64,000 nucleotides of DNA from Bradyrhizobium canariense (lineage in GTDB: Bacteria > Pseudomonadota > Alphaproteobacteria > Rhizobiales > Xanthobacteraceae). Both the position numbers and the translations under genes were made by a program. The notes below the pieces were generated by a model. The model worked only from the letters and a program-made list of their open reading frames with translations. It did not search any database and was not told where the DNA came from. Each line of letters opens with the position of its first letter. Position 1 is the first letter of the stretch. The DNA is taken from contig NZ_LT629750.1 in the NCBI RefSeq assembly GCF_900105125.1, positions 2,666,001-2,730,000 of the forward strand, written 5' to 3'. Shown piece by piece: positions 1 through 64,000 of this stretch.

Positions 1-627
1 AAGAATCCGCGCGCCACCATGAAAGCGCCGATCACGGTCGAGGACGTGCTGAACTCGCGGATGATCGCCTATCCCTTCCGCATCCTGCAATGCTGCCTCG
101 TCACCGACGGCGGCGGCGCGCTGATCCTGACATCGGCCGACCGCGCCAAGGATTTTCCGAAGAAGCCGGTCTATATCCTCGGTACCGGCGAGAGCGTGGA
201 AACGCCGATGGTCAGCCAGATGCAGACTTTCGATTCCTCGCGCGCCTTCAGGGTTGCCGGCCCCCTCGCCTTCAAGGAAGCCGGCATCGCGCACAAGGAC
301 GTCGATCATCTGATGATCTATGATGCGTTCGCGCATCTGCCGCTCTACGGGCTCGGCGATCTCGGCTTCATGCCGCATGAAGAGACCGGCAAGTTCATCG
401 CCGACGGCCATACGCGTCCGGGCGGCAAGCTGCCGCTCAACACCAATGGTGGCGGCTTGAGCTATATGCATTCCGGAATGTACGGCATGTACGCGCTGCA
501 GGAGAGCGTGCGCCAGATGCGCGGCATCGCGCCGGCGCAGGTGCCGGGCGCGAAAATCTCGGTCTGTCACGGTGTCGGTGGCATGTTCGCGGCGAGCGGC
601 ACGATCATCTTTACGAACGAGCGGTGA
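1..627 (+). CDS. Thiolase, SCP2/lipid-transfer type (C-terminal part; 5' end outside window)
   Basis: The frame is already open at base 1, and the first ATG (base 19) lies inside conserved sequence. These 208 residues are therefore the C-terminal part of a gene that starts upstream of the window. Thiolases of this type cleave 3-oxoacyl-CoA into acetyl-CoA or propionyl-CoA plus a shortened acyl-CoA in the cytoplasm. Seen in the sequence: DGGGALILT at the start of the C-terminal half, the active-site histidine in GGGLSYMHSG (about visible residue 157), and the catalytic cysteine in SVCHGVGGMF (about residue 189), 20 residues before the end. The next same-strand gene is a short-chain dehydrogenase, so both probably serve one beta-oxidation-like route. 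The natural substrate cannot be read from the sequence. Confidence 0.85.
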   Translation, partial: KNPRATMKAPITVEDVLNSRMIAYPFRILQCCLVTDGGGALILTSADRAKDFPKKPVYILGTGESVETPMVSQMQTFDSSRAFRVAGPLAFKEAGIAHKDVDHLMIYDAFAHLPLYGLGDLGFMPHEETGKFIADGHTRPGGKLPLNTNGGGLSYMHSGMYGMYALQESVRQMRGIAPAQVPGAKISVCHGVGGMFAASGTIIFTNER

Positions 628-660
628 CAGACGGAGCCGAACCGCTACGAACTGTCTTCA

Positions 661-772
661 CCTCTCCCATCGGGAGAGGTCGGCGCATCGCGCCGGGTGA
701 GGGGTTACGGTCCATCGATAGACCGTAACCCCTCGCCCCACCCCTCTCCCACAGGGAGAGGGAGCGCACTTC
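661..772. repeat. Extragenic palindromic element, family A
   Basis: The element contains two hairpins with CTCTCCC/GGGAGAG arms and a longer central inverted repeat, GGGTTACGGTC with GACCGTAACCC, around CATCGATA. Related elements are at 6170-6276, 42717-42854 and (right half) 44085-44173. It lies between two plus-strand genes and could act as a transcript-stabilising or terminating structure. Confidence 0.8.
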
Positions 773-815
773 CGCTGCGGCAATGTCGAATATAACAGGA
801 ACAAAGGAGACAATC

Positions 816-1736
816 ATGGCCGGCACCAAATCACTCCAGGATAAAGTCATCATCGTCACCGGCGCGGGACGCGGCATCGGCCGCGAGATCGCGCTGCTGT
901 GTGCGGCCGAAGGCGCCAAGGTCGTGGTCAACGACCCCGGCGTAGCGGCCGACGGTTCGGGAACCAGCGCCGCGCCGGCCGAAGAAGTGGTCGAGGAAAT
1001 CAAGAAGCGCGGCGGCACCGCGGTTGCGAATTTCGAGACCGTTGCCGAAGCGATCCCGGCGAGCCGGATCGTCAAGGCGGCGACCGACCATTTCGGCAAG
1101 CTCGATGGCGTCGTCAACAATGCCGGCATTCTCCGTGACATGATCTTTCATCGCATGAGCGTGGAAGCGTTCGAATCCGTCATCAAGGTGCATTTGATGG
1201 GATCGTTCTACGTCTCCCATGCCGCCGCGCGGCTGTTCCGCGAGCAGGAAAGCGGCTCGTTCGTTCACTTCACCTCGACGTCGGGCCTTGTCGGCAATTT
1301 CGGTCAGGCCAATTACGCGGCAGCGAAACTCGGCATCGTTGGATTGTCGAAATCGATCGCGCTCGACATGAACCGCTTCAATGTGCGCTCGAACTGCATC
1401 TCGCCGTTCGCCTGGAGCCGCCTGATCGGAACCATTCCGACGGAAACCGAGGCCGAGAAGGCGCGCGTTGCAAAAATCCAGCAGATGGGACCGGAAAAGA
1501 TTGCCCCGGTCGCAGCCTATCTCCTGAGCGACGTCGCCAAGGACGTCACCGGACAGATCTTTGCGGTGCGTATGAACGAGATTTTCCTGATGAGCCAATC
1601 CCGCCCGCTGCGCTCGGTGCACCGCGGCGAAGGCTGGACGCCACAGACCATCGCCGAGCACGGCATGCCGGCGTTGAAGCCATCGTTCTACAAGCTCGAC
1701 CGCTCCGCCGACATTTTCAGCTGGGACGCGATCTAA
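816..1736 (+). CDS. Short-chain dehydrogenase/reductase, FabG / MFE-2 hydroxyacyl-CoA dehydrogenase-like
   Basis: A 306-residue NAD(P)-dependent oxidoreductase, probably a (3R)-hydroxyacyl-CoA dehydrogenase-like enzyme. The Rossmann fingerprint TGAGRGIG is at residues 15-22, NNAG near 101, catalytic Ser near 156, and the YxxxK pair at about 167/171 (NYAAAKLG). The VNDPG segment after strand 2 is typical of the dehydrogenase part of peroxisomal multifunctional enzyme type 2. The C-terminus is about 50 residues longer than the SDR core. The ATG at 816 is preferred over an in-frame ATG at 783 because AAAGGAG lies 6-8 bases before it. The preceding thiolase fragment suggests a shared fatty-acid or steroid-side-chain type pathway, which is inference. 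Confidence 0.8.
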   Translation: MAGTKSLQDKVIIVTGAGRGIGREIALLCAAEGAKVVVNDPGVAADGSGTSAAPAEEVVEEIKKRGGTAVANFETVAEAIPASRIVKAATDHFGKLDGVVNNAGILRDMIFHRMSVEAFESVIKVHLMGSFYVSHAAARLFREQESGSFVHFTSTSGLVGNFGQANYAAAKLGIVGLSKSIALDMNRFNVRSNCISPFAWSRLIGTIPTETEAEKARVAKIQQMGPEKIAPVAAYLLSDVAKDVTGQIFAVRMNEIFLMSQSRPLRSVHRGEGWTPQTIAEHGMPALKPSFYKLDRSADIFSWDAI

Positions 1737-1759
1737 GATCTGAGAACATTTCCCAACGC

Positions 1760-1877
1760 GTCGTCCCGGCGAACGCCGGGACCTATAACCACCGGGCGCT
1801 ATTATCTAAAGAAGGTGTCTACCCGCTCGTCTAACTACAATTGCCGCGGCGTATCGGTCCCGGCATTCGCCGAGACA
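1760..1877. repeat. Degenerate extragenic palindrome, family F
   Basis: A perfect hairpin, CCCGGC-GAAC-GCCGGG, sits at 1765-1780. A decayed second arm (GGTCCCGGCATTCGCCGAGA) lies near 1856-1875. It fills most of the gap between the SDR gene and the SMP-30 gene. No coding signal was seen here. Confidence 0.55.
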
Positions 1878-1978
1878 GATGGGCGTCGCTATCTCTGGTT
1901 GTTTCGAGAGTCTCGCCCGCTTTATGCCGGATTGCGGGCACATGATTACCTCCCAACAAAAAAATATGGGAGGAAATC

Positions 1979-3094
1979 ATGACAAGCCTACTGACCTTTC
2001 CCGACAAACGAGACGAAGGCGAATCTGACGGTTTCAACCGCCGCACCCTGCTGAAGGGGGCGGCGGCGCTTGCCACCACCGTTGCGATGACGTCGGAAGC
2101 CTCAGCCCGCGATTTCGGTCGCGGCGCTGAACCTCAACGCTATCCCGATCCCGATATCGTCGTGATCAACGAAAAGCGCTTCAAGGCCAAGGTCGGCAAC
2201 ACCTCCATCAAGCGACTGTTTACGGGCTGTCTGTGGGCAGAAGGGCCCGCCTGGAACGCCCAAGGCCAATACCTTGTGTGGAGCGACATTCCCAACAACC
2301 GTCAGCTCCGCTATCTCGACGATGACGGCCACATTTCGGAGCAGTTTCACAAACCTTCCAACGAAGGTAACGGCAACACGTTCGACTTCGAAGGGCGGCA
2401 GATCACCTGCGAGCGGACCCGGCTTGTCCGCTTCGAACATGACGGCGCACTCACGGTGCTGGCCGAGCAAGCAGGCGGCAAGCAGCTCAATGGCCCGAAC
2501 GACGTCGTCGTACACCCCAACGACAAATCGATCTGGTTCACCGATCCCGGCTATGGCGCGGTGAGCATCTACGAAGGGCAGAAGGCCAACACGGGCTCCG
2601 TGCAGCCTTACCAGAAAGAGGCGGTATATCGGCTCGACGCGCTGACCGGCCAGGTGACCAAGGTTGCCGACGAGCCGTTCAAACCGAACGGCATCGCTTT
2701 CAGCCACGACTACAAGAAGGTCTATGTCTGCGATACCGGCATCACGCATTACCCCAATGCCAAGAACATCGTCTGGCAGTACGACCTGACCGGCGACAAG
2801 CTCTCGAACCCGCGGACGTTGATCGACATGACGCTTGACGGCAAATCAGGCTTCCCTGACGGCATGCGGGTCGACACCGAGGGCAATGTCTGGGTCGGCG
2901 CAGGCTGGGTCGGCGACGGCTATGACGGCGTCCAGATCTTCGCGCCGGATGGCGAACGCATTGGCCAGATCCGCCTGCCCGAGACCTGCGCAAATGTCTG
3001 CTTCGGCGGGAAAAAGCGAAACCGGCTGTTCATGGCCGCGAGCCAGTCGCTGTATGCCGTCTATGTCGAGACCCAGGGCGCGCATAATTGCTGA
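1979..3094 (+). CDS. SMP-30/gluconolactonase family protein, Tat-exported
   Basis: A 371-residue protein of the SMP-30/gluconolactonase/LRE-like family of calcium-dependent lactonases, which open sugar lactones or related esters. The N-terminus is a Tat signal: RRTLLKG at residues 21-27, a hydrophobic stretch, then ASA at about 41-43 as the likely cleavage site. The mature enzyme should therefore be periplasmic. Beta-propeller motifs typical of the family are visible: EGPAW near the start of the domain, NGPNDVVVHP, WFTDPGYG, KPNGIAFS and PDGMRVD, which contain the acidic and Asn metal ligands. GGGAGG (1968-1973) gives a strong ribosome site 5 bases before ATG 1979. It seems to be transcribed alone. 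The substrate is unknown. Confidence 0.85.
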   Translation: MTSLLTFPDKRDEGESDGFNRRTLLKGAAALATTVAMTSEASARDFGRGAEPQRYPDPDIVVINEKRFKAKVGNTSIKRLFTGCLWAEGPAWNAQGQYLVWSDIPNNRQLRYLDDDGHISEQFHKPSNEGNGNTFDFEGRQITCERTRLVRFEHDGALTVLAEQAGGKQLNGPNDVVVHPNDKSIWFTDPGYGAVSIYEGQKANTGSVQPYQKEAVYRLDALTGQVTKVADEPFKPNGIAFSHDYKKVYVCDTGITHYPNAKNIVWQYDLTGDKLSNPRTLIDMTLDGKSGFPDGMRVDTEGNVWVGAGWVGDGYDGVQIFAPDGERIGQIRLPETCANVCFGGKKRNRLFMAASQSLYAVYVETQGAHNC

Positions 3095-3126
3095 GTTGTT
3101 TACCGACGCACGGCGTTAACGATCCA

Positions 3127-3218
3127 CGTCATGGCCGGGCTCGTCCCGGCCATCCACGTCTTGCTTCCTGCTTGCTTGTACAAAGACGTGGATACCCGCG
3201 ACAAGCGCGGACATGACG
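3127..3218. repeat. Extragenic palindromic element, family D
   Basis: A long hairpin with outer arms CGTCATGGCCGGG and ACATGACG and an inner pair ATCCACGTCTT/AAGACGTGGAT. Copies are at 11433-11524, 18499-18588 and, degenerate, at 23287-23360. It sits between two convergent genes and may terminate both transcripts. Confidence 0.8.
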
Positions 3219-3246
3219 GCTGAGGGCGAGACCAGCGACTCGTCGC

Positions 3247-6042
3247 CTACCCGCTATTCCTGAGCCCCGCCGAAATGCCGTTGATGGTGAGCTGGATCCC
3301 GCGCAGAACCTGCTCATCCGGATTTTGCGCGCGGTGCTCTTTCAGCAGTTCGACCTGCACATGGTTGAGCGGGTCCAGATACGGAAAACGATTGCGGATC
3401 GACCGCTCCAGCAGCGGGTTGCTCTCCAGCAGGCGCTCCTGTCCCATGATGTCCAATAGCGTTTCAATCGAATTGTGCCATTCGCGGCGGATGCGCCCAA
3501 AGATATTCTCGCGCAACGCCGCATCCGGGACCAATTCGGCATAGCGCGATGCGATCGCGATCGAGCTCTTCGCCAGCACCATGTCCATGTTCGACAGCAG
3601 GGTTCGGAAGAATGGCCATTCGCGATAGATTTCTTTAAGGAACGGCATGCCCTTGTCCGGATGTTGCGATATCCAGGTCTCGACCGCGCTGCCAAAACCG
3701 TACCAGCCGGGCAGCATCAGGCGGCATTGCGCCCAGCTGAAGACCCAGGGGATGGCGCGAAGGTCCTCGATGGCGCGGGTTTTCTTGCGCGATGCCGGCC
3801 GGCTGCCGATGTTCAGCGTCGAGATTTCGGTGATGACGGTGGATGCCCAGAAATACTCCGCAAAGCCTTCGGTCTCATAGACGAGGCCGCGATAGGCCTT
3901 GAAGGCCAGCGCCGACAATTCCTCCATGGCTTCCAGATATTCGCGGCGCGGCGCGCTTTGCTTCGGCTGCAGCAGGCTAGCTTCCAGCGTTGCGGCGGCC
4001 AGAATTTCCAGATTGCTGCGGCCAACCTCGGCGTTGGAATATTTGCTGGAGATGATTTCGCCCTGCTCGGTGATCCGGATCTGGCCGTTCACCGCGCCGC
4101 CGGGCTGCGCGATGATGGCGTCATAGCTCGGGCCGCCGCCGCGGCCGACCGACCCGCCACGACCGTGGAACAGCCTCAAGCGAACGCTGTGGCGTTCGAA
4201 CACGTCGACCAGGCCGATCTCGGCCTTGTAAAGCTCCCAGCCCGAGGTAACGAAACCGCCATCCTTGTTGCTGTCGGAATAGCCGAGCATCACCTCCTGC
4301 ACACAGCCGCGGCTATCCACCAGCTTGCGGTAATCGTGCAGCGCCAGCATCCGGTCCATGATCGCGGATGAGGCCTGAAGATCCTCGATGGTCTCAAAGA
4401 GCGGCACGATATTGACCGCGCTGCGGCCGGAGGGATCGACAAGACCTGCCTCCTTCAGCAGCAGCGCCACTTCCAGCATGTCGGACATGCCCTGGCACAT
4501 CGAGATGATGCATTGGGGAATGACATCAGCGCCGAATTTGGCGTGTGCTTCAGCGGCGGCGTGGAATACCGCGAGTTCGCCCAACGTCTCTTCGCTGTAT
4601 TTCACGAAAGATGACGTCAGCGGCCGCGCATTGCGCAGTTCGCTCGACAGCAGCGCAACGCGGGCGTCCTCGCTCAAGGCCAGATAGGACATGCCGGGCG
4701 TCGCCGCGTCGAGCAGCTCCGCAACCGTACGCTCGTGCACGGCTGAATTCTGCCGCATGTCGAGACGGGCGAGGTGGAAGCCGAAACAATCGACGGCACG
4801 GCGCAACAGCCGCAGCCGCCCGCGCGCGATCACGCGCGAATTATTTGCGATCAGCGAACGGTCGAGCACGTCGAGATCGGCCTTGAATTCGTCCACGCTG
4901 GCGTAAGGCGCCGCCTCGCCGACCGGACGCCGGGTGATTTCCACGTCCAGCTTCGCGGCGGTCGCGGTGAGCCGCGCGTAGATGCCCGACACCGCCAGCC
5001 GATACGGCTCGCCGCTGCGATGCGGCGAGGTATCGGGTGAGCGCTCGGCCAACAAGCGCAGTTCATCGGAAACGTCAGCGAGGTGCGCGGCCAGCGACAG
5101 TTCGGAGCCGAGCACATGCAGCTCTTCGAGATAAAAACTGAGCACGCGGCTCGACTGCAGCCGCAACGTGCCGCGCATGACCTCGGCGGTCACGAACGGA
5201 TTGCCGTCGCGATCGCCGCCGATCCAGCTCCCCATCTTGAGGAAAGATGCCAGTTCGCCGGGATCGCCGCCGTCATCCTTGTTCAACCGGTCCTCCAGCG
5301 CGCAATGCAGCCGCGGCACTTCGTGCAGGAAGGTGTAATCATAGAACGAAAGGCCGTTGGCGACTTCATCGAGCACGGTGAGCTTGGTACGGCGCAGCAG
5401 GTTGGTCTGCCACAGCGTCAGCACATCCCGGCGCAACTGCTCGTCGCTGGCCTCGATTTCTTCGGGCGTGAGTTGAACCCGTTCGCGGCGATCCAGAAGT
5501 GCCGCGATCTCCATCTCGCGGTCGATGGTGCTCTTGCGGCGCACTTCGGTCGGATGCGCGGTCAGAACCGGGCTGACCAGCGCCTCCTTGAAAAAGCGGC
5601 GCAGATCGGCCGGGCTGAAGCCGGCCTCGCGCGCATGCGACAAGGTGCCCGCAAGCGCGCCCGAAGGCGCCTCGCTACCGTTACTGCGCGTCCGCATCTG
5701 GCGAATGTTGTTCTGGTCCTCGGCGATATTGGCGAGGTGCGAAAAATAGCTGAACGCCCGCACGATGCGCACGGTCTCGCTGATCGACATGCTGTCGAGG
5801 ATGGTTTCGAGCTCGCGCCGCGCCAGCCGATCTTCGTCGCGGTGAAACCGGATCGAGGTCTGCCGGATGCGTTCGACCAGGTCGAACGCGTCGGCGCCTT
5901 CCTGATCGCGCACGGTATCGCCGAGAATGCGTCCCAGCAGCCGGATGTCGTTCCGCAGCCGGGCGTCCTCCTCAAGTGCGAGCGCCTCCTCGGCGCGATT
6001 GGCCCGCAATTCGGCGTTGGAAGGCATCGTCTGGGTAGACAT
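3247..6042 (-). CDS. ppc: Phosphoenolpyruvate carboxylase
   Basis: A 931-residue cytoplasmic enzyme that adds bicarbonate to phosphoenolpyruvate to give oxaloacetate, refilling the TCA cycle. The length matches the bacterial family. Diagnostic motifs are present: [11 protein letters not shown] with the catalytic His at residue 163, [10 protein letters not shown], the glycine-rich [14 protein letters not shown] with catalytic His/Arg, and a C-terminal ending RNSG where many homologues end xNTG. The ATG at 6042 is chosen because conserved sequence begins just after it and CTGGAG precedes it. The frame stays open 40 codons further upstream, but that stretch is not protein-like. Monocistronic, with repeat elements on both sides. 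Confidence 0.97.
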
Positions 6043-6169
6043 GGCTGGCTGCTCCAGAAAATTGCCCGGCAACTCCGCAGTCTGCAATTTTTTCGGTTCG
6101 GCGCAAGATGAAGATAAAGGCGGACGATTGCCATAGCTGTGGTTGCGGCAATAGCTATGCACTTCGCTT

Positions 6170-6276
6170 CCCCCTCTCCCTTAGGAAGAGGGTTGGGGTG
6201 AGCGGTTACGGTCCCTTGTTAGCACCGTACTCCCTCACCCGGCGCTAACGAGCCGACCTCTCCCGACGGGAGAGGT
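6170..6276. repeat. Extragenic palindromic element, family A
   Basis: Contains the CCCTCTCCCTT/AAGAGGG and CCTCTCCCGACGGGAGAGG hairpins and a GGTTACGGTCC segment related to the copy at 661-772. The central palindrome is decayed here. It occupies the gap between ppc and the acyl-CoA ligase gene. Confidence 0.75.
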
Positions 6277-6286
6277 GAAGGAAGTC

Positions 6287-7831
6287 TTAAATCCGCCGCC
6301 CTGCCCGCTCCCAATAGGGATCGCGCAGCCGGCGCTTGAAGATCTTGCCGGAATCCTCCCGCGGCAGGTCGCGGTGGATTTCGACGTGTTTTGGCACCTT
6401 GTAATCGGCCAGCGAGATCTTGAGTTGTGCGCGGACGTCAGCCACGTCGAGCGCGACCCCGGCCTGTGGTTCCACCACCGCCATCAGCGCCTCGCCGAAT
6501 TCCTCGTCGGGGATGCCAAACACCGCACAGTCATGGACGCCGGGAACCGCATGCAGCGCCGCCTCGATTTCGGCGGGATAGATGTTGACGCCACCTGAGA
6601 TCACCATGTCGCGCTTGCGATCGCAGATGAACACATAGCCGTCCTCGTCGATGTAGCCGACATCGCCCGATGTAATAAAACCGTCGCGTTCGACCTCGGC
6701 GCGCTTGTCCGGCTTGTTGTGATAGCTGAAATCCGGTTGATCGGCGGCGCGCGAATAGATCTCGCCGATCTGGCCCTGCGGTAACGCATCGCCTTTCTCG
6801 CCGAGAAAGCGCAGCTCGACGCCCTCCAGGATCTTGCCGACGGTGCCCGGCTTTTTCAGCGCATCGTCGGAGCTCGCAAACGTGAGCGCGCCGGCTTCGG
6901 TGCTGCCATAATATTCATGGATCACCGGCCCCCACCACTCGATCATGGCGCGCTTGGCCTCGGCTGGGCATGGTGCCGCGGCATGAACGACATGACGCAG
7001 CGACGAGACGTCATATTTCTTGCGCACCGCCTCCGGCAGCTTCAACAGCCGGATGAACATGGTCGGCACCATGAACAGCGTGTCGATTTTCTGATCCTCG
7101 ATCAGCCGCAGAAACTCCTCGGGCTCAAACCGCGGCATCAGCACCAGCGCGCCGCCGAGGCGGCCGGAGCGCAGTCCGAACGAATTCGGCGCGGAATGAT
7201 ACAGTGGTCCCGGCAACAGCGCCCGCACGCCGGGCCGCAGGCCATAGATCAGCGCCCGCATCCGCTCCGACGCCCGCGTCTGTTCCGGCGTCGGCGCCGC
7301 GCGCCGTACGCCCTTGGGATGGCCTGTGGTGCCCGAGGTGTAGATCATATTCTGCGGCTGCGGGACGGCCGGACCATCGTAAGGCTGCTGCTGCTCGATC
7401 CAGGATTCAAGGTCGAGTGCGAAATCCGGCGACGAAAGATGATCGGGATTGATCTTGTAATGAGCCAGGATCTCCGGCGGCGTCGGAACGCTGAGCACCG
7501 TCACCGCAGCCGGGATCGCCTCACGCAGTTGATGCAGCATGTCGGCGTGGCCGACCAGGACGGACGTGCCGGAATCCCTCAGGATGTAATTGATTTCCTC
7601 CGGCTTGAAGTGCCAGTTCACCGGCACGCCATAGGCGCCAAGCCGCATCGCGGCATAGGCCGCCTCGATGAAGGCGATGTCGTTTCGCATCAGGATGCAG
7701 ACGCTATCGCCTTGCTTGACGCCCAGCCTGTGCAGTCCGCCGGCGATGCGGTTGGCACGACCCACGACCTCGGTGTGATCGCGCTTGCGCTCGCCGCTGA
7801 TGATGCCGAGGAAGAGTGATGACATTGACAT
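6287..7831 (-). CDS. AMP-forming acyl-CoA synthetase
   Basis: A 514-residue member of the acyl/aryl-CoA synthetase (ANL) superfamily, which activates a carboxylic acid with ATP to an acyl-adenylate and then to the CoA thioester. The P-loop-like motif YTSGTTGHPKG is at residues 164-174. Later come YYGSTEAGALT (adenine binding), SGDVGYIDEDGY (ribose-binding Asp) and the C-terminal catalytic Lys in GKIFKRRL. It is encoded just downstream of a crotonase on the same strand, 80 bases apart, so the two may be co-transcribed. ATG 7831 is preceded by GGAAAGAGAC. A second in-frame ATG at 7825 is possible. The acid substrate cannot be assigned. Confidence 0.9.
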   Translation of the reverse strand: MSMSSLFLGIISGERKRDHTEVVGRANRIAGGLHRLGVKQGDSVCILMRNDIAFIEAAYAAMRLGAYGVPVNWHFKPEEINYILRDSGTSVLVGHADMLHQLREAIPAAVTVLSVPTPPEILAHYKINPDHLSSPDFALDLESWIEQQQPYDGPAVPQPQNMIYTSGTTGHPKGVRRAAPTPEQTRASERMRALIYGLRPGVRALLPGPLYHSAPNSFGLRSGRLGGALVLMPRFEPEEFLRLIEDQKIDTLFMVPTMFIRLLKLPEAVRKKYDVSSLRHVVHAAAPCPAEAKRAMIEWWGPVIHEYYGSTEAGALTFASSDDALKKPGTVGKILEGVELRFLGEKGDALPQGQIGEIYSRAADQPDFSYHNKPDKRAEVERDGFITSGDVGYIDEDGYVFICDRKRDMVISGGVNIYPAEIEAALHAVPGVHDCAVFGIPDEEFGEALMAVVEPQAGVALDVADVRAQLKISLADYKVPKHVEIHRDLPREDSGKIFKRRLRDPYWERAGRRI

Positions 7832-7865
7832 TGTCTCTTTCCGATCTCTCGTCGGCTTGAATCTT

Positions 7866-7904
7866 GAGATTCCGGGTTCGCGTCTTCGACGCGCCCCGGA
7901 ATGA
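7866..7904. repeat. Partial extragenic palindrome, family C
   Basis: This is the right half of the family C element (ATTCCGGGTTCG ... CGCCCCGGAATGAC). The left half is missing. Full copies are at 21661-21745, 33784-33867 and 46261-46365. Confidence 0.7.
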
Positions 7905-7911
7905 CTAGGAA

Positions 7912-8727
7912 TTATTCGACGTCGGCGAAACGCGGCGCGCGTTTTTCCATGTTGGCGCGCACGGCCTCGAGCTGGCCGGGACTGCCCAACAGCTTTTGTT
8001 GCTCGACGGATTCGGCTGATAGCGCCGGACCGGGATCGACGGAAAGATTATTGAGCAGGCGCTTGGCGGCGCGGATCGCCTCCGGGCTCTTGCCTGCGAT
8101 CTCGCGCGCGACCTCGAATGCAGCAGCCCGCGGATCGTCGCAGACCCGTGTCGCGAGACCATAGTTCAGAGCCTCCTGCGCCGAGAAAATCCGTCCCGTA
8201 TAGGTCAGCTCGCGCAGGATATCGTCACGCACCAGGCTCGCCAGGATCGGCGTCCCCGCCATGTCCGGCACCAGACCCCATTTGATCTCCATGATCGACA
8301 TCCGCGCGTCGGGCGTCAGAAAACGCATGTCGGCACCGAGCGCGAGCTGAAAGCCGCCGCCAAAGGCCACACCCTGGATCGCGGCAATCACCGGCACCGG
8401 GAGCTGCCGCCAGCCCCACACCGCCTGCTGCGGGTAATTGGCAAGACCATGGGTACGCTCGGTCAAATCGCGTTTTTCGCCGCCTGCGATCCCGTTACCG
8501 CCGTTTTCCTTCATCGCGGCGAAACGGCCCATGTCGAGGCCGGCGCAAAATGCGCGGCCTTCACCGGACAATACTACCGCTCGCACGCCTTTTTCGCGGC
8601 TCAGCCGCTCGGTGGCGGCGACCAGTGCGTCGAACATCGCGGCATCGAGCGCGTTCATCTTGTCCGCCCGCACCAGACGGACGTCGGCGATACCGTCCAA
8701 AATCGATATCGAGACGCGTTCTTCCAT
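7912..8727 (-). CDS. Crotonase (enoyl-CoA hydratase/isomerase family)
   Basis: A 271-residue crotonase-fold enzyme acting on acyl-CoA thioesters. The oxyanion-hole segments FCAGLDMG and GVAFGGGFQLALGAD are clear. The first catalytic glutamate of classical hydratases (GGGCELA) is glutamine here (GGGFQLA). The second motif, MEIKWGLVPDMAG, keeps a Glu and places an Asp where dienoyl-CoA isomerases have theirs. It is thus more likely an isomerase or a non-hydratase crotonase than a simple enoyl-CoA hydratase, which is inference. GGAGG lies 10 bases before the ATG. It is divergent from the reductase gene at 8832 and upstream of the ligase gene on its own strand. Confidence 0.85.
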   Translation of the reverse strand: MEERVSISILDGIADVRLVRADKMNALDAAMFDALVAATERLSREKGVRAVVLSGEGRAFCAGLDMGRFAAMKENGGNGIAGGEKRDLTERTHGLANYPQQAVWGWRQLPVPVIAAIQGVAFGGGFQLALGADMRFLTPDARMSIMEIKWGLVPDMAGTPILASLVRDDILRELTYTGRIFSAQEALNYGLATRVCDDPRAAAFEVAREIAGKSPEAIRAAKRLLNNLSVDPGPALSAESVEQQKLLGSPGQLEAVRANMEKRAPRFADVE

Positions 8728-8831
8728 GACAAATTTCCTCCGCTCTTATTCTTTTGTGCCGCTTTACAGAACGGCGTTGTCCGGATTTAGTCAATCGACC
8801 AATTAACAGACATTCCCTTTGGGTGGAAACG

Positions 8832-9704
8832 ATGTTCAACGATCAGCTTCTCGCCGGGCGGCGCATTCTCGTAACGGGAGGCGGCACGGGCCTCGGCAAA
8901 TCCATGGCCGCGCGCTTCCTTGAGCTTGGCGCCGAGGTCCATATCTGCGGCCGCCGCAAGAGCGTCTGCGACGAAACCGCAACCGAGCTGATGGACCTGC
9001 ATGGTGGCCGGGTGACGAGCCACGGCGTCGACATTCGAAATCCGCTCGCTGTCGATGAGATGATCGAGAATATCTTCACCCAAGGCCCGCTCACGGATCT
9101 CATCAACAACGCCGCGGGCAATTTCATCTCGCGCACGGAAGAACTGAGCCCGCGCGGTTTCGACGCGGTCGCCAACATCGTCATGCACGGCACGTTCTAT
9201 GTGACGCATGCCGTGGGACGCCGCTGGATTGCGGCAAAACAGCGCGGCAATGTGGTCTCGATCACCGTGACCTGGGTCCGCAACGGCTCGCCCTATGTGG
9301 TGCCATCGGCGATGAGCAAATCCGCGATCCATGCCATGACCATGTCGCTGGCGACGGAATGGGGAAGATACGGCATTCGTCTCAACACCATCGCACCCGG
9401 CGAAATTCCGACCGAGGGCATGAGCAAGCGCATCAAGCCCGGCGACGAGGCCGGCGCACGCACCAAAGCGATGAACCCGATGGGTCGCGTCGGCAAAATG
9501 GAGGAGTTGCAGAACCTTGCCGTGTTCCTGATTTCAGGCGGCTGCGACTGGATCAACGGCGAGACCATCGCGATGGATGGCGGCCAGGCGCTGGCGATGG
9601 GCGGCAACTTCTATCAACTGCGCGACTGGTCGGATGCCGACTGGACGCAGGCGCGCGACTCGATCAAGGCCCAGAACGAAAAGGACCGCGCGGCGAGAGG
9701 ATAG
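8832..9704 (+). CDS. SDR related to 2,4-dienoyl-CoA reductase
   Basis: A 290-residue short-chain reductase with TGGGTGLG near residues 14-21 and NNAAGNFIS, the signature of mitochondrial-type 2,4-dienoyl-CoA reductases (DECR). As in that family, the normal SDR catalytic Tyr of YxxxK is missing: the segment VVPSAMSKSAIHAM has SxxxK instead. DECR enzymes use NADPH to remove conjugated double bases of dienoyl-CoA during oxidation of unsaturated acyl chains. The ATG at 8832 begins directly at the conserved domain; an upstream in-frame ATG (8754) is unlikely. The plus-strand acyl-CoA ligase at 9834 follows after 129 bases and may share the transcript. Confidence 0.85.
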   Translation: MFNDQLLAGRRILVTGGGTGLGKSMAARFLELGAEVHICGRRKSVCDETATELMDLHGGRVTSHGVDIRNPLAVDEMIENIFTQGPLTDLINNAAGNFISRTEELSPRGFDAVANIVMHGTFYVTHAVGRRWIAAKQRGNVVSITVTWVRNGSPYVVPSAMSKSAIHAMTMSLATEWGRYGIRLNTIAPGEIPTEGMSKRIKPGDEAGARTKAMNPMGRVGKMEELQNLAVFLISGGCDWINGETIAMDGGQALAMGGNFYQLRDWSDADWTQARDSIKAQNEKDRAARG

Positions 9705-9833
9705 CTCCCCTTGCGGTTGTCCCCTTCACCGCGCCTGCGGGGACGGTACCGTCGATGCATCGAGACCCCACGTATTGTTTTTGCCGCCGGATGACGCCAA
9801 ACTCCGCGAAATAAAAACATACCCGGGGGAAAC

Positions 9834-11411
9834 ATGTCCGTCGCAGAGGAGCCGGCGAACCTTGCCGACATGGTGCGCGCGCAAGCCATGTCCCGTAGTA
9901 ACGCCATCGCCTTCGAATTCGAGGGTCGCGAGACCAGCTTTGGCGAGCTGGACATCAGGACCAACCGCGTCGTCAATGGATTGCGAGCGCTCGGCGTCAA
10001 AGCCGGCGAACGGATCGCCTATCTCGGCAAGAACAGCGACATCTATTTCGAGCTGCTGCTTGGTGCGATGAAGGCCAAGGTGGTGATGGCGCCGGTCAAC
10101 TGGCGGCTGGCCGGACCGGAGATTGCCTTCATCGTCGAGGACTGCAAGGCGCCGGTGCTGTTCGTCGGGCCTGAATTCGTCGCGCAGATCCGCACCATCA
10201 AGGCGCAAATACCCAGCGTTCGCACCGTCATCACCACGGAAGGCGGTGCTCCGGAATGGCAGGATTTCACAGCCTGGCGCGACGCGCAGAGCGCCAACGA
10301 TCCGAAGGGCGAGATCACTCCGCAAGACATCGCGATCCAGCTTTACACCTCCGGCACCACCGGAAAGCCGAAAGGCGCGATGCTGTCGCATTCGAATTTC
10401 CTGTCGCTGGTGCGAGCCGGCGGCGGCGAACGGCCGGACTGGAATATCTGGACCGAGGACGATGTCTCGCTGGTCGCGATGCCGATCTTCCACATCGGTG
10501 GTTCCGGCTGGGGCATGCTCGGCCTCTATCACGGCGCCAAAGGCGTGATTGCGCGCGAATTCGATCCGACCAAGGTGCTGGACTTTTTCGAGCAGTCGGG
10601 AATCACAAAACTGTTCATGGTGCCGGCCGCGATGCAGTTCGTGGTGCGTCAGCCGCGCGCACGTCAGGTCGATTTCTCGAAGCTCCGCTACATGCTGTAT
10701 GGCGCCTCGCCGATTCCGGCAGCACTGCTGAAGGAATGCATCGAGATATTCAAATGCGGCTTCGTGCAGATGTACGGCATGACCGAGACCACCGGCACGA
10801 TCGTGGCCCTTCCGCCTGAAGATCATGTCGAGGGCCTGGACCGGATGCGTTCGGCCGGCAAGGCGTTGCCGGGCGTTGAGCTTGCGATCCTCGATGCCAA
10901 TGGCAACCGATTGCCGCCGGGCGAAGTCGGCGAGATCGCGACGCGTTCCGGCTCGAACATGGCGGGCTACTGGAATTTACCGGAGGCGACCGCGAAGACC
11001 CTCGATAGCGACGGCTGGCTGCGTACCGGCGACGCCGGCTATATGGACAAGGACGGCTATCTCTATATCCACGATCGCATCAAGGACATGATCATCTCCG
11101 GCGGCGAAAACATTTACCCCGCCGAGGTCGAAAGCGCGATATGCGACCATCCTGACATAGCCGAAGTCGCTGTGATCGGCGTGCCTGACGACAAATGGGG
11201 CGAAGTGGTCAAGGCGATCGTGGTGATGAAGCCGAGCAAAAGAGCGACGTCGTCGGACATCATCAACTTTACCCGCGAACGCATCGCAGGCTTCAAGACG
11301 CCAAAGTCGGTGGACTTCATCGAGGCGTTGCCGCGCAACGCGTCAGGCAAGATCCTGCGCCGGCATTTGCGCGATCCGTATTGGGCAGGCAAGGATCGTC
11401 AGGTGAATTAA
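9834..11411 (+). CDS. AMP-forming fatty-acid--CoA ligase
   Basis: A 525-residue ANL-superfamily ligase with YTSGTTGKPKGAML at residue 171, YGMTETTGT near 310, TGDAGYMDKDGY near 400, the hinge motif IKDMIISGGENIYP, and the C-terminal lysine motif PRNASGKILRRHLRD. This is typical of medium- to long-chain or 3-(substituted) acid--CoA ligases. GGGGGA lies just before the ATG. It follows the dienoyl-CoA-reductase-like gene on the same strand, so the pair could activate and process an unsaturated acid. The chain length preference is not readable. Confidence 0.9.
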   Translation: MSVAEEPANLADMVRAQAMSRSNAIAFEFEGRETSFGELDIRTNRVVNGLRALGVKAGERIAYLGKNSDIYFELLLGAMKAKVVMAPVNWRLAGPEIAFIVEDCKAPVLFVGPEFVAQIRTIKAQIPSVRTVITTEGGAPEWQDFTAWRDAQSANDPKGEITPQDIAIQLYTSGTTGKPKGAMLSHSNFLSLVRAGGGERPDWNIWTEDDVSLVAMPIFHIGGSGWGMLGLYHGAKGVIAREFDPTKVLDFFEQSGITKLFMVPAAMQFVVRQPRARQVDFSKLRYMLYGASPIPAALLKECIEIFKCGFVQMYGMTETTGTIVALPPEDHVEGLDRMRSAGKALPGVELAILDANGNRLPPGEVGEIATRSGSNMAGYWNLPEATAKTLDSDGWLRTGDAGYMDKDGYLYIHDRIKDMIISGGENIYPAEVESAICDHPDIAEVAVIGVPDDKWGEVVKAIVVMKPSKRATSSDIINFTRERIAGFKTPKSVDFIEALPRNASGKILRRHLRDPYWAGKDRQVN

Positions 11412-11432
11412 TCTAGGGCGCAACACACCATA

Positions 11433-11524
11433 CGTCATCACCGGGCTTGTCCCGGTGATCCACGTCTTACTTTCTTTTTTAGGGACAAGAGACGCGGATG
11501 GCCGGGTCAAGCCCGGCCATGACG
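11433..11524. repeat. Extragenic palindromic element, family D
   Basis: A hairpin with outer arms CGTCATCACCGGGCTTGTCC and CATGACG and inner arms GATCCACGTCTT and AGACGCGGATGG. It sits between convergent genes (ligase and acyl-CoA dehydrogenase). Confidence 0.8.
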
Positions 11525-11541
11525 GTTTGGAGCCGTCCCCC

Positions 11542-12816
11542 TCAATGCTTCCCTGCCCCCATATAGCCGAACAAAAATCCCGCAACCTTGCGCTTCTGGA
11601 TTTCCTCGCTGCCCTCGGTGATGCGGTAGCGGCGGTGATGGCGGTAGATGTGCTCGAACGGCTTGTGGCGTGAGTAGCCCATGCCGCCATGGACCTGCAT
11701 GGCGCGGTCGGCGGCTTCACAACACAGCCGGTTCGCCCAGTAATTGCACATCGAGACCTTGTCGGAGAGCGTGTGCTCGACCTGCGCCTGGGTGAGCTGA
11801 TCCATTTCCCACGCGGTCTTGCGGATCAACAGCCGCAGCATCTCCGCTTGTGTCGCGAGCTCAACGAGCGGCCACTGGATTGCCTGGTTCTCGGCCAACG
11901 CCTTGCCGAACGGCTTGCGCTCGCGCGCGTATTTCACGCTTTCGTCGATGCAGTATACGGCGGCGCCAAGCGAACTCGCGGCCTGCCGGATCCGGTTCTC
12001 GTGCACGAAACATTGCGCCAACGACAAGCCACGGCCGACCTCACCGAACAGGGCATCTTCCGGCACGAATACATCCGTGAAGCTGACCCGCGGATGATCG
12101 GTCGGCATATTGAAGGTCCACATATACTCTTCGACCTTCACGCCCTCGCTCTTGGCCGGTACGAGAAAACAGGTGATGCCGCGCGCATCGCCGTCATTGC
12201 CGGAGGTCCGGGCAAACAGCGCACAATGGGTGGCGACGTGCATGCCGGTGGTCCACATCTTTTCGCCGTTGATGACCCAGCCCTTGACGTTGTCGCGCGT
12301 CGCCGGGATCGCCTTGGTCTCCATATGGGTCGCGTCGGAGCCGTGCTCGGGCTCGGTCAGGCCAAACGTGATGCGGTATTTTCCTGTGATCGACCCCTCA
12401 ACCATCGCCTTCTGTTCGTCGGTGCCGTAGCGGTCGAGCATCGTCACGATGGGCAGATTGCCGACGATCGAGTGCTCGTTCTGAAGGTCGTTGTGCAGGC
12501 CAAGCCCCTTGGATGCGAAATGCTCGCGGATCACGGCCATCCAGAGATTGGAACCATCCTTGCCGCCGTAGCGTTTCGGGATCGCAAAGCGCAGGTGCCC
12601 CGCGGCATCGGCAATATTTTTTGCCTTCCGCAGCAGCGCTTCCCATTCATGCCGAGGCAATCCGCCCTTGTCAAAATCCGTGCGCGCCCATTCGCGGCGA
12701 TGATCGAAGAAACGGATATTGTCGTCGGCTTGTTCGAGCGGCTTGATCTCGCGCGCAATGAAGCGATCGAGTTCGTCGAGATAGGCGACAAGGTCGACCG
12801 GCAATGCAAAATCCAA
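11542..12816 (-). CDS. Acyl-CoA dehydrogenase
   Basis: A 424-residue FAD enzyme that introduces a double bond next to the thioester and passes electrons to ETF. FAD/substrate motifs are visible: ITFGLTEPEHGSDATHMET, WVINGEKMWTTG, QVHGGMGYSR, and the region holding the catalytic base, YRITEGSEEIQ, near the C-terminus. The N-terminal all-helical domain is present. The start is a TTG at 12816: GGGAGGG sits 7-8 bases before it, and the first codons (DFALPVDLVAYLDEL) already match the family. The gene is on the same strand as the kinase/DUF6285 genes at 13907-15352, and ACAD enzymes of this kind are the usual partner of such kinases. A plus-strand crotonase lies between them. Confidence 0.92.
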   Translation of the reverse strand: MDFALPVDLVAYLDELDRFIAREIKPLEQADDNIRFFDHRREWARTDFDKGGLPRHEWEALLRKAKNIADAAGHLRFAIPKRYGGKDGSNLWMAVIREHFASKGLGLHNDLQNEHSIVGNLPIVTMLDRYGTDEQKAMVEGSITGKYRITFGLTEPEHGSDATHMETKAIPATRDNVKGWVINGEKMWTTGMHVATHCALFARTSGNDGDARGITCFLVPAKSEGVKVEEYMWTFNMPTDHPRVSFTDVFVPEDALFGEVGRGLSLAQCFVHENRIRQAASSLGAAVYCIDESVKYARERKPFGKALAENQAIQWPLVELATQAEMLRLLIRKTAWEMDQLTQAQVEHTLSDKVSMCNYWANRLCCEAADRAMQVHGGMGYSRHKPFEHIYRHHRRYRITEGSEEIQKRKVAGFLFGYMGAGKH

Positions 12817-13036
12817 GGCAATCCCTCCCGCAAACGTCGTTTTTTGTCGTTATCGGCGAACCACGCCTATGGGCTCAGCCTGCTCGATTAAGGTGAGAAG
12901 ATACGACTTAAGTCAAGCAACGCGATGCGGCTTGTGGTGCGCAGCCTACCCGCGTAATTGGATGGCGCGGCAGGCCAAGGGCACGCTAATATCGGGATGA
13001 AAATTCCACGCCATAGAAAAAACGACGGGAGAAAAC

Positions 13037-13816
13037 ATGGATCTGAAATTTTCCAAGGTCACGCGCAAGGGCCCGATCACGATCGTGACGCTGTCGCGCC
13101 CGGAAGTGTACAACGCACTGCACATCGATGCGCATTTCGAACTCAACAAGGTGTTCGACGATTTCTCCGCCGACCCGGAGCAATGGGTCGCGATCGTCAC
13201 CGGCGCCGGCGACAAGGCGTTCTGCGCCGGCAACGACCTGAAATGGCAGGCGGCCGGGGGAAAACGCGGCTGGGACAAGGGCGGATTTGCCGGGCTGACC
13301 TCGCGGTTCGACTGCGACAAGCCGATCATCGCCGCCGTCAACGGTGTTGCCATGGGCGGCGGCTTTGAAATTGCGCTGGCGTGCGACCTCATCATCGCCT
13401 CCGAGAATGCGACCTTCGCGCTGCCGGAGCCGCGCGTCGGCCTCGCCGCACTGGCCGGCGGGTTGCAGCGGCTGCCGCGGCAGATCGGACTCAAGCGGGC
13501 CATGGGCATGATCCTGACCGCGCGTCACGTCTCTGCCCGTGAAGGTCACGAACTCGGTTTCGTCAACGAGGTGGTGCCGCAGGGCGAGGCACTGGCGGGG
13601 GCAGAACGCTGGGCGGAGACGATCTGCAAGAACAGCCCGATGTCGATCCGCGCTTCCAAGCAGGCCATTCAAAAGGGCCTTGCGGTATCGCTCGAACAAG
13701 CCATCACCGAGCAGCGCGAATATCCGGCCGTGAAGGCGATGGCGGCGTCGCAGGACTATATCGAGGGGCCGAGAGCGTTTTCGGAAAAGCGCGCGCCGAA
13801 GTGGCTGGGGAAGTAG
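13037..13816 (+). CDS. Enoyl-CoA hydratase, carnitinyl-CoA dehydratase-like
   Basis: A 259-residue crotonase. The oxyanion-hole motif is FCAGNDLKWQA. GVAMGGGFEIALACD keeps the first catalytic Glu, and LPEPRVGLAALAGG keeps the second, so it should be hydratase-competent, unlike the crotonases at 7912 and 15349. The overall pattern resembles CaiD and related short-chain hydratases. ATG 13037 is preceded by CGGGAG. Single gene, divergent from the acyl-CoA dehydrogenase. Its 220-base upstream gap holds the promoters of both but no obvious operator. Confidence 0.88.
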   Translation: MDLKFSKVTRKGPITIVTLSRPEVYNALHIDAHFELNKVFDDFSADPEQWVAIVTGAGDKAFCAGNDLKWQAAGGKRGWDKGGFAGLTSRFDCDKPIIAAVNGVAMGGGFEIALACDLIIASENATFALPEPRVGLAALAGGLQRLPRQIGLKRAMGMILTARHVSAREGHELGFVNEVVPQGEALAGAERWAETICKNSPMSIRASKQAIQKGLAVSLEQAITEQREYPAVKAMAASQDYIEGPRAFSEKRAPKWLGK

Positions 13817-13823
13817 TTGGGAT

Positions 13824-13904
13824 CGTCATTGCGAGCGGAGCGAAGCAATCCAGTGGTGACATCCGGAACTGGATTGCTTCGTCGCTGCGCTCCTCGCAAT
13901 GACG
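13824..13904. repeat. Extragenic palindromic element, family B
   Basis: A hairpin built from CGTCATTGCGAGCGGAGCG and its complement CGCTCCTCGCAATGACG, with inner arms AGCAATCCAG / CTGGATTGCT. Other copies: 33715-33946, 42893-42994, 60939-61024, 62349-62466. It lies between convergent genes. Confidence 0.85.
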
Positions 13905-13906
13905 AA

Positions 13907-14287
13907 TTAGCCTCCTTGGCTCCCCAATTCTCTCTTGTACGACCCATAGTTCGGCTGATCGACCGCAAGCTTGTCCATCGTGGTCTGCCAGAGATGCTCG
14001 GCCAGTCCGGGCGTCTGCAGGTCGACCTCGCCGCTCGCGATCCGGTCGGCGAGCGCATGATTGAGTTCGCTAAGCGAACCCTGCGTACCCAGCAATTGCA
14101 TCAGCCGGGCGGTTTCCGCGGCATCGCTCCCCTGCTCCAGCGTTAGCTGACGCGTGACCAGATCGAGCGCATTGATCGCGACACGAAGCTTGAACGCGTT
14201 GTGTCCCTTGATAACAGGCGCGATCTCGTTGCGCAGGAAATCCGCGACTGCTTCGGTTAATTCGGTGGATGTCGGTTCGTCCTGCAT
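13907..14287 (-). CDS. DUF6285-type small protein, possible LvaB-like kinase partner
   Basis: A 126-residue, mostly helical acidic protein without membrane segments or metal motifs. The N-terminal part (LTEAVADFLRNEIAP) and the segment FKLRVAINALDLVTRQL match the small DUF6285-type proteins usually encoded beside aminoglycoside-phosphotransferase-like kinases and acyl-CoA dehydrogenases. In Pseudomonas putida levulinate catabolism the small protein LvaB is needed with the kinase LvaA that phosphorylates 4-hydroxyacyl-CoA. By position and size this gene could have the same role, but that is inference. The kinase gene ends 81 bases upstream on the same strand, the gap being filled by an inverted repeat. 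Confidence 0.7.
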   Translation of the reverse strand: MQDEPTSTELTEAVADFLRNEIAPVIKGHNAFKLRVAINALDLVTRQLTLEQGSDAAETARLMQLLGTQGSLSELNHALADRIASGEVDLQTPGLAEHLWQTTMDKLAVDQPNYGSYKRELGSQGG

Positions 14288-14310
14288 CTTACTTGCTCAT
14301 TATTTTCGGC

Positions 14311-14372
14311 ATGATCCAACCCGAAAACCAGTTCCCGCTTTGCGCTAACGCGGCCCTTCGGGTTGGGATCAT
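14311..14372. repeat. Inverted repeat between kinase and DUF6285 genes
   Basis: ATGATCCAACCCGAA (14311-14325) pairs with TTCGGGTTGGGATCAT (14357-14372), one base bulged. The right arm overlaps the last codons of the kinase gene. It is a decayed form of a palindrome common in rhizobia. It could attenuate transcription between the two genes. Confidence 0.65.
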
Positions 14373-15352
14373 GACCGTGGTGCCAGAAGCCGCAACAGAT
14401 CGATCTCGGTCTCCGACGAGCGGCGGCCGATCATGGCGCGCTCCATCGAGTGGTCGGGGCCGCTGCGAAAACGCTGCATCATGCCGCAGCACATCACTCC
14501 CCAGCGCAGCGTGCCCATCACTTCCCAGAACATGACGCGGTTGGGATCGACACGACGGCCGGCCTGCTCATATCCGGCGAACAGCTCCTCGCGCGACCCG
14601 AAACCGCCAACCGGCTTGTCGATCTCGCCAAAGCGCCATGAATTGACGCAGATCCATCCCAGATCTTCCATGGGATCGCCGAGATGGGCGAGCTCCCAGT
14701 CCAGCACCGCGCGCACGCCGTCCGGACCGATGACGAAATTGCCGTGGCGGAAATCGCCATGCACCAGCGTCATTTCGTCGGACGGACCGGGATCGTGGTC
14801 GCGCAGCCAGCGCAACGCCAGTTCGAATACCGGACGGGGCCAGCCGAAACTTCGGTACTCCCGCTCGAGATCGGCGATCTCTTTGGTCGCCGTCATCTCG
14901 CGCAACTCGGGAAGTCGCGTCAACGCCAAACCGTGAATGCCAGCCGCGACCTTGCCGAGCTGGCGCGCCAGCATCGGGCGCGCGTTCGCAAACTGTTCGT
15001 CACGCAGAACCTTGCGCGCGATGGTCTCGCCCTCGATCCGCTGCATGATGAAGCCGGTGCCGAGTTCGTCCTGCGGCTGGAGCACGTACAAGACCCGTGG
15101 TGACGGCAACCCCGCATCATGCGCGAGCTGCATCAGCGTTGCCTCGACATCAAGCCCGGCGGCCCTTGTCGGCGCGGCGCCATAACCCTTTGGTGAGCGA
15201 CGCAGGATCGCGCCGATATTGCCCCCGGGATGGACGATATCGAACGACCAGGTTTCCTGGCTGGCGCCGCCGGAGAGTTTTGCAGCGCCAGTCACGCCGG
15301 TCGCACCTGCACACCAGGCGGCGACGCAGCGTCCGAGCTCCGCCTCCATCAT
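14369..15352 (-). CDS. APH-family phosphotransferase (LvaA / ACAD10-11 kinase-like)
   Basis: A 327-residue kinase of the aminoglycoside phosphotransferase fold. The catalytic loop HGDFRHGNF is at residues 198-206 and the metal-binding DWE at 218-220 (LDWELAHLGDPMEDLGW). The N-terminal nucleotide-binding segment begins LSGGASQETW. Members beside acyl-CoA enzymes are known or thought to phosphorylate hydroxyacyl-CoA (LvaA on 4-hydroxyvaleryl-CoA; the kinase domains of human ACAD10/11), not antibiotics. The ATG overlaps the stop of the upstream crotonase gene (ATGA at 15349-15352), so the two are translationally coupled. The DUF6285-like gene follows. An antibiotic-resistance role is unlikely from this context. 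Confidence 0.85.
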   Translation of the reverse strand: MMEAELGRCVAAWCAGATGVTGAAKLSGGASQETWSFDIVHPGGNIGAILRRSPKGYGAAPTRAAGLDVEATLMQLAHDAGLPSPRVLYVLQPQDELGTGFIMQRIEGETIARKVLRDEQFANARPMLARQLGKVAAGIHGLALTRLPELREMTATKEIADLEREYRSFGWPRPVFELALRWLRDHDPGPSDEMTLVHGDFRHGNFVIGPDGVRAVLDWELAHLGDPMEDLGWICVNSWRFGEIDKPVGGFGSREELFAGYEQAGRRVDPNRVMFWEVMGTLRWGVMCCGMMQRFRSGPDHSMERAMIGRRSSETEIDLLRLLAPRS

Positions 15353-16140
15353 TTGCCCCTGAACTTCGCCGGCCGCTTCTCGAGGAACGCGGTGACGCCC
15401 TCCTTGAAGTCTTCCGTCGCGCCCGCGTTCCGCTGCGACTCGAATTCCAGATTCAATTGATCCTCAAACGAATTGTCCGGGCTATCCCAATACAGCTTGC
15501 GGATCAGCGACAGCGCCACGGTCGGACCGTTTGCGAGTTCGTGCGCAAGCTTCATGGCCTCGTCCATCAGCACCGCATCGTCGTAAACCCGATTGACCAA
15601 TCCCCACTCCAGCGCCTTCTCTGCCGGAAGCCGCTCGCCCATCAGCGACAACTCGACTGATCGCGCCTTGCCGATCAGCCGTGGCAGCAGCCAGGTCGAT
15701 CCGCAATCAGGCACCAGACCGATGCGGCGAAACGCCTGCAGGAAGTAAGACGAACGCGCGCACAGGATCATGTCGCCCATCAGCGCAAAGCTCATGCCGG
15801 CGCCGGCGGCAGGTCCATTGACTGCGGTAACGATCGGGCAATGCAGGTTGCGCAGACGCCGCAGGAACGGATGGAATGCGGTTTCCAGCGCAGCACCGGC
15901 GTTGCTCCGGCCCGGCTTCTGGTTGTTGCGGCCCTGAAGGTTGGCGCCGGTGCAGAACGCGCGGCCGGCGCCTGATATCACCAGACAGCGCACTTCCGCC
16001 CTCTTGTCGTCGATCGCATCGAGCGCCTCGGCAAGGCCGCCCAGCATATCGATCGAGACTGCGTTCATGACTTCCTGATGGTCGAGCTTGAGAACGGCAA
16101 CCGAGCCATCGAACTCCAGCGTCACGTGCTTGAACTGCAT
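15349..16140 (-). CDS. Crotonase resembling PaaG-type isomerase
   Basis: A 263-residue crotonase. GAGRAFCTGANLQG and GPAAGAGMSFALMGD form the oxyanion hole, and the usual hydratase Glu in the second is absent. RIGLVPDCGSTWLLPRLIG closely follows the pattern of PaaG, the ring-opening 1,2-epoxyphenylacetyl-CoA isomerase, which uses the Asp of PDCG. It may therefore be an isomerase. It could supply PaaG activity for the paa operon at the far end of the window, or act with the kinase to which it is coupled by a 4-base ATGA overlap. Neither can be decided here. The ATG at 16140 starts the canonical domain. Confidence 0.82.
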   Translation of the reverse strand: MQFKHVTLEFDGSVAVLKLDHQEVMNAVSIDMLGGLAEALDAIDDKRAEVRCLVISGAGRAFCTGANLQGRNNQKPGRSNAGAALETAFHPFLRRLRNLHCPIVTAVNGPAAGAGMSFALMGDMILCARSSYFLQAFRRIGLVPDCGSTWLLPRLIGKARSVELSLMGERLPAEKALEWGLVNRVYDDAVLMDEAMKLAHELANGPTVALSLIRKLYWDSPDNSFEDQLNLEFESQRNAGATEDFKEGVTAFLEKRPAKFRGK

Positions 16141-16310
16141 GGTTTCCTCATCCGTTATGACCCGCGTCGTGGGCGACGCGGTGGGTCAATTTTTGAACTC
16201 TCGAAGCCATATTTGATTTTCTGGGCGGGCTTGTCCATGGTTGGCGTCGAACATCTGCCCTGCCATCAGGCGCAGGCCAAACAAAGTGGAAACAGCCAAA
16301 GGAAATGCTG

Positions 16311-17090
16311 ATGAGCATCTTCGATCTATCCGGCCGCGTGGCCATCATCACCGGCGGCAATGGCGGCATCGGCCTTGGCATTACGCAGGCGCTCGCCGCT
16401 GCCGGATGTAATGTTTCGATCTGGGGCCGCAACGCCGAAAAGAACAAGAGCGCCGCCGCGACCATGGCATCCAGCCCCGGCGAGGTCGACACCCGAATCT
16501 GCGATGTCAGCGATCCCGCCTCGGTCAAGGAAGCCATGAAAGCGACACTGGACAGGTTCGGCCGGGTCGACGGTTGCTTTGCGAACGCCGGCATCGGCGG
16601 CGGCGGACGACGCGCGTTCATCGACCGGACCGAAGAGGAATGGCGCAAGATGTTCGCAACCAACCTCGACGGCGTGTTCCATGTGTTCCAGGTCGCGGCG
16701 CGCCACATGACCGAGCGAGCCGAAGCCGGCGATGCCTTTGGCCGGCTGGTCGCAACCTCAAGCCTGGCCTCGCTGTTCGGTACCGCGCGCAACGAGCACT
16801 ATGCCGGCACCAAAGCCGCCATCAACGCGCTGGTGCGCGCGCTCGGCGTCGAGCTGGCGCGTCAAGGTGTCACCGCGAATGCCATCCTGCCCGGCTGGAT
16901 CAAGAGCGAGATGACCGCTGGTATCATGGCCAACGAAAAATTCGTGGCCAATGTGATGCCGCGGATTCCGGCGCGGCGGTTCGGCGAGCCCTCCGATTTC
17001 GGCGGCATCGCCGTTTACCTCATGAGCAAGGCGTCGTCCTACCACACCGCCGATTGCTTTGTGATTGATGGTGGCTACACGGCGTTTTGA
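16311..17090 (+). CDS. SDR family oxidoreductase
   Basis: A 259-residue classical short-chain dehydrogenase: TGGNGGIG near residues 15-22, NAGIGGGGR where NNAG normally sits, catalytic Ser in TSSLASLFG, and YAGTKAAINAL as YxxxK. The C-terminal FVIDGGYTAF is the standard family ending. AAAGGA at 16298-16303 favours ATG 16311 over an in-frame ATG at 16305. It is divergent from the PaaG-like crotonase (170-base gap), so possibly it acts in the same pathway as the hydroxyacyl dehydrogenase step. The substrate is unknown. Confidence 0.85.
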   Translation: MSIFDLSGRVAIITGGNGGIGLGITQALAAAGCNVSIWGRNAEKNKSAAATMASSPGEVDTRICDVSDPASVKEAMKATLDRFGRVDGCFANAGIGGGGRRAFIDRTEEEWRKMFATNLDGVFHVFQVAARHMTERAEAGDAFGRLVATSSLASLFGTARNEHYAGTKAAINALVRALGVELARQGVTANAILPGWIKSEMTAGIMANEKFVANVMPRIPARRFGEPSDFGGIAVYLMSKASSYHTADCFVIDGGYTAF

Positions 17091-17279
17091 TTGGGTCCCA
17101 TCGTCGCAAGTCAACAGGCCAGCGCAAAGCGCTGCTCGTCGACAAGCTCCGGCATGGCCGCCTCTTTATCGCTGGTGAATGGCGGGTTACGCTCTGATAT
17201 CCCGCGCGGCCGGCGGCCATCTGGCTGGCGCGACCGAGATGGCCCACGCTAGAGATACCCCAACAAAGAGAACCTCCAA

Positions 17280-18431
17280 ATGCTTGCGTCGCAGCGCGCC
17301 CTGTTCGAGATACCGCGCCATATCTGCTACTTGAATTCGGCCTCCTACGGCCCGCTGCCGCTCCGAACTCAGGAAGCCGCCCGCGTTGCGGTCAAGCGCA
17401 AAGGAACACCCTGGACGCTCGACGCCGCGTTCGCAAACGACCAGCACGAACGCGCGCGGGCCGCTGCTGCCCGCTTGATCAATGCCGATCCCGCCGACAT
17501 CGCGCTCATCCCCTCGATCAGCTATGGCATTGCGACGGCAGCAAAGGTTCTGACGATCGACCGCGGCACCCGCGTCATCATTCTGGAAGACGATCATTCC
17601 TCGCCCGTGCTGGAATGGCAAACGCGAGCCCATGCGCAGGGCTTCGGCATCGAGACGATCCGCCGGCCGGATGACGGCGACTGGACGTCCGCCGTGCTCG
17701 CGGCGATCGAACGATCAGGTGCACCGCCGGTTAGCCTCGCCTCGATTTCATCGGTGCACTGGTCCGATGGTGGGCTGATCGACATCGAAAAAGTGGGCGC
17801 AGCACTCCGGCAACGAGGGGCCACCTTCCTGATCGACGCGACGCACAGCGCCGGCGTGCTGGCGATGGACGTGCGGCGGCTCGATCCGGATTTTGTGATT
17901 TTCCCGACCTACAAGTGGCTGCTCGGGCCCTACGGCAGAGCCTTTCTCTATGTCGCCAAGCGCCATCAGGGCGGTATCCCGCTTGAGCAGACCTCGTTCG
18001 GCCGCCGCAACGTGCGCGCCGAGAATGAGGTCTATTTCACGGATCTGCGTTACGTTGCCGATGCACGGCGCTTCGACATGGGCGAGCGCGACCATTTCAT
18101 TTCGATGGAGATGGCCTCGATCGGAATAGAAATGATGGCTGAATGGGGCGCGGCGGCCGTCGCGCAACGTCTCCTGATGCTGACAGAACGGATCGCGGAA
18201 GGCGTGCGCGGGCTCAGTGTCCGCGTGCCGGAGGACCGCGTCCGCGCGCCGCATATACTGAGCCTCGATTTCAAGGATGGGATGCCGACAGGCCTCGTCG
18301 AGGGACTCGCCACCGAAGGCGTCTACGTCGCGGCGCGTCTCGGCCGCATGCGCATCTCACCTCACGTTTTTAACGACGAGGCGGACGCCGACCGCTTTGT
18401 CGCGGTGTTGACCGAGCGGTTGCGGGGTTAA
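17280..18431 (+). CDS. Class V aminotransferase-fold PLP enzyme
   Basis: A 383-residue fold-type I PLP enzyme of the class V (cysteine desulfurase / isopenicillin N epimerase-like) group. The N-terminal LNSASYGPLP is the substrate-side motif. FLIDATHSAGVLAMD carries the PLP-nitrogen Asp (about 186) and a His next to the cofactor. The Schiff-base lysine is K212 in TYKWLLGPYG. No desulfurase catalytic-Cys loop is obvious, so a C-N lyase, racemase or epimerase-like role is more likely than sulfur transfer. It seems to be transcribed alone. The 189 bases before it hold no recognisable gene. Confidence 0.8.
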   Translation: MLASQRALFEIPRHICYLNSASYGPLPLRTQEAARVAVKRKGTPWTLDAAFANDQHERARAAAARLINADPADIALIPSISYGIATAAKVLTIDRGTRVIILEDDHSSPVLEWQTRAHAQGFGIETIRRPDDGDWTSAVLAAIERSGAPPVSLASISSVHWSDGGLIDIEKVGAALRQRGATFLIDATHSAGVLAMDVRRLDPDFVIFPTYKWLLGPYGRAFLYVAKRHQGGIPLEQTSFGRRNVRAENEVYFTDLRYVADARRFDMGERDHFISMEMASIGIEMMAEWGAAAVAQRLLMLTERIAEGVRGLSVRVPEDRVRAPHILSLDFKDGMPTGLVEGLATEGVYVAARLGRMRISPHVFNDEADADRFVAVLTERLRG

Positions 18432-18498
18432 TTCGTCGGCTAAAGCGCTAACAGCGGCAGCCTGGCAGCCGGCTTTTTCACGGACCCTCGCCGCATTT

Positions 18499-18588
18499 CG
18501 TCATGGCCGGGCTTGTCCCGGCTATCCACGTCTTCTTTGATTATACGAAACCAAGACGTGGATGCCCGCGACTAGCGCGGGCATGACG
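18499..18588. repeat. Extragenic palindromic element, family D
   Basis: A complete hairpin with outer arms CGTCATGGCCGGGCTTGTCC and GCGCGGGCATGACG and inner arms ATCCACGTCTT / AAGACGTGGAT. It lies between convergent genes. Confidence 0.85.
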
Positions 18589-18614
18589 AACCAGGAACAA
18601 ACGCCGCACGACTC

Positions 18615-20288
18615 TCAGGAGGACGCGGCCATTTTCTGCGGCTGTTCCGCGCTCACCATCGCAAACCCCTCATAACCCTTCGCGGCCACGTCGTTACAGA
18701 TCTGACGATAAGCTCCGACGCCGCCGATGTAGGGCATGAAAATCCTCGGCTTGCCCGGGATGTTGGCGCCCATGTACCAGGAGTTGGCCTGCGGATAGAG
18801 CGTGGTGTAGGCCACCTCGTTGACGTGCGCCACCCACTTGTCCTCGGCCTCCTTCTTCGCTTCGATCGCGTCAAAGCCGCGGTCGCGCATGTAGGCAACG
18901 CAATCAGTGATCCAGTCGACGTGCTGCTCGATCGAAACGATCATGTTGCTCAGCACCGACGGACTGCCCGGACCGGTGATGATAAACAGATTGGGAAAAC
19001 CCTCGGTCATCAGGCCGAGATAGGTCCGCGGTCCCTCAGCCCATTTCTGGTTGAGCGTCCGTCCGTTGCGGCCAACAATATCGATCTTGGCGACGGAGCC
19101 CGTCATCGCATCGAAGCCGGTCGCAAGCACCAGGGCATCGATCTCGTAATCCTTGCCGGCGGCGCGCACGGCGCTGGGCCGTATCTCCTCGATGCCACCG
19201 GATTTGATATCGACCAGCGTCACGTTCGGACGATTGAAGGTTGCGTAATAATCGGTATCGACGCAGATGCGTTTTGATCCGATCGGATGATCGTTGGGTT
19301 GCAAGAGCTTTGCGGTTTGCGGATCCCTGACGATCTCGGCGATCTTGTCGCGGACGAAATCGGCGGCGGTGTCATTGGCCGCCTTGTCGAGCGCGATGTT
19401 GTTGTAGGTTGCCGTGAAGGTGAGCCCGCCGCGCTCCCAGCGCGTTTCATATCTGGCGCGGCGCTCGTTCTCGCCGTCGTCGAGCGCACCGCGGTCGGGC
19501 AGTTCCTGAAAGATACCATTTCGCATCTCTTCGCGGGCCTTGCGCCGGATTTCCGGATAGTTGGAGCGGAACGCGTTGCGCTCTTCCGGCGTCAACGGCG
19601 CATTGCGTGCGGGGATGCTGAAATTAGCGGTGCGCTGGAACACGGTCAGATGGCTCGCCTGCGCGGCGATGACCGGCACCGACTGGATCGCCGAGGATCC
19701 CGTACCGATCACGCCGACGCGCTGGCCGGTAAAATCCACCGGCTCATGCGGCCAATGACCGGTGTGATAGACTTGGCCCTTGAAGCTCGAAAGCCCCTTG
19801 ATATCCGGCATCCGCGCGTTCGACAGGCAGCCGGTGGCGAGCACGACATGGGTCGCGGCCATGGTCTTGCCATCGGATGTGACCACCGACCACGTGTTGG
19901 CATCCTCGTCGAACACGGCCTGATCGACCCGGGTATTGAACTGGATATCCGGCCGCAGGTTGAAGCGGTCGGCAACGTGGTTGGCGTATTTCAAAATCTC
20001 CGGCTGCGGCGCGTAGCGCTCGCTCCAGTCCCATTCCTGCTGCAACTCGTCCGAGAACGAATAGGAATATTGCATGCTCTCGACATCGCAGCGGGCGCCC
20101 GGATAACGATTCCAGTACCAGGTGCCGCCGACGCCATCGCCCTGCTCGTAGACCCGGACCGACAATCCGAGCCCGCGGAGCTTGTGCAGCATATACATTC
20201 CGCCAAAACCCGCACCGACCACAACGACATCGTAGGTCTTGAGGCCCGCGTCCTGGTTTTTGCCGGAAACAGATTGCAAGGCGGACAT
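18615..20288 (-). CDS. Baeyer-Villiger-type flavin monooxygenase
   Basis: A 557-residue class B flavoprotein monooxygenase. The FAD Rossmann motif GAGFGGMYMLHKL is at about residues 26-38, and GGTWYWNRYPGARCD follows. The BVMO fingerprint FxGxxxHxxxWP is present as FKGQVYHTGHWP. The second dinucleotide motif GVIGTGSSAIQ binds NADPH, and late motifs include ATGFDAMTG. These enzymes insert oxygen next to a ketone to make esters or lactones, as cyclohexanone or steroid monooxygenases do. The length is normal. It is divergent from a nitronate monooxygenase gene (gap about 230 bases). In the acyl-CoA-rich surroundings it could open a ring before beta-oxidation, which is inference. Confidence 0.92.
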   Translation of the reverse strand: MSALQSVSGKNQDAGLKTYDVVVVGAGFGGMYMLHKLRGLGLSVRVYEQGDGVGGTWYWNRYPGARCDVESMQYSYSFSDELQQEWDWSERYAPQPEILKYANHVADRFNLRPDIQFNTRVDQAVFDEDANTWSVVTSDGKTMAATHVVLATGCLSNARMPDIKGLSSFKGQVYHTGHWPHEPVDFTGQRVGVIGTGSSAIQSVPVIAAQASHLTVFQRTANFSIPARNAPLTPEERNAFRSNYPEIRRKAREEMRNGIFQELPDRGALDDGENERRARYETRWERGGLTFTATYNNIALDKAANDTAADFVRDKIAEIVRDPQTAKLLQPNDHPIGSKRICVDTDYYATFNRPNVTLVDIKSGGIEEIRPSAVRAAGKDYEIDALVLATGFDAMTGSVAKIDIVGRNGRTLNQKWAEGPRTYLGLMTEGFPNLFIITGPGSPSVLSNMIVSIEQHVDWITDCVAYMRDRGFDAIEAKKEAEDKWVAHVNEVAYTTLYPQANSWYMGANIPGKPRIFMPYIGGVGAYRQICNDVAAKGYEGFAMVSAEQPQKMAASS

Positions 20289-20522
20289 CCGATCGCACTC
20301 CCCTTAAGATTCTGTATTTGTTACGAACAGCATTCTCCGGTGGATGCGAAAGCGCAAGAGACAAAACGTGCCCTTCGAGAGCCGCATATTCTGCGGCGTG
20401 GAACGCGCTAGGGAACGGCCCGCTTGGCACGAGCGCCCATCATGCGCTAGCGTCGGAAAAACGCGGCTTACCAAAACCAAAACGAGCAGCACCAAAAGCT
20501 GCCGCAGGGAGTGGACACCACC

Positions 20523-21656
20523 ATGAAATCGCCGATCTGCGAAATGCTGGGAATTGAATTCCCGCTGCTGGCCTTTAGCCATTGCCGCGACGTGGTTGCG
20601 GCCGTCAGCCGTGCCGGAGGTTTCGGCGTGTTGGGCGCGACCACGCACTCCCCTGAAACCATCGAACAGGAACTGAAATGGATCGACGATCATGTCGACG
20701 GCAAGCCCTATGGGCTCGACGTGCTGATCCCCGAGAACATTTCGACCGCAGGCGAAAAGGACGTCACCTGGAAAAGCCTGGAAGCGCGCATCTCAACGGA
20801 GCATCGCGACTTCACCCGCAACCTGCTGAAAAAATACGGCGTCGAACTGACGACGACCAATGTCGCTGACAATCAGCCGCAGCCGTTCGACGCGCAGCGC
20901 GCACTGGAAGTTCTCGACGTATCGTTCCGACATCCGATCCGCCTGATTGCCAATGCGCTTGGCGTGCCGCCGAAGGCGATGATCGAGATGGGCAAAAAAC
21001 ACGGCGTGCCCGTCGCAGCTCTGGTCGGCGCCAAGGAGCATGCGCTGCGCCAGGTCGCCGCCGGCGTCGATATCCTCGTGGTGCAGGGCACCGAAGCCGG
21101 TGGCCATTGCGGCGAGGTCTCGACCATGGTGCTGGTGCCGGAAGTGATCAAGGCGATCAAGCCGATCCGCGACGTGCCGGTGCTGGCCGCAGGCGGCATC
21201 ATGACCGGACGCCAGATGGCGGCGTGCATGGCGATGGGCGCTGCCGGCGCCTGGACCGGGTCGGTCTGGCTCGCCACGGTCGAATCCGAGACCACCGAAA
21301 CCTTTCGCGAGAAAATGATCGCCGCCTCGTCGCGCGACGCCATTCGCTCCAAGGGCCGCACCGGCAAGCCGGCGCGGCAATTGCGCTCGGTCTGGACCGA
21401 CGCATGGGACCGTGGGCCTGACAGCCCCGGCGCGCTGCCGATGCCATTGCAGTCGATCATCAGCCGCGACGCGTTCAATTCCATCGACCGCTCCGTGGCA
21501 TCAGGCAATGCCATGGCGCGCGACCTCGTCAGCTATTTCGTCGGACAGGGCGTCGGCCTGATCGACAGCGTCAAATCCGCAAGCGCCGTGGTACAGGAAT
21601 TCAAGGAAGATTTTGTCGAGGCGGTCGAGCATCTCGAAAATCTTGTAAGCGAATGA
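20523..21656 (+). CDS. Nitronate monooxygenase (2-nitropropane dioxygenase family)
   Basis: A 377-residue FMN TIM-barrel enzyme. The N-terminal LGIEFPLLAFSHCRDVVAAV and the signature QGTEAGGHCGEVSTM, followed by VLAAGGIMTGRQM (FMN phosphate loop) and AGAWTGSVWL, are diagnostic. The family oxidises alkyl nitronates or, in some members, reduces quinones or enoyl substrates. ATG 20523 is chosen because GCAGGGAG precedes it at good spacing; a GTG at 20511 is in frame. It is transcribed away from the BVMO gene and followed by the thiolase-like gene after a family C repeat. Confidence 0.9.
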   Translation: MKSPICEMLGIEFPLLAFSHCRDVVAAVSRAGGFGVLGATTHSPETIEQELKWIDDHVDGKPYGLDVLIPENISTAGEKDVTWKSLEARISTEHRDFTRNLLKKYGVELTTTNVADNQPQPFDAQRALEVLDVSFRHPIRLIANALGVPPKAMIEMGKKHGVPVAALVGAKEHALRQVAAGVDILVVQGTEAGGHCGEVSTMVLVPEVIKAIKPIRDVPVLAAGGIMTGRQMAACMAMGAAGAWTGSVWLATVESETTETFREKMIAASSRDAIRSKGRTGKPARQLRSVWTDAWDRGPDSPGALPMPLQSIISRDAFNSIDRSVASGNAMARDLVSYFVGQGVGLIDSVKSASAVVQEFKEDFVEAVEHLENLVSE

Positions 21657-21660
21657 TTCG

Positions 21661-21745
21661 CCGTCATTCCGGGATGGTGCGTTAGCACCAGACCCGGAAT
21701 CTCGAGATTCCGGGTTCGATGCTCTGCATCGCCCCGGAATGACGG
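21661..21745. repeat. Extragenic palindromic element, family C
   Basis: The type copy of the family: CCGTCATTCCGGGATGGTGC at the left and CATCGCCCCGGAATGACGG at the right, with an internal ATCTCGAGAT palindrome. It lies between two plus-strand genes. Confidence 0.85.
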
Positions 21746-21771
21746 CCAAGAGGAATGAACGAAAGCAAGCA

Positions 21772-23286
21772 ATGACAAGTGCCCCGCAATCAGAAGACCG
21801 CATCCCCGTCATCGTCGGTATCGGCGAAATCGTCGATCGTCCGAAGGAAATTGCCGCGGGCCTCGAACCCCTCACACTACTTGAAGAGGCGGTCAGACGC
21901 GCTGAACAGGACAGCGGCGGCAAATTGCTTGGCGACATCGGCTCGCTCGACATCGTCAATTTCCTGAGCTGGCGTTATCGCGATCCCGCAAAGCAGCTTT
22001 CCGACCGTCTCGGCATCAAGCCGAAGCACGCCTATTACGGTCCGGTCGGCGGTGAAAGTCCGATCCGCTATTTGCATGAGGCTGCGCAGCGCATCGCACG
22101 CGGCGAATGCAGTGTCGCGGCGGTGTGCGGCGCCGAGGCGCAGTCGACGGCGACCAAGGCCGAGCGTGCCGGTGTCACGCTGCCATGGACACCGTTTGCC
22201 AAAGACGCAGAGGAGCCAAAGCGCGGCGCCGCGTTCCAGAAGCCAATGGCGGTGAAGCTCGGCGTGTTCATGCCGATCACGGTCTATCCATTCTATGAAG
22301 CGGCGTCGGCAGCGCATTGGGGACAAACCCCGCGCGAGGCGATGGCCGAATCCGGCAATTTATGGTCGACCTATTCAGACGTCGCGTCGCAGAATCCGAA
22401 CTCGTGGCTGAAGCGGCGCTTCACGCCGGAGGAGATCACGACGCCGACGCCTGACAACCGGCTGATCGCATGGCCCTATACCAAACTGATGGTGGCCAAT
22501 CCCATGGTCAATATGGGCGCAGCGATCCTGATCACCAGCCTCGCCAAAGCGCGGGCTGCCGGCATTGCCGAGGATCGCCTCATTCACATCTGGGGTGGTG
22601 CATCGGCGGAAGAGCCGCGCGACTATCTCATCCGCGACCAGTTCTTCGAGAGCCACGCCCAGAATGCCGTGCTCAAGGCGGTGATGGATCTTGCCGGCGG
22701 CAGCGGCAAGGCGTTCGACGCGATCGAGCTCTATAGCTGCTTTCCCTGCGTGCCGAAAATGGCGCGGCGAACGCTGGGGCTCGGCGCCGATGTGCAGCCG
22801 ACGGTAAACGGCGGGCTGACGTTTTTCGGCGCGCCGCTCAACACCTACATGACCCACGCCGCCTGCGCGATGGTGCGGAAATTGCGCGGCGGCGCGAAGC
22901 TTGGCCTGCTGTACGGCCAGGGCGGGTTCGTCACCAAGCATCACGCGCTGGTGCTGTCGCGTCAGCCACCCGAGGACGCGCTGGCGCAGGACACCAGCGT
23001 GCAGGCGGAGGCCGACCGCAATCGCGGCGCGGTGCCCGAATTCGTGACGGAAGCTAAAGGCCAGGGCTCGATCGAGAGTTTCACGGTGATCTACGGCCGT
23101 AGCGGCGATGTCGAGCGCGGCGTCGTGATGTTGCGGACGTCGGACAATGCCCGGGCACTCGCCCGCGTTCCCGCCAAGGATCACCAGACACTGACGCATC
23201 TTCTGAACATGGAGCGAACGCCGGTGGGATCAACCGGCATGATCGTCACCGCCGACGATGGCGTTCTGGAGTGGCGGGTAGCCTAA
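21772..23286 (+). CDS. Thiolase-like protein (TLP1 type) without nucleophilic cysteine
   Basis: A 504-residue thiolase-superfamily protein, usually annotated acetyl-CoA acetyltransferase. The N-terminus (IPVIVGIGEIVDRP) and core are thiolase-like. The place where thiolases carry the acyl-accepting Cys reads GPVGGESPIRYLHEAA, and the C-terminal catalytic Cys is replaced in LLYGQGGFVTKHHAL. FGAPLNTYMTHA keeps a His. About 100 residues beyond the core resemble the extra C-terminal domain of mycobacterial thiolase-like protein 1. It may bind CoA esters without Claisen chemistry. ATG 21772 is chosen because the earlier in-frame ATG (21739) is inside the repeat. Confidence 0.8.
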   Translation: MTSAPQSEDRIPVIVGIGEIVDRPKEIAAGLEPLTLLEEAVRRAEQDSGGKLLGDIGSLDIVNFLSWRYRDPAKQLSDRLGIKPKHAYYGPVGGESPIRYLHEAAQRIARGECSVAAVCGAEAQSTATKAERAGVTLPWTPFAKDAEEPKRGAAFQKPMAVKLGVFMPITVYPFYEAASAAHWGQTPREAMAESGNLWSTYSDVASQNPNSWLKRRFTPEEITTPTPDNRLIAWPYTKLMVANPMVNMGAAILITSLAKARAAGIAEDRLIHIWGGASAEEPRDYLIRDQFFESHAQNAVLKAVMDLAGGSGKAFDAIELYSCFPCVPKMARRTLGLGADVQPTVNGGLTFFGAPLNTYMTHAACAMVRKLRGGAKLGLLYGQGGFVTKHHALVLSRQPPEDALAQDTSVQAEADRNRGAVPEFVTEAKGQGSIESFTVIYGRSGDVERGVVMLRTSDNARALARVPAKDHQTLTHLLNMERTPVGSTGMIVTADDGVLEWRVA

Positions 23287-23360
23287 TCCCGGGCTTGTCC
23301 CGGCCAGCCACGGCTTAAAGGCCGGGAGAAGACGTAAACGCCCGGGACCAGCCCGGGCAC
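23287..23360. repeat. Degenerate extragenic palindrome, family D
   Basis: Contains CCCGGGCTTGTCCCGGCCA, a decayed CGTC segment and CCCGGGACCAGCCCGGGCAC. It lies between convergent genes. Confidence 0.6.
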
Positions 23361-23379
23361 ATGGGGAGAGAGGGTTTCT

Positions 23380-24579
23380 CTACCCCTTCACGTCCGGCCT
23401 TTCCGAAACCTTCTCGGGCTTGCCCTTGGTGCCGACGCCGACAACACGGACCTGATCTCCATCGGCGATGCCGTCGGGCGGCGCGACAATGACGCGGTCG
23501 TCCGGAGAGATGCCCGATGCCAGTTCGATATCGCGGCCGAGATCGCGGGCGATGGTGACGGTCTTGAACAGTACCTTGTCGTCCGATCCGACCGTCGCGA
23601 CCCGCAAGCCATTCTGGTTGAAGATCAGCGCGCTTGCCGGAATGTGCAGCGGCACTGTGTCGCCCGCCAGGGTTAAGCGCACATTGGCATAGCCGCCGGG
23701 CATCAACTCGCCAGCGGAATTGTCCAGCCCAAGCTGCATCCGCGTCGTGCCGGAGCCGACATCGACGGATTGCGAGGACGCTTCAACGGTCGCTGCGAAT
23801 GTGCGGTTGGGGTACTCCGGCATTGAGATGACGGCCTTGGCGCCAATCTTGATGGCCGGCACGTAAGTCTGGGGCACGTTGACGTAGACACGCAGCTTCT
23901 TGATGTCGGAAATCACGAACATCGCCGGGCCGCTGCCGCCGCCGGCATTGATCAGAGCGCCGACGTCGGTGTCGCGGGAGGTCACCACGCCATCGAACGG
24001 TACGGTGATTTTCTTGTAACCAGCCAACGCCTCGAGCCGCTCGACATTGGCCTGGCTGGAATTGACCGAAGCATTCTTGTTGGACAGGTCGGCGGTGCGC
24101 TCGTCGATTTCCTGCATCGACACGAAATTCGACGCGATCAGCGTTTTCCGGCGGTTCAACGTGGCTTCGGACAGTTTTGCGCTAGCCTGCTGGCTGGCCA
24201 GATCCGCGCGTGCCTGCAGCAATTGCTGGTCGAGGTCCGGTGCCTCGATTTCGGCAATCACCTGCCCGGCCTTGACCTTCGCCCCGATATCGGCGGTCCA
24301 GCTCTTGAGGTAGCCGCTGACGCGGGCAAAGATCGGCGCGCGATAATAGGCCTCCAACCTGCCGGGCAGATCGAGCGTGGCGTTGAGGACCTTGGCGTCC
24401 GGCACCACCACTGCGACCGAAGGAACGGCCTGGGTGTCAGTCCATTCGCGCAGTTTCGTATCCGAATCCTCGCGCGCCCGGATGCCGGTCACCACGACCA
24501 GGACGAGCACGACGCCCGCCAAAAGCCCAAAAATGCCCAATTTCCGGCGGGAGACCGGCGAGCGTTGTTCAGTGGGCAT
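23380..24579 (-). CDS. RND efflux periplasmic adaptor (membrane fusion protein)
   Basis: A 399-residue HlyD/AcrA-type adaptor that links an inner-membrane RND pump to an outer-membrane channel. The N-terminal anchor is a hydrophobic segment at about residues 13-32 (GIFGLLAGVVLVLVVVTGI). Lipoyl half-motifs (SWTADIGAKVKAGQVIAEIE ... KITVPFDGVVTSRDTDVGAL) flank a helical hairpin with ARADLASQQASAKLSEATL. A beta-barrel and a membrane-proximal domain follow. The start codon overlaps the end of the pump gene by 11 bases and has GGAG before it, so pump and adaptor are translationally linked with the pump first. No outer-membrane factor gene is nearby. Confidence 0.92.
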   Translation of the reverse strand: MPTEQRSPVSRRKLGIFGLLAGVVLVLVVVTGIRAREDSDTKLREWTDTQAVPSVAVVVPDAKVLNATLDLPGRLEAYYRAPIFARVSGYLKSWTADIGAKVKAGQVIAEIEAPDLDQQLLQARADLASQQASAKLSEATLNRRKTLIASNFVSMQEIDERTADLSNKNASVNSSQANVERLEALAGYKKITVPFDGVVTSRDTDVGALINAGGGSGPAMFVISDIKKLRVYVNVPQTYVPAIKIGAKAVISMPEYPNRTFAATVEASSQSVDVGSGTTRMQLGLDNSAGELMPGGYANVRLTLAGDTVPLHIPASALIFNQNGLRVATVGSDDKVLFKTVTIARDLGRDIELASGISPDDRVIVAPPDGIADGDQVRVVGVGTKGKPEKVSERPDVKG

Positions 24580-27500
24580 GTGGTTTCTCCGGTGAGGCGG
24601 CGGCTTTGGCGCCTTGCATTTTGTGTACCATACTAAACACCACGGGAACAAACATCAGCGTGGCGATGGTGGCGAAGATCAGCCCCCCGATCACCGCACG
24701 CCCGAGCGGCGCGTTCTGTTCGCCGCCCTCGCCGAGGCCAAGCGCCATCGGCGTCATACCGATGATCATGGCGAGCGCCGTCATCAGCACCGGGCGAAAG
24801 CGCACGAACCCGGCCTCGATCGCCGCGGCAATGGGATCGCCGATTTCTTCGTAGCGTTCACGGGCAAAGCTGATCACCAGCACGCTGTTCGCGGTCGCGA
24901 CGCCCATGCACATAATCGCGCCAGTCAGCGCCGGAACCGACAGCGTGGTCCGGGTCGAGAACAGCATCCAGACAATGCCGGCCAGCGCCGCCGGCAGCGC
25001 CGTGATGATCACGAACGGGTCGGACCACGACTGGAAGTTCACGACGATCAGGAAATAGATCAGAACGATGGCCGCCAATAGACCGAACAACAGCCCGGAA
25101 AACGCGCTGTTCATGGTCTGAACCTGGCCGAGCAGAACCACCGAACTGCCTTTGGGCACGTCCTGCGCGGTATCGGCGATCGCGGTCTTGATGTCCGCGG
25201 CTACCGCGCCGAGATCGCGCCCTTGCGGCGTCGCGTAGATCTGCACCATCGGCTGGATGTCGTATTGAGAGACAACCGCGCTCGATGTCGATCGCGTGAT
25301 GTTGGCGATGCCGCCAAGGATCGGCGCGTTCGTGCTGCCAGCGGTAATCGGCAATGTCTGAAGCGCCCCCAATGAATCGATCTGGTATTGCGGGGTCTGC
25401 ATGACGATCGAATATGACACGCCGTTGTCCGGATTGAGGTAGTAGGTCGGCGCGATCTGCGCGCTTCCCGCCAGGTTGACCACCAGGCTGTTGGTGACGT
25501 CGCGCTCGGTCAGGCCGACATATTGCGCACGAGTCCGATCGACATCGATGTTGAGGGTCGGATTGTTGGGCGATTGCTGGATGCGCGCATCGGCAACGCC
25601 AGGTATCCGGCGAATCCGGCTGAGCAGTTTGTTGGCGTAGGCGAAACTCGCGTTGACATCGGCGCCACGGACCTGAAGGTCGATCGGCGCCGGCGCGCCG
25701 AAATTGAGAATCTGGCTGACGATGTCGGCCGGCAGAAACGCGAACGTCATGCCTGGAAAGGCGTTCGGCAGCTGCTCGCGCAGGGCCTGAACGTATTCTT
25801 CGGTCGGCCGGTGGCCCTCTTTCAACTTGATCTGGATATCGCCGTCCTGCGGACCGATCACGCCGGTATTGTTATAGGTCATGTTGATGCCGCTGATCGG
25901 CATGCCGATGTTGTCGGCCAGCGTTTCGATTTCCCCTGGCGGAATGATCTTGCGGATCGCCTTCTGAACATCGGCAAATTGATTGGCGGTTTCCTCGACC
26001 CGGGTGCCGATCTGGGCGCGCGCGTGCATCAGGATCGAGCCTGCATCAACCGACGGAAAGAAATTCCTGCCGAGAAACGGCACCAGCAGGAATGAAACGG
26101 CGACGAAGCCGAGAAATCCGATCACGAAAATCGGCCGCCGTTGCATCGCCATCGACAGCAAATCGCGATAGCCGCCGCGCACGCGCTCGAAGTGCGTTTC
26201 GAAAGCGCGCTGAAACCGGACCAGCGGGTTGCGTGACCGTGGCCGCTCCTCGCCTTCGCCGAGATGCGTGTGCGGTTGCAACAGATATTTCGCCATGGTC
26301 GGCACCAGCGTCCGCGACAGGATGAACGACCAGATCATCGCGAACATCACGGCTTCGGCCATCGGCACAAACAGGAAGCGCGCAACCCCCTGCAGGAAGA
26401 ACATCGGCACGAACACGATGCAGATGCAGAGCAGCGAAACAAAGGCCGGCGTCACGATCTGATTGGCGCCGTCCATGATCGAGCGCTCGACCGGCTTGCC
26501 CTGCTCCAGATGGTAATTGATGTTTTCGATCGTCACCGTCGCGTCGTCGACAAGGATGCCGACCGCGAGCGCCAGCCCGCCCAGTGTCATGATGTTGAGG
26601 GTTTCACCGATCGCCGACAGCATTACGATCGCGCCGAGCACCGCCAGCGGTATCGAGGTGGCGATAATAATCGTCGAGCGCCAGCTGCCGAGAAACAGCA
26701 GGATCATGACGCTGGTCAGCAAGGCGGCGATGATGCCTTCATAGGCAACGCCGGTGATCGCGCCACGCACAAACAGCGACTGGTCGCCGATGAACCCGAT
26801 CTTGAGCGCGTCGGGAAGCGAATCCTTGACCTCGATGACCTTCCGTTTGATGCCGGCGATGATGTCCAGGGTCGAGGTCGAACCGGCCTTCAGCACCATC
26901 ATCAGAACCGAGCGGTTACCGTCGACGTGAACGATGTTGGTCTGCGGCGGGTTGCCGTCGCGCACGGTCGCGACGTCATGAACGTAAACCATCGCACCGT
27001 TCACGGCCTTGATCGGCAAATTGCCGAGGTCTTCCATCTTGAGCGGCGAGTTGTTGAGCAGGACGTTGTATTCAAATCCGCCGATCTTCTGCGTACCGAC
27101 CGGCGTGATCAGGTTCTGCGCTGCGAGGGCGTTGGATACGTCCTGCCCGGACAATCCAAGGGACTGCAGCGCCGGCAGATTGAGGTCGATCTGCACCTGG
27201 CGCTGCTTGCCGCCGAATGGGTAAGGAATCGCGGCTCCGGGCACGGTGACCAGCGGCGTCCGCAGCTGGTTGATGCCGATATCGGCGAGGTTCTGTTCGG
27301 TCAGGCCCTCACCCGACAGCGCGACCTGGATGATCGGAACCGTCGACGCACTGTAGTTGAGGATCAGCGGCGGCGTCGCGCCCGGCGGCATCTGCTTGAG
27401 CAGCGTTTGTGAAATCGCGGTGACCTGGGCATTGGCGGTCCGGATATCCACGTTCGGCTGGAAGAAGATCTTGATGATGCCGACGCCATTGTAGGAATTG

Positions 27501-27751
27501 GCAACGATGTGCTCGATATCGTTGACCGTCGTCGTCAGCGCCCGCTCGAACGGCGAAGTGATACGGCCAGACATCTGATCCGGCGGCAGGCCGGTATACT
27601 GCCAGACCACTCCGATGACGGGGATGCGGATGTCCGGAAAGATGTCGGTCGGCGTGCGCAGCGCCGCCAGCGGTCCGATGATCAAAAGAAGCAGCGCGAG
27701 CACGACAAAGGTATACGGCCGGCTCAGCGCGATGCGGACCAGTGCAATCAT
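24569..27751 (-). CDS. RND efflux transporter permease
   Basis: A 1060-residue inner-membrane pump of the resistance-nodulation-division superfamily with twelve predicted TM helices and two large periplasmic loops. TM4 holds the proton-relay acid pair in GILVDDATVTIEN. The TM10 lysine of AcrB-type drug pumps (GLxAKNA) is replaced: the segment reads GVATANSVLVISFA. It is therefore not a standard HAE1 drug pump, though it is clearly RND. Each half shows the usual SxPYTFVV and RPVLMTAL signatures. First gene of a two-gene operon with the adaptor at 23380. GGGGAA lies about 10 bases before the ATG. The substrate is unknown. Confidence 0.93.
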   Translation of the reverse strand: MIALVRIALSRPYTFVVLALLLLIIGPLAALRTPTDIFPDIRIPVIGVVWQYTGLPPDQMSGRITSPFERALTTTVNDIEHIVANSYNGVGIIKIFFQPNVDIRTANAQVTAISQTLLKQMPPGATPPLILNYSASTVPIIQVALSGEGLTEQNLADIGINQLRTPLVTVPGAAIPYPFGGKQRQVQIDLNLPALQSLGLSGQDVSNALAAQNLITPVGTQKIGGFEYNVLLNNSPLKMEDLGNLPIKAVNGAMVYVHDVATVRDGNPPQTNIVHVDGNRSVLMMVLKAGSTSTLDIIAGIKRKVIEVKDSLPDALKIGFIGDQSLFVRGAITGVAYEGIIAALLTSVMILLFLGSWRSTIIIATSIPLAVLGAIVMLSAIGETLNIMTLGGLALAVGILVDDATVTIENINYHLEQGKPVERSIMDGANQIVTPAFVSLLCICIVFVPMFFLQGVARFLFVPMAEAVMFAMIWSFILSRTLVPTMAKYLLQPHTHLGEGEERPRSRNPLVRFQRAFETHFERVRGGYRDLLSMAMQRRPIFVIGFLGFVAVSFLLVPFLGRNFFPSVDAGSILMHARAQIGTRVEETANQFADVQKAIRKIIPPGEIETLADNIGMPISGINMTYNNTGVIGPQDGDIQIKLKEGHRPTEEYVQALREQLPNAFPGMTFAFLPADIVSQILNFGAPAPIDLQVRGADVNASFAYANKLLSRIRRIPGVADARIQQSPNNPTLNIDVDRTRAQYVGLTERDVTNSLVVNLAGSAQIAPTYYLNPDNGVSYSIVMQTPQYQIDSLGALQTLPITAGSTNAPILGGIANITRSTSSAVVSQYDIQPMVQIYATPQGRDLGAVAADIKTAIADTAQDVPKGSSVVLLGQVQTMNSAFSGLLFGLLAAIVLIYFLIVVNFQSWSDPFVIITALPAALAGIVWMLFSTRTTLSVPALTGAIMCMGVATANSVLVISFARERYEEIGDPIAAAIEAGFVRFRPVLMTALAMIIGMTPMALGLGEGGEQNAPLGRAVIGGLIFATIATLMFVPVVFSMVHKMQGAKAAASPEKPHAH

Positions 27752-27931
27752 AAGTTAAGTATTCCCCGACCCCGCGAAGCCGCGGGGGACTGGCGTTCCA
27801 ACGGGCCAATTCGTTTGCGCCGATTTACCCGAACCGGAGCCAAAAAGCCAACGCGTGGGGGCATAACTGACCTTCACTTCCGCGGCACCCGTCTTTGGAC
27901 GAGCGCCGCCGAAGGGGCCGCAATAACTTTC

Positions 27932-29623
27932 TCAGGCCGCCCGGACCGAGGTGAGGAACTTGCTGACCTCGGTCTTGAGGCGGCTGCTGTCGCCGGAGAG
28001 CATTTTTGCCGCCGACAGGACCTGCGAGGAGGCTGAACCGGTCTCGCTGGCGCCACGCTCCACGTCGGTGATGTTGGATGACACCTGCTGCGTGCCCTGC
28101 GCCGCCTGCTGCACGTTGCGGGAGATTTCCTGGGTCGCTGCGCCCTGCTCTTCCACCGCCGCGGCAATGGTCGAGGATATTTCTGACAGTTTTTCGATGG
28201 TGCCGCTGATTTCCTTGATCGCGCCGACCGATTCCTGGGTCGCGGCCTGGATGCCGGTAATCTGCTGGCCGATCTCGCCGGTGGCTTTCGCGGTCTGTTC
28301 CGCCAGTGCCTTCACCTCGGACGCCACGACGGCGAAGCCGCGACCGGCCTCGCCGGCGCGTGCCGCCTCGATGGTGGCGTTCAGCGCTAGCAGATTGGTC
28401 TGTCCCGCGATGGTGTTGATCAGTTCGACCACATCGCCGATGCGAGCTGCGGCCTTCGACAATTCACTGACGCGGTCGTTGGTCCTGCGTGCCTGTCCAA
28501 CGGCCTCGGTGGCCATCCGCGCCGATTCCTGGACCTGACGGCTGATCTCGTTGACGGAGGACGACAATTCTTCCGTGGCTGACGCCACCGACTGAACATT
28601 GGTGGACGCTTCTTCGGAGGCTGCCGCGACCGTCGTCGCCAACCGCTGCGAACGCTCCGCGGTCGATGACAGGGTGCCGGCCGAGGACTCAAGCTGGGAG
28701 GAGGCCGAGGATACGGTATTGACGATCTCGCCAATCATCGATTCGAACTCGCGGGTGATGTTGTCGACCCGACGGCCACGCTCGATCTTGGCTTCCGCGT
28801 CTTGCGCGGCCGCTTCATCGGCGGCTTTCTTCGCGACCAACGCTTCCTTGAACACCTGCAGGGTATCCGCCATGGCGCCGATTTCGGTTTTCTCGCCCTG
28901 ATGCGGCACTTGCGCGGTCAAATCGCCTTTACCCAGCGCCTGCATCGGCTTCACGATGGAGGCGATACCGCTGGAGACGTCGCGGATCAGATAAACGCCG
29001 ACGGCGCCACCGACGATGACCGCGAAGCCGAGTATGACCGCCAGCATTGCAAAGGCCGAGGCATAGGTGTCGGCCGCGTCGTTGGCTACCTTGTCGGCGC
29101 CCGAATTATTGAGATCGATATCCTTCTTCAGGATTTCGTCGGCCGCGAGCGAAAGCTTGTTCACGGTTTTCGAATTCAACTCGTGAGATTCATGGGGGAC
29201 CTTCCCGGCCTCTTTGCGGGAAAGCGCCATGACTTCCTCGGTGCCCTTCTTGTAGTCGTCCCAGGTTTGCGACCATTGGTTGTAGAGCGCGCGTTCCTCC
29301 GGAGTCGTAATCATTGGCTCATAGGTCTGGCGAATCTTGTTGTTACCCTCGACAACACCAGCCAGAGTCTTTTCGGCTGCTTCCTTTTCCTCCAACGTCT
29401 CTGCGAGCAGGTGCTCCCGGATCACGTTGCGATAGGTGATGACACCTGCACGCAGATCGCCCAGCACACGGACGCTCGGCAGCCAGTTCGTCGTGATATC
29501 GACGGTATTGGCGTTTATCGCCCGCATATTCCTGACGGCGAGCAGGCCCATACCGGCCAGCGCGAGGAGCAGGAAGGCTACGACGGCCGTGATCTTGGCG
29601 CGGATCGAGAACTTGGCGAACAT
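27932..29623 (-). CDS. Methyl-accepting chemotaxis protein
   Basis: A 563-residue chemoreceptor. TM1 spans about residues 8-30 ([20 protein letters not shown]), followed by a helical periplasmic sensor of four-helix-bundle type, TM2 at about 185-210, and a HAMP domain ([15 protein letters not shown]). The long coiled-coil signalling domain has the invariant hairpin [20 protein letters not shown]. The C-terminus lacks a CheR/CheB tethering pentapeptide. ATG 29623 is chosen because TM1 begins just after it; 30 codons upstream are open but arginine-rich and not family-like. It is a single gene, and the ligand is unknown. Confidence 0.93.
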
Positions 29624-29795
29624 GATTTGCAATCTCTTGGTTTTGAACGCTGGAGAGCGCCTGACGTGACGGAGCAAGACGCGGCGGGGTGGACGAATCC
29701 CTTCCGGCATCAAAACCTAGACGTCTTGAGGTCACGTTAACTTGACGTCCCCGTAGGACTACGGGCCGCGCAAAAGACCGACGCAGATGTAGCGA

Positions 29796-31079
29796 TCAGC
29801 GCATCAGCTTGAGGGCGTCGGAGAAAAACTCCGGTCCGCCGAAATTGCCTGATTTCAGTGCAAGCAACATCTCGCCTGCCTTCGCGCCGACCGCGCGCAG
29901 CACCGGTACACCGGCGGCGATTTCCGCTCCGACCAGAAAAGCCGGAATTCCCAGACGATCCACCACCGCGCCGGAGGTTTCGCCGCCGGCGACAACCAGC
30001 CGCCGCACGCCCGCCAGCACCAACCCGTCTGCGATATCGGCCATTGCCTGTTCGATCGCATGCCCTGTTGCATTGCGGCCATGTCGTGACTGCAGGGCTG
30101 CGACCTCCTCCGGCGTCGAGCTGCTGGCGATCAGGATCGGACCATCTTTGATTCGATCCTTGGCCCAGGCGAGCGCGCGACGCGATTCGTCCTTGCCCGA
30201 GATGATCTGCTCGGGATCGAGATGAAGCACCGGCATGGCCTGCTCGGCGTTGGCAACCTGCTGCAGCGTCGCCTGTGAGCAACTGCCGGCAAGACATACC
30301 GCAGGGCCGCCGACCGGCGTATCGGACAGCGTGTTCGACGCGTTTTGCTTGGTCTTTCGCGACGTCACCAGCGCATGGGCAAGCCCAAGCCCGATGCCGG
30401 ACGCCCCAACGGACAGGCGATGATCCAGCGCCACCGCGCCGATGGTCTCCAGATCGCGATCGAACACCGCATCGACAATCGCGGCGCCGAAACCTTGTCC
30501 GGCGAGATCGGCAAGCCGTGCTCGGACGGCATCCGGTCCGCGCGACACTGCCGCGAGATTGACGAGACCGATTTTGGTTTTGCTCTGGCGCGCCAGCACC
30601 CGCGCCAGGTTGGAATCGTGCATCGGATTGAGCGGATGGTCCTTGAGCGGACTTTCGTTCAGCGGCACCGCGCCCACGAACAGGTTACCCTGATAGACCG
30701 TGCGGCCGGTTTCCGGAAAGGCCGGCGTCACCAGCACGATCGTATCGCCGGAGTCGCGGCGCAACGCATCCATGACCGGGCCGATATTGCCGGCATCGGT
30801 GGAATCGAAGGTCGAACAGATCTTGAACAGCACATGACGAGCGCCTCGCCCGCGCAGCCATTTTTCCGAGGCGCGCGAGCGCTCCACCGCAAGGCCGGCC
30901 TCGATCGAGCGGCTCTTGAGCGAGACCACCACGGCATCGACTTCGGGCAGCGCCAGATCGTCCGGGGGCACCCCGATGGTCTGCACCGTGCGCAATCCGG
31001 CACGGGTCAGCGTGTTGGCGAGGTCGGAGGCACCGGTGTAATCGTCGGCGATGCAGCCCAGGGACAACGCAGAGGTCAC
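29796..31079 (-). CDS. otnK: 3-oxo-tetronate kinase (four-carbon acid sugar kinase family)
   Basis: A 427-residue kinase of the family formerly called DUF1537. The N-terminal LGCIADDYTGASDLA, then FKICSTFDSTDAGNIGPVMD and TPAFPETGRTVYQG, are the substrate-binding signatures. The C-terminal GGETSGAVVDRLG belongs to the nucleotide-binding domain. Known OtnK enzymes phosphorylate 3-oxo-tetronate at C4. The start is a GTG at 31079 overlapping the stop of the isomerase gene by 4 bases (GTGA). Its neighbours supply the dehydrogenase, isomerase and decarboxylase, so the assignment is strongly supported by context. Confidence 0.92.
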   Translation of the reverse strand: MTSALSLGCIADDYTGASDLANTLTRAGLRTVQTIGVPPDDLALPEVDAVVVSLKSRSIEAGLAVERSRASEKWLRGRGARHVLFKICSTFDSTDAGNIGPVMDALRRDSGDTIVLVTPAFPETGRTVYQGNLFVGAVPLNESPLKDHPLNPMHDSNLARVLARQSKTKIGLVNLAAVSRGPDAVRARLADLAGQGFGAAIVDAVFDRDLETIGAVALDHRLSVGASGIGLGLAHALVTSRKTKQNASNTLSDTPVGGPAVCLAGSCSQATLQQVANAEQAMPVLHLDPEQIISGKDESRRALAWAKDRIKDGPILIASSSTPEEVAALQSRHGRNATGHAIEQAMADIADGLVLAGVRRLVVAGGETSGAVVDRLGIPAFLVGAEIAAGVPVLRAVGAKAGEMLLALKSGNFGGPEFFSDALKLMR

Positions 31080-31858
31080 GGCTTCACTCCGGCGTAGGGT
31101 TTGAACCAGCCGAGACCGTCTGACGTCTTGCCGCGCGGGTTATATTCGCAGCCGACAAAACCCTTGTAGCCGAGCCGATCGAGTTCGCCGAACAGGAACG
31201 GATAATTCAATTCCTCCCCATCGGGCTCGTTGCGCGAGGGAATGCTCGCAATCTGGATATGGCCCGTTATCGGCATCATCTCACGCAGCCGCATGGTCAC
31301 GTCGCCATGGATGATCTGGCAATGATAGATGTCGAACTGCAGCTTCAGATTGGGGATCTTCAGCTCGTCGATCAGGTCGCGTGCAAACGCAAAATCGTTG
31401 AGGAAGTAGCCGGGCACGTTACGCGGGTTGATCGGCTCGAGCACCACGTCGATGCCATGGGGGCCAAAGAACTCGGCGGCCCAAGCCACGGATTTGTAGA
31501 ACGCCTCTACCGCCTTTCGATCGTCGCGGCTGGCAATCCCCGCCATCAGATGCAGGCGCTTGACGCCGGTCGCCTTGGCATAGGGCAACGCGGTGTGCAG
31601 GCTTTGCTGCAGGTCGGCAAAACGGTCCGGCAGCGCCGCAAAGCCTTTTTCGCCGGCTGCCCAATTGCCCGGCGGCAGATTGAACAGCGCCTGCGTCAGG
31701 CCGTTGCGATGCAGCCGCTCGCCGACCTGTTCGGCCGGATGTTCATAGGGAAACAGGAATTCAACGGCGGTGAAACCCGCTTTCGCCGCCGCATCGAACC
31801 GGTCGAGGAACGGGACTTCGTTGAACATCATGGAAAGATTGGCGGCGAAACGGGGCAT
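31076..31858 (-). CDS. otnI: 2-oxo-tetronate isomerase (hydroxypyruvate isomerase family)
   Basis: A 260-residue TIM-barrel isomerase of the Hyi/OtnI group. The N-terminal FAANLSMMFNEVPFLDRF is typical. Metal ligands are expected at Glu in VVLEPINPRN, Asp/His in LQFDIYHCQI, and Glu near FVGCEYNPRG. Family members interconvert hydroxypyruvate and tartronate semialdehyde, or 2-oxo- and 3-oxo-tetronate. The operon with otnK and ltnD argues for the tetronate reaction. AAGAGGAC lies before ATG 31858. The gap to ltnD is 24 bases. Confidence 0.9.
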   Translation of the reverse strand: MPRFAANLSMMFNEVPFLDRFDAAAKAGFTAVEFLFPYEHPAEQVGERLHRNGLTQALFNLPPGNWAAGEKGFAALPDRFADLQQSLHTALPYAKATGVKRLHLMAGIASRDDRKAVEAFYKSVAWAAEFFGPHGIDVVLEPINPRNVPGYFLNDFAFARDLIDELKIPNLKLQFDIYHCQIIHGDVTMRLREMMPITGHIQIASIPSRNEPDGEELNYPFLFGELDRLGYKGFVGCEYNPRGKTSDGLGWFKPYAGVKP

Positions 31859-31882
31859 CGACGGTCCTCTTGTGTGTCAGTT

Positions 31883-32797
31883 TTATTTCGGTTCGCCCGG
31901 CAAAGCCGTGCCGGTGACGCGCGCATACATCCGCGCGACCGAAGCATCGTCATCGCGGCCCATGCCGGAAGCCGCCGTCATCAAGAACATCTGTAGCGCC
32001 GCAGCCGCCACCGGTACCGGAAATTTTGCCGTGCGCGCCATGTCCTGGATGATGCCGAGGTCCTTGACGAAAATCTCCACCGCGCTGCGCGGGGTATAAT
32101 CGCCGTCGAGCACGTGCGGCATGCGGTTCTCGAACATCCAGGAATTGCCGGCAGACGCCGTGATCACCTCATAGACTTTCCGGATATCGAGCCCCTGCTT
32201 GGCGGCGAACGTGATCGCTTCGGAGGCGGCCGCGATATGCACGCCGGCGAGCAACTGGTTGATCATCTTGAACGCGGCGCCTTGGCCAGCGGCATCACCG
32301 AGTTCGTAAAGCTTCGCCGCCATCGCATCGAGCGCGGGCCGCGCCTTGGCGAAAGCCGTGGGACTGCCCGACGCCAGGATGGTGAGTTCACCCTGCGCCG
32401 CGCGCTGCGCTCCGCCGCTGATCGGTGCGTCGAGATAGTGCCGGCCGGTCGCCTCCAGTTGTTTCGCGAGCCGCCGCGCCACATCGGGATCCATGGTGGC
32501 AGAGGAGATAAAAACCGCATCCTTGGCCAGCGTTTCGGCCACGCCATCTTTGCCGAACAGGATGGTTTCGGTCTGCGCGGCGTTGACGACCACGCTGACC
32601 ACAATGTCAGCCTGTTTGGCGGCGTCCGCCGGGGTCTTTCCGCCCCGCCCGCCGTCGGCCACGAATCGCGCCACGGCGTCTGCCGAAACGTCGCAGCCGG
32701 CAACGTCAAAACCCGCACGCCGCAACGAGGTCGCCATGCCAAAACCCATCGAGCCCAGCCCGATGACGGCGACGCGTGGTTTTACGGATTCAGGCAT
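31883..32797 (-). CDS. ltnD: L-threonate dehydrogenase
   Basis: A 304-residue beta-hydroxyacid dehydrogenase (3-HIBDH superfamily). The NAD motif GLGSMGFGMA is near residues 13-22. The substrate signature DAPISGGAQRAAQGEL and the catalytic-lysine segment GAAFKMINQLLAGVH are clear. LtnD oxidises L-threonate to 2-oxo-tetronate with NAD. The gene leads the minus-strand ltnD-otnI-otnK operon and is divergent from otnC (119 bases apart), so both halves can be controlled from one site. ATG 32797 has GGGGA upstream; a further in-frame ATG at 32833 is less likely. Confidence 0.9.
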   Translation of the reverse strand: MPESVKPRVAVIGLGSMGFGMATSLRRAGFDVAGCDVSADAVARFVADGGRGGKTPADAAKQADIVVSVVVNAAQTETILFGKDGVAETLAKDAVFISSATMDPDVARRLAKQLEATGRHYLDAPISGGAQRAAQGELTILASGSPTAFAKARPALDAMAAKLYELGDAAGQGAAFKMINQLLAGVHIAAASEAITFAAKQGLDIRKVYEVITASAGNSWMFENRMPHVLDGDYTPRSAVEIFVKDLGIIQDMARTAKFPVPVAAAALQMFLMTAASGMGRDDDASVARMYARVTGTALPGEPK

Positions 32798-32915
32798 GCG
32801 GCAATTCCCCGGCAGGTTTCCTCTGGCCAGCACTTAAGCGCGGCTTTGCCTCTGGGTATCACGGCTTGGCCGCGCTGCCAAAGCATGAGACAACGCGGGA
32901 AACAGGGATGCTGCC

Positions 32916-33581
32916 ATGACCGAAACGATGGTCCGCGAGGAAATCTGCCGCCTCGGCCGCTCGCTGTTCGAGCGCGGACTGACGCCGGGCTCGTCGGGCA
33001 ACATCAGTGTGAAGCTCGATGATGGCGGCTGGCTGGTGACGCCGACCAATGCCTCGCTCGGTTGGCTGGACCCGGCGCGGCTGTCGCGGCTCGGCGCCGA
33101 CGGACGGCTCATCTCCGGCGATGCACCGACCAAGGAAGTGCCGCTGCATACCGCGCTCTACCAGACGCGCGGCGCTGCGCGCGCGGTTGTTCACCTGCAT
33201 TCGACCCATTCGGTGGCGCTTTCGATGCTGCCGGAGATCGATCCGCGCGCCGCGCTGCCGCCCATGACGCCGTATTATCTGATGAAATGCGGGCTGACCG
33301 CACTGGTCCCGTATTATCGTCCCGGCGATCCCGCGGTCGCCGATGCGATCAAGGGGCTTGCCGGAAAATACACATCCGTGCTGCTCGCCAATCACGGCCC
33401 GGTGGTGTCGGGCGATACGCTGGAAGCGGCGGTGTTTGCGATGGAAGAGCTGGAAGAAACCGCAAAGCTCTATTTGCTGCTGCGCGGGCTCAACCCGCGC
33501 TACCTGACGCCGGCACAGGTCGCGGATTTGTCCAGGACCTTTGGGCTGGCGTTGCCGGCGCATGGGCACGATCATGCATAG
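32916..33581 (+). CDS. otnC: 3-oxo-tetronate 4-phosphate decarboxylase (class II aldolase/adducin family)
   Basis: A 221-residue metal-dependent class II aldolase fold enzyme. GLTPGSSGNISVKL forms the phosphate/substrate loop, the first zinc-ligand pair is HLHS, and a further His is in LLANHGPVVSG; an acidic catalytic residue precedes KEVPLHTALY. OtnC decarboxylates 3-oxo-tetronate 4-phosphate to dihydroxyacetone phosphate, closing the route from L-threonate to glycolysis. It is divergent from ltnD. No dedicated transporter gene is adjacent: the ABC genes that follow belong to another cluster. Confidence 0.9.
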   Translation: MTETMVREEICRLGRSLFERGLTPGSSGNISVKLDDGGWLVTPTNASLGWLDPARLSRLGADGRLISGDAPTKEVPLHTALYQTRGAARAVVHLHSTHSVALSMLPEIDPRAALPPMTPYYLMKCGLTALVPYYRPGDPAVADAIKGLAGKYTSVLLANHGPVVSGDTLEAAVFAMEELEETAKLYLLLRGLNPRYLTPAQVADLSRTFGLALPAHGHDHA

Positions 33582-33584
33582 TCT

Positions 33585-33667
33585 GTAGGATGGGTTGAGC
33601 CCTTAGCAAAACCCATCAACCACGCAAACCGAAACTGATGGGTATCGCTTCGCTCCACCCATCCTAC
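33585..33667. repeat. Extragenic palindromic element, family E
   Basis: A hairpin with GTAGGATGGGTTGAGC and GCTCCACCCATCCTAC arms and an inner ACCCATCA/TGATGGGT pair. A relative with GGTGGGC arms is at 43988-44082. The 33582-33957 gap holds this element followed by the nested B/C elements and no gene. Confidence 0.8.
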
Positions 33668-33714
33668 GGACCTGCCCCAAATACGCCTTGTGCGCGTCGC
33701 GAATGCCCCCTCCA

Positions 33715-33946
33715 CGTCATCGCGAGCCAACGGGTCGGTGCAAAGCGCCGCCCGATGACAGGCTCCGCAAAGCAATCCAACCTCCGTCATTCCGGGATGG
33801 TGCGTCAGCACCAGACCCGGAATCTCGAGATTCCGGGTTCGATGCTTCGCATCGCCCCGGAATGACGAGTTGCGAGATGGATTGCTTCGTCGCGGAGCCT
33901 GTCGTCGGCCCGCCGGAGGCGGGTCCCGTTGGCTCCCCGCAATGAC
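33715..33946. repeat. Extragenic palindromic element, family B, split by a family C element
   Basis: The left arm CGTCATCGCGAGCCAACGGG ... AAGCAATCCA and the right arm TGGATTGCTT ... CCCGTTGGCT ... GCAATGAC are those of family B, but the loop is expanded by a complete family C element (33784-33867). Confidence 0.8.
33784..33867. repeat. Family C element nested in a family B element
   Basis: A complete element, CCGTCATTCCGGGATGGTGC to CGCCCCGGAATGACG, lying inside the loop of the family B hairpin at 33715-33946. Confidence 0.85.
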
Positions 33947-33957
33947 TGCGATGGAAG

Positions 33958-34662
33958 TCACAGCCCCAGATACGCCTTGCGCACATCGGGATTGCCTTTG
34001 ATCTCAGCCGCGGCGCCCTGCATCAGCACGCGGCCGGTCTGTAAAATATAGGCGCGGTCGGCGATGTCGAGGCACTCCGCCATTCGCTGCTCGACGATCA
34101 GCACGGTCATGCCGGCGTCGCGGATGCGCTTTACCGCAGCGAAGATTTCATCAACCAGCTTCGGCATGATACCCTGCGACGGCTCGTCCAGCATCAACAG
34201 CCGCGGGCGCGTCATCAACGCCCGCCCAATCGCCAGCATCTGCTGCTCGCCGCCGCTCAGCGTTTCGGCGCGCTGCTCGAGGCGTTCGGACAACCGCGGA
34301 AACAGTTGGAACACCAGTTCCAGCGGCGCGTCGCGATCGGCCTGGCTGCGATACATGTAACTGCCGAGACGCAGATTGTCGTGCACCGACAGCCGCGGAA
34401 ACAGCCTGCGATTTTCCGGCACATAGGCAATGCCGCGCGCGGTGATGACATGTTGTGCCAGGCCGTCGAGACGCGCGCCATCAAAGGTAATCGTGCCGGA
34501 GCGCGGACGCTCGGCGCCGGCGATGGATTTCAAAAGCGTCGATTTGCCGGCGCCATTGGCCCCGGCAACGCAGACGATCTCGCCCTTCTCGACCTCGATG
34601 CTGACGGCCGAGATCGCTACCAAGCCCTGATAGGCCGTGGTGATTTCATGCACCGACAGCAT
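33958..34662 (-). CDS. livF: ABC transporter ATPase, LivF type
   Basis: A 234-residue ATPase of the branched-chain-amino-acid-type (HAAT) importers. Walker A GANGAGKSTLL, the signature motif TLSGGEQQMLAIGRAL, Walker B RLLMLDEPSQG and a switch-His region (LIVEQRM) are all intact. Last gene of the minus-strand operon. The ATG at 34662 is chosen (TTGGGGATC before it) and overlaps the end of livG by 17 bases; a TTG at 34674 is also in frame. The substrate is unlikely to be leucine, judging from the catabolic genes in the locus. Confidence 0.92.
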   Translation of the reverse strand: MLSVHEITTAYQGLVAISAVSIEVEKGEIVCVAGANGAGKSTLLKSIAGAERPRSGTITFDGARLDGLAQHVITARGIAYVPENRRLFPRLSVHDNLRLGSYMYRSQADRDAPLELVFQLFPRLSERLEQRAETLSGGEQQMLAIGRALMTRPRLLMLDEPSQGIMPKLVDEIFAAVKRIRDAGMTVLIVEQRMAECLDIADRAYILQTGRVLMQGAAAEIKGNPDVRKAYLGL

Positions 34663-35377
34663 GACGATCCCCAAGGTAGGCGCTGATGACTTTCGGATCG
34701 CGGACGATGTCGGCCGGCTTGCCCTCGACCAGCACCTTGCCGAGATCGAGCACGATGGCGCGGTCGACCAGCGGCATCACGATCTCCATGACATGCTCGA
34801 CCATGAGCACGGTAACGCCGGTCGCGCGAACCCGACGCACCAGTTCGACGCCGGTTTGCGCCTCGGTCGGGGTCAGGCCGGTGAGGACTTCATCCAGCAG
34901 CAGCAGTTTGGGCTCGGTCGCAAGCGCGCGGGCGACTTCGAGCCGCCGCTTTTCAGACGGGACCAGATCGCTGGCGAGCACATTGGCACGGGCGGCAAGG
35001 CCGGCAAATTCCAGCACCTCATGGGCCTTGCGGCGCGCCTCGCGCATCACGGTGGTGCGGATCAGCGCGCCGACGATGACGTTGTCGATCACGGTCATGG
35101 TCTCGAAGCTTTTCACGACCTGGAAAGTGCGCCCGATGCCGCGCTGGCAGCGCTCCGCCGCCGGCAGCGTGGTGACGTCTTCACCATCGAAAAATATCGA
35201 ACCCTGGGTCGGCGGCAGCACGCCGGCGATCAGGTTGAACAGCGTCGACTTGCCGGCGCCATTCGGACCGATCAGTCCGACGATCTCGCCGCGTCCGACC
35301 GAAATCGAAACATCGCTGTTGGCGACCAGACCACCGAACCGTTGCCAGACGCCGCGGGTTTCGAGCAGCGCCGTCAT
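34646..35377 (-). CDS. livG: ABC transporter ATPase, LivG type
   Basis: A 243-residue ATPase, partner of LivF. Walker A GPNGAGKSTLF and Walker B KLLLLDEVLTGL are intact. The signature region reads LVPSEKRRLEVARALA, so the LSGGQ serine-glycine core is changed; LivG proteins vary here, but this version has no Gly. The asymmetric pair may have one degenerate ATP site. The ATG overlaps the livM stop by ATGA. Confidence 0.9.
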   Translation of the reverse strand: MTALLETRGVWQRFGGLVANSDVSISVGRGEIVGLIGPNGAGKSTLFNLIAGVLPPTQGSIFFDGEDVTTLPAAERCQRGIGRTFQVVKSFETMTVIDNVIVGALIRTTVMREARRKAHEVLEFAGLAARANVLASDLVPSEKRRLEVARALATEPKLLLLDEVLTGLTPTEAQTGVELVRRVRATGVTVLMVEHVMEIVMPLVDRAIVLDLGKVLVEGKPADIVRDPKVISAYLGDRHAVGA

Positions 35378-36354
35378 CGGGCCGGCTCCTTATGCCCACG
35401 CGAGAACAATCCGATCAGACCCTCCGGCCGCGCCAGCGAGATCAGCACGATTAAAGTGCCATAGACGATCAGGTCGACGCCACGGCCGGAGCCGCCGATA
35501 TAAGAGCGTGTCAGTTCGGTAAGCGGGATCAGGATGACCGCGCCGAGCACCGGCCCCCACAACGTGCCGATGCCGCCGAGCACGGCGGGCAATGCCATCA
35601 ACAGCGAGAATTGAAACCCCATGACGCTTTCGGGATCGATATACGACACGAACTGCGCATAGAAGCCGCCGCCAACCGCGGTGAGGAACGCCGAGACCGC
35701 AGCGGCGCCCATCTTGGAATCGAACACGACCACGCCGAGGCTCTCGGCGGCGTCCGGATTGTCTTTCACGGCGCGCCACCAAAAACCCCATTTGGAATCC
35801 TCGAGCCACCAGGTCACGAGCCAGGCGATGCAGGTGAGCGCGAGCGCGAAATAAAAATAGGGCAGCTTGCTGCGGGTGAACTGGAACGTCAGCCAACTGT
35901 CGTGACGCACCGGAATATCGATGCCGAGCGCGGCGCCGGCCCAATCCCAGTTCTGGAACAACAACAGCGCGATCTCGGCGATGACGATGGTGGCGATGAC
36001 GAAATAATGCCCGCGCAGGCGGAAACAGGGATAACCCAGCGCCATCGCGATGACAGCGGATATCAGGCCGCCGCCGACCATGCCGAACCACGGCAACACG
36101 CCGAACTTGGTGAACAGCAGCGCGGTCGTGTAGGCGCCGAGCCCAAAATACAGGGCATGGCCGAGCGAGATCTGCCCGCAATAGCCGGAGAGAATATTCC
36201 AGCTCTGCGATAACGCCGCATACATCAGCGTCAGCACCATGATGTTCTGGACGTAGACGTCCTTGACGAACATCGGCACCAGCGCAGCCAGGACCGCAAA
36301 ACAGCCCGCGATGATCAAATCGCGGCGGCGGCGCTGGGCGAAGGCGGTATCCAT
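35374..36354 (-). CDS. livM: ABC transporter permease, LivM type
   Basis: A 326-residue inner-membrane permease with about nine hydrophobic segments. The family signature appears in LSGYCGQISLGHALYFGLGAY near residue 60 and in the EAA-like loop around WGFWWRAVKDNPDAAESLGV. The ATG at 36354 shares one base with the livH stop (TGATG); a GTG three bases earlier is also possible. It forms a heterodimer with LivH for import across the cytoplasmic membrane. Confidence 0.9.
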   Translation of the reverse strand: MDTAFAQRRRRDLIIAGCFAVLAALVPMFVKDVYVQNIMVLTLMYAALSQSWNILSGYCGQISLGHALYFGLGAYTTALLFTKFGVLPWFGMVGGGLISAVIAMALGYPCFRLRGHYFVIATIVIAEIALLLFQNWDWAGAALGIDIPVRHDSWLTFQFTRSKLPYFYFALALTCIAWLVTWWLEDSKWGFWWRAVKDNPDAAESLGVVVFDSKMGAAAVSAFLTAVGGGFYAQFVSYIDPESVMGFQFSLLMALPAVLGGIGTLWGPVLGAVILIPLTELTRSYIGGSGRGVDLIVYGTLIVLISLARPEGLIGLFSRGHKEPAR

Positions 36355-37232
36355 CACAGCGATCCGAACAGGCCGCGCGGCCGGATGAAGACCACCAGCA
36401 GATAGACCGCGTAGATGCCGACCGACTTCAGCGACGGCGGCAGGATCAACGCCGTGGTGGCTTCGACAAGACCGACGATGATGCCGCCGGCAAAGGCGCC
36501 GAACACGCTGCCGAAGCCGCCGAGGGCCACCGTGACATAGGCGATCAGCGCGAACGACGCGCCGACATCGGGATAGACGTAAAAGAACATCGCCATGATC
36601 GCGCCGGCGAGCCCTACCAGCGCCGCGCCAAGACCCCAGCCCAGTGCGAATACCCTGTTCTTGTCGATACCGACCAGCGCCACCGCACCGGCGTCCTCGC
36701 GCGTTGCTTCAAGCGCCCGGCCGAAATCGGTACGGTTGATGAAGAAATAGAGGGCGCTGAACGCCGCGATCGTCACCAGCGCGCCGGCCAGTTGCGGCAC
36801 CGGCAGGAAGATGCCGGCAATCGAGAAGGTTTTTCCGCCCAGCCAGGAATGCGTGACGCTGCGATAGTCCGGCGTGAAGAAGAACTGCGCCAGACCACGC
36901 ATCGTGATGGCGAGACCGAAGGTCGAAAAGATCTGCACCATGCCGGCATTGGCTTTTGCCCGCACGGCGAAGCGCACGATCAACAGATAGACCAGCGCCC
37001 CGAACACGAACAGCGCCGCCGCGACCAGCGGCGCCGCCAGCAGGGGATCGACGGCAAAAAACGCGAACAGAAAGAACGTGATGTACATGGCGATCATGAG
37101 GAACTCGCCGTGGGCGAAGTTCACCACGTCCATGAGGCCGAAAATCAGCGCCAGCCCCGCGGCGATCAAGCCGTACAGCAGCCCCATCAAAAGGCCGCTG
37201 GCAAGACTTTGGATGATGGTCTCAGCCGTCAC
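36354..37232 (-). CDS. livH: ABC transporter permease, LivH type
   Basis: A 292-residue permease with about eight hydrophobic segments. LIFGLMDVVNFAHGEFLMI near the N-terminus and the cytoplasmic-loop motif LEATREDAGAVALVGID are typical LivH signatures. The start is GTG at 37232 with GAGGACC before it. It follows the binding-protein gene by 24 bases. Confidence 0.9.
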   Translation of the reverse strand: MTAETIIQSLASGLLMGLLYGLIAAGLALIFGLMDVVNFAHGEFLMIAMYITFFLFAFFAVDPLLAAPLVAAALFVFGALVYLLIVRFAVRAKANAGMVQIFSTFGLAITMRGLAQFFFTPDYRSVTHSWLGGKTFSIAGIFLPVPQLAGALVTIAAFSALYFFINRTDFGRALEATREDAGAVALVGIDKNRVFALGWGLGAALVGLAGAIMAMFFYVYPDVGASFALIAYVTVALGGFGSVFGAFAGGIIVGLVEATTALILPPSLKSVGIYAVYLLVVFIRPRGLFGSL

Positions 37233-37256
37233 GGCCTTGGTCCTCGTGCCAACCGT

Positions 37257-38501
37257 TTATTTCATCGGCCAGATGGCTTCGGCTACCGCGGCTTGCGGCG
37301 GAAAGATCGTGACGAACTTGCCGCCGACATATTGCAGCAATACCGGATCGGCATCGTTGTTCTGGCCCATCTCGTCGAACTTGACGCGCTTCCACGGCAT
37401 GATGGTCTGTTCGCCCGGCATGTCGGTGGCGACCAGCGCTTCGCGAATCTTTTCGCCGTCGGTGGATTTGGCGCGGTTGATCGCATCCGCCATCACGATC
37501 AGGCCCATGAACTGGCGCGAGGAAAAGTCGTTGAGGTCCTTGCCCGATTTCGCTTTGAACATGTCATTGACCGTGCCGACCATCGGCCGCTTGGCGGCCA
37601 GATCGAGCGAGAAACTGCCGCGCGAGATCACGCCTTCGAGCTTGTCGCCGACCGCATCATATAATGCCTTTTCGGAGAAGCCGGCGTCCTGCGCGACGAT
37701 GGCGTTGGGCTTGTAGCCGAGTTCGGCCATGGTCTTCACCAGCAGGATGCCATCCGTGGTGTAGCTCGACGGCATCAGCACGTCGGCATTGGCGGCCTTG
37801 AGCTGCTGCACTTCCGCCGACAGCGACGGCGAATTGGCGCGGTATTTGATATCCGCCAGCACCTTGTAGCCGCGTTCGCCGGCGAGCTTGAGCTGTGCGT
37901 TGCCGGAATCGGTACCGAAGATGGTATCTTCGTGGAACAGCGACAGCGTGTCGATCTTGGTACCTTTCTTCTTCATGGCATCGAAGAAGTCGAACATCGC
38001 GGCCGAAAACATCTCGTCATGGGGGGCGGCGCGGAAATAAAATTTGAGACCGCGGCGATGCAGGCTCGGCGAGGAATTGTCCGCCGAGAGGAACGGGATC
38101 TGGTAGCGCTCGCAGATCTGGCTGGCCGTGACGGCGACCGCGCTCTGATAGGTGCCGATGATAGCGCAGACCTTTTCCTGCGTGATGAGGCGCTCGGCTT
38201 CGGCGCGGCCCTTCTGCGGATCGGCCTGGTGATCGGCGTAGACGAGGCGGATCTTGGCTCCGCCCAACCCCGGCAGCCCAGTGTCGCGCGCCAGCGGCAG
38301 GTCGAAATCGTATTTGTTGTTGATGATCTCGGCAGCGGTCTCGAACGCGCTCTTCGCATCGACGCCGATCTGCGCGCTGGCGCCGGAGAACGGATAGATG
38401 ATGCCGATCGGCACGTCGGTGGTTTGCGCGCGGGCCACGACCGGCATCAGCGCAGCAGTAGCAGTGGCTCCAAGCAATACATTCCGACGCGTGATAGTCA
38501 T
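37257..38501 (-). CDS. ABC transporter substrate-binding protein, Tat-type signal
   Basis: A 414-residue periplasmic binding protein of the Leu/Ile/Val (type I) group. The signal has the twin-arginine form TRRNVLLGATATAALM, ending VARAQ, so it may be exported folded. The domain begins DVPIGIIYPFSGASAQIGVD. LSADNSSPSLHRRGLKFYFR lies in the ligand-hinge region and lacks the strict amino-acid-binding pattern of LivJ. First transporter gene after the hydro-lyase gene (84-base gap). GGGGATC precedes the ATG. The ligand is unknown. Confidence 0.9.
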   Translation of the reverse strand: MTITRRNVLLGATATAALMPVVARAQTTDVPIGIIYPFSGASAQIGVDAKSAFETAAEIINNKYDFDLPLARDTGLPGLGGAKIRLVYADHQADPQKGRAEAERLITQEKVCAIIGTYQSAVAVTASQICERYQIPFLSADNSSPSLHRRGLKFYFRAAPHDEMFSAAMFDFFDAMKKKGTKIDTLSLFHEDTIFGTDSGNAQLKLAGERGYKVLADIKYRANSPSLSAEVQQLKAANADVLMPSSYTTDGILLVKTMAELGYKPNAIVAQDAGFSEKALYDAVGDKLEGVISRGSFSLDLAAKRPMVGTVNDMFKAKSGKDLNDFSSRQFMGLIVMADAINRAKSTDGEKIREALVATDMPGEQTIMPWKRVKFDEMGQNNDADPVLLQYVGGKFVTIFPPQAAVAEAIWPMK

Positions 38502-38585
38502 ACGAGAGATCCCCTGTTATCTGCCGCTATCGATGAAGCGATTGAACTCGATGGTAAAGCCTCAAAGAACAGCAAGGGCTGCCCA

Positions 38586-39428
38586 TTAAAGCACAGCCAA
38601 CTGTTTGTTCTTCAGGTCTGTCACCAGCATTAGTCCGGGCGCGTGGGTAATGGCAAACGGCAGCTTCGCCGCCGCGATGACGGCTTGCGGCGTCACGCCG
38701 CACGCCCAGAACACGGGGATCTCATCTGATGCCACCGGCACCGGGTCGCCATAGTCGGGTTTTGCGATATCCGCGATTCCGATCGAATGCGGATGTCCGA
38801 GATGAACCGGCGCGCCATGCACGGCGGGAAATCGCGAGGTGATCTGCACCGCGCGGATCGCATCCGCAGGTTTGAACGGGCGCATCGAGACCACCATGGG
38901 ACCCGCGAACGGTCCCGACGGGCTGCATGCGATGTTGGTGCGGTACATCGGCACGCGTACATTGTGCTCGATATGACGGAGCGGCAGATCATCCGCCATC
39001 AGCGCTTCCTCAAATGAGAAAGAGCAGCCCAGCACGAACGCAACCAGATCGTCGCGCCAATGCGCCATGATATCGGTCGGCTCCTCCACCATCTCGCCGT
39101 CGCGCCAGACGCGGTAACGCGGCACGTCGGTACGAATATCGAGGTCGATCCCGAGCGAGGGAATGCGGGGATCGCCGACATCGGACATGCCGATGATGGG
39201 GCACGGCTTTGGATTGAGCTGGCAAAACCGGTGGAACGAAGCCGCGAGCTTCTCCGGCAGGATCGCAAGGTTACCCTGGACGAAGCCGTTGGCGACGCCG
39301 GCGGTGGTCGTGGCCATCCCGGCGCGGCAGGCGTGCCGGGCCGCCACGCTCGGCAACAGGTTTGCATCAGCGGATAAATCAGACGTCGCGCGGTCGGAAG
39401 GCCGCTCCGTTCTCGCCAGGCTGGTCAT
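38586..39428 (-). CDS. DUF1445 putative hydro-lyase (D-glutamate cyclase family)
   Basis: A 280-residue protein of the family that includes bacterial YcsI and the D-glutamate cyclase domain. [39 protein letters not shown] and the C-terminal [15 protein letters not shown] plus [11 protein letters not shown] are the conserved blocks, with candidate catalytic Cys residues in the GCS and ACG motifs. Members are thought to add or remove water or cyclise acidic amino acids. First gene of the minus-strand operon leading to the ABC importer, and divergent from the LysR gene across a 116-base control region. The reaction here is not known. Confidence 0.82.
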
Positions 39429-39474
39429 GAATGCCGCTCCATTTCACTCGACAGCAAGTGACGCATACGGGTAC

Positions 39475-39529
39475 TATAATGTCTAATCGTCGTTTTTAAT
39501 CAAGATCGATAAATCTAATTTATCGATCT
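39475..39529. promoter_or_regulatory. Divergent control region with a 27-base perfect palindrome (LysR-type site)
   Basis: AGATCGATAAAT and ATTTATCGATCT are perfect inverted repeats separated by CTA (39503-39529). The centre ATAAAT-CTA-ATTTAT fits the T-N11-A pattern of LysR-type regulators. It ends 15 bases before the lysR start and lies between the two divergent operons, so autoregulation and joint control are likely. A TATAAT is at 39475-39480 without a convincing -35. Confidence 0.75.
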
Positions 39530-39544
39530 GCAGGTATCGGAAGC

Positions 39545-40462
39545 ATGGCTGATTTCAAGGCAATAGAGACCTTCATGTGGGTGGTCACGCTCGGCAGCTT
39601 CCGCGGGGCGGCCCAAAAGCTCAACACCACCCAGCCCGCGATCTCGCAGCGGATCGCGCAGCTCGAACGCGAGGTAGGTGTCCGGCTTTTGCAGCGCGAC
39701 CGCCGCATGGTGCTTCCGACGCCGAGCGGGCGGCAGATGATGGTGTATGCCGAGAAGCTGATCGGGCTGCGCTCGGAAATGCTGGAGGTGATCGGCGATC
39801 GCTCGGCGATGCGCGGCGTGCTGCGGCTCGGCGTCGCCGAGACCATCGTGCACACCTGGCTTTCGCAACTGATCAAGCGCGTCAATCACGTCTATCCCAA
39901 CCTTTCACTCGAAATCGAGGTCGACATTACCTCGAACCTGCAAAGCCGGCTGCTGGCGCAGGAAATCGAGCTGGCATTCCTGCTCGGACCGCTGACGGCG
40001 CCGACCATCAGCAACCGGGTGCTGTGCGACTATCCCGTGGACTTCCTTGCCAGTCCTTCGCTGGGCCTGGGCAAGCGAAGACTGACGGTGCACGATCTCG
40101 CGAAGTTTCCCATCATCACGTTTCCACGCAAGACCCAACCCTACGAAATCGTGAGCTCGCTGTTCAATCGCCCCGACTTGCCGCCGATGCGCCTGCACGC
40201 CAGCGCGTCACTGGCGACCGTCATTCACATGGCGATCGAGGGCCTTGGCATCGCCGTGATCCCGACCGCGATCGTCGAGAATGAGTTGGCCGACGAGCGG
40301 CTGCAATTGCTGTCGACCAACCTGCAAATACCATCGCTGACATTCTCGGCGAGCTGGCTCGCCTCCCCCGATACGGTCGCCATCGAGCGCGTGGCTGAAC
40401 TTGCCGCGAAGCTTGCGCAAGGCAGCGTCATTGTTGACGCGCCGCAGCCGGCGCGTCATTGA
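39545..40462 (+). CDS. LysR family transcriptional regulator
   Basis: A 305-residue LysR regulator. The N-terminal winged helix-turn-helix is clear (LGSFRGAAQKLNTTQPAISQ), and the effector domain starts near residue 90 with LRLGVAETIVHTWL. It is divergently transcribed from the hydro-lyase/ABC operon and precedes the amidohydrolase and dehydrogenase genes on its own strand. A perfect palindrome lies just upstream of its ATG. It probably senses an intermediate of this locus. The effector is unknown. Confidence 0.93.
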   Translation: MADFKAIETFMWVVTLGSFRGAAQKLNTTQPAISQRIAQLEREVGVRLLQRDRRMVLPTPSGRQMMVYAEKLIGLRSEMLEVIGDRSAMRGVLRLGVAETIVHTWLSQLIKRVNHVYPNLSLEIEVDITSNLQSRLLAQEIELAFLLGPLTAPTISNRVLCDYPVDFLASPSLGLGKRRLTVHDLAKFPIITFPRKTQPYEIVSSLFNRPDLPPMRLHASASLATVIHMAIEGLGIAVIPTAIVENELADERLQLLSTNLQIPSLTFSASWLASPDTVAIERVAELAAKLAQGSVIVDAPQPARH

Positions 40463-40500
40463 AATGAACCTGCCTGTCGCCTGATTTCCGGAATGGCTCC

Positions 40501-41751
40501 ATGACCCCAGTCGCATCCAATCTGCAGATCGATTCCGCCCGGCTTTGGGATACGATTCATGAAACGGCGAAATTCGGCGCGACGCCCAAGGGCGGGGTTC
40601 GGCGGCTGACGCTCGGGCCGGAAGACAAGCAGGTGCGCGACTGGTTCCGCAAAGCCTGCGAGGCCGCCGGCCTCGAAGTGCATGTCGATGGGCTCGGTTC
40701 GATGTTTGGCCTGCGCAAGGGCCGCGACATGTCGAAGCCACCGGTCGGCCTGGGCTCGCATCTCGATACCCAACCGACCGGCGGCAAGTTCGACGGCGTG
40801 CTCGGCACGCTGGCGGCGCTCGAAGTCGTTCGCACCCTCAACGATGCCGGGATCGAGACCGAAGCCCCGATCTGCATCGTCAACTGGACCAACGAGGAAG
40901 GTTCGCGCTTTGCGCCGGCGATGATGGCGTCGGCCGCCTATGTCGGTGATTTTACGACAGACGATATTCTGTCGCGCAGGGATGCCGAAGGCGTCACCGT
41001 GGCGGAGGCGCTCGACAGCATCGGCTATCGCGGCGACAGCCCGGTCGGTACGCAAAAATTTACCAGCTTCGTCGAACTGCATATCGAGCAAGGTCCAATC
41101 CTCGAAGCGGAGAACAAGACCATCGGCGTGGTCGATTCCGGCCAGGGCGTATTGTGGTACGATGGCCAGATCATCGGCTTTGAAAGCCATGCCGGCTCGA
41201 CGCCGATGCCGCTGCGCCGCGATGCGCTGGCAACCTTGTCGGAGATCGTGCTGGCGATGGAGAGCATCGCGAAAAAGCACGGTCCAAAGGCGGTCGGGAC
41301 CATCGGCGAGGCCGTCATCGCCAATCCCTCGCGCAATGTCATTCCCGGCGAGATCGCCTTCACCATCGATTGCCGCAGCGCCGATGCCGCGATCATGGAC
41401 GCGCTCGACAAGGACCTGCGCGCTGCGGTTGCCGAAATCGCGGCCCAGCGCAAGGTCGAGGTCAAGCTCAATCTGGTCTGGCGCAAGCCGCCGACCCATT
41501 TCGATCCCAGACTGGTCGACGCGGTGGAGAATGCGGCTCAGGCGCTCGGCTATTCGCACCGGCGCATCACGTCAGGCGCCGGCCATGACGCCTGCAACCT
41601 CAATACGGTGATGCCTGCCGCGATGGTGTTCGTGCCCTGCAAGGACGGCATCAGCCACAATGAGCTTGAGGACGCAACGCAAGCGGATTGCACCGCGGGC
41701 GCCAACGTCCTGATGCATACCGTGCTGGCGCTTGCAGGCGTTGCGTCGTAG
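40501..41751 (+). CDS. Zn-dependent M20-type amidohydrolase (carbamoylase/allantoate amidohydrolase group)
   Basis: A 416-residue hydrolase of the hydantoinase/carbamoylase family, which splits N-carbamoyl or related amide bonds. Metal-binding motifs in order: GLGSHLDTQPTGGKFDG (His, Asp), NWTNEEGSRF (Glu-Glu), LHIEQGPILE (His), and CKDGISHNELE near the C-terminus. The lid/dimerisation domain has HAGSTPMPLRRDA, and SGAGHDA is the substrate motif. It follows lysR by 38 bases and precedes the dehydrogenase by 37, so the three are probably one transcript. The substrate is not determined; L-carbamoyl amino acids or ureido acids are candidates. Confidence 0.9.
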   Translation: MTPVASNLQIDSARLWDTIHETAKFGATPKGGVRRLTLGPEDKQVRDWFRKACEAAGLEVHVDGLGSMFGLRKGRDMSKPPVGLGSHLDTQPTGGKFDGVLGTLAALEVVRTLNDAGIETEAPICIVNWTNEEGSRFAPAMMASAAYVGDFTTDDILSRRDAEGVTVAEALDSIGYRGDSPVGTQKFTSFVELHIEQGPILEAENKTIGVVDSGQGVLWYDGQIIGFESHAGSTPMPLRRDALATLSEIVLAMESIAKKHGPKAVGTIGEAVIANPSRNVIPGEIAFTIDCRSADAAIMDALDKDLRAAVAEIAAQRKVEVKLNLVWRKPPTHFDPRLVDAVENAAQALGYSHRRITSGAGHDACNLNTVMPAAMVFVPCKDGISHNELEDATQADCTAGANVLMHTVLALAGVAS

Positions 41752-41788
41752 CCGGGCGGTCCCTTTCAAAAAGCAAACGGAGATTTCG

Positions 41789-42700
41789 GTGCGCGGAGTT
41801 TTTGTCGATGCCAACGGATCGCTGGCGGATATTTTCGAGCGGCAGAACGCAGAAGGCGATCCGGAGGTCGCGGTCAACCGCAACGCCGACATCACATCCG
41901 AGCAGATGCCTGCCCTGCTCGATGGCCCGGAGATCGTCATCATCGATCACACCCCGTTTCCGACCGACGTTGCACGGCGCTGCGCTGGCCTGAAGCATGT
42001 GGTCTTTCTCGGCACCGGCGCGCGGAGTTACATGAATCCCGAAGAGCTCGCCGAGCTCGGCATCACCGTTCACTTGATCAAGGGTTATGGCGACACCGCG
42101 GTTGCCGAATGCGCCATCGCGCTGATGTGGGAAGCCTCCCGCGGCATTGCCAAGATGGACCGCGAGATGCGCGCCGGCAATTGGCTACGCGAGGACGGCA
42201 TGCAGCTCACCGGCAAGACGCTGGGCCTGATCGGGTTTGGCGGCATTGCGGCCGAGGTCGCGCGCATCGCGATCGGCAGCGGCATGCGCGTGATCGCGTG
42301 GAACAGGACGCCCAAAAATCATCCCGGCGCCGAGTTCACCGATCTCGATACGCTTCTGGCGCAGAGCCACGTCGTCTCGCTGCATCTTTTGTTGAACGAC
42401 GAGACGCGCGGTTTTCTCACCCGCGAACGGATCGCGCGGATGAAGCCGGGTGTGTTGTTCGTCAACACCGCGCGCGGTGCGCTGGTCGACGAGGCCGCCA
42501 TGATCGACGCGCTGAAATCAGGCCACATCCGACACGCCGGGCTCGACGTTTTCAATATCGAGCCGCTGCCGTCGGACCATCCGCTGACGAAACTACCGAA
42601 CGTGACACTGTCGGCGCATTCGGCCTTCCGCACGCCCGAGGCAAATGAAAATCTGATCAGCGCGGCATGGGCGCATTGCCGGCGGATCGCGAAGGGCTAG
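41789..42700 (+). CDS. D-isomer-specific 2-hydroxyacid dehydrogenase
   Basis: A 303-residue NAD-dependent dehydrogenase. The nucleotide motif GLIGFGGIAAEVARIA is near residues 150-165, the active-site Arg/Glu/His set lies in FVNTARGALVDEAAM, LDVFNIEPLP and LSAHSAF. The start is GTG at 41789 (ACGGAGA upstream), where the domain begins (RGVFVDANGSLADIFE). The last 26 codons are duplicated, with 86% nucleotide identity, at 43891-43971. Its job in the locus is probably reduction of a 2-oxo acid or oxidation of a 2-hydroxy acid made from the imported compound. Confidence 0.88.
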   Translation: MRGVFVDANGSLADIFERQNAEGDPEVAVNRNADITSEQMPALLDGPEIVIIDHTPFPTDVARRCAGLKHVVFLGTGARSYMNPEELAELGITVHLIKGYGDTAVAECAIALMWEASRGIAKMDREMRAGNWLREDGMQLTGKTLGLIGFGGIAAEVARIAIGSGMRVIAWNRTPKNHPGAEFTDLDTLLAQSHVVSLHLLLNDETRGFLTRERIARMKPGVLFVNTARGALVDEAAMIDALKSGHIRHAGLDVFNIEPLPSDHPLTKLPNVTLSAHSAFRTPEANENLISAAWAHCRRIAKG

Positions 42701-42716
42701 CGCCGCACGCTCCAAT

Positions 42717-42854
42717 ACCTTCTCCCCTTGTGGGAGAAGGTGGCGCGGATACCATCCGCGCCGGATAAGGGGTCTGCGTCCGCGGATAGAGACCCCTCAC
42801 CCGGCTCAATCTCGCTCCGCTCGATTTCGCCACCCTCTCCCACAAGGGGAGAGG
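42717..42854. repeat. Extragenic palindromic element, family A (complete copy)
   Basis: The left hairpin CCTTCTCCCCTTGTGGGAGAAGG and the right hairpin CCCTCTCCCACAAGGGGAGAGG flank two shorter inverted repeats. The last 81 bases (42774-42854) are identical to 44085-44165. The 42701-43016 gap contains this element, the gene-end fragment at 42863-42892 and a family B element, but no intact gene. Confidence 0.85.
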
Positions 42855-42862
42855 GTAAGAAA

Positions 42863-42892
42863 TTACTCGACCATCTCCGCGACCGCCTTACC
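42863..42892 (-). pseudogene. Fragment: 3' end of a tartrate-dehydrogenase-like gene
   Basis: Read on the minus strand this encodes GKAVAEMVE followed by a stop, exactly the C-terminus of the intact gene at 44174-45253, with about 87% nucleotide identity including the adjacent bases. Mostly silent changes separate the two. It is cut off by the family B element at 42893. Confidence 0.8.
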
Positions 42893-42994
42893 GAGCCAAC
42901 GGATCGCCGCGAAGCGCCGCCCGATGACAGGCTCCGCGAAGCAATCCATTCTTCCTTTGCGGCCTTATGGATTGCTTCGTTCCTCGCAATGACG
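42893..42994. repeat. Extragenic palindromic element, family B
   Basis: The left arm is the long subtype (GAGCCAACGGATCGCCG ... AGCAATCCAT) and the right arm the short subtype (ATGGATTGCTT ... CTCGCAATGACG). It truncates the gene-end fragment at 42863-42892. Confidence 0.8.
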
Positions 42995-43016
42995 GGAAAA
43001 GCGGAACTCCCGAATA

Positions 43017-43736
43017 TCAGAACTTGTAGGTGATGCCGGTTCCGATCAGCCACGGGTCGAGATTGACCTTGCCGGTGACCGGCAAGGTTCCTGCGAGCGT
43101 GCCGCTCCAGTCCGGGCGCAACCAGATCTTTTTGATGTCGACGTTCAGACCGACATGCTGGTCGATCATGTAGTCGAAACCGATCTGCGCAACTGGAGCA
43201 GCCGTATTGTGCAGGTCGCTGGAGGTGACGATCGTGCCGGCATTATTGAAAGCGTTGCCGGCCGACTGGCTAAAGAAAACCGTATAGTTCACGCCCGCGC
43301 CGATATAGGGCTTGAACGCGCCGAACTCGGTAAAGTGATATTGCAGCGTCAGCGTCGGCGGAAGCAGCCAGGCTTTGCCGACATCAAGGCCAGCCGTTGC
43401 CGGAACGCCGGTACCTGTCACGTCATGACGGGTGGCACCGAGAATAAGTTCGGCTGCGATATTGCGCGTGAAAAAGTAGGAAATATCCAATTCCGGAATG
43501 ACCGCATCCGATGTCTTCACGCCCGATCCCGGTACCTGGTCCACCGAGCCCGAATCCCGCGTGATGACGCCAAGCGCGCGCAGACGAATCATCCAGGGAT
43601 TCCAGGCTTCGACCGCCGGCGCCTTGACGTAGGGTGCCGCAGCGGGCAGGTCGGCCGCTGAGCCGGCTGCCGCAAATCCCAACAGGCCGGCAGCCAAAGC
43701 GAGCGACGAGACCGCAGTTCTTGTTTTTATCTTCAT
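43017..43736 (-). CDS. OmpW family outer-membrane protein
   Basis: A 239-residue OmpW-type eight-stranded beta-barrel. A Sec signal covers residues 1 to about 28 (KTRTAVSSLALAAGLLGFAA ... SAAD). The mature part has the family marks WMIRLRALGVI at the start, LPPTLTLQYHF and YIGAGVNYTVFF, and an aromatic C-terminus (GTGITYKF), as needed for outer-membrane insertion. OmpW proteins pass small hydrophobic molecules or respond to stress. ATG 43736 with GGGGACTTT before it begins the signal; a long upstream in-frame extension is not protein-like. It lies inside the duplicated junction described in the findings and has no operon partner. Confidence 0.9.
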   Translation of the reverse strand: MKIKTRTAVSSLALAAGLLGFAAAGSAADLPAAAPYVKAPAVEAWNPWMIRLRALGVITRDSGSVDQVPGSGVKTSDAVIPELDISYFFTRNIAAELILGATRHDVTGTGVPATAGLDVGKAWLLPPTLTLQYHFTEFGAFKPYIGAGVNYTVFFSQSAGNAFNNAGTIVTSSDLHNTAAPVAQIGFDYMIDQHVGLNVDIKKIWLRPDWSGTLAGTLPVTGKVNLDPWLIGTGITYKF

Positions 43737-43890
43737 GAAAGTCCCCAACAGCTGCCAGTACGAACGATTTCGCACCGGCTGACTTTCACAAAGGCTGACC
43801 TGCCGATCGGAGAAATTGCGCTCGATCAAATCGCCGGTTCTCTTCGTCCGAATCCTCGCGACTGTTGCGCCGCCGACACACAGCGGGCGT

Positions 43891-43971
43891 TCAGCGTTCC
43901 GCACGCCCGAAGCGAACGAAAATCTGATCAGCGCGGCATGGGCGCATTGCCGAAGGATTGCGAGGGGCTGA
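43891..43971 (+). pseudogene. Fragment: 3' end of a 2-hydroxyacid dehydrogenase gene
   Basis: 26 codons plus stop, encoding SAFRTPEANENLIS and on to the end. 70 of 81 bases match 42620-42700, and only one residue differs (Lys to Arg) apart from a different stop codon. The remaining changes are silent, so the fragment derives from a diverged functional homologue, not a recent copy. No 5' part of the gene is present; similarity fades just upstream. Confidence 0.85.
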
Positions 43972-43987
43972 AAATGGCCGGGATAGC

Positions 43988-44082
43988 GTAGGGTGGGCAA
44001 AGACGCCCTTCGCGCCGTGCCCACCATCTATCATTCGCTCGTTGTCACGAACGGTGGGCACGCTTCGCTTTGCCCACCCTAC
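43988..44082. repeat. Extragenic palindromic element, family E
   Basis: A hairpin of GTAGGGTGGGCAAAG and CTTTGCCCACCCTAC with an inner GTGCCCACC/GGTGGGCAC pair. The 43737-44173 gap holds the gene-end fragment at 43891-43971, this element and a half family A element. No intact gene was seen there. Confidence 0.85.
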
Positions 44083-44084
44083 GA

Positions 44085-44173
44085 CTGCGTCCGCGGATAG
44101 AGACCCCTCACCCGGCTCAATCTCGCTCCGCTCGATTTCGCCACCCTCTCCCACAAGGGGAGAGGATAAGAAA
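44085..44173. repeat. Right half of a family A element
   Basis: Bases 44085-44165 are identical over 81 bases to 42774-42854. The left hairpin of the element is missing. It runs directly into the end of the tartrate-dehydrogenase-like gene. Confidence 0.9.
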
Positions 44174-45253
44174 TCACTCCACCATCTCGGCGACCGCCTT
44201 GCCGCAGGCCGTGGTGTCGGCGTTGCCGCCGAGATCGCGCGTGCGCAGCGTGCGCTCGCCGAGCGTGCGCTCGATCGCGGCCACGATCGAGGCCGCGGCA
44301 GTCTTCTCGCCGAGATGCTCCAGCATCATCGCGCCAGACCAGATCATGCCGATCGGGTTGGCGATGCCCTGCCCCGCGATATCGGGCGCCGAGCCGTGCA
44401 CCGGTTCGAACACCGACGGGAAGTTGCCTTCGGGATTGATATTGCCTGACGGCGCGATGCCGATGGTGCCGGTGCAGGCGGGACCGAGATCCGAGAGAAT
44501 GTCACCGAACAGGTTCGAGCCGACGACGACGTCGAACCAATCCGGGTGCAGCACGAAATTCGCGGTCAGAATATCGATGTGATATTTGTCCCACTTCACC
44601 TTGGGATAGCTCTTCGCCATCGCCTCCACGCGCTCGTCCCAATAAGGCATGGTGATGGAAATGCCGTTGGACTTCGTCGCCGAGGTCAGATGCTTCTTCG
44701 GCCGCGACTGCGCCAGTTCGAACGCGAACTTCAGGATGCGATCGACGCCGATGCGCGTCATCACGGTCTGCTGGGTGACGAATTCACGGTCGGTATCCGG
44801 GAACATCCGGCCTCCGACCGACGAATACTCGCCCTCGGTGTTTTCGCGCACCACCCAAAAATCGATATCGCCGGGTTTGCGATTGGCGAGCGGCGATGGC
44901 ACGCCCGGCATCAGCCGCACCGGCCGAAGATTGACGTACTGATCGAATTCCCGGCGGAACTTGATCAGCGATCCCCACAAGGAAATGTGATCGGGAATTT
45001 TGGCGGGCCAGCCGACCGCGCCGAAATAGATCGCATCGTGCTTGCCGATTTTTTCCTTCCAGTCCTCCGGCATCATCTCGCCGTGCTTTTCGTAGTAGTC
45101 GTATGAGGCGAAGTCGAAATGGTCGAAATGCACGGCAACACCATGCTTTTTTGCGGCCGCTTCCAGCACCCGCAGCCCTTCCGGGACCACTTCCTTGCCG
45201 ATGCCATCGCCGGGAATGACCGCAATCCGGTATTGCTTTTTTGCATTGCTCAT
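44174..45253 (-). CDS. Tartrate/D-malate dehydrogenase-like (isopropylmalate dehydrogenase family)
   Basis: A 359-residue NAD-dependent beta-decarboxylating dehydrogenase. IAVIPGDGIGKEVVPEGLRV begins the fold. LRPVRLMPGVPSPL provides the substrate arginines, VVRENTEGEYSSVGG is the substrate loop, and DVVVGSNLFGDILSDLG carries the metal aspartates. FEPVHGSAPDIAGQGIANP binds NAD. The family covers isopropylmalate, D-malate and tartrate dehydrogenases; the WKEKIGKHDAIYFGAVGWP segment favours the tartrate/D-malate group over LeuB. GGAAGGGATC precedes ATG 45253. The last codons overlap a duplicated segment (copy at 42863-42892). Confidence 0.88.
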   Translation of the reverse strand: MSNAKKQYRIAVIPGDGIGKEVVPEGLRVLEAAAKKHGVAVHFDHFDFASYDYYEKHGEMMPEDWKEKIGKHDAIYFGAVGWPAKIPDHISLWGSLIKFRREFDQYVNLRPVRLMPGVPSPLANRKPGDIDFWVVRENTEGEYSSVGGRMFPDTDREFVTQQTVMTRIGVDRILKFAFELAQSRPKKHLTSATKSNGISITMPYWDERVEAMAKSYPKVKWDKYHIDILTANFVLHPDWFDVVVGSNLFGDILSDLGPACTGTIGIAPSGNINPEGNFPSVFEPVHGSAPDIAGQGIANPIGMIWSGAMMLEHLGEKTAAASIVAAIERTLGERTLRTRDLGGNADTTACGKAVAEMVE

Positions 45254-45434
45254 CGACAGATCCCTTCCGTATTGCCGCGCCGGCGACATCGCTTTTTTGA
45301 CGGGATTGCAATGGACCAAAGTCCGCCGCGGTGCAACGCTGCAGTGCAATGTTGACCTGTTTAATGGCGACAGCCTAACAGTTCAAAATCCACCGACGAC
45401 ACCCATCAGGCCCCCAAACCAAGAGAGCAATTCC

Positions 45435-46211
45435 ATGGATCTTCATTTGCGCGGCAAGCGCGTCCTGATCACCGGCGCGTCGAAGGGCATTGGCGCGGCC
45501 GCGGCCGAGGCCTTTGCCGAGGAAGGCTGCGATCTCCTGCTGGCTGCGCGCAGCGGCGATCAACTGAAAGCGCTTACCGAACGGCTGCGGTCGGCGCACC
45601 AGATCGACGCGTCAGCGCATGTCGTCGACCTGCGCAAACCCGAAGACATCGCCCGGCTCGCGCAAGCCGCCTCCGAGATCGATATCCTCGTCAACAATGC
45701 CGGCGACATTCCCGGCGGTTCGATCGACAAGATCGATGAAGCGACCTGGCGTCACGCCTGGGAGCTGAAGGTGTTCGGCTACATCAATCTCACGCGCGCC
45801 ATCTACGCGCAGATGAAGGCGCGCGGACATGGCGTCATCGTCAATGATATCGGCGCCGCCGGCGAAAAATTCGATGCCAATTATATCTGCGGCAGCGCCG
45901 GCAATGCTGCGCTGATGGCGTTCACCCGCGCGCTCGGCGGCAAGAGCCTCGCCGACAATATCCGGGTCGTCGGCATCAATCCCGGCCCGGTCGGTACCGA
46001 CCGCCATGTCACGCTGCTGAAGACCCGGGCGAAAAACCAGTTCGGCGACGAAAACCGCTACAAGGAGTTTCAAAAAGGTCTGCCGCTCGGCCGCCCCGCC
46101 CATGCGCGTGAGATCGGCGACCTCATGGCATTCCTTGCCTCCGACCGCTCCGGCTATACCTCGGGCGTGATCTACACCGTCGATGGTGGCATCAGCGCAG
46201 GCTGGGGTTAG
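45435..46211 (+). CDS. SDR family oxidoreductase
   Basis: A 258-residue short-chain dehydrogenase: ITGASKGIGAAAAEAF at the N-terminus, NNAGDIPGG, and the C-terminal YTVDGGISAGWG. The catalytic region is unusual: where YxxxK is expected the sequence reads NYICGSAGNAALMAF, so the lysine is not in the normal place. A small subgroup of SDRs annotated as short-chain dehydrogenases in rhizobia shares this. It is divergent from the tartrate-dehydrogenase-like gene (181-base gap). ATG 45435 with AAGAGAG upstream. The substrate is unknown. Confidence 0.82.
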   Translation: MDLHLRGKRVLITGASKGIGAAAAEAFAEEGCDLLLAARSGDQLKALTERLRSAHQIDASAHVVDLRKPEDIARLAQAASEIDILVNNAGDIPGGSIDKIDEATWRHAWELKVFGYINLTRAIYAQMKARGHGVIVNDIGAAGEKFDANYICGSAGNAALMAFTRALGGKSLADNIRVVGINPGPVGTDRHVTLLKTRAKNQFGDENRYKEFQKGLPLGRPAHAREIGDLMAFLASDRSGYTSGVIYTVDGGISAGWG

Positions 46212-46260
46212 CTCATCTGACCGCCGTCATTACGAGCGCAAACTCAACGCGGCCAAGGCC

Positions 46261-46365
46261 CCGTCATTCCGGGATGGTGCGTAGCACCAGACCCGGAATC
46301 TCGAGATTCTCCGATGTGCAATTGCACATCGTAGTTCGATGCTACGCATCGCCCCGGAATGACGG
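46261..46365. repeat. Extragenic palindromic element, family C, with internal extra palindrome
   Basis: A standard CCGTCATTCCGGGATGGTGC to GCCCCGGAATGACGG element. Its loop additionally contains the perfect palindrome GATGTGCAATTGCACATC (46313-46330), absent from the other copies. Confidence 0.8.
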
Positions 46366-46372
46366 TGAAACT

Positions 46373-47218
46373 TTAAATCCGCTCCACCAACTGCCGGATC
46401 AGCGTCGTAATCCTCCCCTTCGCCGCCATCATTTCATGCATGATGGTGAAATGATCGGCACCGGGGATCTCCTCATAGGTCACGGGCAAACCGTATCTGG
46501 CGCGATGACCGGCGAAATCGGCGGTCTGTTTGCGCAACAGTGGCAACTCCGCGCTGCCGACGACCAGTGACAGCGGTTTCATTGGACCATCGGCTTGCAT
46601 GATCGGCGAATTGCGGCACGACATCGCCTCATCCAGCCCGAGCTTGACGTTGAGATAGCTGTGGCGGATCGGCTCGAGATCGTAGATGCCTGATATCGCC
46701 ATTCCCGCCCTCACCTTCGGATGCGACAGCGCCATCGATGTCAGATGTCCGCCAGCCGACCATCCGGACACCACGATCCCGCTCGCCGCAGCGCCGAGCG
46801 CGGGCAATTGTCCGGTGAGATAATCGATGCCCGCGTGGATCTCGGCAACGATCTGGTCGAGCGTTGCGTCCGGCGCCAACGTATAGCCGATCAGCGCGAC
46901 ATTGATGCCATGCGCCATCGAACCTTCGGCGAAGATCGTGAAGACCTCCTTCGATCGGTGCTGCCAATAACCGCCATGGATGAACAACAGCGTCGGCGCG
47001 TTCTCCGCGGCTTTCAGGAAATCAATCCGGTTACGCTCGCGCGGGCCATATCTGAGGTCGAGATGGCCAGCGTGCCGCTTGCGCACATCGCCAGAACGCT
47101 GCTCCCAGCCGGTGACCAGTTCGGTGCTTCCGGCCACCGCCATGCTGTTGTTGAGGCCAAGGTCGCGATCTTCCTGGCTCATTTTGCGCCAGTCGGGCGC
47201 GTCGAACGGCGTCGTCAT
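46373..47218 (-). CDS. Alpha/beta hydrolase, arylformamidase-like
   Basis: A 281-residue hydrolase. The oxyanion motif LFIHGGYWQHRSK and the nucleophile elbow VSGWSAGGHLTSMAL are those of kynurenine formamidase/arylformamidase-like esterases. The catalytic His is in PGADHFTIMHEMMA. Such enzymes split N-formylkynurenine or related small esters and amides. It is divergent from an amidase gene with 91 bases between the starts, so the pair may be coregulated and act on related N-acyl substrates. ATG 47218 has CGGAGC before it. Confidence 0.85.
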   Translation of the reverse strand: MTTPFDAPDWRKMSQEDRDLGLNNSMAVAGSTELVTGWEQRSGDVRKRHAGHLDLRYGPRERNRIDFLKAAENAPTLLFIHGGYWQHRSKEVFTIFAEGSMAHGINVALIGYTLAPDATLDQIVAEIHAGIDYLTGQLPALGAAASGIVVSGWSAGGHLTSMALSHPKVRAGMAISGIYDLEPIRHSYLNVKLGLDEAMSCRNSPIMQADGPMKPLSLVVGSAELPLLRKQTADFAGHRARYGLPVTYEEIPGADHFTIMHEMMAAKGRITTLIRQLVERI

Positions 47219-47309
47219 ATGCAAAAGCTCCGATAGTGACCAACGTTGCCACCCTGCCGGAAAATGTTCTACAGCACCACCCAATAGGCTGCACGAACGG
47301 GAGAGCTAC

Positions 47310-48731
47310 GTGGCAGATCAGGGATTGGTTCGGGAAACGGCGTGTGCCGTCGTCGACAAACTGAATTCGGGCGAAGTCACGCCGCTCGATCTGCTCGACG
47401 TGCTGGAAAAGCGGATCGCGGAAGTCGACGACAGGGTCAACGCGCTGCCGACATTGTGCTTCGACCGCGCCCGTGCGCACGCCAAAACCTTGATGAAAAA
47501 ACCTGCCGGCGATCGCGGCCTGCTCGCGGGCCTGCCGATCCCGATCAAGGATCTGACCAATGTCGAGGGCGTGCTGACAACACAGGGTTCTCCGATCTAC
47601 CGGAATAACGTTCCGGCACGCTCGGACATTCTGGTCGAACATCTCGAAAACAATGGCGGCATTATTTACGCCAAATCGAATACGCCGGAGTTCGGCGCCG
47701 GCGCCAACACCTTCAACGAAGTCTTTGGCGCAACGCGCAACCCCTGGGACACGTCACGATCCGCGGCCGGCTCTTCGGGCGGCGCAGCCGTGGCGCTCGC
47801 AACCGGCACGGCGTGGCTCGCCCACGGCTCCGACATGGGCGGTTCGCTGCGCAACCCCGCGAGTTTCTGCGGCGTCGTCGGCATGCGGCCGAGCATCGGC
47901 CGGGTCGCGCATAGCCCCGCCTTCAAGATCGATCGCAATCTGACGGTGCACGGCCCAATGGCCCGCAATGTCGAGGATCTTGCGCTATTGCTCGATGCGA
48001 TGAGCGGCGAACATCCGGCCGACCCGTTGTCGCTGCCATTGTTGCCGACGTCCTTCCTGTCGGCCGCGCGATCCGGAAAGAAGCCAAAACGCATCGCCTA
48101 TTCGCCCGATCTCGGCATCACGCCGGTTGACCCTGAAGTCGCCGCCATCACCCGCAAGGCCGCGGAGCGTTTCGCCGAGGCCGGCGCGATCGTGGAAGAA
48201 GCGCATCCCGACCTGCGCGAGGCCCACGAATGTTTCCATGTGCTGCGCGCCTTTGATTTCGCGATCAGCAAGGCGGCCCTGCTGCGCAGCAAACGTGACC
48301 AGCTCAAGCCCGAGGTGATCTGGAATATCGAGGAAGGCCTCAAGCTGACGGTCGAGCAGATCGAGCGCGCGGAAGCGCAGCGGGTCGCGATGAGCGCACG
48401 CACGCTCGAATTCTTCAACACCTATGATCTCTTGCTCGCACCCGCGACCATCGTCCCTCCATTCCCCGTCGAAAACCGCTACGTCGCCGAATGCGCCGGC
48501 AAGAAGTTCGACAATTATGTCGAATGGCTCGGCATCGTCTACGCGATCACGCTGGTGTGCTGCCCGGCATTGTCATTGCCGTGCGGCTTCACCGCTTCAG
48601 GCCTGCCGGTCGGACTCCAGGTGGTGGCGCCGCCGCGTGGCGACGCACAGCTTCTCGCCGGCGCAAAGGTGCTGGAAGACATTCTGGGCGTGCGTGGCAC
48701 GACGCCGATTGATCCGAGGGCGCCAAAGTAA
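47310..48731 (+). CDS. Amidase (amidase-signature family)
   Basis: A 473-residue amidase-signature hydrolase. The Ser-cisSer-Lys triad is visible as Lys in LPIPIKDLTNV, the cis-Ser in SAAGSSGGAAVALA, and the nucleophile Ser in GSDMGGSLRNPASF. The C-terminal LSLPCGFTASGLPVGLQVV is standard. The start is GTG at 47310, with GGGAGAG 5 bases upstream. The open frame reaches back to 46980 over the divergent gene, but that part is the antisense of the hydrolase. No signal peptide, so cytoplasmic. The substrate is not predictable. Confidence 0.9.
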   Translation: MADQGLVRETACAVVDKLNSGEVTPLDLLDVLEKRIAEVDDRVNALPTLCFDRARAHAKTLMKKPAGDRGLLAGLPIPIKDLTNVEGVLTTQGSPIYRNNVPARSDILVEHLENNGGIIYAKSNTPEFGAGANTFNEVFGATRNPWDTSRSAAGSSGGAAVALATGTAWLAHGSDMGGSLRNPASFCGVVGMRPSIGRVAHSPAFKIDRNLTVHGPMARNVEDLALLLDAMSGEHPADPLSLPLLPTSFLSAARSGKKPKRIAYSPDLGITPVDPEVAAITRKAAERFAEAGAIVEEAHPDLREAHECFHVLRAFDFAISKAALLRSKRDQLKPEVIWNIEEGLKLTVEQIERAEAQRVAMSARTLEFFNTYDLLLAPATIVPPFPVENRYVAECAGKKFDNYVEWLGIVYAITLVCCPALSLPCGFTASGLPVGLQVVAPPRGDAQLLAGAKVLEDILGVRGTTPIDPRAPK

Positions 48732-48764
48732 CGCCCGACTGGCCGCGATCTGAACGCTAGACTG

Positions 48765-49403
48765 TCATGGACGCGCGGCCCCGGCCGCTTTGATTGCAGC
48801 CGACAGCGCCAATTTGGTCTGTTCTACGATATCCTCGACCAGTTCCTCTCGGCTGACGTTGGCAGCCTGTCCGGTGAGCAGCCCCTGCTCCGCCAACATC
48901 ACTACCCCGTGTAACGCGGCCCAGATGATCAGGGCGTGCCGTTCGCGTAACAACCCGACCGCCGGAGCTTCCATAGCCTCGAGGAGGAGCTCGAAAGTTT
49001 CCGATGCCGCAGTATGAAGTTCGCTGTCTTTTGACGCACAGGCCATGGTTCGGGAAGCAAACATCAAGCGGTAGATTCCGTTGCGGCGAAGACCGAACTC
49101 CAAGGTGGCGCGCGCGATACGTGACAACTTTGAGCGCTTCGATGGCCTGCTGACGGACTCGCGAAGGACTGCGTTGAACTGGCGGAACGCCTCAGCAGTA
49201 ACCGCCGCAAGCAAGGCCTCGCGGTCGGCGAAATGCCGGTACGGTGCCGGTTGTGAAACACCAAGATTCTTCGCTAAGGCCTTGATGCTGATGGCTTCCG
49301 GTCCCCCTCGCTCCGCTTCCTGGAGCGCGGCCCGAACCAGAGCATCCCGGAGATCTCCGTGGTGGTAGGCATTGAGCGATTTGCGGGCGGGTTGAGGCGA
49401 CAT
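48765..49403 (-). CDS. TetR/AcrR family transcriptional regulator
   Basis: A 212-residue TetR repressor. The helix-turn-helix ISIKALAKNLGVSQPAPYRHF is at about residues 38-58. The C-terminal part fits the WHG-type ligand domain (LRRNGIYRLMFASR). It is divergent from the ferredoxin-P450 pair. An imperfect palindrome overlaps a promoter-like sequence for those genes, so it probably represses them and itself until a substrate is present. Confidence 0.9.
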   Translation of the reverse strand: MSPQPARKSLNAYHHGDLRDALVRAALQEAERGGPEAISIKALAKNLGVSQPAPYRHFADREALLAAVTAEAFRQFNAVLRESVSRPSKRSKLSRIARATLEFGLRRNGIYRLMFASRTMACASKDSELHTAASETFELLLEAMEAPAVGLLRERHALIIWAALHGVVMLAEQGLLTGQAANVSREELVEDIVEQTKLALSAAIKAAGAARP

Positions 49404-49431
49404 CTAATGCGGTAAATCCATTATTTTTCAC

Positions 49432-49470
49432 TTGACGCACAAGCTCGGCACGAATGTAATATGCTATAAC
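49432..49470 (+). promoter_or_regulatory. Putative promoter and TetR operator for ferredoxin-P450 genes
   Basis: TTGACG (49432-49437) and TGTAAT (49455-49460) are 17 bases apart, a plausible sigma-70 promoter. The imperfect palindrome GTAATATGCTATAAC (49456-49470; GTnATA...TATnAC) overlaps the -10 and start region, a usual place for TetR operators. Confidence 0.5.
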
Positions 49471-49565
49471 TTAGGGGCGCAGCCAATAGCCCCGTGCCAT
49501 CAAGGTAAAAATGAGGGACGCCATACCCGCGGGCTAAAGCGCGCGGAACCAAGGGAATGCTTGTG

Positions 49566-49775
49566 ATGCCAGGAAAGCTCAAAATACACGTCGACCAGGA
49601 CAAGTGTCAGGGACATGCGCGTTGCAAGTCGCTGGCGCCCGAGCTGTTCGAACTCGATGAATTCGGCAACGCGCACGAAGTGGGCGATGGCACGGTGCCA
49701 GCAGGACTGGAAGACAAGGCGTGGCTCGCCCAGACCAATTGTCCGGAGATCGCGATCGAAGTGACTGAGGAATAG
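49566..49775 (+). CDS. P450-associated 3Fe-4S ferredoxin, CxxHxxC type
   Basis: A 69-residue ferredoxin. The cluster ligands are Cys14, Cys20 and Cys59 (CQGHARC ... NCP), and the position of the second Cys is His17. This CxxHxxC...CP pattern is typical of 3Fe-4S ferredoxins next to bacterial P450 genes, for example in mycobacteria and Rhodopseudomonas. ATG 49566 is chosen since AAGGGA is about 10 bases upstream; ATG 49557 is too close. The P450 gene follows after 63 bases. No ferredoxin reductase gene is nearby. Confidence 0.9.
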   Translation: MPGKLKIHVDQDKCQGHARCKSLAPELFELDEFGNAHEVGDGTVPAGLEDKAWLAQTNCPEIAIEVTEE

Positions 49776-49838
49776 ACCGCGCCTGAAAGATCAGGCCGCG
49801 TTTCAGTTGAGCGAATGAAACCAGAGGAATTTGCCCTG

Positions 49839-51059
49839 ATGTCCGATTCCACGAGCGCAACGCCCGAACATCCCCCGGTCAGCGATTGGGTTCACGATTT
49901 CGATCACACCGATCCACGCTGGACCGAGAATCCGTTTCCGATCTGGGAGCAACTGCGGTCAGAATCGCCTGTCGTCCACACCAACCGTTTCCTGGGCTGC
50001 TACCTGCCGACCACCTATGAGGCGGTCAAGGAGATCGCCTACGACACCGAGCATTTCTCCTCGCGCCGCGTGATCGTGCGCGACATCCGGCCCAAAATCA
50101 CCAATACGGCGCCGCCGATCACTTCCGACCCGCCCGAGCACAAGCCCGCCAAGCAATTGCTGCTGCCGCCGTTCACGCCCGACGCCATGAAAAAGCTGGA
50201 GCCGCGGGTACGTGCCATCTGCAACGAGTTGATCGACGAATTTATCGCGGACGGGAAATGCGACGCCGCGGCGCGCTATACCCGGCACATTCCGGTTCGC
50301 GCGATCGCCCATATGCTCGGGATTCCAGAGCAGGACGGCGACCTCTTCATCAAATGGATTCACGAGATCCTGGAGCTTGGCATCAAGGACGACGATGTCT
50401 TGATGCGGGCGGTCCACGAGATGACCGCCTACTTCGCCGGTCATATCGAACATCGCAAGCAAAACCCGACCGACGACCTGATCTCGACGCTGATGAATGC
50501 CCGGGACAAGGATGGCCAGCCGCTATCCGACATGCACGTGCTGGGTTCGCTGCGGCTGCTTTTGATCGCCGGCATCGACACCACCTGGAGCGCCATCGGC
50601 TCCTCGCTGTGGCATCTGGCAAAGACGCCGGCGGATCGCGCACGCCTGATCGCGGAGCCGGCATTGATGCCGACCGCCATCGAGGAATTGCTGCGCGCTT
50701 ACGCGCCGGTGACGATGGCCCGCGAGGTGATGAAGGAAACGGTCATCAGCGGCTGCCCGGTCAAGCCGGGCAACATGGTGCTGCTGTCGTTTCCGGCCGC
50801 CAATCGCGATCCCGCGATGTTTCAGGATGCTGACAAGGTCGTGATCGATCGTAAGGAAAACCGCCATGCCGCGTTCGGCCTGGGGATTCACCGCTGCGTC
50901 GGCTCCAACCTCGCCCGCATGGAAATGACGGTTGCGATCGAGGAATGGCTGAAGCGCATTCCGGATTTCCGGCTGGATCCGGCCGGTCAGGTTGCCTGGT
51001 CGGAAGGCACCGTGCGCGGACCGCGGCGACTGCCGATCTTGTTTGGAAACGCCGGCTGA
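49839..51059 (+). CDS. Cytochrome P450
   Basis: A 406-residue soluble class I P450 monooxygenase. The I-helix oxygen-activation motif is AGIDTTWSAI, the K-helix ExxR is in EELLRAYAP, and the heme loop AFGLGIHRCVGSNLARME carries the cysteine ligand. The N-terminus has no membrane anchor. It receives electrons from the adjacent ferredoxin. ATG 49839 is preferred because AGAGGAA precedes it; ATG 49815 is in frame. TetR control suggests an inducible xenobiotic or natural-product substrate. The CYP family cannot be assigned by eye. Confidence 0.95.
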   Translation: MSDSTSATPEHPPVSDWVHDFDHTDPRWTENPFPIWEQLRSESPVVHTNRFLGCYLPTTYEAVKEIAYDTEHFSSRRVIVRDIRPKITNTAPPITSDPPEHKPAKQLLLPPFTPDAMKKLEPRVRAICNELIDEFIADGKCDAAARYTRHIPVRAIAHMLGIPEQDGDLFIKWIHEILELGIKDDDVLMRAVHEMTAYFAGHIEHRKQNPTDDLISTLMNARDKDGQPLSDMHVLGSLRLLLIAGIDTTWSAIGSSLWHLAKTPADRARLIAEPALMPTAIEELLRAYAPVTMAREVMKETVISGCPVKPGNMVLLSFPAANRDPAMFQDADKVVIDRKENRHAAFGLGIHRCVGSNLARMEMTVAIEEWLKRIPDFRLDPAGQVAWSEGTVRGPRRLPILFGNAG

Positions 51060-51128
51060 ACTCCCCTGATGCGGCACCGGCGAAGGAGGGTTATATCTAG
51101 CTAGCCGGGTTCACGATCTGAGCGAGAT

Positions 51129-51794
51129 ATGACCGACGACAACGACCAGCCTCCGACCAGCAAGCTCACGCGCAGCAAGGAACGCTGGGCGCGCGAGGGC
51201 CGCTTCCTCACCGGCAAGACCGCCCGGCCGGAAGAGCAACGCTTGCCGCCGGGACAGCATCTGACCCGGGACTGGCCCGTCCTTGACCTCGGCCTGATGC
51301 CGCGCATTTCGCGCGAGCGCTGGCGCCTCGACGTGTATGGCGCGGTTGCCAATTCCATCTTCTGGAATTGGGCTGAGTTCACCGCGCAGCCGCAGGCGCA
51401 ATTCCTGTCCGACATTCATTGCGTCACCACATGGTCGCGCTACGATAATCGATGGGAAGGATTGGCAACCCGCGATCTGCTGATGGCCTGCCAGCCGCGC
51501 GACGAAGCACGGTTCGTCGTGCTGCACTCTCATGACGGCTATACCACCAATCTTGCCCTGGAAGATTTTGCCGCCGAAGACGCCCTGCTCGCCCATAGCT
51601 GGTCCGGCCAACCGCTCGAAGAAGAGCACGGCGGCCCGGTGCGGCTGGTAGTGCCGCATCTTTATTTCTGGAAAAGCGCCAAATGGCTGCAGAGCATCGA
51701 ATTCCTCGGTGAAGATGCGCCAGGCTATTGGGAAGTTCGCGGCTATCATCACCGCGGCGATCCGTGGCAGGAACAACGTTATTCCGGCGACTGA
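51129..51794 (+). CDS. Sulfite-oxidase-like molybdopterin oxidoreductase
   Basis: A 221-residue protein made up of one oxidoreductase molybdopterin-binding domain. The cofactor cysteine is in SDIHCVTTWSRYDNRWEG, and RLVVPHLYFWKSAKWL is a conserved block of YedY/sulfite-oxidase-like proteins. No Tat or Sec signal is present, unlike YedY (MsrP), so it should be cytoplasmic. The physiological partner is unknown; the class is often annotated as sulfite oxidase-like. It follows the P450 gene after 69 bases on the same strand. Confidence 0.88.
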   Translation: MTDDNDQPPTSKLTRSKERWAREGRFLTGKTARPEEQRLPPGQHLTRDWPVLDLGLMPRISRERWRLDVYGAVANSIFWNWAEFTAQPQAQFLSDIHCVTTWSRYDNRWEGLATRDLLMACQPRDEARFVVLHSHDGYTTNLALEDFAAEDALLAHSWSGQPLEEEHGGPVRLVVPHLYFWKSAKWLQSIEFLGEDAPGYWEVRGYHHRGDPWQEQRYSGD

Positions 51795-51823
51795 AAGTGC
51801 CGCGCTAGATCTTTGGTTTGACA

Positions 51824-51865
51824 CGTTTTCTTCACGCGAACTGGTATCCACTTCGCTCGAAAACG
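51824..51865. repeat. Degenerate rhizobial intergenic palindrome
   Basis: CGTTTTC (51824-51830) and GAAAACG (51859-51865) enclose TTCACGCGAACTGG and CCACTTCGCTC. It is a decayed copy of a widespread Bradyrhizobium-type intergenic element. Confidence 0.6.
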
Positions 51866-51886
51866 GGACCCTAATGGAGAACAGCC

Positions 51887-53110
51887 GTGCCGCATGAACG
51901 CTTTCAATTCACGGGCTCGGAAGGCCAGCAACTGGCCGCGGCTCTGGATACGCCGGACGGCGCCATTCATGCTTACGCGCTGTTCGCCCACTGCTTCACC
52001 TGTGGCAAGGACGTGCTCGCTGCCAAGCGCATCGCCGTCGCCCTGGCTGCAAAAGGCATCGCGGTGCTGCGGTTCGACTTCACCGGCCTTGGTTCCAGCG
52101 AGGGCGATTTCGCCAATTCGACATTTTCATCGAACGTCGCCGATCTCGTCCGCGCGGCCGATCATCTGCGGCAGACCCGCAAGGCGCCGGCGATCCTGAT
52201 CGGTCACAGCCTTGGCGGCGCCGCGATCCTGGCAGCCGCAGAGCACATTCCAGATGCCAAGGCGGTCGTCACCATCGCCGCTCCTTCCGATCCCGCGCAC
52301 GTCACCAGCTTGTTCAAGGATAGCGTCGAGGACATCCGCAAGCTTGGAACGGTGGAAGTCTCACTCGCCGGGCGGCCGTTCAGGATCAAGCGCGAATTTC
52401 TTGACGACATCGCCGAGCATGGCCTGATGGCGCATGTCGCAAAGCTGCACAAGGCGCTGCTGATCATGCATGCGCCAGCCGACGACACCGTCAGTATCGA
52501 CAACGCGACCAAAATTTTCGTCACGGCCAAACATCCCAAGAGCTTTGTCTCGCTGGCCGACTCCGATCATTTGCTGACCGGCAAACGAGACGCGGCCTAT
52601 GTCGCCGATGTCATTGCCGCCTGGGCGGAGCGTTATATCGATCCCGTTACGACGGAAGCGGCAGCCGACCTCGGCGAAGCGCCGCGCAATGTCGTCGTAC
52701 GCGAGACCCGCAACGGCAAGTTCCAGCAGACGGTCACCGTGGGACCGCATCAGATGCTGGCCGACGAGCCCGTTGCGGCCGGCGGCGAGGACAGCGGCGC
52801 CGGGCCTTATGACTTCGTGCTGGCCGGCCTCGGTGCCTGCACATCGATGACCATGCGCCTGTATGCCGACCGCAAGTCGCTGCCGCTCGAGCGCACAACA
52901 GTGACGCTGATGCACAGCAAGATTTATGCAGAAGATTGCGCAGAGTGCGAAACCAAGGCCGGCATGCTCGACCAGATCGAGCGGGTCATCACCATGGAAG
53001 GTCCGCTCGACGCCGAACAGCGAAAGAAACTGATGGAAATCGCCGACAAATGTCCGGTGCACCGCACCCTGACATCGGAGATTCATATCGTGACCAAAGC
53101 GGCGGATTGA
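51887..53110 (+). CDS. Alpha/beta hydrolase-OsmC fusion protein
   Basis: A 407-residue two-domain protein. The N-terminal hydrolase (about 1-255) has the elbow IGHSLGGAAIL with nucleophile Ser, catalytic Asp near HAPADDTV, and His in LADSDHLLTG. The C-terminal OsmC-like domain (about 270-407) has redox cysteines in LAGLGACTSMTMRLYAD and DKCPVHRTL. OsmC/Ohr proteins reduce organic hydroperoxides by thiol chemistry; the hydrolase may first free the acyl peroxide. The fusion is known in proteobacteria. The start is GTG at 51887 with TGGAGA 7 bases before it. Confidence 0.9.
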   Translation: MPHERFQFTGSEGQQLAAALDTPDGAIHAYALFAHCFTCGKDVLAAKRIAVALAAKGIAVLRFDFTGLGSSEGDFANSTFSSNVADLVRAADHLRQTRKAPAILIGHSLGGAAILAAAEHIPDAKAVVTIAAPSDPAHVTSLFKDSVEDIRKLGTVEVSLAGRPFRIKREFLDDIAEHGLMAHVAKLHKALLIMHAPADDTVSIDNATKIFVTAKHPKSFVSLADSDHLLTGKRDAAYVADVIAAWAERYIDPVTTEAAADLGEAPRNVVVRETRNGKFQQTVTVGPHQMLADEPVAAGGEDSGAGPYDFVLAGLGACTSMTMRLYADRKSLPLERTTVTLMHSKIYAEDCAECETKAGMLDQIERVITMEGPLDAEQRKKLMEIADKCPVHRTLTSEIHIVTKAAD

Positions 53111-53155
53111 CGAACAGTCGAGCCGGCGTATCATCGGTTTTGTGAGGAGATGCCC

Positions 53156-54109
53156 ATGCCTGCAGTGGCGCGCGTCGATCCGAAAACCGTTTTTTCAGCG
53201 CAGGAATGGAGCCGGTTGACGTCCCGCAGCTCGCTGCGGGGCATGTGGCTCGTGGCGCATGCCTGGGGCACCATTGCCGCGGCCATCGCGCTCGTCGCGC
53301 TGTGGCCGAATCCGCTGACATGGCTGATCGCCGTGATGATTGTCGGCACGCGGCAGCTCGGGCTCGCGATCCTGATGCATGAAGCAGCCCATGGCGGGCT
53401 TCACAGCAACAAGGCCATCAACGAATGGGTTGGCCAATGGCTGTGCGCGGTGCCCGTGGGCGCCGATCTCGGCAGCTATCGCTCCTATCATCTGCAGCAC
53501 CACAAATTTACGCAGCAGCCGGAGGATCCCGATCTGTCATTGTCGGCGCCGTTCCCGATCACCAAAGACAGCTACACGCGCAAGGCGATCCGCGATCTGA
53601 CCGGGCAGACATTCGTGAAACAGCGGCTGCCATTGTTCCTCTCGCTGTTCAGGCGCGACGACAGGGATGCGCCGGTCTCCCATGAGAGCTTCGTGTCAAC
53701 CGGCCGCGACAAGATGGTTCGTTTTCTCGGGCTCAACGCCCTGCTGTTCGCGCTGTTCTGGCTGGCGGGCACGGGTATCTGGTATTGGGCGGTGTGGCTT
53801 GTTGCGATGGCGACGTGGCTATCGCTGGTCACGCGTATCAGAAACATCGCCGAACACGCCTGCACCTCCACCGGCGAAGACCCGTTCAGTCACGCCCGCA
53901 CGACGCTCGCCAACCCGATCGAGCGGCTGTTGATCGCGCCCTATTGGGTGAACTATCACGCCGAGCATCATCTTTTCATGTATCTGCCATGCTACCGGCT
54001 TCCCGAAGCGCATCGGCTGCTGGTCGAGAAAGGCTTGATCCAGCGGATGGAAGTGCGCCCCGGATATCTCGACGTGATGCGGCTGGCGACGTCGAGCCAG
54101 CAAACCTGA
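53156..54109 (+). CDS. Fatty acid desaturase family membrane protein
   Basis: A 317-residue di-iron membrane desaturase/hydroxylase. Three histidine boxes are visible: HEAAHGGLH, HLQHHKF and HAEHHLF, plus about four TM helices (e.g. WGTIAAAIALVALWP). It inserts a double bond or hydroxyl in an acyl chain at the cytoplasmic membrane, needing an electron donor. ATG 53156 is chosen because GAGGAG is 6 bases upstream; ATG 53150 is too close. It converges on the YeeE gene with 10 bases between the stops. Confidence 0.9.
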   Translation: MPAVARVDPKTVFSAQEWSRLTSRSSLRGMWLVAHAWGTIAAAIALVALWPNPLTWLIAVMIVGTRQLGLAILMHEAAHGGLHSNKAINEWVGQWLCAVPVGADLGSYRSYHLQHHKFTQQPEDPDLSLSAPFPITKDSYTRKAIRDLTGQTFVKQRLPLFLSLFRRDDRDAPVSHESFVSTGRDKMVRFLGLNALLFALFWLAGTGIWYWAVWLVAMATWLSLVTRIRNIAEHACTSTGEDPFSHARTTLANPIERLLIAPYWVNYHAEHHLFMYLPCYRLPEAHRLLVEKGLIQRMEVRPGYLDVMRLATSSQQT

Positions 54110-54119
54110 TCGCGCAATT

Positions 54120-55178
54120 TCAGGCCGACGCCAACGGCCTGATACGAAGTGCGCCGCGCAGGCCAGCGGCCGTACCCAGCATAATTCCGGCCACTGCAAC
54201 GAATGACGCCAGCGCCAAGGTCGAGAGGCCGGTCAGGCCCTGCCCGACCGAGCAACCCAACGCCATCGCGCCACCCGCTCCCATCAGCACCGCGCCGCTG
54301 ATCGAGCGCAGCATGTGGCTCGGCGAGGTATAGCCCTCCCAATGGAAGCGCTGCGTTGCCAGCGCCGTCACCAGGCTTCCAGTAAATACGCCGATGACCG
54401 TCACGATGGCGAAGTTCAGCGTCAGCCCCGTCGACAGCATCATGTATTGCAGCGTATCGGCGATCGGCGCGACAAAGGTGAGCGAGGTCACCGGCGCCGG
54501 GTTGAAGTCGTCGGCGCCGAGATAGCCGGTGGCGAACCATCCCGCGGCAATCAGCAGGCCGATAATGACGCCCGCCGCGATCTGACCCCAGGCGCGCTGG
54601 AACGGCGCATGTGCAAAGGCGAAAATGATCAAGCCGGCGCTCACGACCGGGGCCACAAGCGTTCGTGCAAAAGTCTCGCTCACACCCAGCTTGGAAATGA
54701 GCGCCGGCAGCGATGTCACCGTCGCCGTCATCTGTGTCCACTGCAATATCGCGATACGCCCGGGCGCGATCAGGCCTTTCAGCGTCATCTGCGCGGCGAC
54801 ACCGAGCACGATCACCACCACAAGCGAACGCAAATTGCCGCGCCCGAGCAGCACCAGCGCGCGCGAGCCGCAGCCGTTCGACAGCACCATGCCGTAGCCG
54901 AACAGCAACCCACCGAAAAACATCAGCGGCGCTGAAAATGTCGGTTGCAGATAGATCGATTTGCCGAGATCGACGACCTGGCGGACAGCAAGAAGCTGGG
55001 TCGCGGCGATCGCAATACCCATTGCCAAGGCATAGGTTCGCACCAGCCGGCTATCCCCTTGCGCCCACCAGCCGCGCAGGCCGCTCATCATGCAGAACCC
55101 GCTGAGCAAGCCGACCGCGCCATAAATAAGGCCGATCACCAGACCGGCTAGGATAACGACGTTGGCAGCGGATGGCAT
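54120..55178 (-). CDS. YeeE/YedE family (sulfur-compound) membrane transporter
   Basis: A 352-residue polytopic inner-membrane protein with about ten hydrophobic helices. It is the two-repeat form of the YeeE/TsuA family, which imports thiosulfate in characterised members. The conserved cysteines occur in GFCMMSGLRGWW, SNGCGSRALVLLGRGN and LGCSVGQGLTGLS, as expected for a thiol-relay channel. AGGGACGAACC precedes ATG 55178. Whether it carries thiosulfate here is not known. Confidence 0.88.
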   Translation of the reverse strand: MPSAANVVILAGLVIGLIYGAVGLLSGFCMMSGLRGWWAQGDSRLVRTYALAMGIAIAATQLLAVRQVVDLGKSIYLQPTFSAPLMFFGGLLFGYGMVLSNGCGSRALVLLGRGNLRSLVVVIVLGVAAQMTLKGLIAPGRIAILQWTQMTATVTSLPALISKLGVSETFARTLVAPVVSAGLIIFAFAHAPFQRAWGQIAAGVIIGLLIAAGWFATGYLGADDFNPAPVTSLTFVAPIADTLQYMMLSTGLTLNFAIVTVIGVFTGSLVTALATQRFHWEGYTSPSHMLRSISGAVLMGAGGAMALGCSVGQGLTGLSTLALASFVAVAGIMLGTAAGLRGALRIRPLASA

Positions 55179-55209
55179 GGTTCGTCCCTGGGCTTTTGAA
55201 ACAACTCTA

Positions 55210-56235
55210 TCACGACGGCCGCAGGATGACGCGATCCCGTGACGAACCCGCGACCGCGAGAAACGCAGCCTTGGCTTCTTCCAGCGGACGGATGGCATCA
55301 GCCTTGATCGGGAACGGCTTGAGATGACCACTGGCAAAACCGGGACCGAGCTCCCTGAGCACCGCGCCGGTCGCAATCGACGAAAGTCCCAGCGTATCGA
55401 TGCCGACGTACGTATGCTGGCCGCGATAGAATTCCAGAATGTTGAATGGCACGGTCCGTTCGATGGTCGCGATCAGGATCTGACGGCCGCGCAAAGCCAG
55501 CGATTTGTGCGCCGCCTGGAAATAGGGATCGCCGACAGTGTTGAAAACGATATCGGCGCCCTTGCCTTCCGTTAGCTCGCGAACGCAGGCCGCGACATCG
55601 ACTACCGAGGCATCGATGATCTCGACGTTTGAATTGGCATGACCTTCGTAGGGTTCGCTCTTGCGCACCACGCCGATGACGCGCGCGCCGTGCCACGTTG
55701 CGATTTGAGTCGCGGCCTGACCGACCTTGCCGTTGACGCCCATGACCAGCACGGTTTCGTTGTTCCCAGGTATGCCGGCACGGCGAAGGCCCTCCATCGC
55801 GGTCACGAAGGGAACACCGATACCGGCGGCCTCCTCCCACGACAGGTTTTTCGGTTTCTCCACCACGGCATCGGCCTCGACGGCAAGATGCGTGGCGTGC
55901 GTACCGTCGCGCCGGATTCCAAGATCGCCCGATGAGCCGAATACCTCGCGCCCGACCCAGCCGGCCGGGCCATCGATCACACAGCCGGCGTAGTCGCGGC
56001 CGGATGTGCGCGGGAAAACGGCGTAAGGCATCAGGCCGGTGGCGGCCTTCACGTCGGACGGATTGACCGCCGCCGCCTTGACCTCGATCAGCACCTCGTT
56101 GGCGGCCCGTGACAACACGCGGCGCTCGACCACCGGCGCCAGCGAAGCCGGATCGTCGGCCTTCGCCAGCAGACGGACACAGCGCGCCTCGACGGCTACG
56201 GGCAAACCGTCCGATATTTTGGGGGCTGACGCCAT
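55210..56235 (-). CDS. MDR-family oxidoreductase (quinone oxidoreductase-like)
   Basis: A 341-residue medium-chain dehydrogenase/reductase. VNPSDVKAATGLMP and the nucleotide motif VMGVNGKVGQAATQIA are typical of the quinone oxidoreductase/enoyl reductase branch. The catalytic and structural zinc cysteines of alcohol dehydrogenases are absent. It uses NADPH to reduce quinones, enones or enoyl-thioesters. The ATG at 56235 is chosen (TCTGGA upstream); several in-frame ATGs lie before it. Divergent from paaI. Confidence 0.85.
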   Translation of the reverse strand: MASAPKISDGLPVAVEARCVRLLAKADDPASLAPVVERRVLSRAANEVLIEVKAAAVNPSDVKAATGLMPYAVFPRTSGRDYAGCVIDGPAGWVGREVFGSSGDLGIRRDGTHATHLAVEADAVVEKPKNLSWEEAAGIGVPFVTAMEGLRRAGIPGNNETVLVMGVNGKVGQAATQIATWHGARVIGVVRKSEPYEGHANSNVEIIDASVVDVAACVRELTEGKGADIVFNTVGDPYFQAAHKSLALRGRQILIATIERTVPFNILEFYRGQHTYVGIDTLGLSSIATGAVLRELGPGFASGHLKPFPIKADAIRPLEEAKAAFLAVAGSSRDRVILRPS

Positions 56236-56315
56236 GGACATTCCAGACTTTTCGAACGCGATTTGACGCCCATTGGGATCGTTGACACCATGGTCGCTTC
56301 GCATCATGACTAGCT

Positions 56316-56332
56316 GACTAATCGCTTAGTTC
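56316..56332. promoter_or_regulatory. Inverted repeat between MDR and paaI genes
   Basis: ACTAA (56317-56321) and TTAGT (56326-56330) flank TCGC, inside GACTAATCGCTTAGTTC. It sits in the 217-base divergent gap and has the shape of a TetR-type operator. Confidence 0.4.
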
Positions 56333-56452
56333 AAGAGGCTTGTTCCAACAAGCCCGTGGCTTACGGACCTGAAAGCACCCGTCCTGGTGGCTTCGGCAGG
56401 GCCAACTCAGGGAGAACGTCTTGGATCCGTCTGGAACTGCGGGGAGACCGCT

Positions 56453-56908
56453 GTGAACGTCAAGGCCACGCTGTCGCCAGATGACCTCGCACGCGCCTGT
56501 GCCGACGCGATGTGGAAGGAAGACGACGCCAGCCAAGGCCTCGGCATGGAGATCCTCGAGATCAAGCCGGGCCAGGCGACGCTGGCGATGACCGTCCAGC
56601 CGCACATGGTCAACGGCCAGCGGATCGCCCATGGCGGTTTCATCTTTACGCTGGCGGATTCGGCGTTCGCTTTTGCCTGTAACACCCATAATGACCGCGT
56701 CGTCGCGGCCCAGGGCAACATCACCTTCATCCGGCCGGGCAAGCTCGGCGACCGGCTGGTCGCAACGGCGAAGGAAATTTCCCGCAGCGGGCGGTCCGGC
56801 ATCTATGATGTGCGCGTCACCGTTGATGATACCGTGATCGCAGAATTTCGCGGCCATTCCCGCGCCATCAGCGGGACATGGCTGCCGGCAGAGACCGACA
56901 CCAACTAA
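56453..56908 (+). CDS. paaI: Phenylacetate pathway hotdog thioesterase
   Basis: A 151-residue hotdog-fold acyl-CoA thioesterase. The signature IAHGGFIFTLADSAFAFACN, with active-site Gly/Asp, and AQGNITFIRPGKLGDRL match PaaI. PaaI hydrolyses CoA esters that stall in the phenylacetate pathway, releasing CoA. The start is GTG at 56453 with GGGGAG 6 bases before it; conserved sequence begins right after. It is 22 bases upstream of paaK and likely in one operon with it. Confidence 0.92.
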   Translation: MNVKATLSPDDLARACADAMWKEDDASQGLGMEILEIKPGQATLAMTVQPHMVNGQRIAHGGFIFTLADSAFAFACNTHNDRVVAAQGNITFIRPGKLGDRLVATAKEISRSGRSGIYDVRVTVDDTVIAEFRGHSRAISGTWLPAETDTN

Positions 56909-56930
56909 AATTTGATTTCAGGGAAACGCG

Positions 56931-58253
56931 ATGGCTTCGACCAACCAGGGAAGCGGTTACAACGCCGAAATGGATGAGACCGAGCGCGCCTCCCGCGACG
57001 AGATCATGGCGTTGCAAACAAAACGCCTCGCTTGGTCGCTGGCGCACGCCTATGCCAACGTCGCGCACTACAAAAACGCCTTCGACAAGGCCGGCGTGCA
57101 TCCATCCGACTTCAAGCAGCTCGCGGATCTCGCCAAATTTCCGTTCACGGTGAAGACCGACCTGCGCGACAATTACCCGTTCAACATGTTCGCGGTGCCG
57201 CGCGAGAAGCTGGTCCGCGTCCACGCCTCATCCGGCACGACAGGCAAACCGATCGTGGTCGGATATACCAGGGCCGATATCGATATGTGGTCGGACATGA
57301 TGGCCCGCTCGATCCGCGCCGCTGGCGGCCGCACCGGCATGATCATGCACAACGCCTATGGCTATGGCCTGTTCACCGGCGGCCTTGGCGCGCATTACGG
57401 CGCGGAGCGGCTGGGCTGCACGGTGGTGCCGGTTTCCGGCGGCATGACCGAGCGGCAGGTGCAACTCATCAACGACTTCAAGCCCGACATCATCACGGTG
57501 ACGCCGAGCTACATGCTGGCGATCCTGGACGAGTTCAAGAAACAGGGTCTCGACCCGCGCAAATCGTCACTGAAGTTCGGCATTTTCGGCGCCGAGCCCT
57601 GGACCAACGCGATGCGCGCCGAGATCGAGGCGGCGTTCGACATGGACGCCACCGATATTTACGGATTGTCGGAAGTGATCGGCCCCGGCGTCGCGCAGGA
57701 ATGCGTGGAGACCAAGGACGGCCTGCACGTCTGGGAAGACCACTTCTATCCGGAGGTGATCGATCCCGAGACCGGCCAAGTGCTGCCCGACGGCGAAAAG
57801 GGCGAGCTGGTTTTTACCTCGCTGACCAAGGAAGCGTTTCCGATCATCCGCTATCGCACCCGCGATCTGACGCGGTTGTTGCCAGGCACCGCGCGGCCGG
57901 GCATGCGGCGCATGGAAAAGGTCACCGGGCGTTCCGACGACATGATCATCCTGCGCGGCGTCAATGTGTTCCCGACCCAGATCGAGGAGGTATTGCTCGC
58001 CACCGACTGGTGCGGCGGCCACTTCATCATCGAGCTGACGCGCGAAGGCCGCATGGACGAGATGACGGTGCTGGCGGAAGCGCGGCCGGAAAGCTGGGAC
58101 GGCAGCGGCTTGACCGCTCATGCCGAGAAGGTTTCGACCTTTATCAAGAACACCATCGGCATCAGCACGCAGATCAGGGTGGTTGCGCCGGAAACGCTGG
58201 AGCGTTCGCTGGGCAAGGCCAGGCGGGTGTTCGACAAGCGGCCGAAGGGATAA
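56931..58253 (+). CDS. paaK: Phenylacetate--CoA ligase
   Basis: A 440-residue AMP-forming ligase that makes phenylacetyl-CoA, the entry step of the paa pathway. The P-loop motif HASSGTTGKPIVVGYT, the adenylate-binding YGLSEVIGPGVAQEC, RYRTRDLT, and the C-terminal RRVFDKRP fit PaaK rather than fatty-acid ligases. The length matches. CAGGGAAAC precedes the ATG. It follows paaI and precedes the amidase on the same strand. Confidence 0.95.
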   Translation: MASTNQGSGYNAEMDETERASRDEIMALQTKRLAWSLAHAYANVAHYKNAFDKAGVHPSDFKQLADLAKFPFTVKTDLRDNYPFNMFAVPREKLVRVHASSGTTGKPIVVGYTRADIDMWSDMMARSIRAAGGRTGMIMHNAYGYGLFTGGLGAHYGAERLGCTVVPVSGGMTERQVQLINDFKPDIITVTPSYMLAILDEFKKQGLDPRKSSLKFGIFGAEPWTNAMRAEIEAAFDMDATDIYGLSEVIGPGVAQECVETKDGLHVWEDHFYPEVIDPETGQVLPDGEKGELVFTSLTKEAFPIIRYRTRDLTRLLPGTARPGMRRMEKVTGRSDDMIILRGVNVFPTQIEEVLLATDWCGGHFIIELTREGRMDEMTVLAEARPESWDGSGLTAHAEKVSTFIKNTIGISTQIRVVAPETLERSLGKARRVFDKRPKG

Positions 58254-58284
58254 ATATCAGGCCACTCCAAATCGGGAGGCGTCC

Positions 58285-58378
58285 ATGACCACAAGTCTCT
58301 CTCGCGCCGCGATGTCCTGATATCGTCAAAGGCCGTCGCCGGTGCGGCACTTCGTTCTCTCGGAAAGTGAGTTCAGCA
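58285..58378 (+). pseudogene. Broken Tat signal peptide coding region of the amidase gene
   Basis: GGGAGG (58274-58279) and ATG 58285 form an excellent start, but that frame stops after 11 codons at 58320. In the -1 frame from about 58292 the sequence encodes SLSRRDVLISSKAVAGAALR, a Tat signal. A further -1 shift near 58366-58367 joins the frame of the amidase, giving the cleavage-like SSAMA. Two missing single bases (one near ATGACC-ACAAG, one near GGAAAG-TGAG) explain the break. Confidence 0.75.
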
Positions 58379-59809
58379 ATGGCCGATTCCAGTTCTCCTA
58401 CCGCGGCCGAGATCGTCGCTTCCATCCGCAGCAAAAAGACGACTGCCGTCAGCGCCGTGCGGGCGGCGCTCGAACGCGCGGAGCAACTTAAAGACCTCAA
58501 CGCATTCATTATCCTGAACAGGGATGGGGCGCTGGCGGCAGCGGCTCAGGTCGATGAGGGCAAGAAGACCGGCCCCCTCGCCGGTCTGCCCGTTGTCGTC
58601 AAGGACAACATCAATACCGATGACATGCCGACGTCGGGCGGCACCCCGGCGCTGCAGAACGCGCGACCGACAGGGAATGCGCCGTCGCTGCAGAAATTGC
58701 TGGACGCCGGCGCCATCATCATCGGCAAAACCAACATGCATGAGCTCGCGTTCGGGATAACCAGCACCAATCTCTCGTCATTCGCAGGGCCCGTGAGAAA
58801 TCCCTATGACAAGACCCGGATTCCCGGTGGCTCATCAGGTGGAACGTCAGCGGCGATCGCTGCGCGCATCACTACTTGCGGGCTGGGATCCGATACTGGC
58901 GGTTCGACCCGCGTACCGGCGGCGCTGACCGGTACCGTCGGGCTGCGACCGTCGGTCGGCAACGGTGGCGCGCAACGGCGCTACCACGATGCCAACATGG
59001 TGGTTCCGATCAGTCATACCCGCGACACCGTTGGGCCGATGGGCCGCACGGTCGCGGATGTGGCGTTACTCGACTCCGTCATTACCGGCACTCCGATGGC
59101 CGAAGCGGAGCCACTGCGCGGCAAGCGGCTTGGCATTCCCGCCGCGTTCTGGAGCGGGCTTGATCGCGATGTAGAAGCCGTCGCCAGGGCTGCGCGCGCG
59201 AAACTCAGGGATGCCGGGGTCGTTCTGGTCGATGCCGATATCGCCGGACTGTTCGAACAGAATGCCAAGGTCTCGTTCCCGGTCGCACTGCATGAACCGA
59301 TCGACGATATCGCCGCCTATCTCAAGGCTTCCGGCATCGAGGGCATCACGCTGGCCGACATTGCCGCTAAGATCGCCAGCCCCGACGTCAAGGGCGCATT
59401 CGGCGCCATCACCGCCGATGCCTTCGGCGCCGCCTACCAGGATGCCATCACGGTACAGCGGCCGGCGCTGCAGAAGATGTACGAGACGTATTTCCACGAC
59501 AACAATCTGGACGGCATCCTGTTTCCGACCACGGTTGCTCCGGCCCCGGCGATCCACACGGAGAAAGGATCGGGCGAAATGTCGATCAATGGCGATGAGC
59601 CGGTGCCAACGTTCGACACCATGATCCGCAACACCGACCCTGGCAGCAATGCCGGCATTCCCGGCCTGTCGTTATTCGCAGGCATGACGCCGGGCGGCCT
59701 GCCGGTCGGACTCGAGATCGATGGTCCCGTCGGCAGCGATACGAAGCTGCTGGCGCTCGGGCTTTCCATCGAGGGCATCCTGGGCTCGGCGCCACCGCCG
59801 AAGATCTAG
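58379..59809 (+). CDS. Amidase (amidase-signature family, mandelamide/indoleacetamide hydrolase-like)
   Basis: A 476-residue amidase-signature enzyme. Lys of the triad is in LPVVVKDNINTDD, the cis-Ser in IPGGSSGGTSAAIAA, and the nucleophile Ser in GSDTGGSTRVPAAL. The C-terminal LFAGMTPGGLPVGLEIDG is canonical. Aryl-acetamide hydrolases fall in this group; next to paaK it could release phenylacetate from phenylacetamide, which is inference. ATG 58379 is the first start in the long frame with family sequence; GTG 58367 is also possible. The ancestral start seems to be ATG 58285 with a Tat signal, now out of frame, so the product may stay in the cytoplasm. Confidence 0.8.
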   Translation: MADSSSPTAAEIVASIRSKKTTAVSAVRAALERAEQLKDLNAFIILNRDGALAAAAQVDEGKKTGPLAGLPVVVKDNINTDDMPTSGGTPALQNARPTGNAPSLQKLLDAGAIIIGKTNMHELAFGITSTNLSSFAGPVRNPYDKTRIPGGSSGGTSAAIAARITTCGLGSDTGGSTRVPAALTGTVGLRPSVGNGGAQRRYHDANMVVPISHTRDTVGPMGRTVADVALLDSVITGTPMAEAEPLRGKRLGIPAAFWSGLDRDVEAVARAARAKLRDAGVVLVDADIAGLFEQNAKVSFPVALHEPIDDIAAYLKASGIEGITLADIAAKIASPDVKGAFGAITADAFGAAYQDAITVQRPALQKMYETYFHDNNLDGILFPTTVAPAPAIHTEKGSGEMSINGDEPVPTFDTMIRNTDPGSNAGIPGLSLFAGMTPGGLPVGLEIDGPVGSDTKLLALGLSIEGILGSAPPPKI

Positions 59810-59824
59810 ATCGCGCCCGCCCAC

Positions 59825-60904
59825 CTAGACATGGTCGTAATCCACCACGACCTTTTCCGACACCGGCCGCGCCTGGCAGGTGAGAATGAATCCCGCCTCG
59901 AGCTCCCACGGCTCGAGCGAATAGTTCACCTCCATCTCGGCATCGCCCTCGACGAGCTTGGCGCGGCAGGTCGAGCACATGCCGCCCTTGCAGGCGAATG
60001 GCAGATCCATGCCGGCGCGCAAGGCGGCATCGAGAATGGACTCCCCTTCCGCGACCGGCACCTCGCGGCGCTTGCCGTCAATGACGAGCGAGGCCACTGC
60101 CTTTGGCGGCGCGCTTATCGGTACGATGGCTTTGGCGCGCGGCTTGCCGCCTAAGCCGGAAACAAAGCGCTCGACATGAATACGGTCTTCCGAAATGTCG
60201 ATGTCGCGGCAGGTCGTCTCGATGTCCTCGCTCATGCCGGTCGGGCCGCAAATAAAGACATGATCGACGCTCGACGCCGGGACCAGCGAGCGCAACAGCA
60301 CCCTCACCTTCTCGCCATCGAGCCTGCCATGCAAGATCGGGATATCCTGTTCTTCGCCTGAAATGACGTGGAATACCGACAGTCGCTGCATGAAGCGGTC
60401 TTTCAGTTCCTCCAGCGCTTCACGAAACAGCATGCCACCGGTCGAACGATTGCCATAGAACAGAAAGAACCGGCTATCGGGTTCGCGCGCCAGCACACCT
60501 TTGACGATCGACAGGATCGGCGTGATGCCGGAGCCCGCGGCAAAGCCGACATAGACCCGCGCCTCGCCGGGCGCGGGCGCGACGCCGAAACGGCCGGTCG
60601 GCGTCATCACGTCCAGTTCGTCGCCGGCTTTCAACTCGTCGGCAGCCCAGCTCGAAAACGCGCCGCCATCGACCTTCTTCACCGCGATGCGCAGCTCGCC
60701 GTCGTCGGGCCCGGAGCAGATCGAATAGGAGCGGCGGACTTCCTCGCCGTCCATGGTCATGCGCAAGGTCAGGTACTGCCCGGGCGCGAAGCTGTAATCG
60801 TCCGCCAGCTCTTGGGGAATCGTAAACGTCAGCGATACCGCATCGGGCGCCTCACGGCGCAGATCGTTGACCGCCAGACGATGGAAACGTGGTGCATAGG
60901 ACAT
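59825..60904 (-). CDS. paaE: Phenylacetyl-CoA 1,2-epoxidase reductase subunit
   Basis: A 359-residue reductase passing electrons from NADPH to the PaaABC oxygenase. The N-terminal FAD domain has RSYSICSGPDDGE, the NAD(P) domain has FAAGSGITPILSIVKGVL and FICGPTGMSED, and the C-terminal plant-type 2Fe-2S domain has CKGGMCSTC plus a last Cys in FILTCQA. The order FAD-NAD-2Fe2S is typical of PaaE. It is convergent with the amidase gene (15-base gap). The 137-base gap to paaD contains a family B element. Confidence 0.95.
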   Translation of the reverse strand: MSYAPRFHRLAVNDLRREAPDAVSLTFTIPQELADDYSFAPGQYLTLRMTMDGEEVRRSYSICSGPDDGELRIAVKKVDGGAFSSWAADELKAGDELDVMTPTGRFGVAPAPGEARVYVGFAAGSGITPILSIVKGVLAREPDSRFFLFYGNRSTGGMLFREALEELKDRFMQRLSVFHVISGEEQDIPILHGRLDGEKVRVLLRSLVPASSVDHVFICGPTGMSEDIETTCRDIDISEDRIHVERFVSGLGGKPRAKAIVPISAPPKAVASLVIDGKRREVPVAEGESILDAALRAGMDLPFACKGGMCSTCRAKLVEGDAEMEVNYSLEPWELEAGFILTCQARPVSEKVVVDYDHV

Positions 60905-60938
60905 CGAAAGTTTTGTTCTCTACTTTAACTTCACTTCC

Positions 60939-61024
60939 CGTCATTGCGAGGAGCGAAGCGACGAAGCAATCCACTCTTACTTTGTTTTGCGGCTCTGGAT
61001 TGCTTCGCTTCGCTCGCAATGACG
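60939..61024. repeat. Extragenic palindromic element, family B, within the paa operon
   Basis: CGTCATTGCGAGGAGCGAAG and CTTCGCTCGCAATGACG arms with inner GCAATCCA/TGGATTGC. It lies between paaD and paaE in the direction of transcription. Confidence 0.85.
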
Positions 61025-61041
61025 GGATGGAGCGACTGATC

Positions 61042-61545
61042 TCAATGGCACTTAAAGTAATCGAACGGCTCGCGGCAGCTCTTGCAGCGCCACAGCGCCT
61101 TGCAGGAGGTCGAGCCGAATTCGGAGAGCACTTCGGTATCCCCAGAGCCGCATTGCGGACACGCCACCTGCTGTTCGCCGAACAGGGCGCGGCGCCCGCT
61201 TCCAGCCTGCGGCGGCGCGATGCCATAGTCGTGGAGCTTGCGGCGGCCGTCGTCGCTCATCCAGTCCGTGGTCCAGGCCGGCGACAGCACGGTGCGAATT
61301 TTCGGCTGGCGAAACCCTTCGCGCTCCAGCGCCAGTTCGATTTCGAGCGCAATCATGTTCATCGCCGGGCAGCCGGAATAGGTCGGCGTGATCGCGACCT
61401 CGACGTGACCATCGCTCACCGCGACGTCGCGGAGCACGCCGAGATCGGCGATGGTGAGAACCGGAATCTCGGGATCGACGACTTGCGCCGCAGTGTCCCA
61501 TGCGCGCTGCCGCAATTCGCTATCGCTGAGTGTCGTGGTCACCAT
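61042..61545 (-). CDS. paaD: Phenylacetate pathway Fe-S/assembly protein PaaD
   Basis: A 167-residue protein with an N-terminal MIP18/DUF59 domain (VVDPEIPVLTIADLGVLRDV, YSGCPAMNMI) and a C-terminal zinc ribbon: CPQCGS ... CKALWRCKSC. PaaD is needed for epoxidase activity, probably in cluster assembly of PaaE or in maturation. ATG 61545 overlaps the end of paaC by 7 bases. Upstream in-frame codons are antisense-like and not conserved. Confidence 0.93.
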   Translation of the reverse strand: MVTTTLSDSELRQRAWDTAAQVVDPEIPVLTIADLGVLRDVAVSDGHVEVAITPTYSGCPAMNMIALEIELALEREGFRQPKIRTVLSPAWTTDWMSDDGRRKLHDYGIAPPQAGSGRRALFGEQQVACPQCGSGDTEVLSEFGSTSCKALWRCKSCREPFDYFKCH

Positions 61546-62315
61546 GTGGCACCCGGAAACGTGCGCTGCATCGATTGAAGTTCGCTGAGCAGATGACCGA
61601 GATGCTCGCTGTGCCGGCCATCGCGGCCGCCCTGCTGCATCCAGTCGCTTTTGGGCAAAACAAGTGTCGCTTCGCTTACGATTTCGGAAACGGTCTTGAG
61701 CCACTGCGGACGCAACGCCGCAGGATCGATCGCAATGCCGGCATCGATCAGGCCGCGTTCGCTGCCGTCGACATGGAACATCTCGCCGGTGTAAGCCCAG
61801 AGAAGGTCGATCGCCGTTTGCGCACGACGATGGCTTTCCTCGGTGCCGTCACCAAGGCGGACGATCCATTCCGACGAATGCCTTAGATGATAGGCGCTTT
61901 CCTTTTCGGATTTGGCGGCGATCGCTGCGAGTGTCGGGTCGCTCGACTTCATCATCGCGCGCCAGTAGAGATCGGCGAAAGCGGCATAGAAGAACTGTCG
62001 CACCATGGTCTGCGCGAAATCGCCGTTCGGCTGTTCCACCAGCAGCAGGTTGCGGTACTGCCTGACGTCACGGAGGTAAGCGAATTTGTCCTCGTCGTTA
62101 CCGTTGCCTTCGACCTTTGCGGCATAACCGTAGAGCTCGCGCGCCTGGCCGAGCAGATCGAGACCCATATTGGCAAGTGCCATGTCCTCTTCCAGCATCG
62201 GCGCGTGACCGCACCATTCCGACAGCCGATGCCCCAGAATCAGCGCATCGTCGGCGCGACGCAGCGTGTACAGCACCAGTGGGGTTTCGGTGACGGCAAT
62301 GGACGCGACAGCCAT
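61539..62315 (-). CDS. paaC: Phenylacetyl-CoA 1,2-epoxidase structural subunit
   Basis: A 258-residue helical protein homologous to the catalytic subunit but without full metal ligands. RLSEWCGHAPMLEEDMALAN, LLGQARELYGYA and SEWIVRLGDGTEESHRR match PaaC. PaaC pairs with PaaA in the oxygenase. ATG 62315 is preferred. The open frame extends into the repeat upstream, but this would add residues encoded by the palindrome. TTGGAAAAC is before the ATG. Confidence 0.94.
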   Translation of the reverse strand: MAVASIAVTETPLVLYTLRRADDALILGHRLSEWCGHAPMLEEDMALANMGLDLLGQARELYGYAAKVEGNGNDEDKFAYLRDVRQYRNLLLVEQPNGDFAQTMVRQFFYAAFADLYWRAMMKSSDPTLAAIAAKSEKESAYHLRHSSEWIVRLGDGTEESHRRAQTAIDLLWAYTGEMFHVDGSERGLIDAGIAIDPAALRPQWLKTVSEIVSEATLVLPKSDWMQQGGRDGRHSEHLGHLLSELQSMQRTFPGATW

Positions 62316-62348
62316 GTTTTCCAACTTGCCTAAGCTAACAATATCGTT

Positions 62349-62466
62349 GTCATTGCGAGGAGCGAAGCGACGAAGCAATCCAGCCTTTGCTTTGAGGCCC
62401 TATGGATTGCTTCGCGGAGCCTGTCATCGGGCGCGCATTCGCGCGACCCGTTGGCTCGCAATGACG
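62349..62466. repeat. Extragenic palindromic element, family B, within the paa operon
   Basis: The left arm is the short subtype (GTCATTGCGAGGAGCGAAGC) and the right arm the long subtype (GCGGAGCCTGTCATCGGGCG ... GTTGGCTCGCAATGACGG). Inner arms CAATCC/GGATTG. It lies in the 191-base paaB-paaC gap. Confidence 0.85.
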
Positions 62467-62506
62467 GTTTCCGTGCTGTGAACCGGCCTCACCATGAGGA
62501 AGAAAA

Positions 62507-62794
62507 TCACATATGTCCGACTTCGTCCGGCACGTCATAGAAAGTCGGATGGCGATAGATCTTGGATTCCGCCGGTTCGAACATCATGCCCTTCTCGGAC
62601 GGATCAGACGCGGTGATCGCATTCGACGGCACCACCCAGATCGACAGCCCCTCGCCGCGCCGCGTGTAGATATCGCGAGCGGCCTGTAGCGCCAGCGTCG
62701 CATCGGTCGCATGCAGCGAGCCGACATGCTTATGCGCAAGGCCGTTGCGGCTGCGAATAAAGACTTCCCAGAGCGGACTGTTCGGTGTGGCCAT
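62507..62794 (-). CDS. paaB: Phenylacetyl-CoA 1,2-epoxidase small subunit
   Basis: A 95-residue protein with the PaaB block LWEVFIRSRNGLAHKHVGSL and IWVVPSNAIT. PaaB bridges PaaA-PaaC heterodimers in the epoxidase. GGGAGG sits just before two ATGs; the second (62794) has the better 5-base spacing. It is 22 bases downstream of paaA. Confidence 0.95.
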   Translation of the reverse strand: MATPNSPLWEVFIRSRNGLAHKHVGSLHATDATLALQAARDIYTRRGEGLSIWVVPSNAITASDPSEKGMMFEPAESKIYRHPTFYDVPDEVGHM

Positions 62795-62816
62795 CATGAC
62801 CTCCCTTGAGTTCAGC

Positions 62817-63797
62817 TTACGCGGCCTGCCGTTGCCGGCGTTTCTCGGCATAGGCTTGCGCGGCCTCGCGCACCCAGGCGCCTTCATCATGCGCCTTGCG
62901 GCGCGCGGCCAGACGATCGCGGTTGCACGGGCCGTTGCCGGCCAGCACCTGATTGAATTCGTTCCAGTCGATCGCGCTATACTCCCAGTTTCCCGCCGCG
63001 TTCTGCTTCATGCCGGGGTCGGGAATGGTAAGGCCGAGATACTGCGCCTGCGGCACCGTGGCGTCGACGAATTTCTGGCGCAGTTCGTCGTTCGAGAACC
63101 GCTTGATCTTCCATTTGGTCGAGGTGTCGCTGTGCTGGCTCGCTTTGTCAGGCGGACCGAACATCATCAGCACCGGCCACCACCAGCGATCGAGCGCGCT
63201 CTGCGCCATCGCCTTCTGCTCCTCGGTGCCGCGCGACAGCGTCAGCATGATCTCATAACCCTGGCGCTGATGAAAAGACTCTTCCTTGCAAACCCGGATC
63301 ATCGCGCGCGCATAGGGTCCATACGAGCAGCGGCATAGCGGAATCTGATTCATGATCGCCGCGCCATCGACCAGCCAGCCGATCGCGCCGATGTCAGCCC
63401 AGGTCAGCGTCGGATAATTGAAAATCGAGGAATATTTGGCTTTGCCGGCGAGCATCAAATCGACCAGTTCCTCGCGCGAGGTGCCGAGCGTCTCAGCGGC
63501 GGCGTAAAGATAAAGTCCGTGGCCGCATTCGTCCTGCACCTTGGCGAGCAGCGCAGCCTTGCGGCGCAGCGATGGCGCCCGCGTGATCCAATTGCCTTCG
63601 GGAAGCATGCCGACAATTTCGGAATGGGCGTGCTGGGAAATCTGCCGCGTCAGCGTCTTGCGATAGGCCGCCGGCATCCAGTCATTCGGCTCGATGCGAT
63701 CGTCAACATCGATACGCGCCTGAAACTGCGCAGCGCGGCCGGCATCCTCGATGTTGCGGTCTTCGGCGTCCGACGTGTTGAGCGCTTGCGTGTACAT
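62817..63797 (-). CDS. paaA: Phenylacetyl-CoA 1,2-epoxidase catalytic subunit
   Basis: A 326-residue di-iron oxygenase subunit. The iron-binding residues are in [19 protein letters not shown] (Glu/His) and [15 protein letters not shown] (Glu/His). PaaABCE forms the 1,2-epoxide of phenylacetyl-CoA using O2 and NADPH. GGGAGG is 6 bases before ATG 63797. It is the first structural gene of the minus-strand paa operon, 74 bases after the paaX fragment. Confidence 0.96.
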
Positions 63798-63805
63798 GGC
63801 CGGCC

Positions 63806-63871
63806 TCCCACGATTTCTTGGCACCAACGTATAACATAAATTATAAAAAACAAGTTATTTTTGTAACATAT
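63806..63871 (-). promoter_or_regulatory. AT-rich control region of the paaA operon
   Basis: The paaX-paaA gap is strongly AT-rich compared with its surroundings. On the minus strand GTTACA and TATAAT are 16 bases apart. Inverted repeats GTTA-N6-TAAC (63854-63867) and ATAA-N6-TTAT follow one another, and ATGTTAC/ATGTTAT repeats occur. It could be an operator for PaaX, although the sequence does not match the E. coli PaaX site. Confidence 0.45.
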
Positions 63872-64000
63872 TTACGTCTCACCGAACCGTCGCGCCAGCT
63901 CGCCATTCGCCTTCGGCAACGCCCCGTGTTCGTTGGTCGCGTGGCGGTCAAGCCATTGCTCGGACTGTGGAAGTAGCCCGCGATAGATTTCGCCGCAGAG
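63872..64000 (-). CDS. paaX: PaaX-like transcriptional regulator, C-terminal fragment (5' part outside window)
   Basis: The minus-strand frame is open from the window edge to a TAA at 63872-63874, giving 42 residues. The sequence CGEIYRGLLPQSEQWLD resembles the C-terminal region of PaaX family repressors, which bind phenylacetyl-CoA and release paa promoters. The position upstream of paaA supports it. Only the C-terminus is visible, so the assignment is tentative. Confidence 0.6.
   Translation of the reverse strand, partial: LCGEIYRGLLPQSEQWLDRHATNEHGALPKANGELARRFGET

Follow-up and report, generated by a model that had tools for sequence, protein, structure and literature searches.

Partial copies of neighbouring gene ends around ompW in Bradyrhizobium canariense: a possible scar of allele exchange at a variable chromosomal slot

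The concept of the minimal mobile element reportedly goes back to Saunders and Snyder in 2002. Such an element is a region between two conserved genes that holds different whole-gene cassettes in different strains, according to PMC3898611. As for insertions that leave duplicated ends behind, PMC3240628 describes an E. coli conjugation test: when a circular molecule with part of its homology missing integrated by a single crossover, the target locus was partially duplicated. PCR yielded a product for 56 of 60 clones, and those of the 14 sequenced clones measured 109-950 bp. The same source documents homology-facilitated illegitimate recombination (HFIR), with one homologous side, one illegitimate joint, and orphan gene ends as a possible outcome, in three competent species (S. 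pneumoniae, A. baylyi, and P. stutzeri) and, rarely, in E. coli. From other bacteria, PMC5361080 and PMC2884548 describe both homology-assisted illegitimate events and displaced gene ends.

The locus described here belongs to the soil bacterium Bradyrhizobium canariense and lies in a 64-kb stretch of its DNA, hereafter the window, where ompW, a small outer-membrane gene, stands between two partial copies of the ends of its neighbour genes. The left flank is an intact D-2-hydroxyacid dehydrogenase gene (HADH, 41789..42700, plus strand, PF02826 E 3e-59). It is followed by repeat A, a full palindrome (42716..42857) whose 30-nt end arms are 93% complementary, and by TDH' (42863..42892, minus strand), the last 30 bp of a diverged copy of the right-flank gene, with 4/30 differences from the intact one. 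A palindromic repeat labelled REP-type by eye (42930..43005) separates TDH' from ompW itself (43017..43736, minus strand, PF03922 E 8e-42), whose conserved module reaches approximately 43879. Further right come HADH' (about 43887..43971, plus strand), the 3' end of a diverged HADH gene with 12/84 differences from the intact copy, the palindromic inverted repeat E (about 43985..44084), a second copy of the right half of A (44085..44168), and an intact tartrate/isopropylmalate-type dehydrogenase gene of the Iso_dh family (TDH, 44174..45253, minus strand, PF00180 E 8e-90). Direct repeats of the target region thus enclose the insert, one of 120 nt (42774-42893 and 44085-44204, 96% identical, spacing 1311) and one of 83 nt (42616-42698 and 43887-43969, 88% identical, spacing 1271). 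In an ungapped comparison of the 64-kb window, these two are the only direct-repeat families of at least 60 nt within 5 kb, and chance is therefore not a serious option.

Both HADH and TDH are present in 94 of 102 parsed loci and are convergent in all 94, while the other 8 loci are without one of the genes in the stretch covered. According to the spacer between the two genes, 92 loci (after removal of the duplicate rows L109 and L110, with some other genomes still appearing twice) fall into 32 with fewer than 450 bases, 56 with longer spacers, and 4 with ompW, the classes of 32 and 56 being set by length alone. The gene content was read for 7 of the 56 long-spacer loci (L115, L123, L133, L119, L153, L182, and L067). 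It includes an Ldh_2 malate/lactate dehydrogenase gene (Pfam E 1e-107 in L115), an Ldh_2 gene accompanied by a SUFU-domain gene (Pfam SUFU E 3e-21 in L133), and, identified by eye, a second such gene standing alone, a tyrosinase-like gene, and an IS110-like transposase. Judging by these loci, the HADH-TDH junction is a variable slot in Bradyrhizobium that a few genomes fill with ompW and most of the examined ones do not. The record titled Frankia sp. RB7 (L123) holds a HADH-TDH locus of Bradyrhizobium type and is probably mislabelled or contaminated.

Loci with convergent HADH and TDH and without ompW, which the sequence-only reading, an earlier reading of the window from its letters, had proposed to look for, do exist. 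The left junction of the window (42601-42893, HADH-A-TDH) matches three of them (L074, L063, and L064) over its whole length. As for the right junction, HADH'-E is contiguous with the ompW-free loci L148, L153, and L075, of which L153 holds the IS110-like gene, and the adjacency of half A and TDH aligns in many loci. At the four other ompW loci neither A nor E was found at E 1e-4, and HADH-A is therefore taken as a junction of the ompW-free type. By these alignments, both window junctions are of that type. Repeats A and E are dispersed palindromes. A general cassette flanked by A was considered and rejected, with A lying within 200 bases of HADH in 0/56 long-spacer loci and within 260 bases of TDH in 24/56.

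Compared with the described systems, the slot answers to what is called a minimal mobile element, although it may not be entered solely by homologous recombination in the flanks. It has two conserved flanking genes, whole-gene cassettes that differ between strains, and, in the window insert, no mobility gene that could be found. The window, however, calls for at least one non-homologous joint (42892/42893); the variation is among species within a single genus, and one of the occupants is bounded by a duplication rather than cleanly. With single-crossover insertion-duplication (PMC3240628), the locus shares a partial duplication of the homologous region around an insert, but the window case is natural, concerns alleles that are 12-14% diverged, passes through a short repeat, and is an event that we infer only. 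HFIR may resemble it in the single homologous side, the illegitimate joint, and the orphan gene ends, and would leave the 81-bp identity of the window unexplained. At the T6SS clusters of Vibrio cholerae, with their displaced immunity genes and effector 3' ends, a new module likewise stands beside a displaced older gene end (PMC5361080), whereas the ompW locus has no effector or immunity genes and its gene ends partly duplicate neighbours that are intact. A literature search with limited terms returned no paper on this HADH-ompW-TDH locus. We regard it as a new, legible instance of a known event type and not as a new system. It can be read as a natural record of diverged relatives swapping a cargo gene at a chromosomal slot, and it confines the shared zone to 81 bp. 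Known mechanisms are left unchanged by it.

The two copies of the junction have diverged very unevenly. The right half of A inside the full copy (42774-42854) is identical to the second copy (44085-44165), with 0/81 differences, whereas the gene-end fragments, taken together, show 16 mismatches to the intact genes in 114 bases (Fisher P 2.3e-4). A crossover inside A helps explain why identity is confined to A. In HADH', 9 of the 11 changed codons are silent, and in TDH' all 4 are, one stop-to-stop change in each fragment being counted as silent. For both fragments together this makes 13/15, versus approximately 41% expected for a duplicate drifting in place, an expectation which assumes that the intact gene stayed under selection meanwhile (P 3.3e-4). 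Drift in place is disfavoured by this excess of silent changes, and the fragments would therefore have come from functional genes of a close relative; until recently, HADH' and TDH' probably formed the ends of working genes. The sequence-only reading had claimed a junction occurring twice around ompW, an inserted unit of about 1311 bases, a shared repeat identical over 81 bases, and fragments of foreign, diverged origin that changed mainly at silent sites. Layout and direct repeats confirm the double junction, the repeat spacing gives the same unit length, the 81-base identity is recovered without a mismatch, and the fragments behave in their codons as functional gene ends.

According to a DNA search of 265 genomes of the genus, a near-complete ompW module is found in 5 of them (that of the window, G047, G031, G181, and G217), and the next matches by score are about 69% identical over roughly 650 bases. 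In all four other carriers ompW lies between HADH and TDH, among them G047, which is closest to the window of the genomes compared. At 4-fold sites, ompW is 79% identical to its G047 counterpart, versus 71-75% for five neighbouring genes; although slightly high, this value is near that of the neighbours and carries no apparent sign of very recent or very distant arrival. Together with the shared slot in four other genomes, it contradicts the earlier claim that ompW is newly arrived between HADH and TDH. A flank tree of 8 genomes (12,104 columns) has the form ((window, G047), (G031, G052)), (G181, G217), in which G052 is without ompW, and suggests that ompW is an old resident with one loss. The 79-taxon tree, built from a shorter stretch (3,622 columns), joins the window and G047 with G181 and G217 (0.87), followed by ompW-free loci, with G031 further out, and in midpoint-rooted trees of HADH and of HADH plus TDH (91 taxa) the ompW carriers are not one clade. 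As the trees disagree, spread of ompW by exchange among relatives may be set beside old residence with losses as an alternative. Beyond the genus, 18 OmpW loci of other genera (L236-L253) are 69-80% identical to the window ompW, with neither HADH nor TDH within 1.5 kb on each side, while the fetched Bradyrhizobium OmpW paralogues (L084-L108) reach 55-62% to the window OmpW and are thus more distant than the proteins of other genera, hinting that ompW may have entered from outside the genus.

Relics of gene ends also occur beside ompW in other carriers. A fragment of the HADH end lies to the right of ompW in G181 (BLAST E 3e-11) and in G217 (E 3e-16), at loci L189 and L190, and the gene order ompW-HADH'-repeat-TDH is present in both, so that part of the architecture with HADH' on the right may be older than the window event. 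The relics are decayed, with 6/17 and 4/17 changed codons silent, respectively, and one in-frame stop in G217, whereas the HADH' of the window is fresh (9/11 silent versus 4/17 in G217, Fisher P 0.006). Because of this difference, the window HADH', though it shares side and order with the relics, is taken as a renewed or an independently formed one. Other candidate relics were not accepted. For TDH relics to the left of ompW, shuffled sequences were as good in 7/200 (G181), 17/200 (G217), 94/200 (G047), and 63/200 (G031) cases; for HADH relics to the right, the corresponding values against the genome's own gene end and the window fragment are 27/200 and 8/200 in G047, and 60/200 and 70/200 in G031.

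As for the source of the fragments, the HADH' core (66 bp) groups with the window and G047, being 5/66 from G047, 6/66 from the window's own gene, and at least 8 from other compared loci. In the 265 genus genomes, 216 of which have a match, the window's own gene (88%) and G047 (90%) score highest. The nearest of 95 TDH ends to TDH' is L113 (1/27 differences, versus 3/27 for the window's own gene), although at 30 bp TDH' is too short for fixing a donor. The two fragments could thus not be assigned to the single donor lineage that the sequence-only reading had expected, and no donor genome was found among those searched. In the 40 bases after 42892 (42893-42932) there is neither significant continuing TDH homology (P 0.60) nor a HADH tail (P 0.45). 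A sharing of changes between the 5' tip of HADH' and the G217 relic was dropped, the intact gene scoring higher.

Regarding which gene ends are native, HADH looks so by its gene tree, where the window groups with G047 (support 1.0), and G047 is the closest of seven genomes in three 500-bp bins over 41500-42700 (87-89% versus at most 85%). Left of 41000, other genomes are closer than G047 in several bins. HADH', by its silent changes, would be from a diverged functional gene, while TDH' offers only 30 bp and the TDH trees are discordant. Over 30 bp, the intact TDH end is the nearer of the two to G047, with 1 difference against 3 for TDH'. Gene trees of TDH (44174-45253) do not pair the window with G047, unlike the flank trees, though support is low. 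At that level of support they suggest that TDH recombined separately in the window or in G047, and given this lack of pairing the intact TDH could be the imported part.

We propose that the locus is a recombination scar of allele exchange at a slot resembling a minimal mobile element, most likely produced by a single crossover in A with a circular or tandem piece bearing ompW (probability of about 0.5). The recipient chromosome would have had the ompW-free junction HADH-A-TDH, and the donor, a close Bradyrhizobium relative, would have contributed a piece carrying ompW and then HADH'-E-half A-TDH'. This piece would have been closed to a circle, or joined to a tandem copy, between TDH' and the spacer at 42892/42893; the host encodes two Ku proteins, and end joining is therefore possible. 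A single homologous exchange inside the 81-bp half of A would integrate the piece and split the native junction into HADH-A on the left and A-TDH on the right, with the donor gene ends left inside. Since identity over 81 bp goes beyond a crossover alone, heteroduplex repair or later conversion between the copies must be added. The mechanism needs, accordingly, one illegitimate joint, one homologous exchange, and repair or conversion over 81 bp. Since the group already had ompW at this slot in its gene pool, the event would have been an allele exchange or re-import and not a first arrival. The circle or tandem intermediate, the crossover point, the ompW-free recipient, and one donor for both fragments are what we infer here.

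Several results count against this single-crossover reading. G047 has ompW in the slot, so that an ompW-free recipient requires loss and then re-gain; the HADH' of G181 and G217 is decayed while that of the window is fresh; the TDH trees lack the window-G047 pairing, and the genomes searched held no donor. A single crossover in the repeat with a circle, or a diverged homologous copy, bearing ompW was already the interpretation of the sequence-only reading. Identity restricted to A, foreign fragments, and the ompW-free loci support it in part, whereas ompW as a newcomer has to be given up, and a single donor would have to be assumed. A wider claim, that short palindromic repeats at convergent gene ends act as crossover points by which small cargo genes enter and leave chromosomal slots as integrase-free circles between Bradyrhizobium species, seems quite improbable.

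HFIR, a one-sided integration that needs no circle, is a possible, if rather doubtful, alternative and the main rival. A linear fragment ompW-HADH'-E-half A-TDH, homologous to the recipient in TDH or beyond, would have been joined illegitimately at its other end 30 bp inside the recipient TDH end; in the mirror version, an ompW-free HADH-A-TDH fragment would have been patched onto a resident ompW. Besides being documented elsewhere, this course combines a homologous exchange with an illegitimate joint, which falls at 42892/42893 as in the single-crossover reading, and the order of its linear fragment is like that of G181 and G217. On the right, HADH'-E-half A-TDH looks like a junction of the ompW-free type, with half A-TDH recurring in many loci, and the absence of a window-G047 pair in the TDH trees, at low support, is also in its favour. 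HFIR, however, leaves the identical halves of A unexplained while the gene ends differ by 14%, and the closeness of the intact TDH end to G047 suggests that TDH' is the foreign part. Duplication within the lineage around a resident ompW, followed by replacement of the intact flanking genes through homologous recombination or by conversion that made fragment and gene alike, would agree with ompW at the slot in four relatives, its 4-fold identity to G047, and the HADH' relics in G181 and G217. It is nevertheless unlikely: the replacement tracts would have to end at A on both sides, HADH looks native in bins 41500-42700, and the excess of silent changes speaks against pure drift of the fragments.

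An insertion driven by a transposon-like element or an integrase, with a long target duplication, might be thought of because direct repeats of the target flank ompW and because A and E are dispersed palindromes. It is hardly credible, however, as Pfam recognises OmpW, and six further frames of the insert give no match above cut-off and no transposase or integrase; moreover, the flank copies differ by up to 14%, and A is on the HADH side in 0/56 long-spacer loci. A capsid-family search, meant as a stand-in for gene-transfer agents, gave no match and is uninformative on such agents. An assembly or mixed-culture artefact is very improbable. The genome is one 7.84-Mb contig with completeness of 100 and contamination of 0.47, HADH' fragments are seen in G181 and G217 too, and the window copies differ outside an identical stretch of just 81 bp, which argues against an assembly duplicate.

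A search of Rfam gave a best match of only E 0.13. The tail of the REP-type repeat also adjoins ompW in G047, by local alignment with the left spacer of that genome (0/500 resampled sequences as good); repeats of this type are dispersed, so separate insertions in the window and in G047 are possible. Upstream of ompW, a TTG-N8-CAA box is located 92-93 bases before the start in all five ompW genomes (43816-43829, minus strand, in the window). It resembles FNR/FixK2 sites. The box reads TTGATCCGGATCAA in G031, and the second half-site of the window is the most degenerate of the five.
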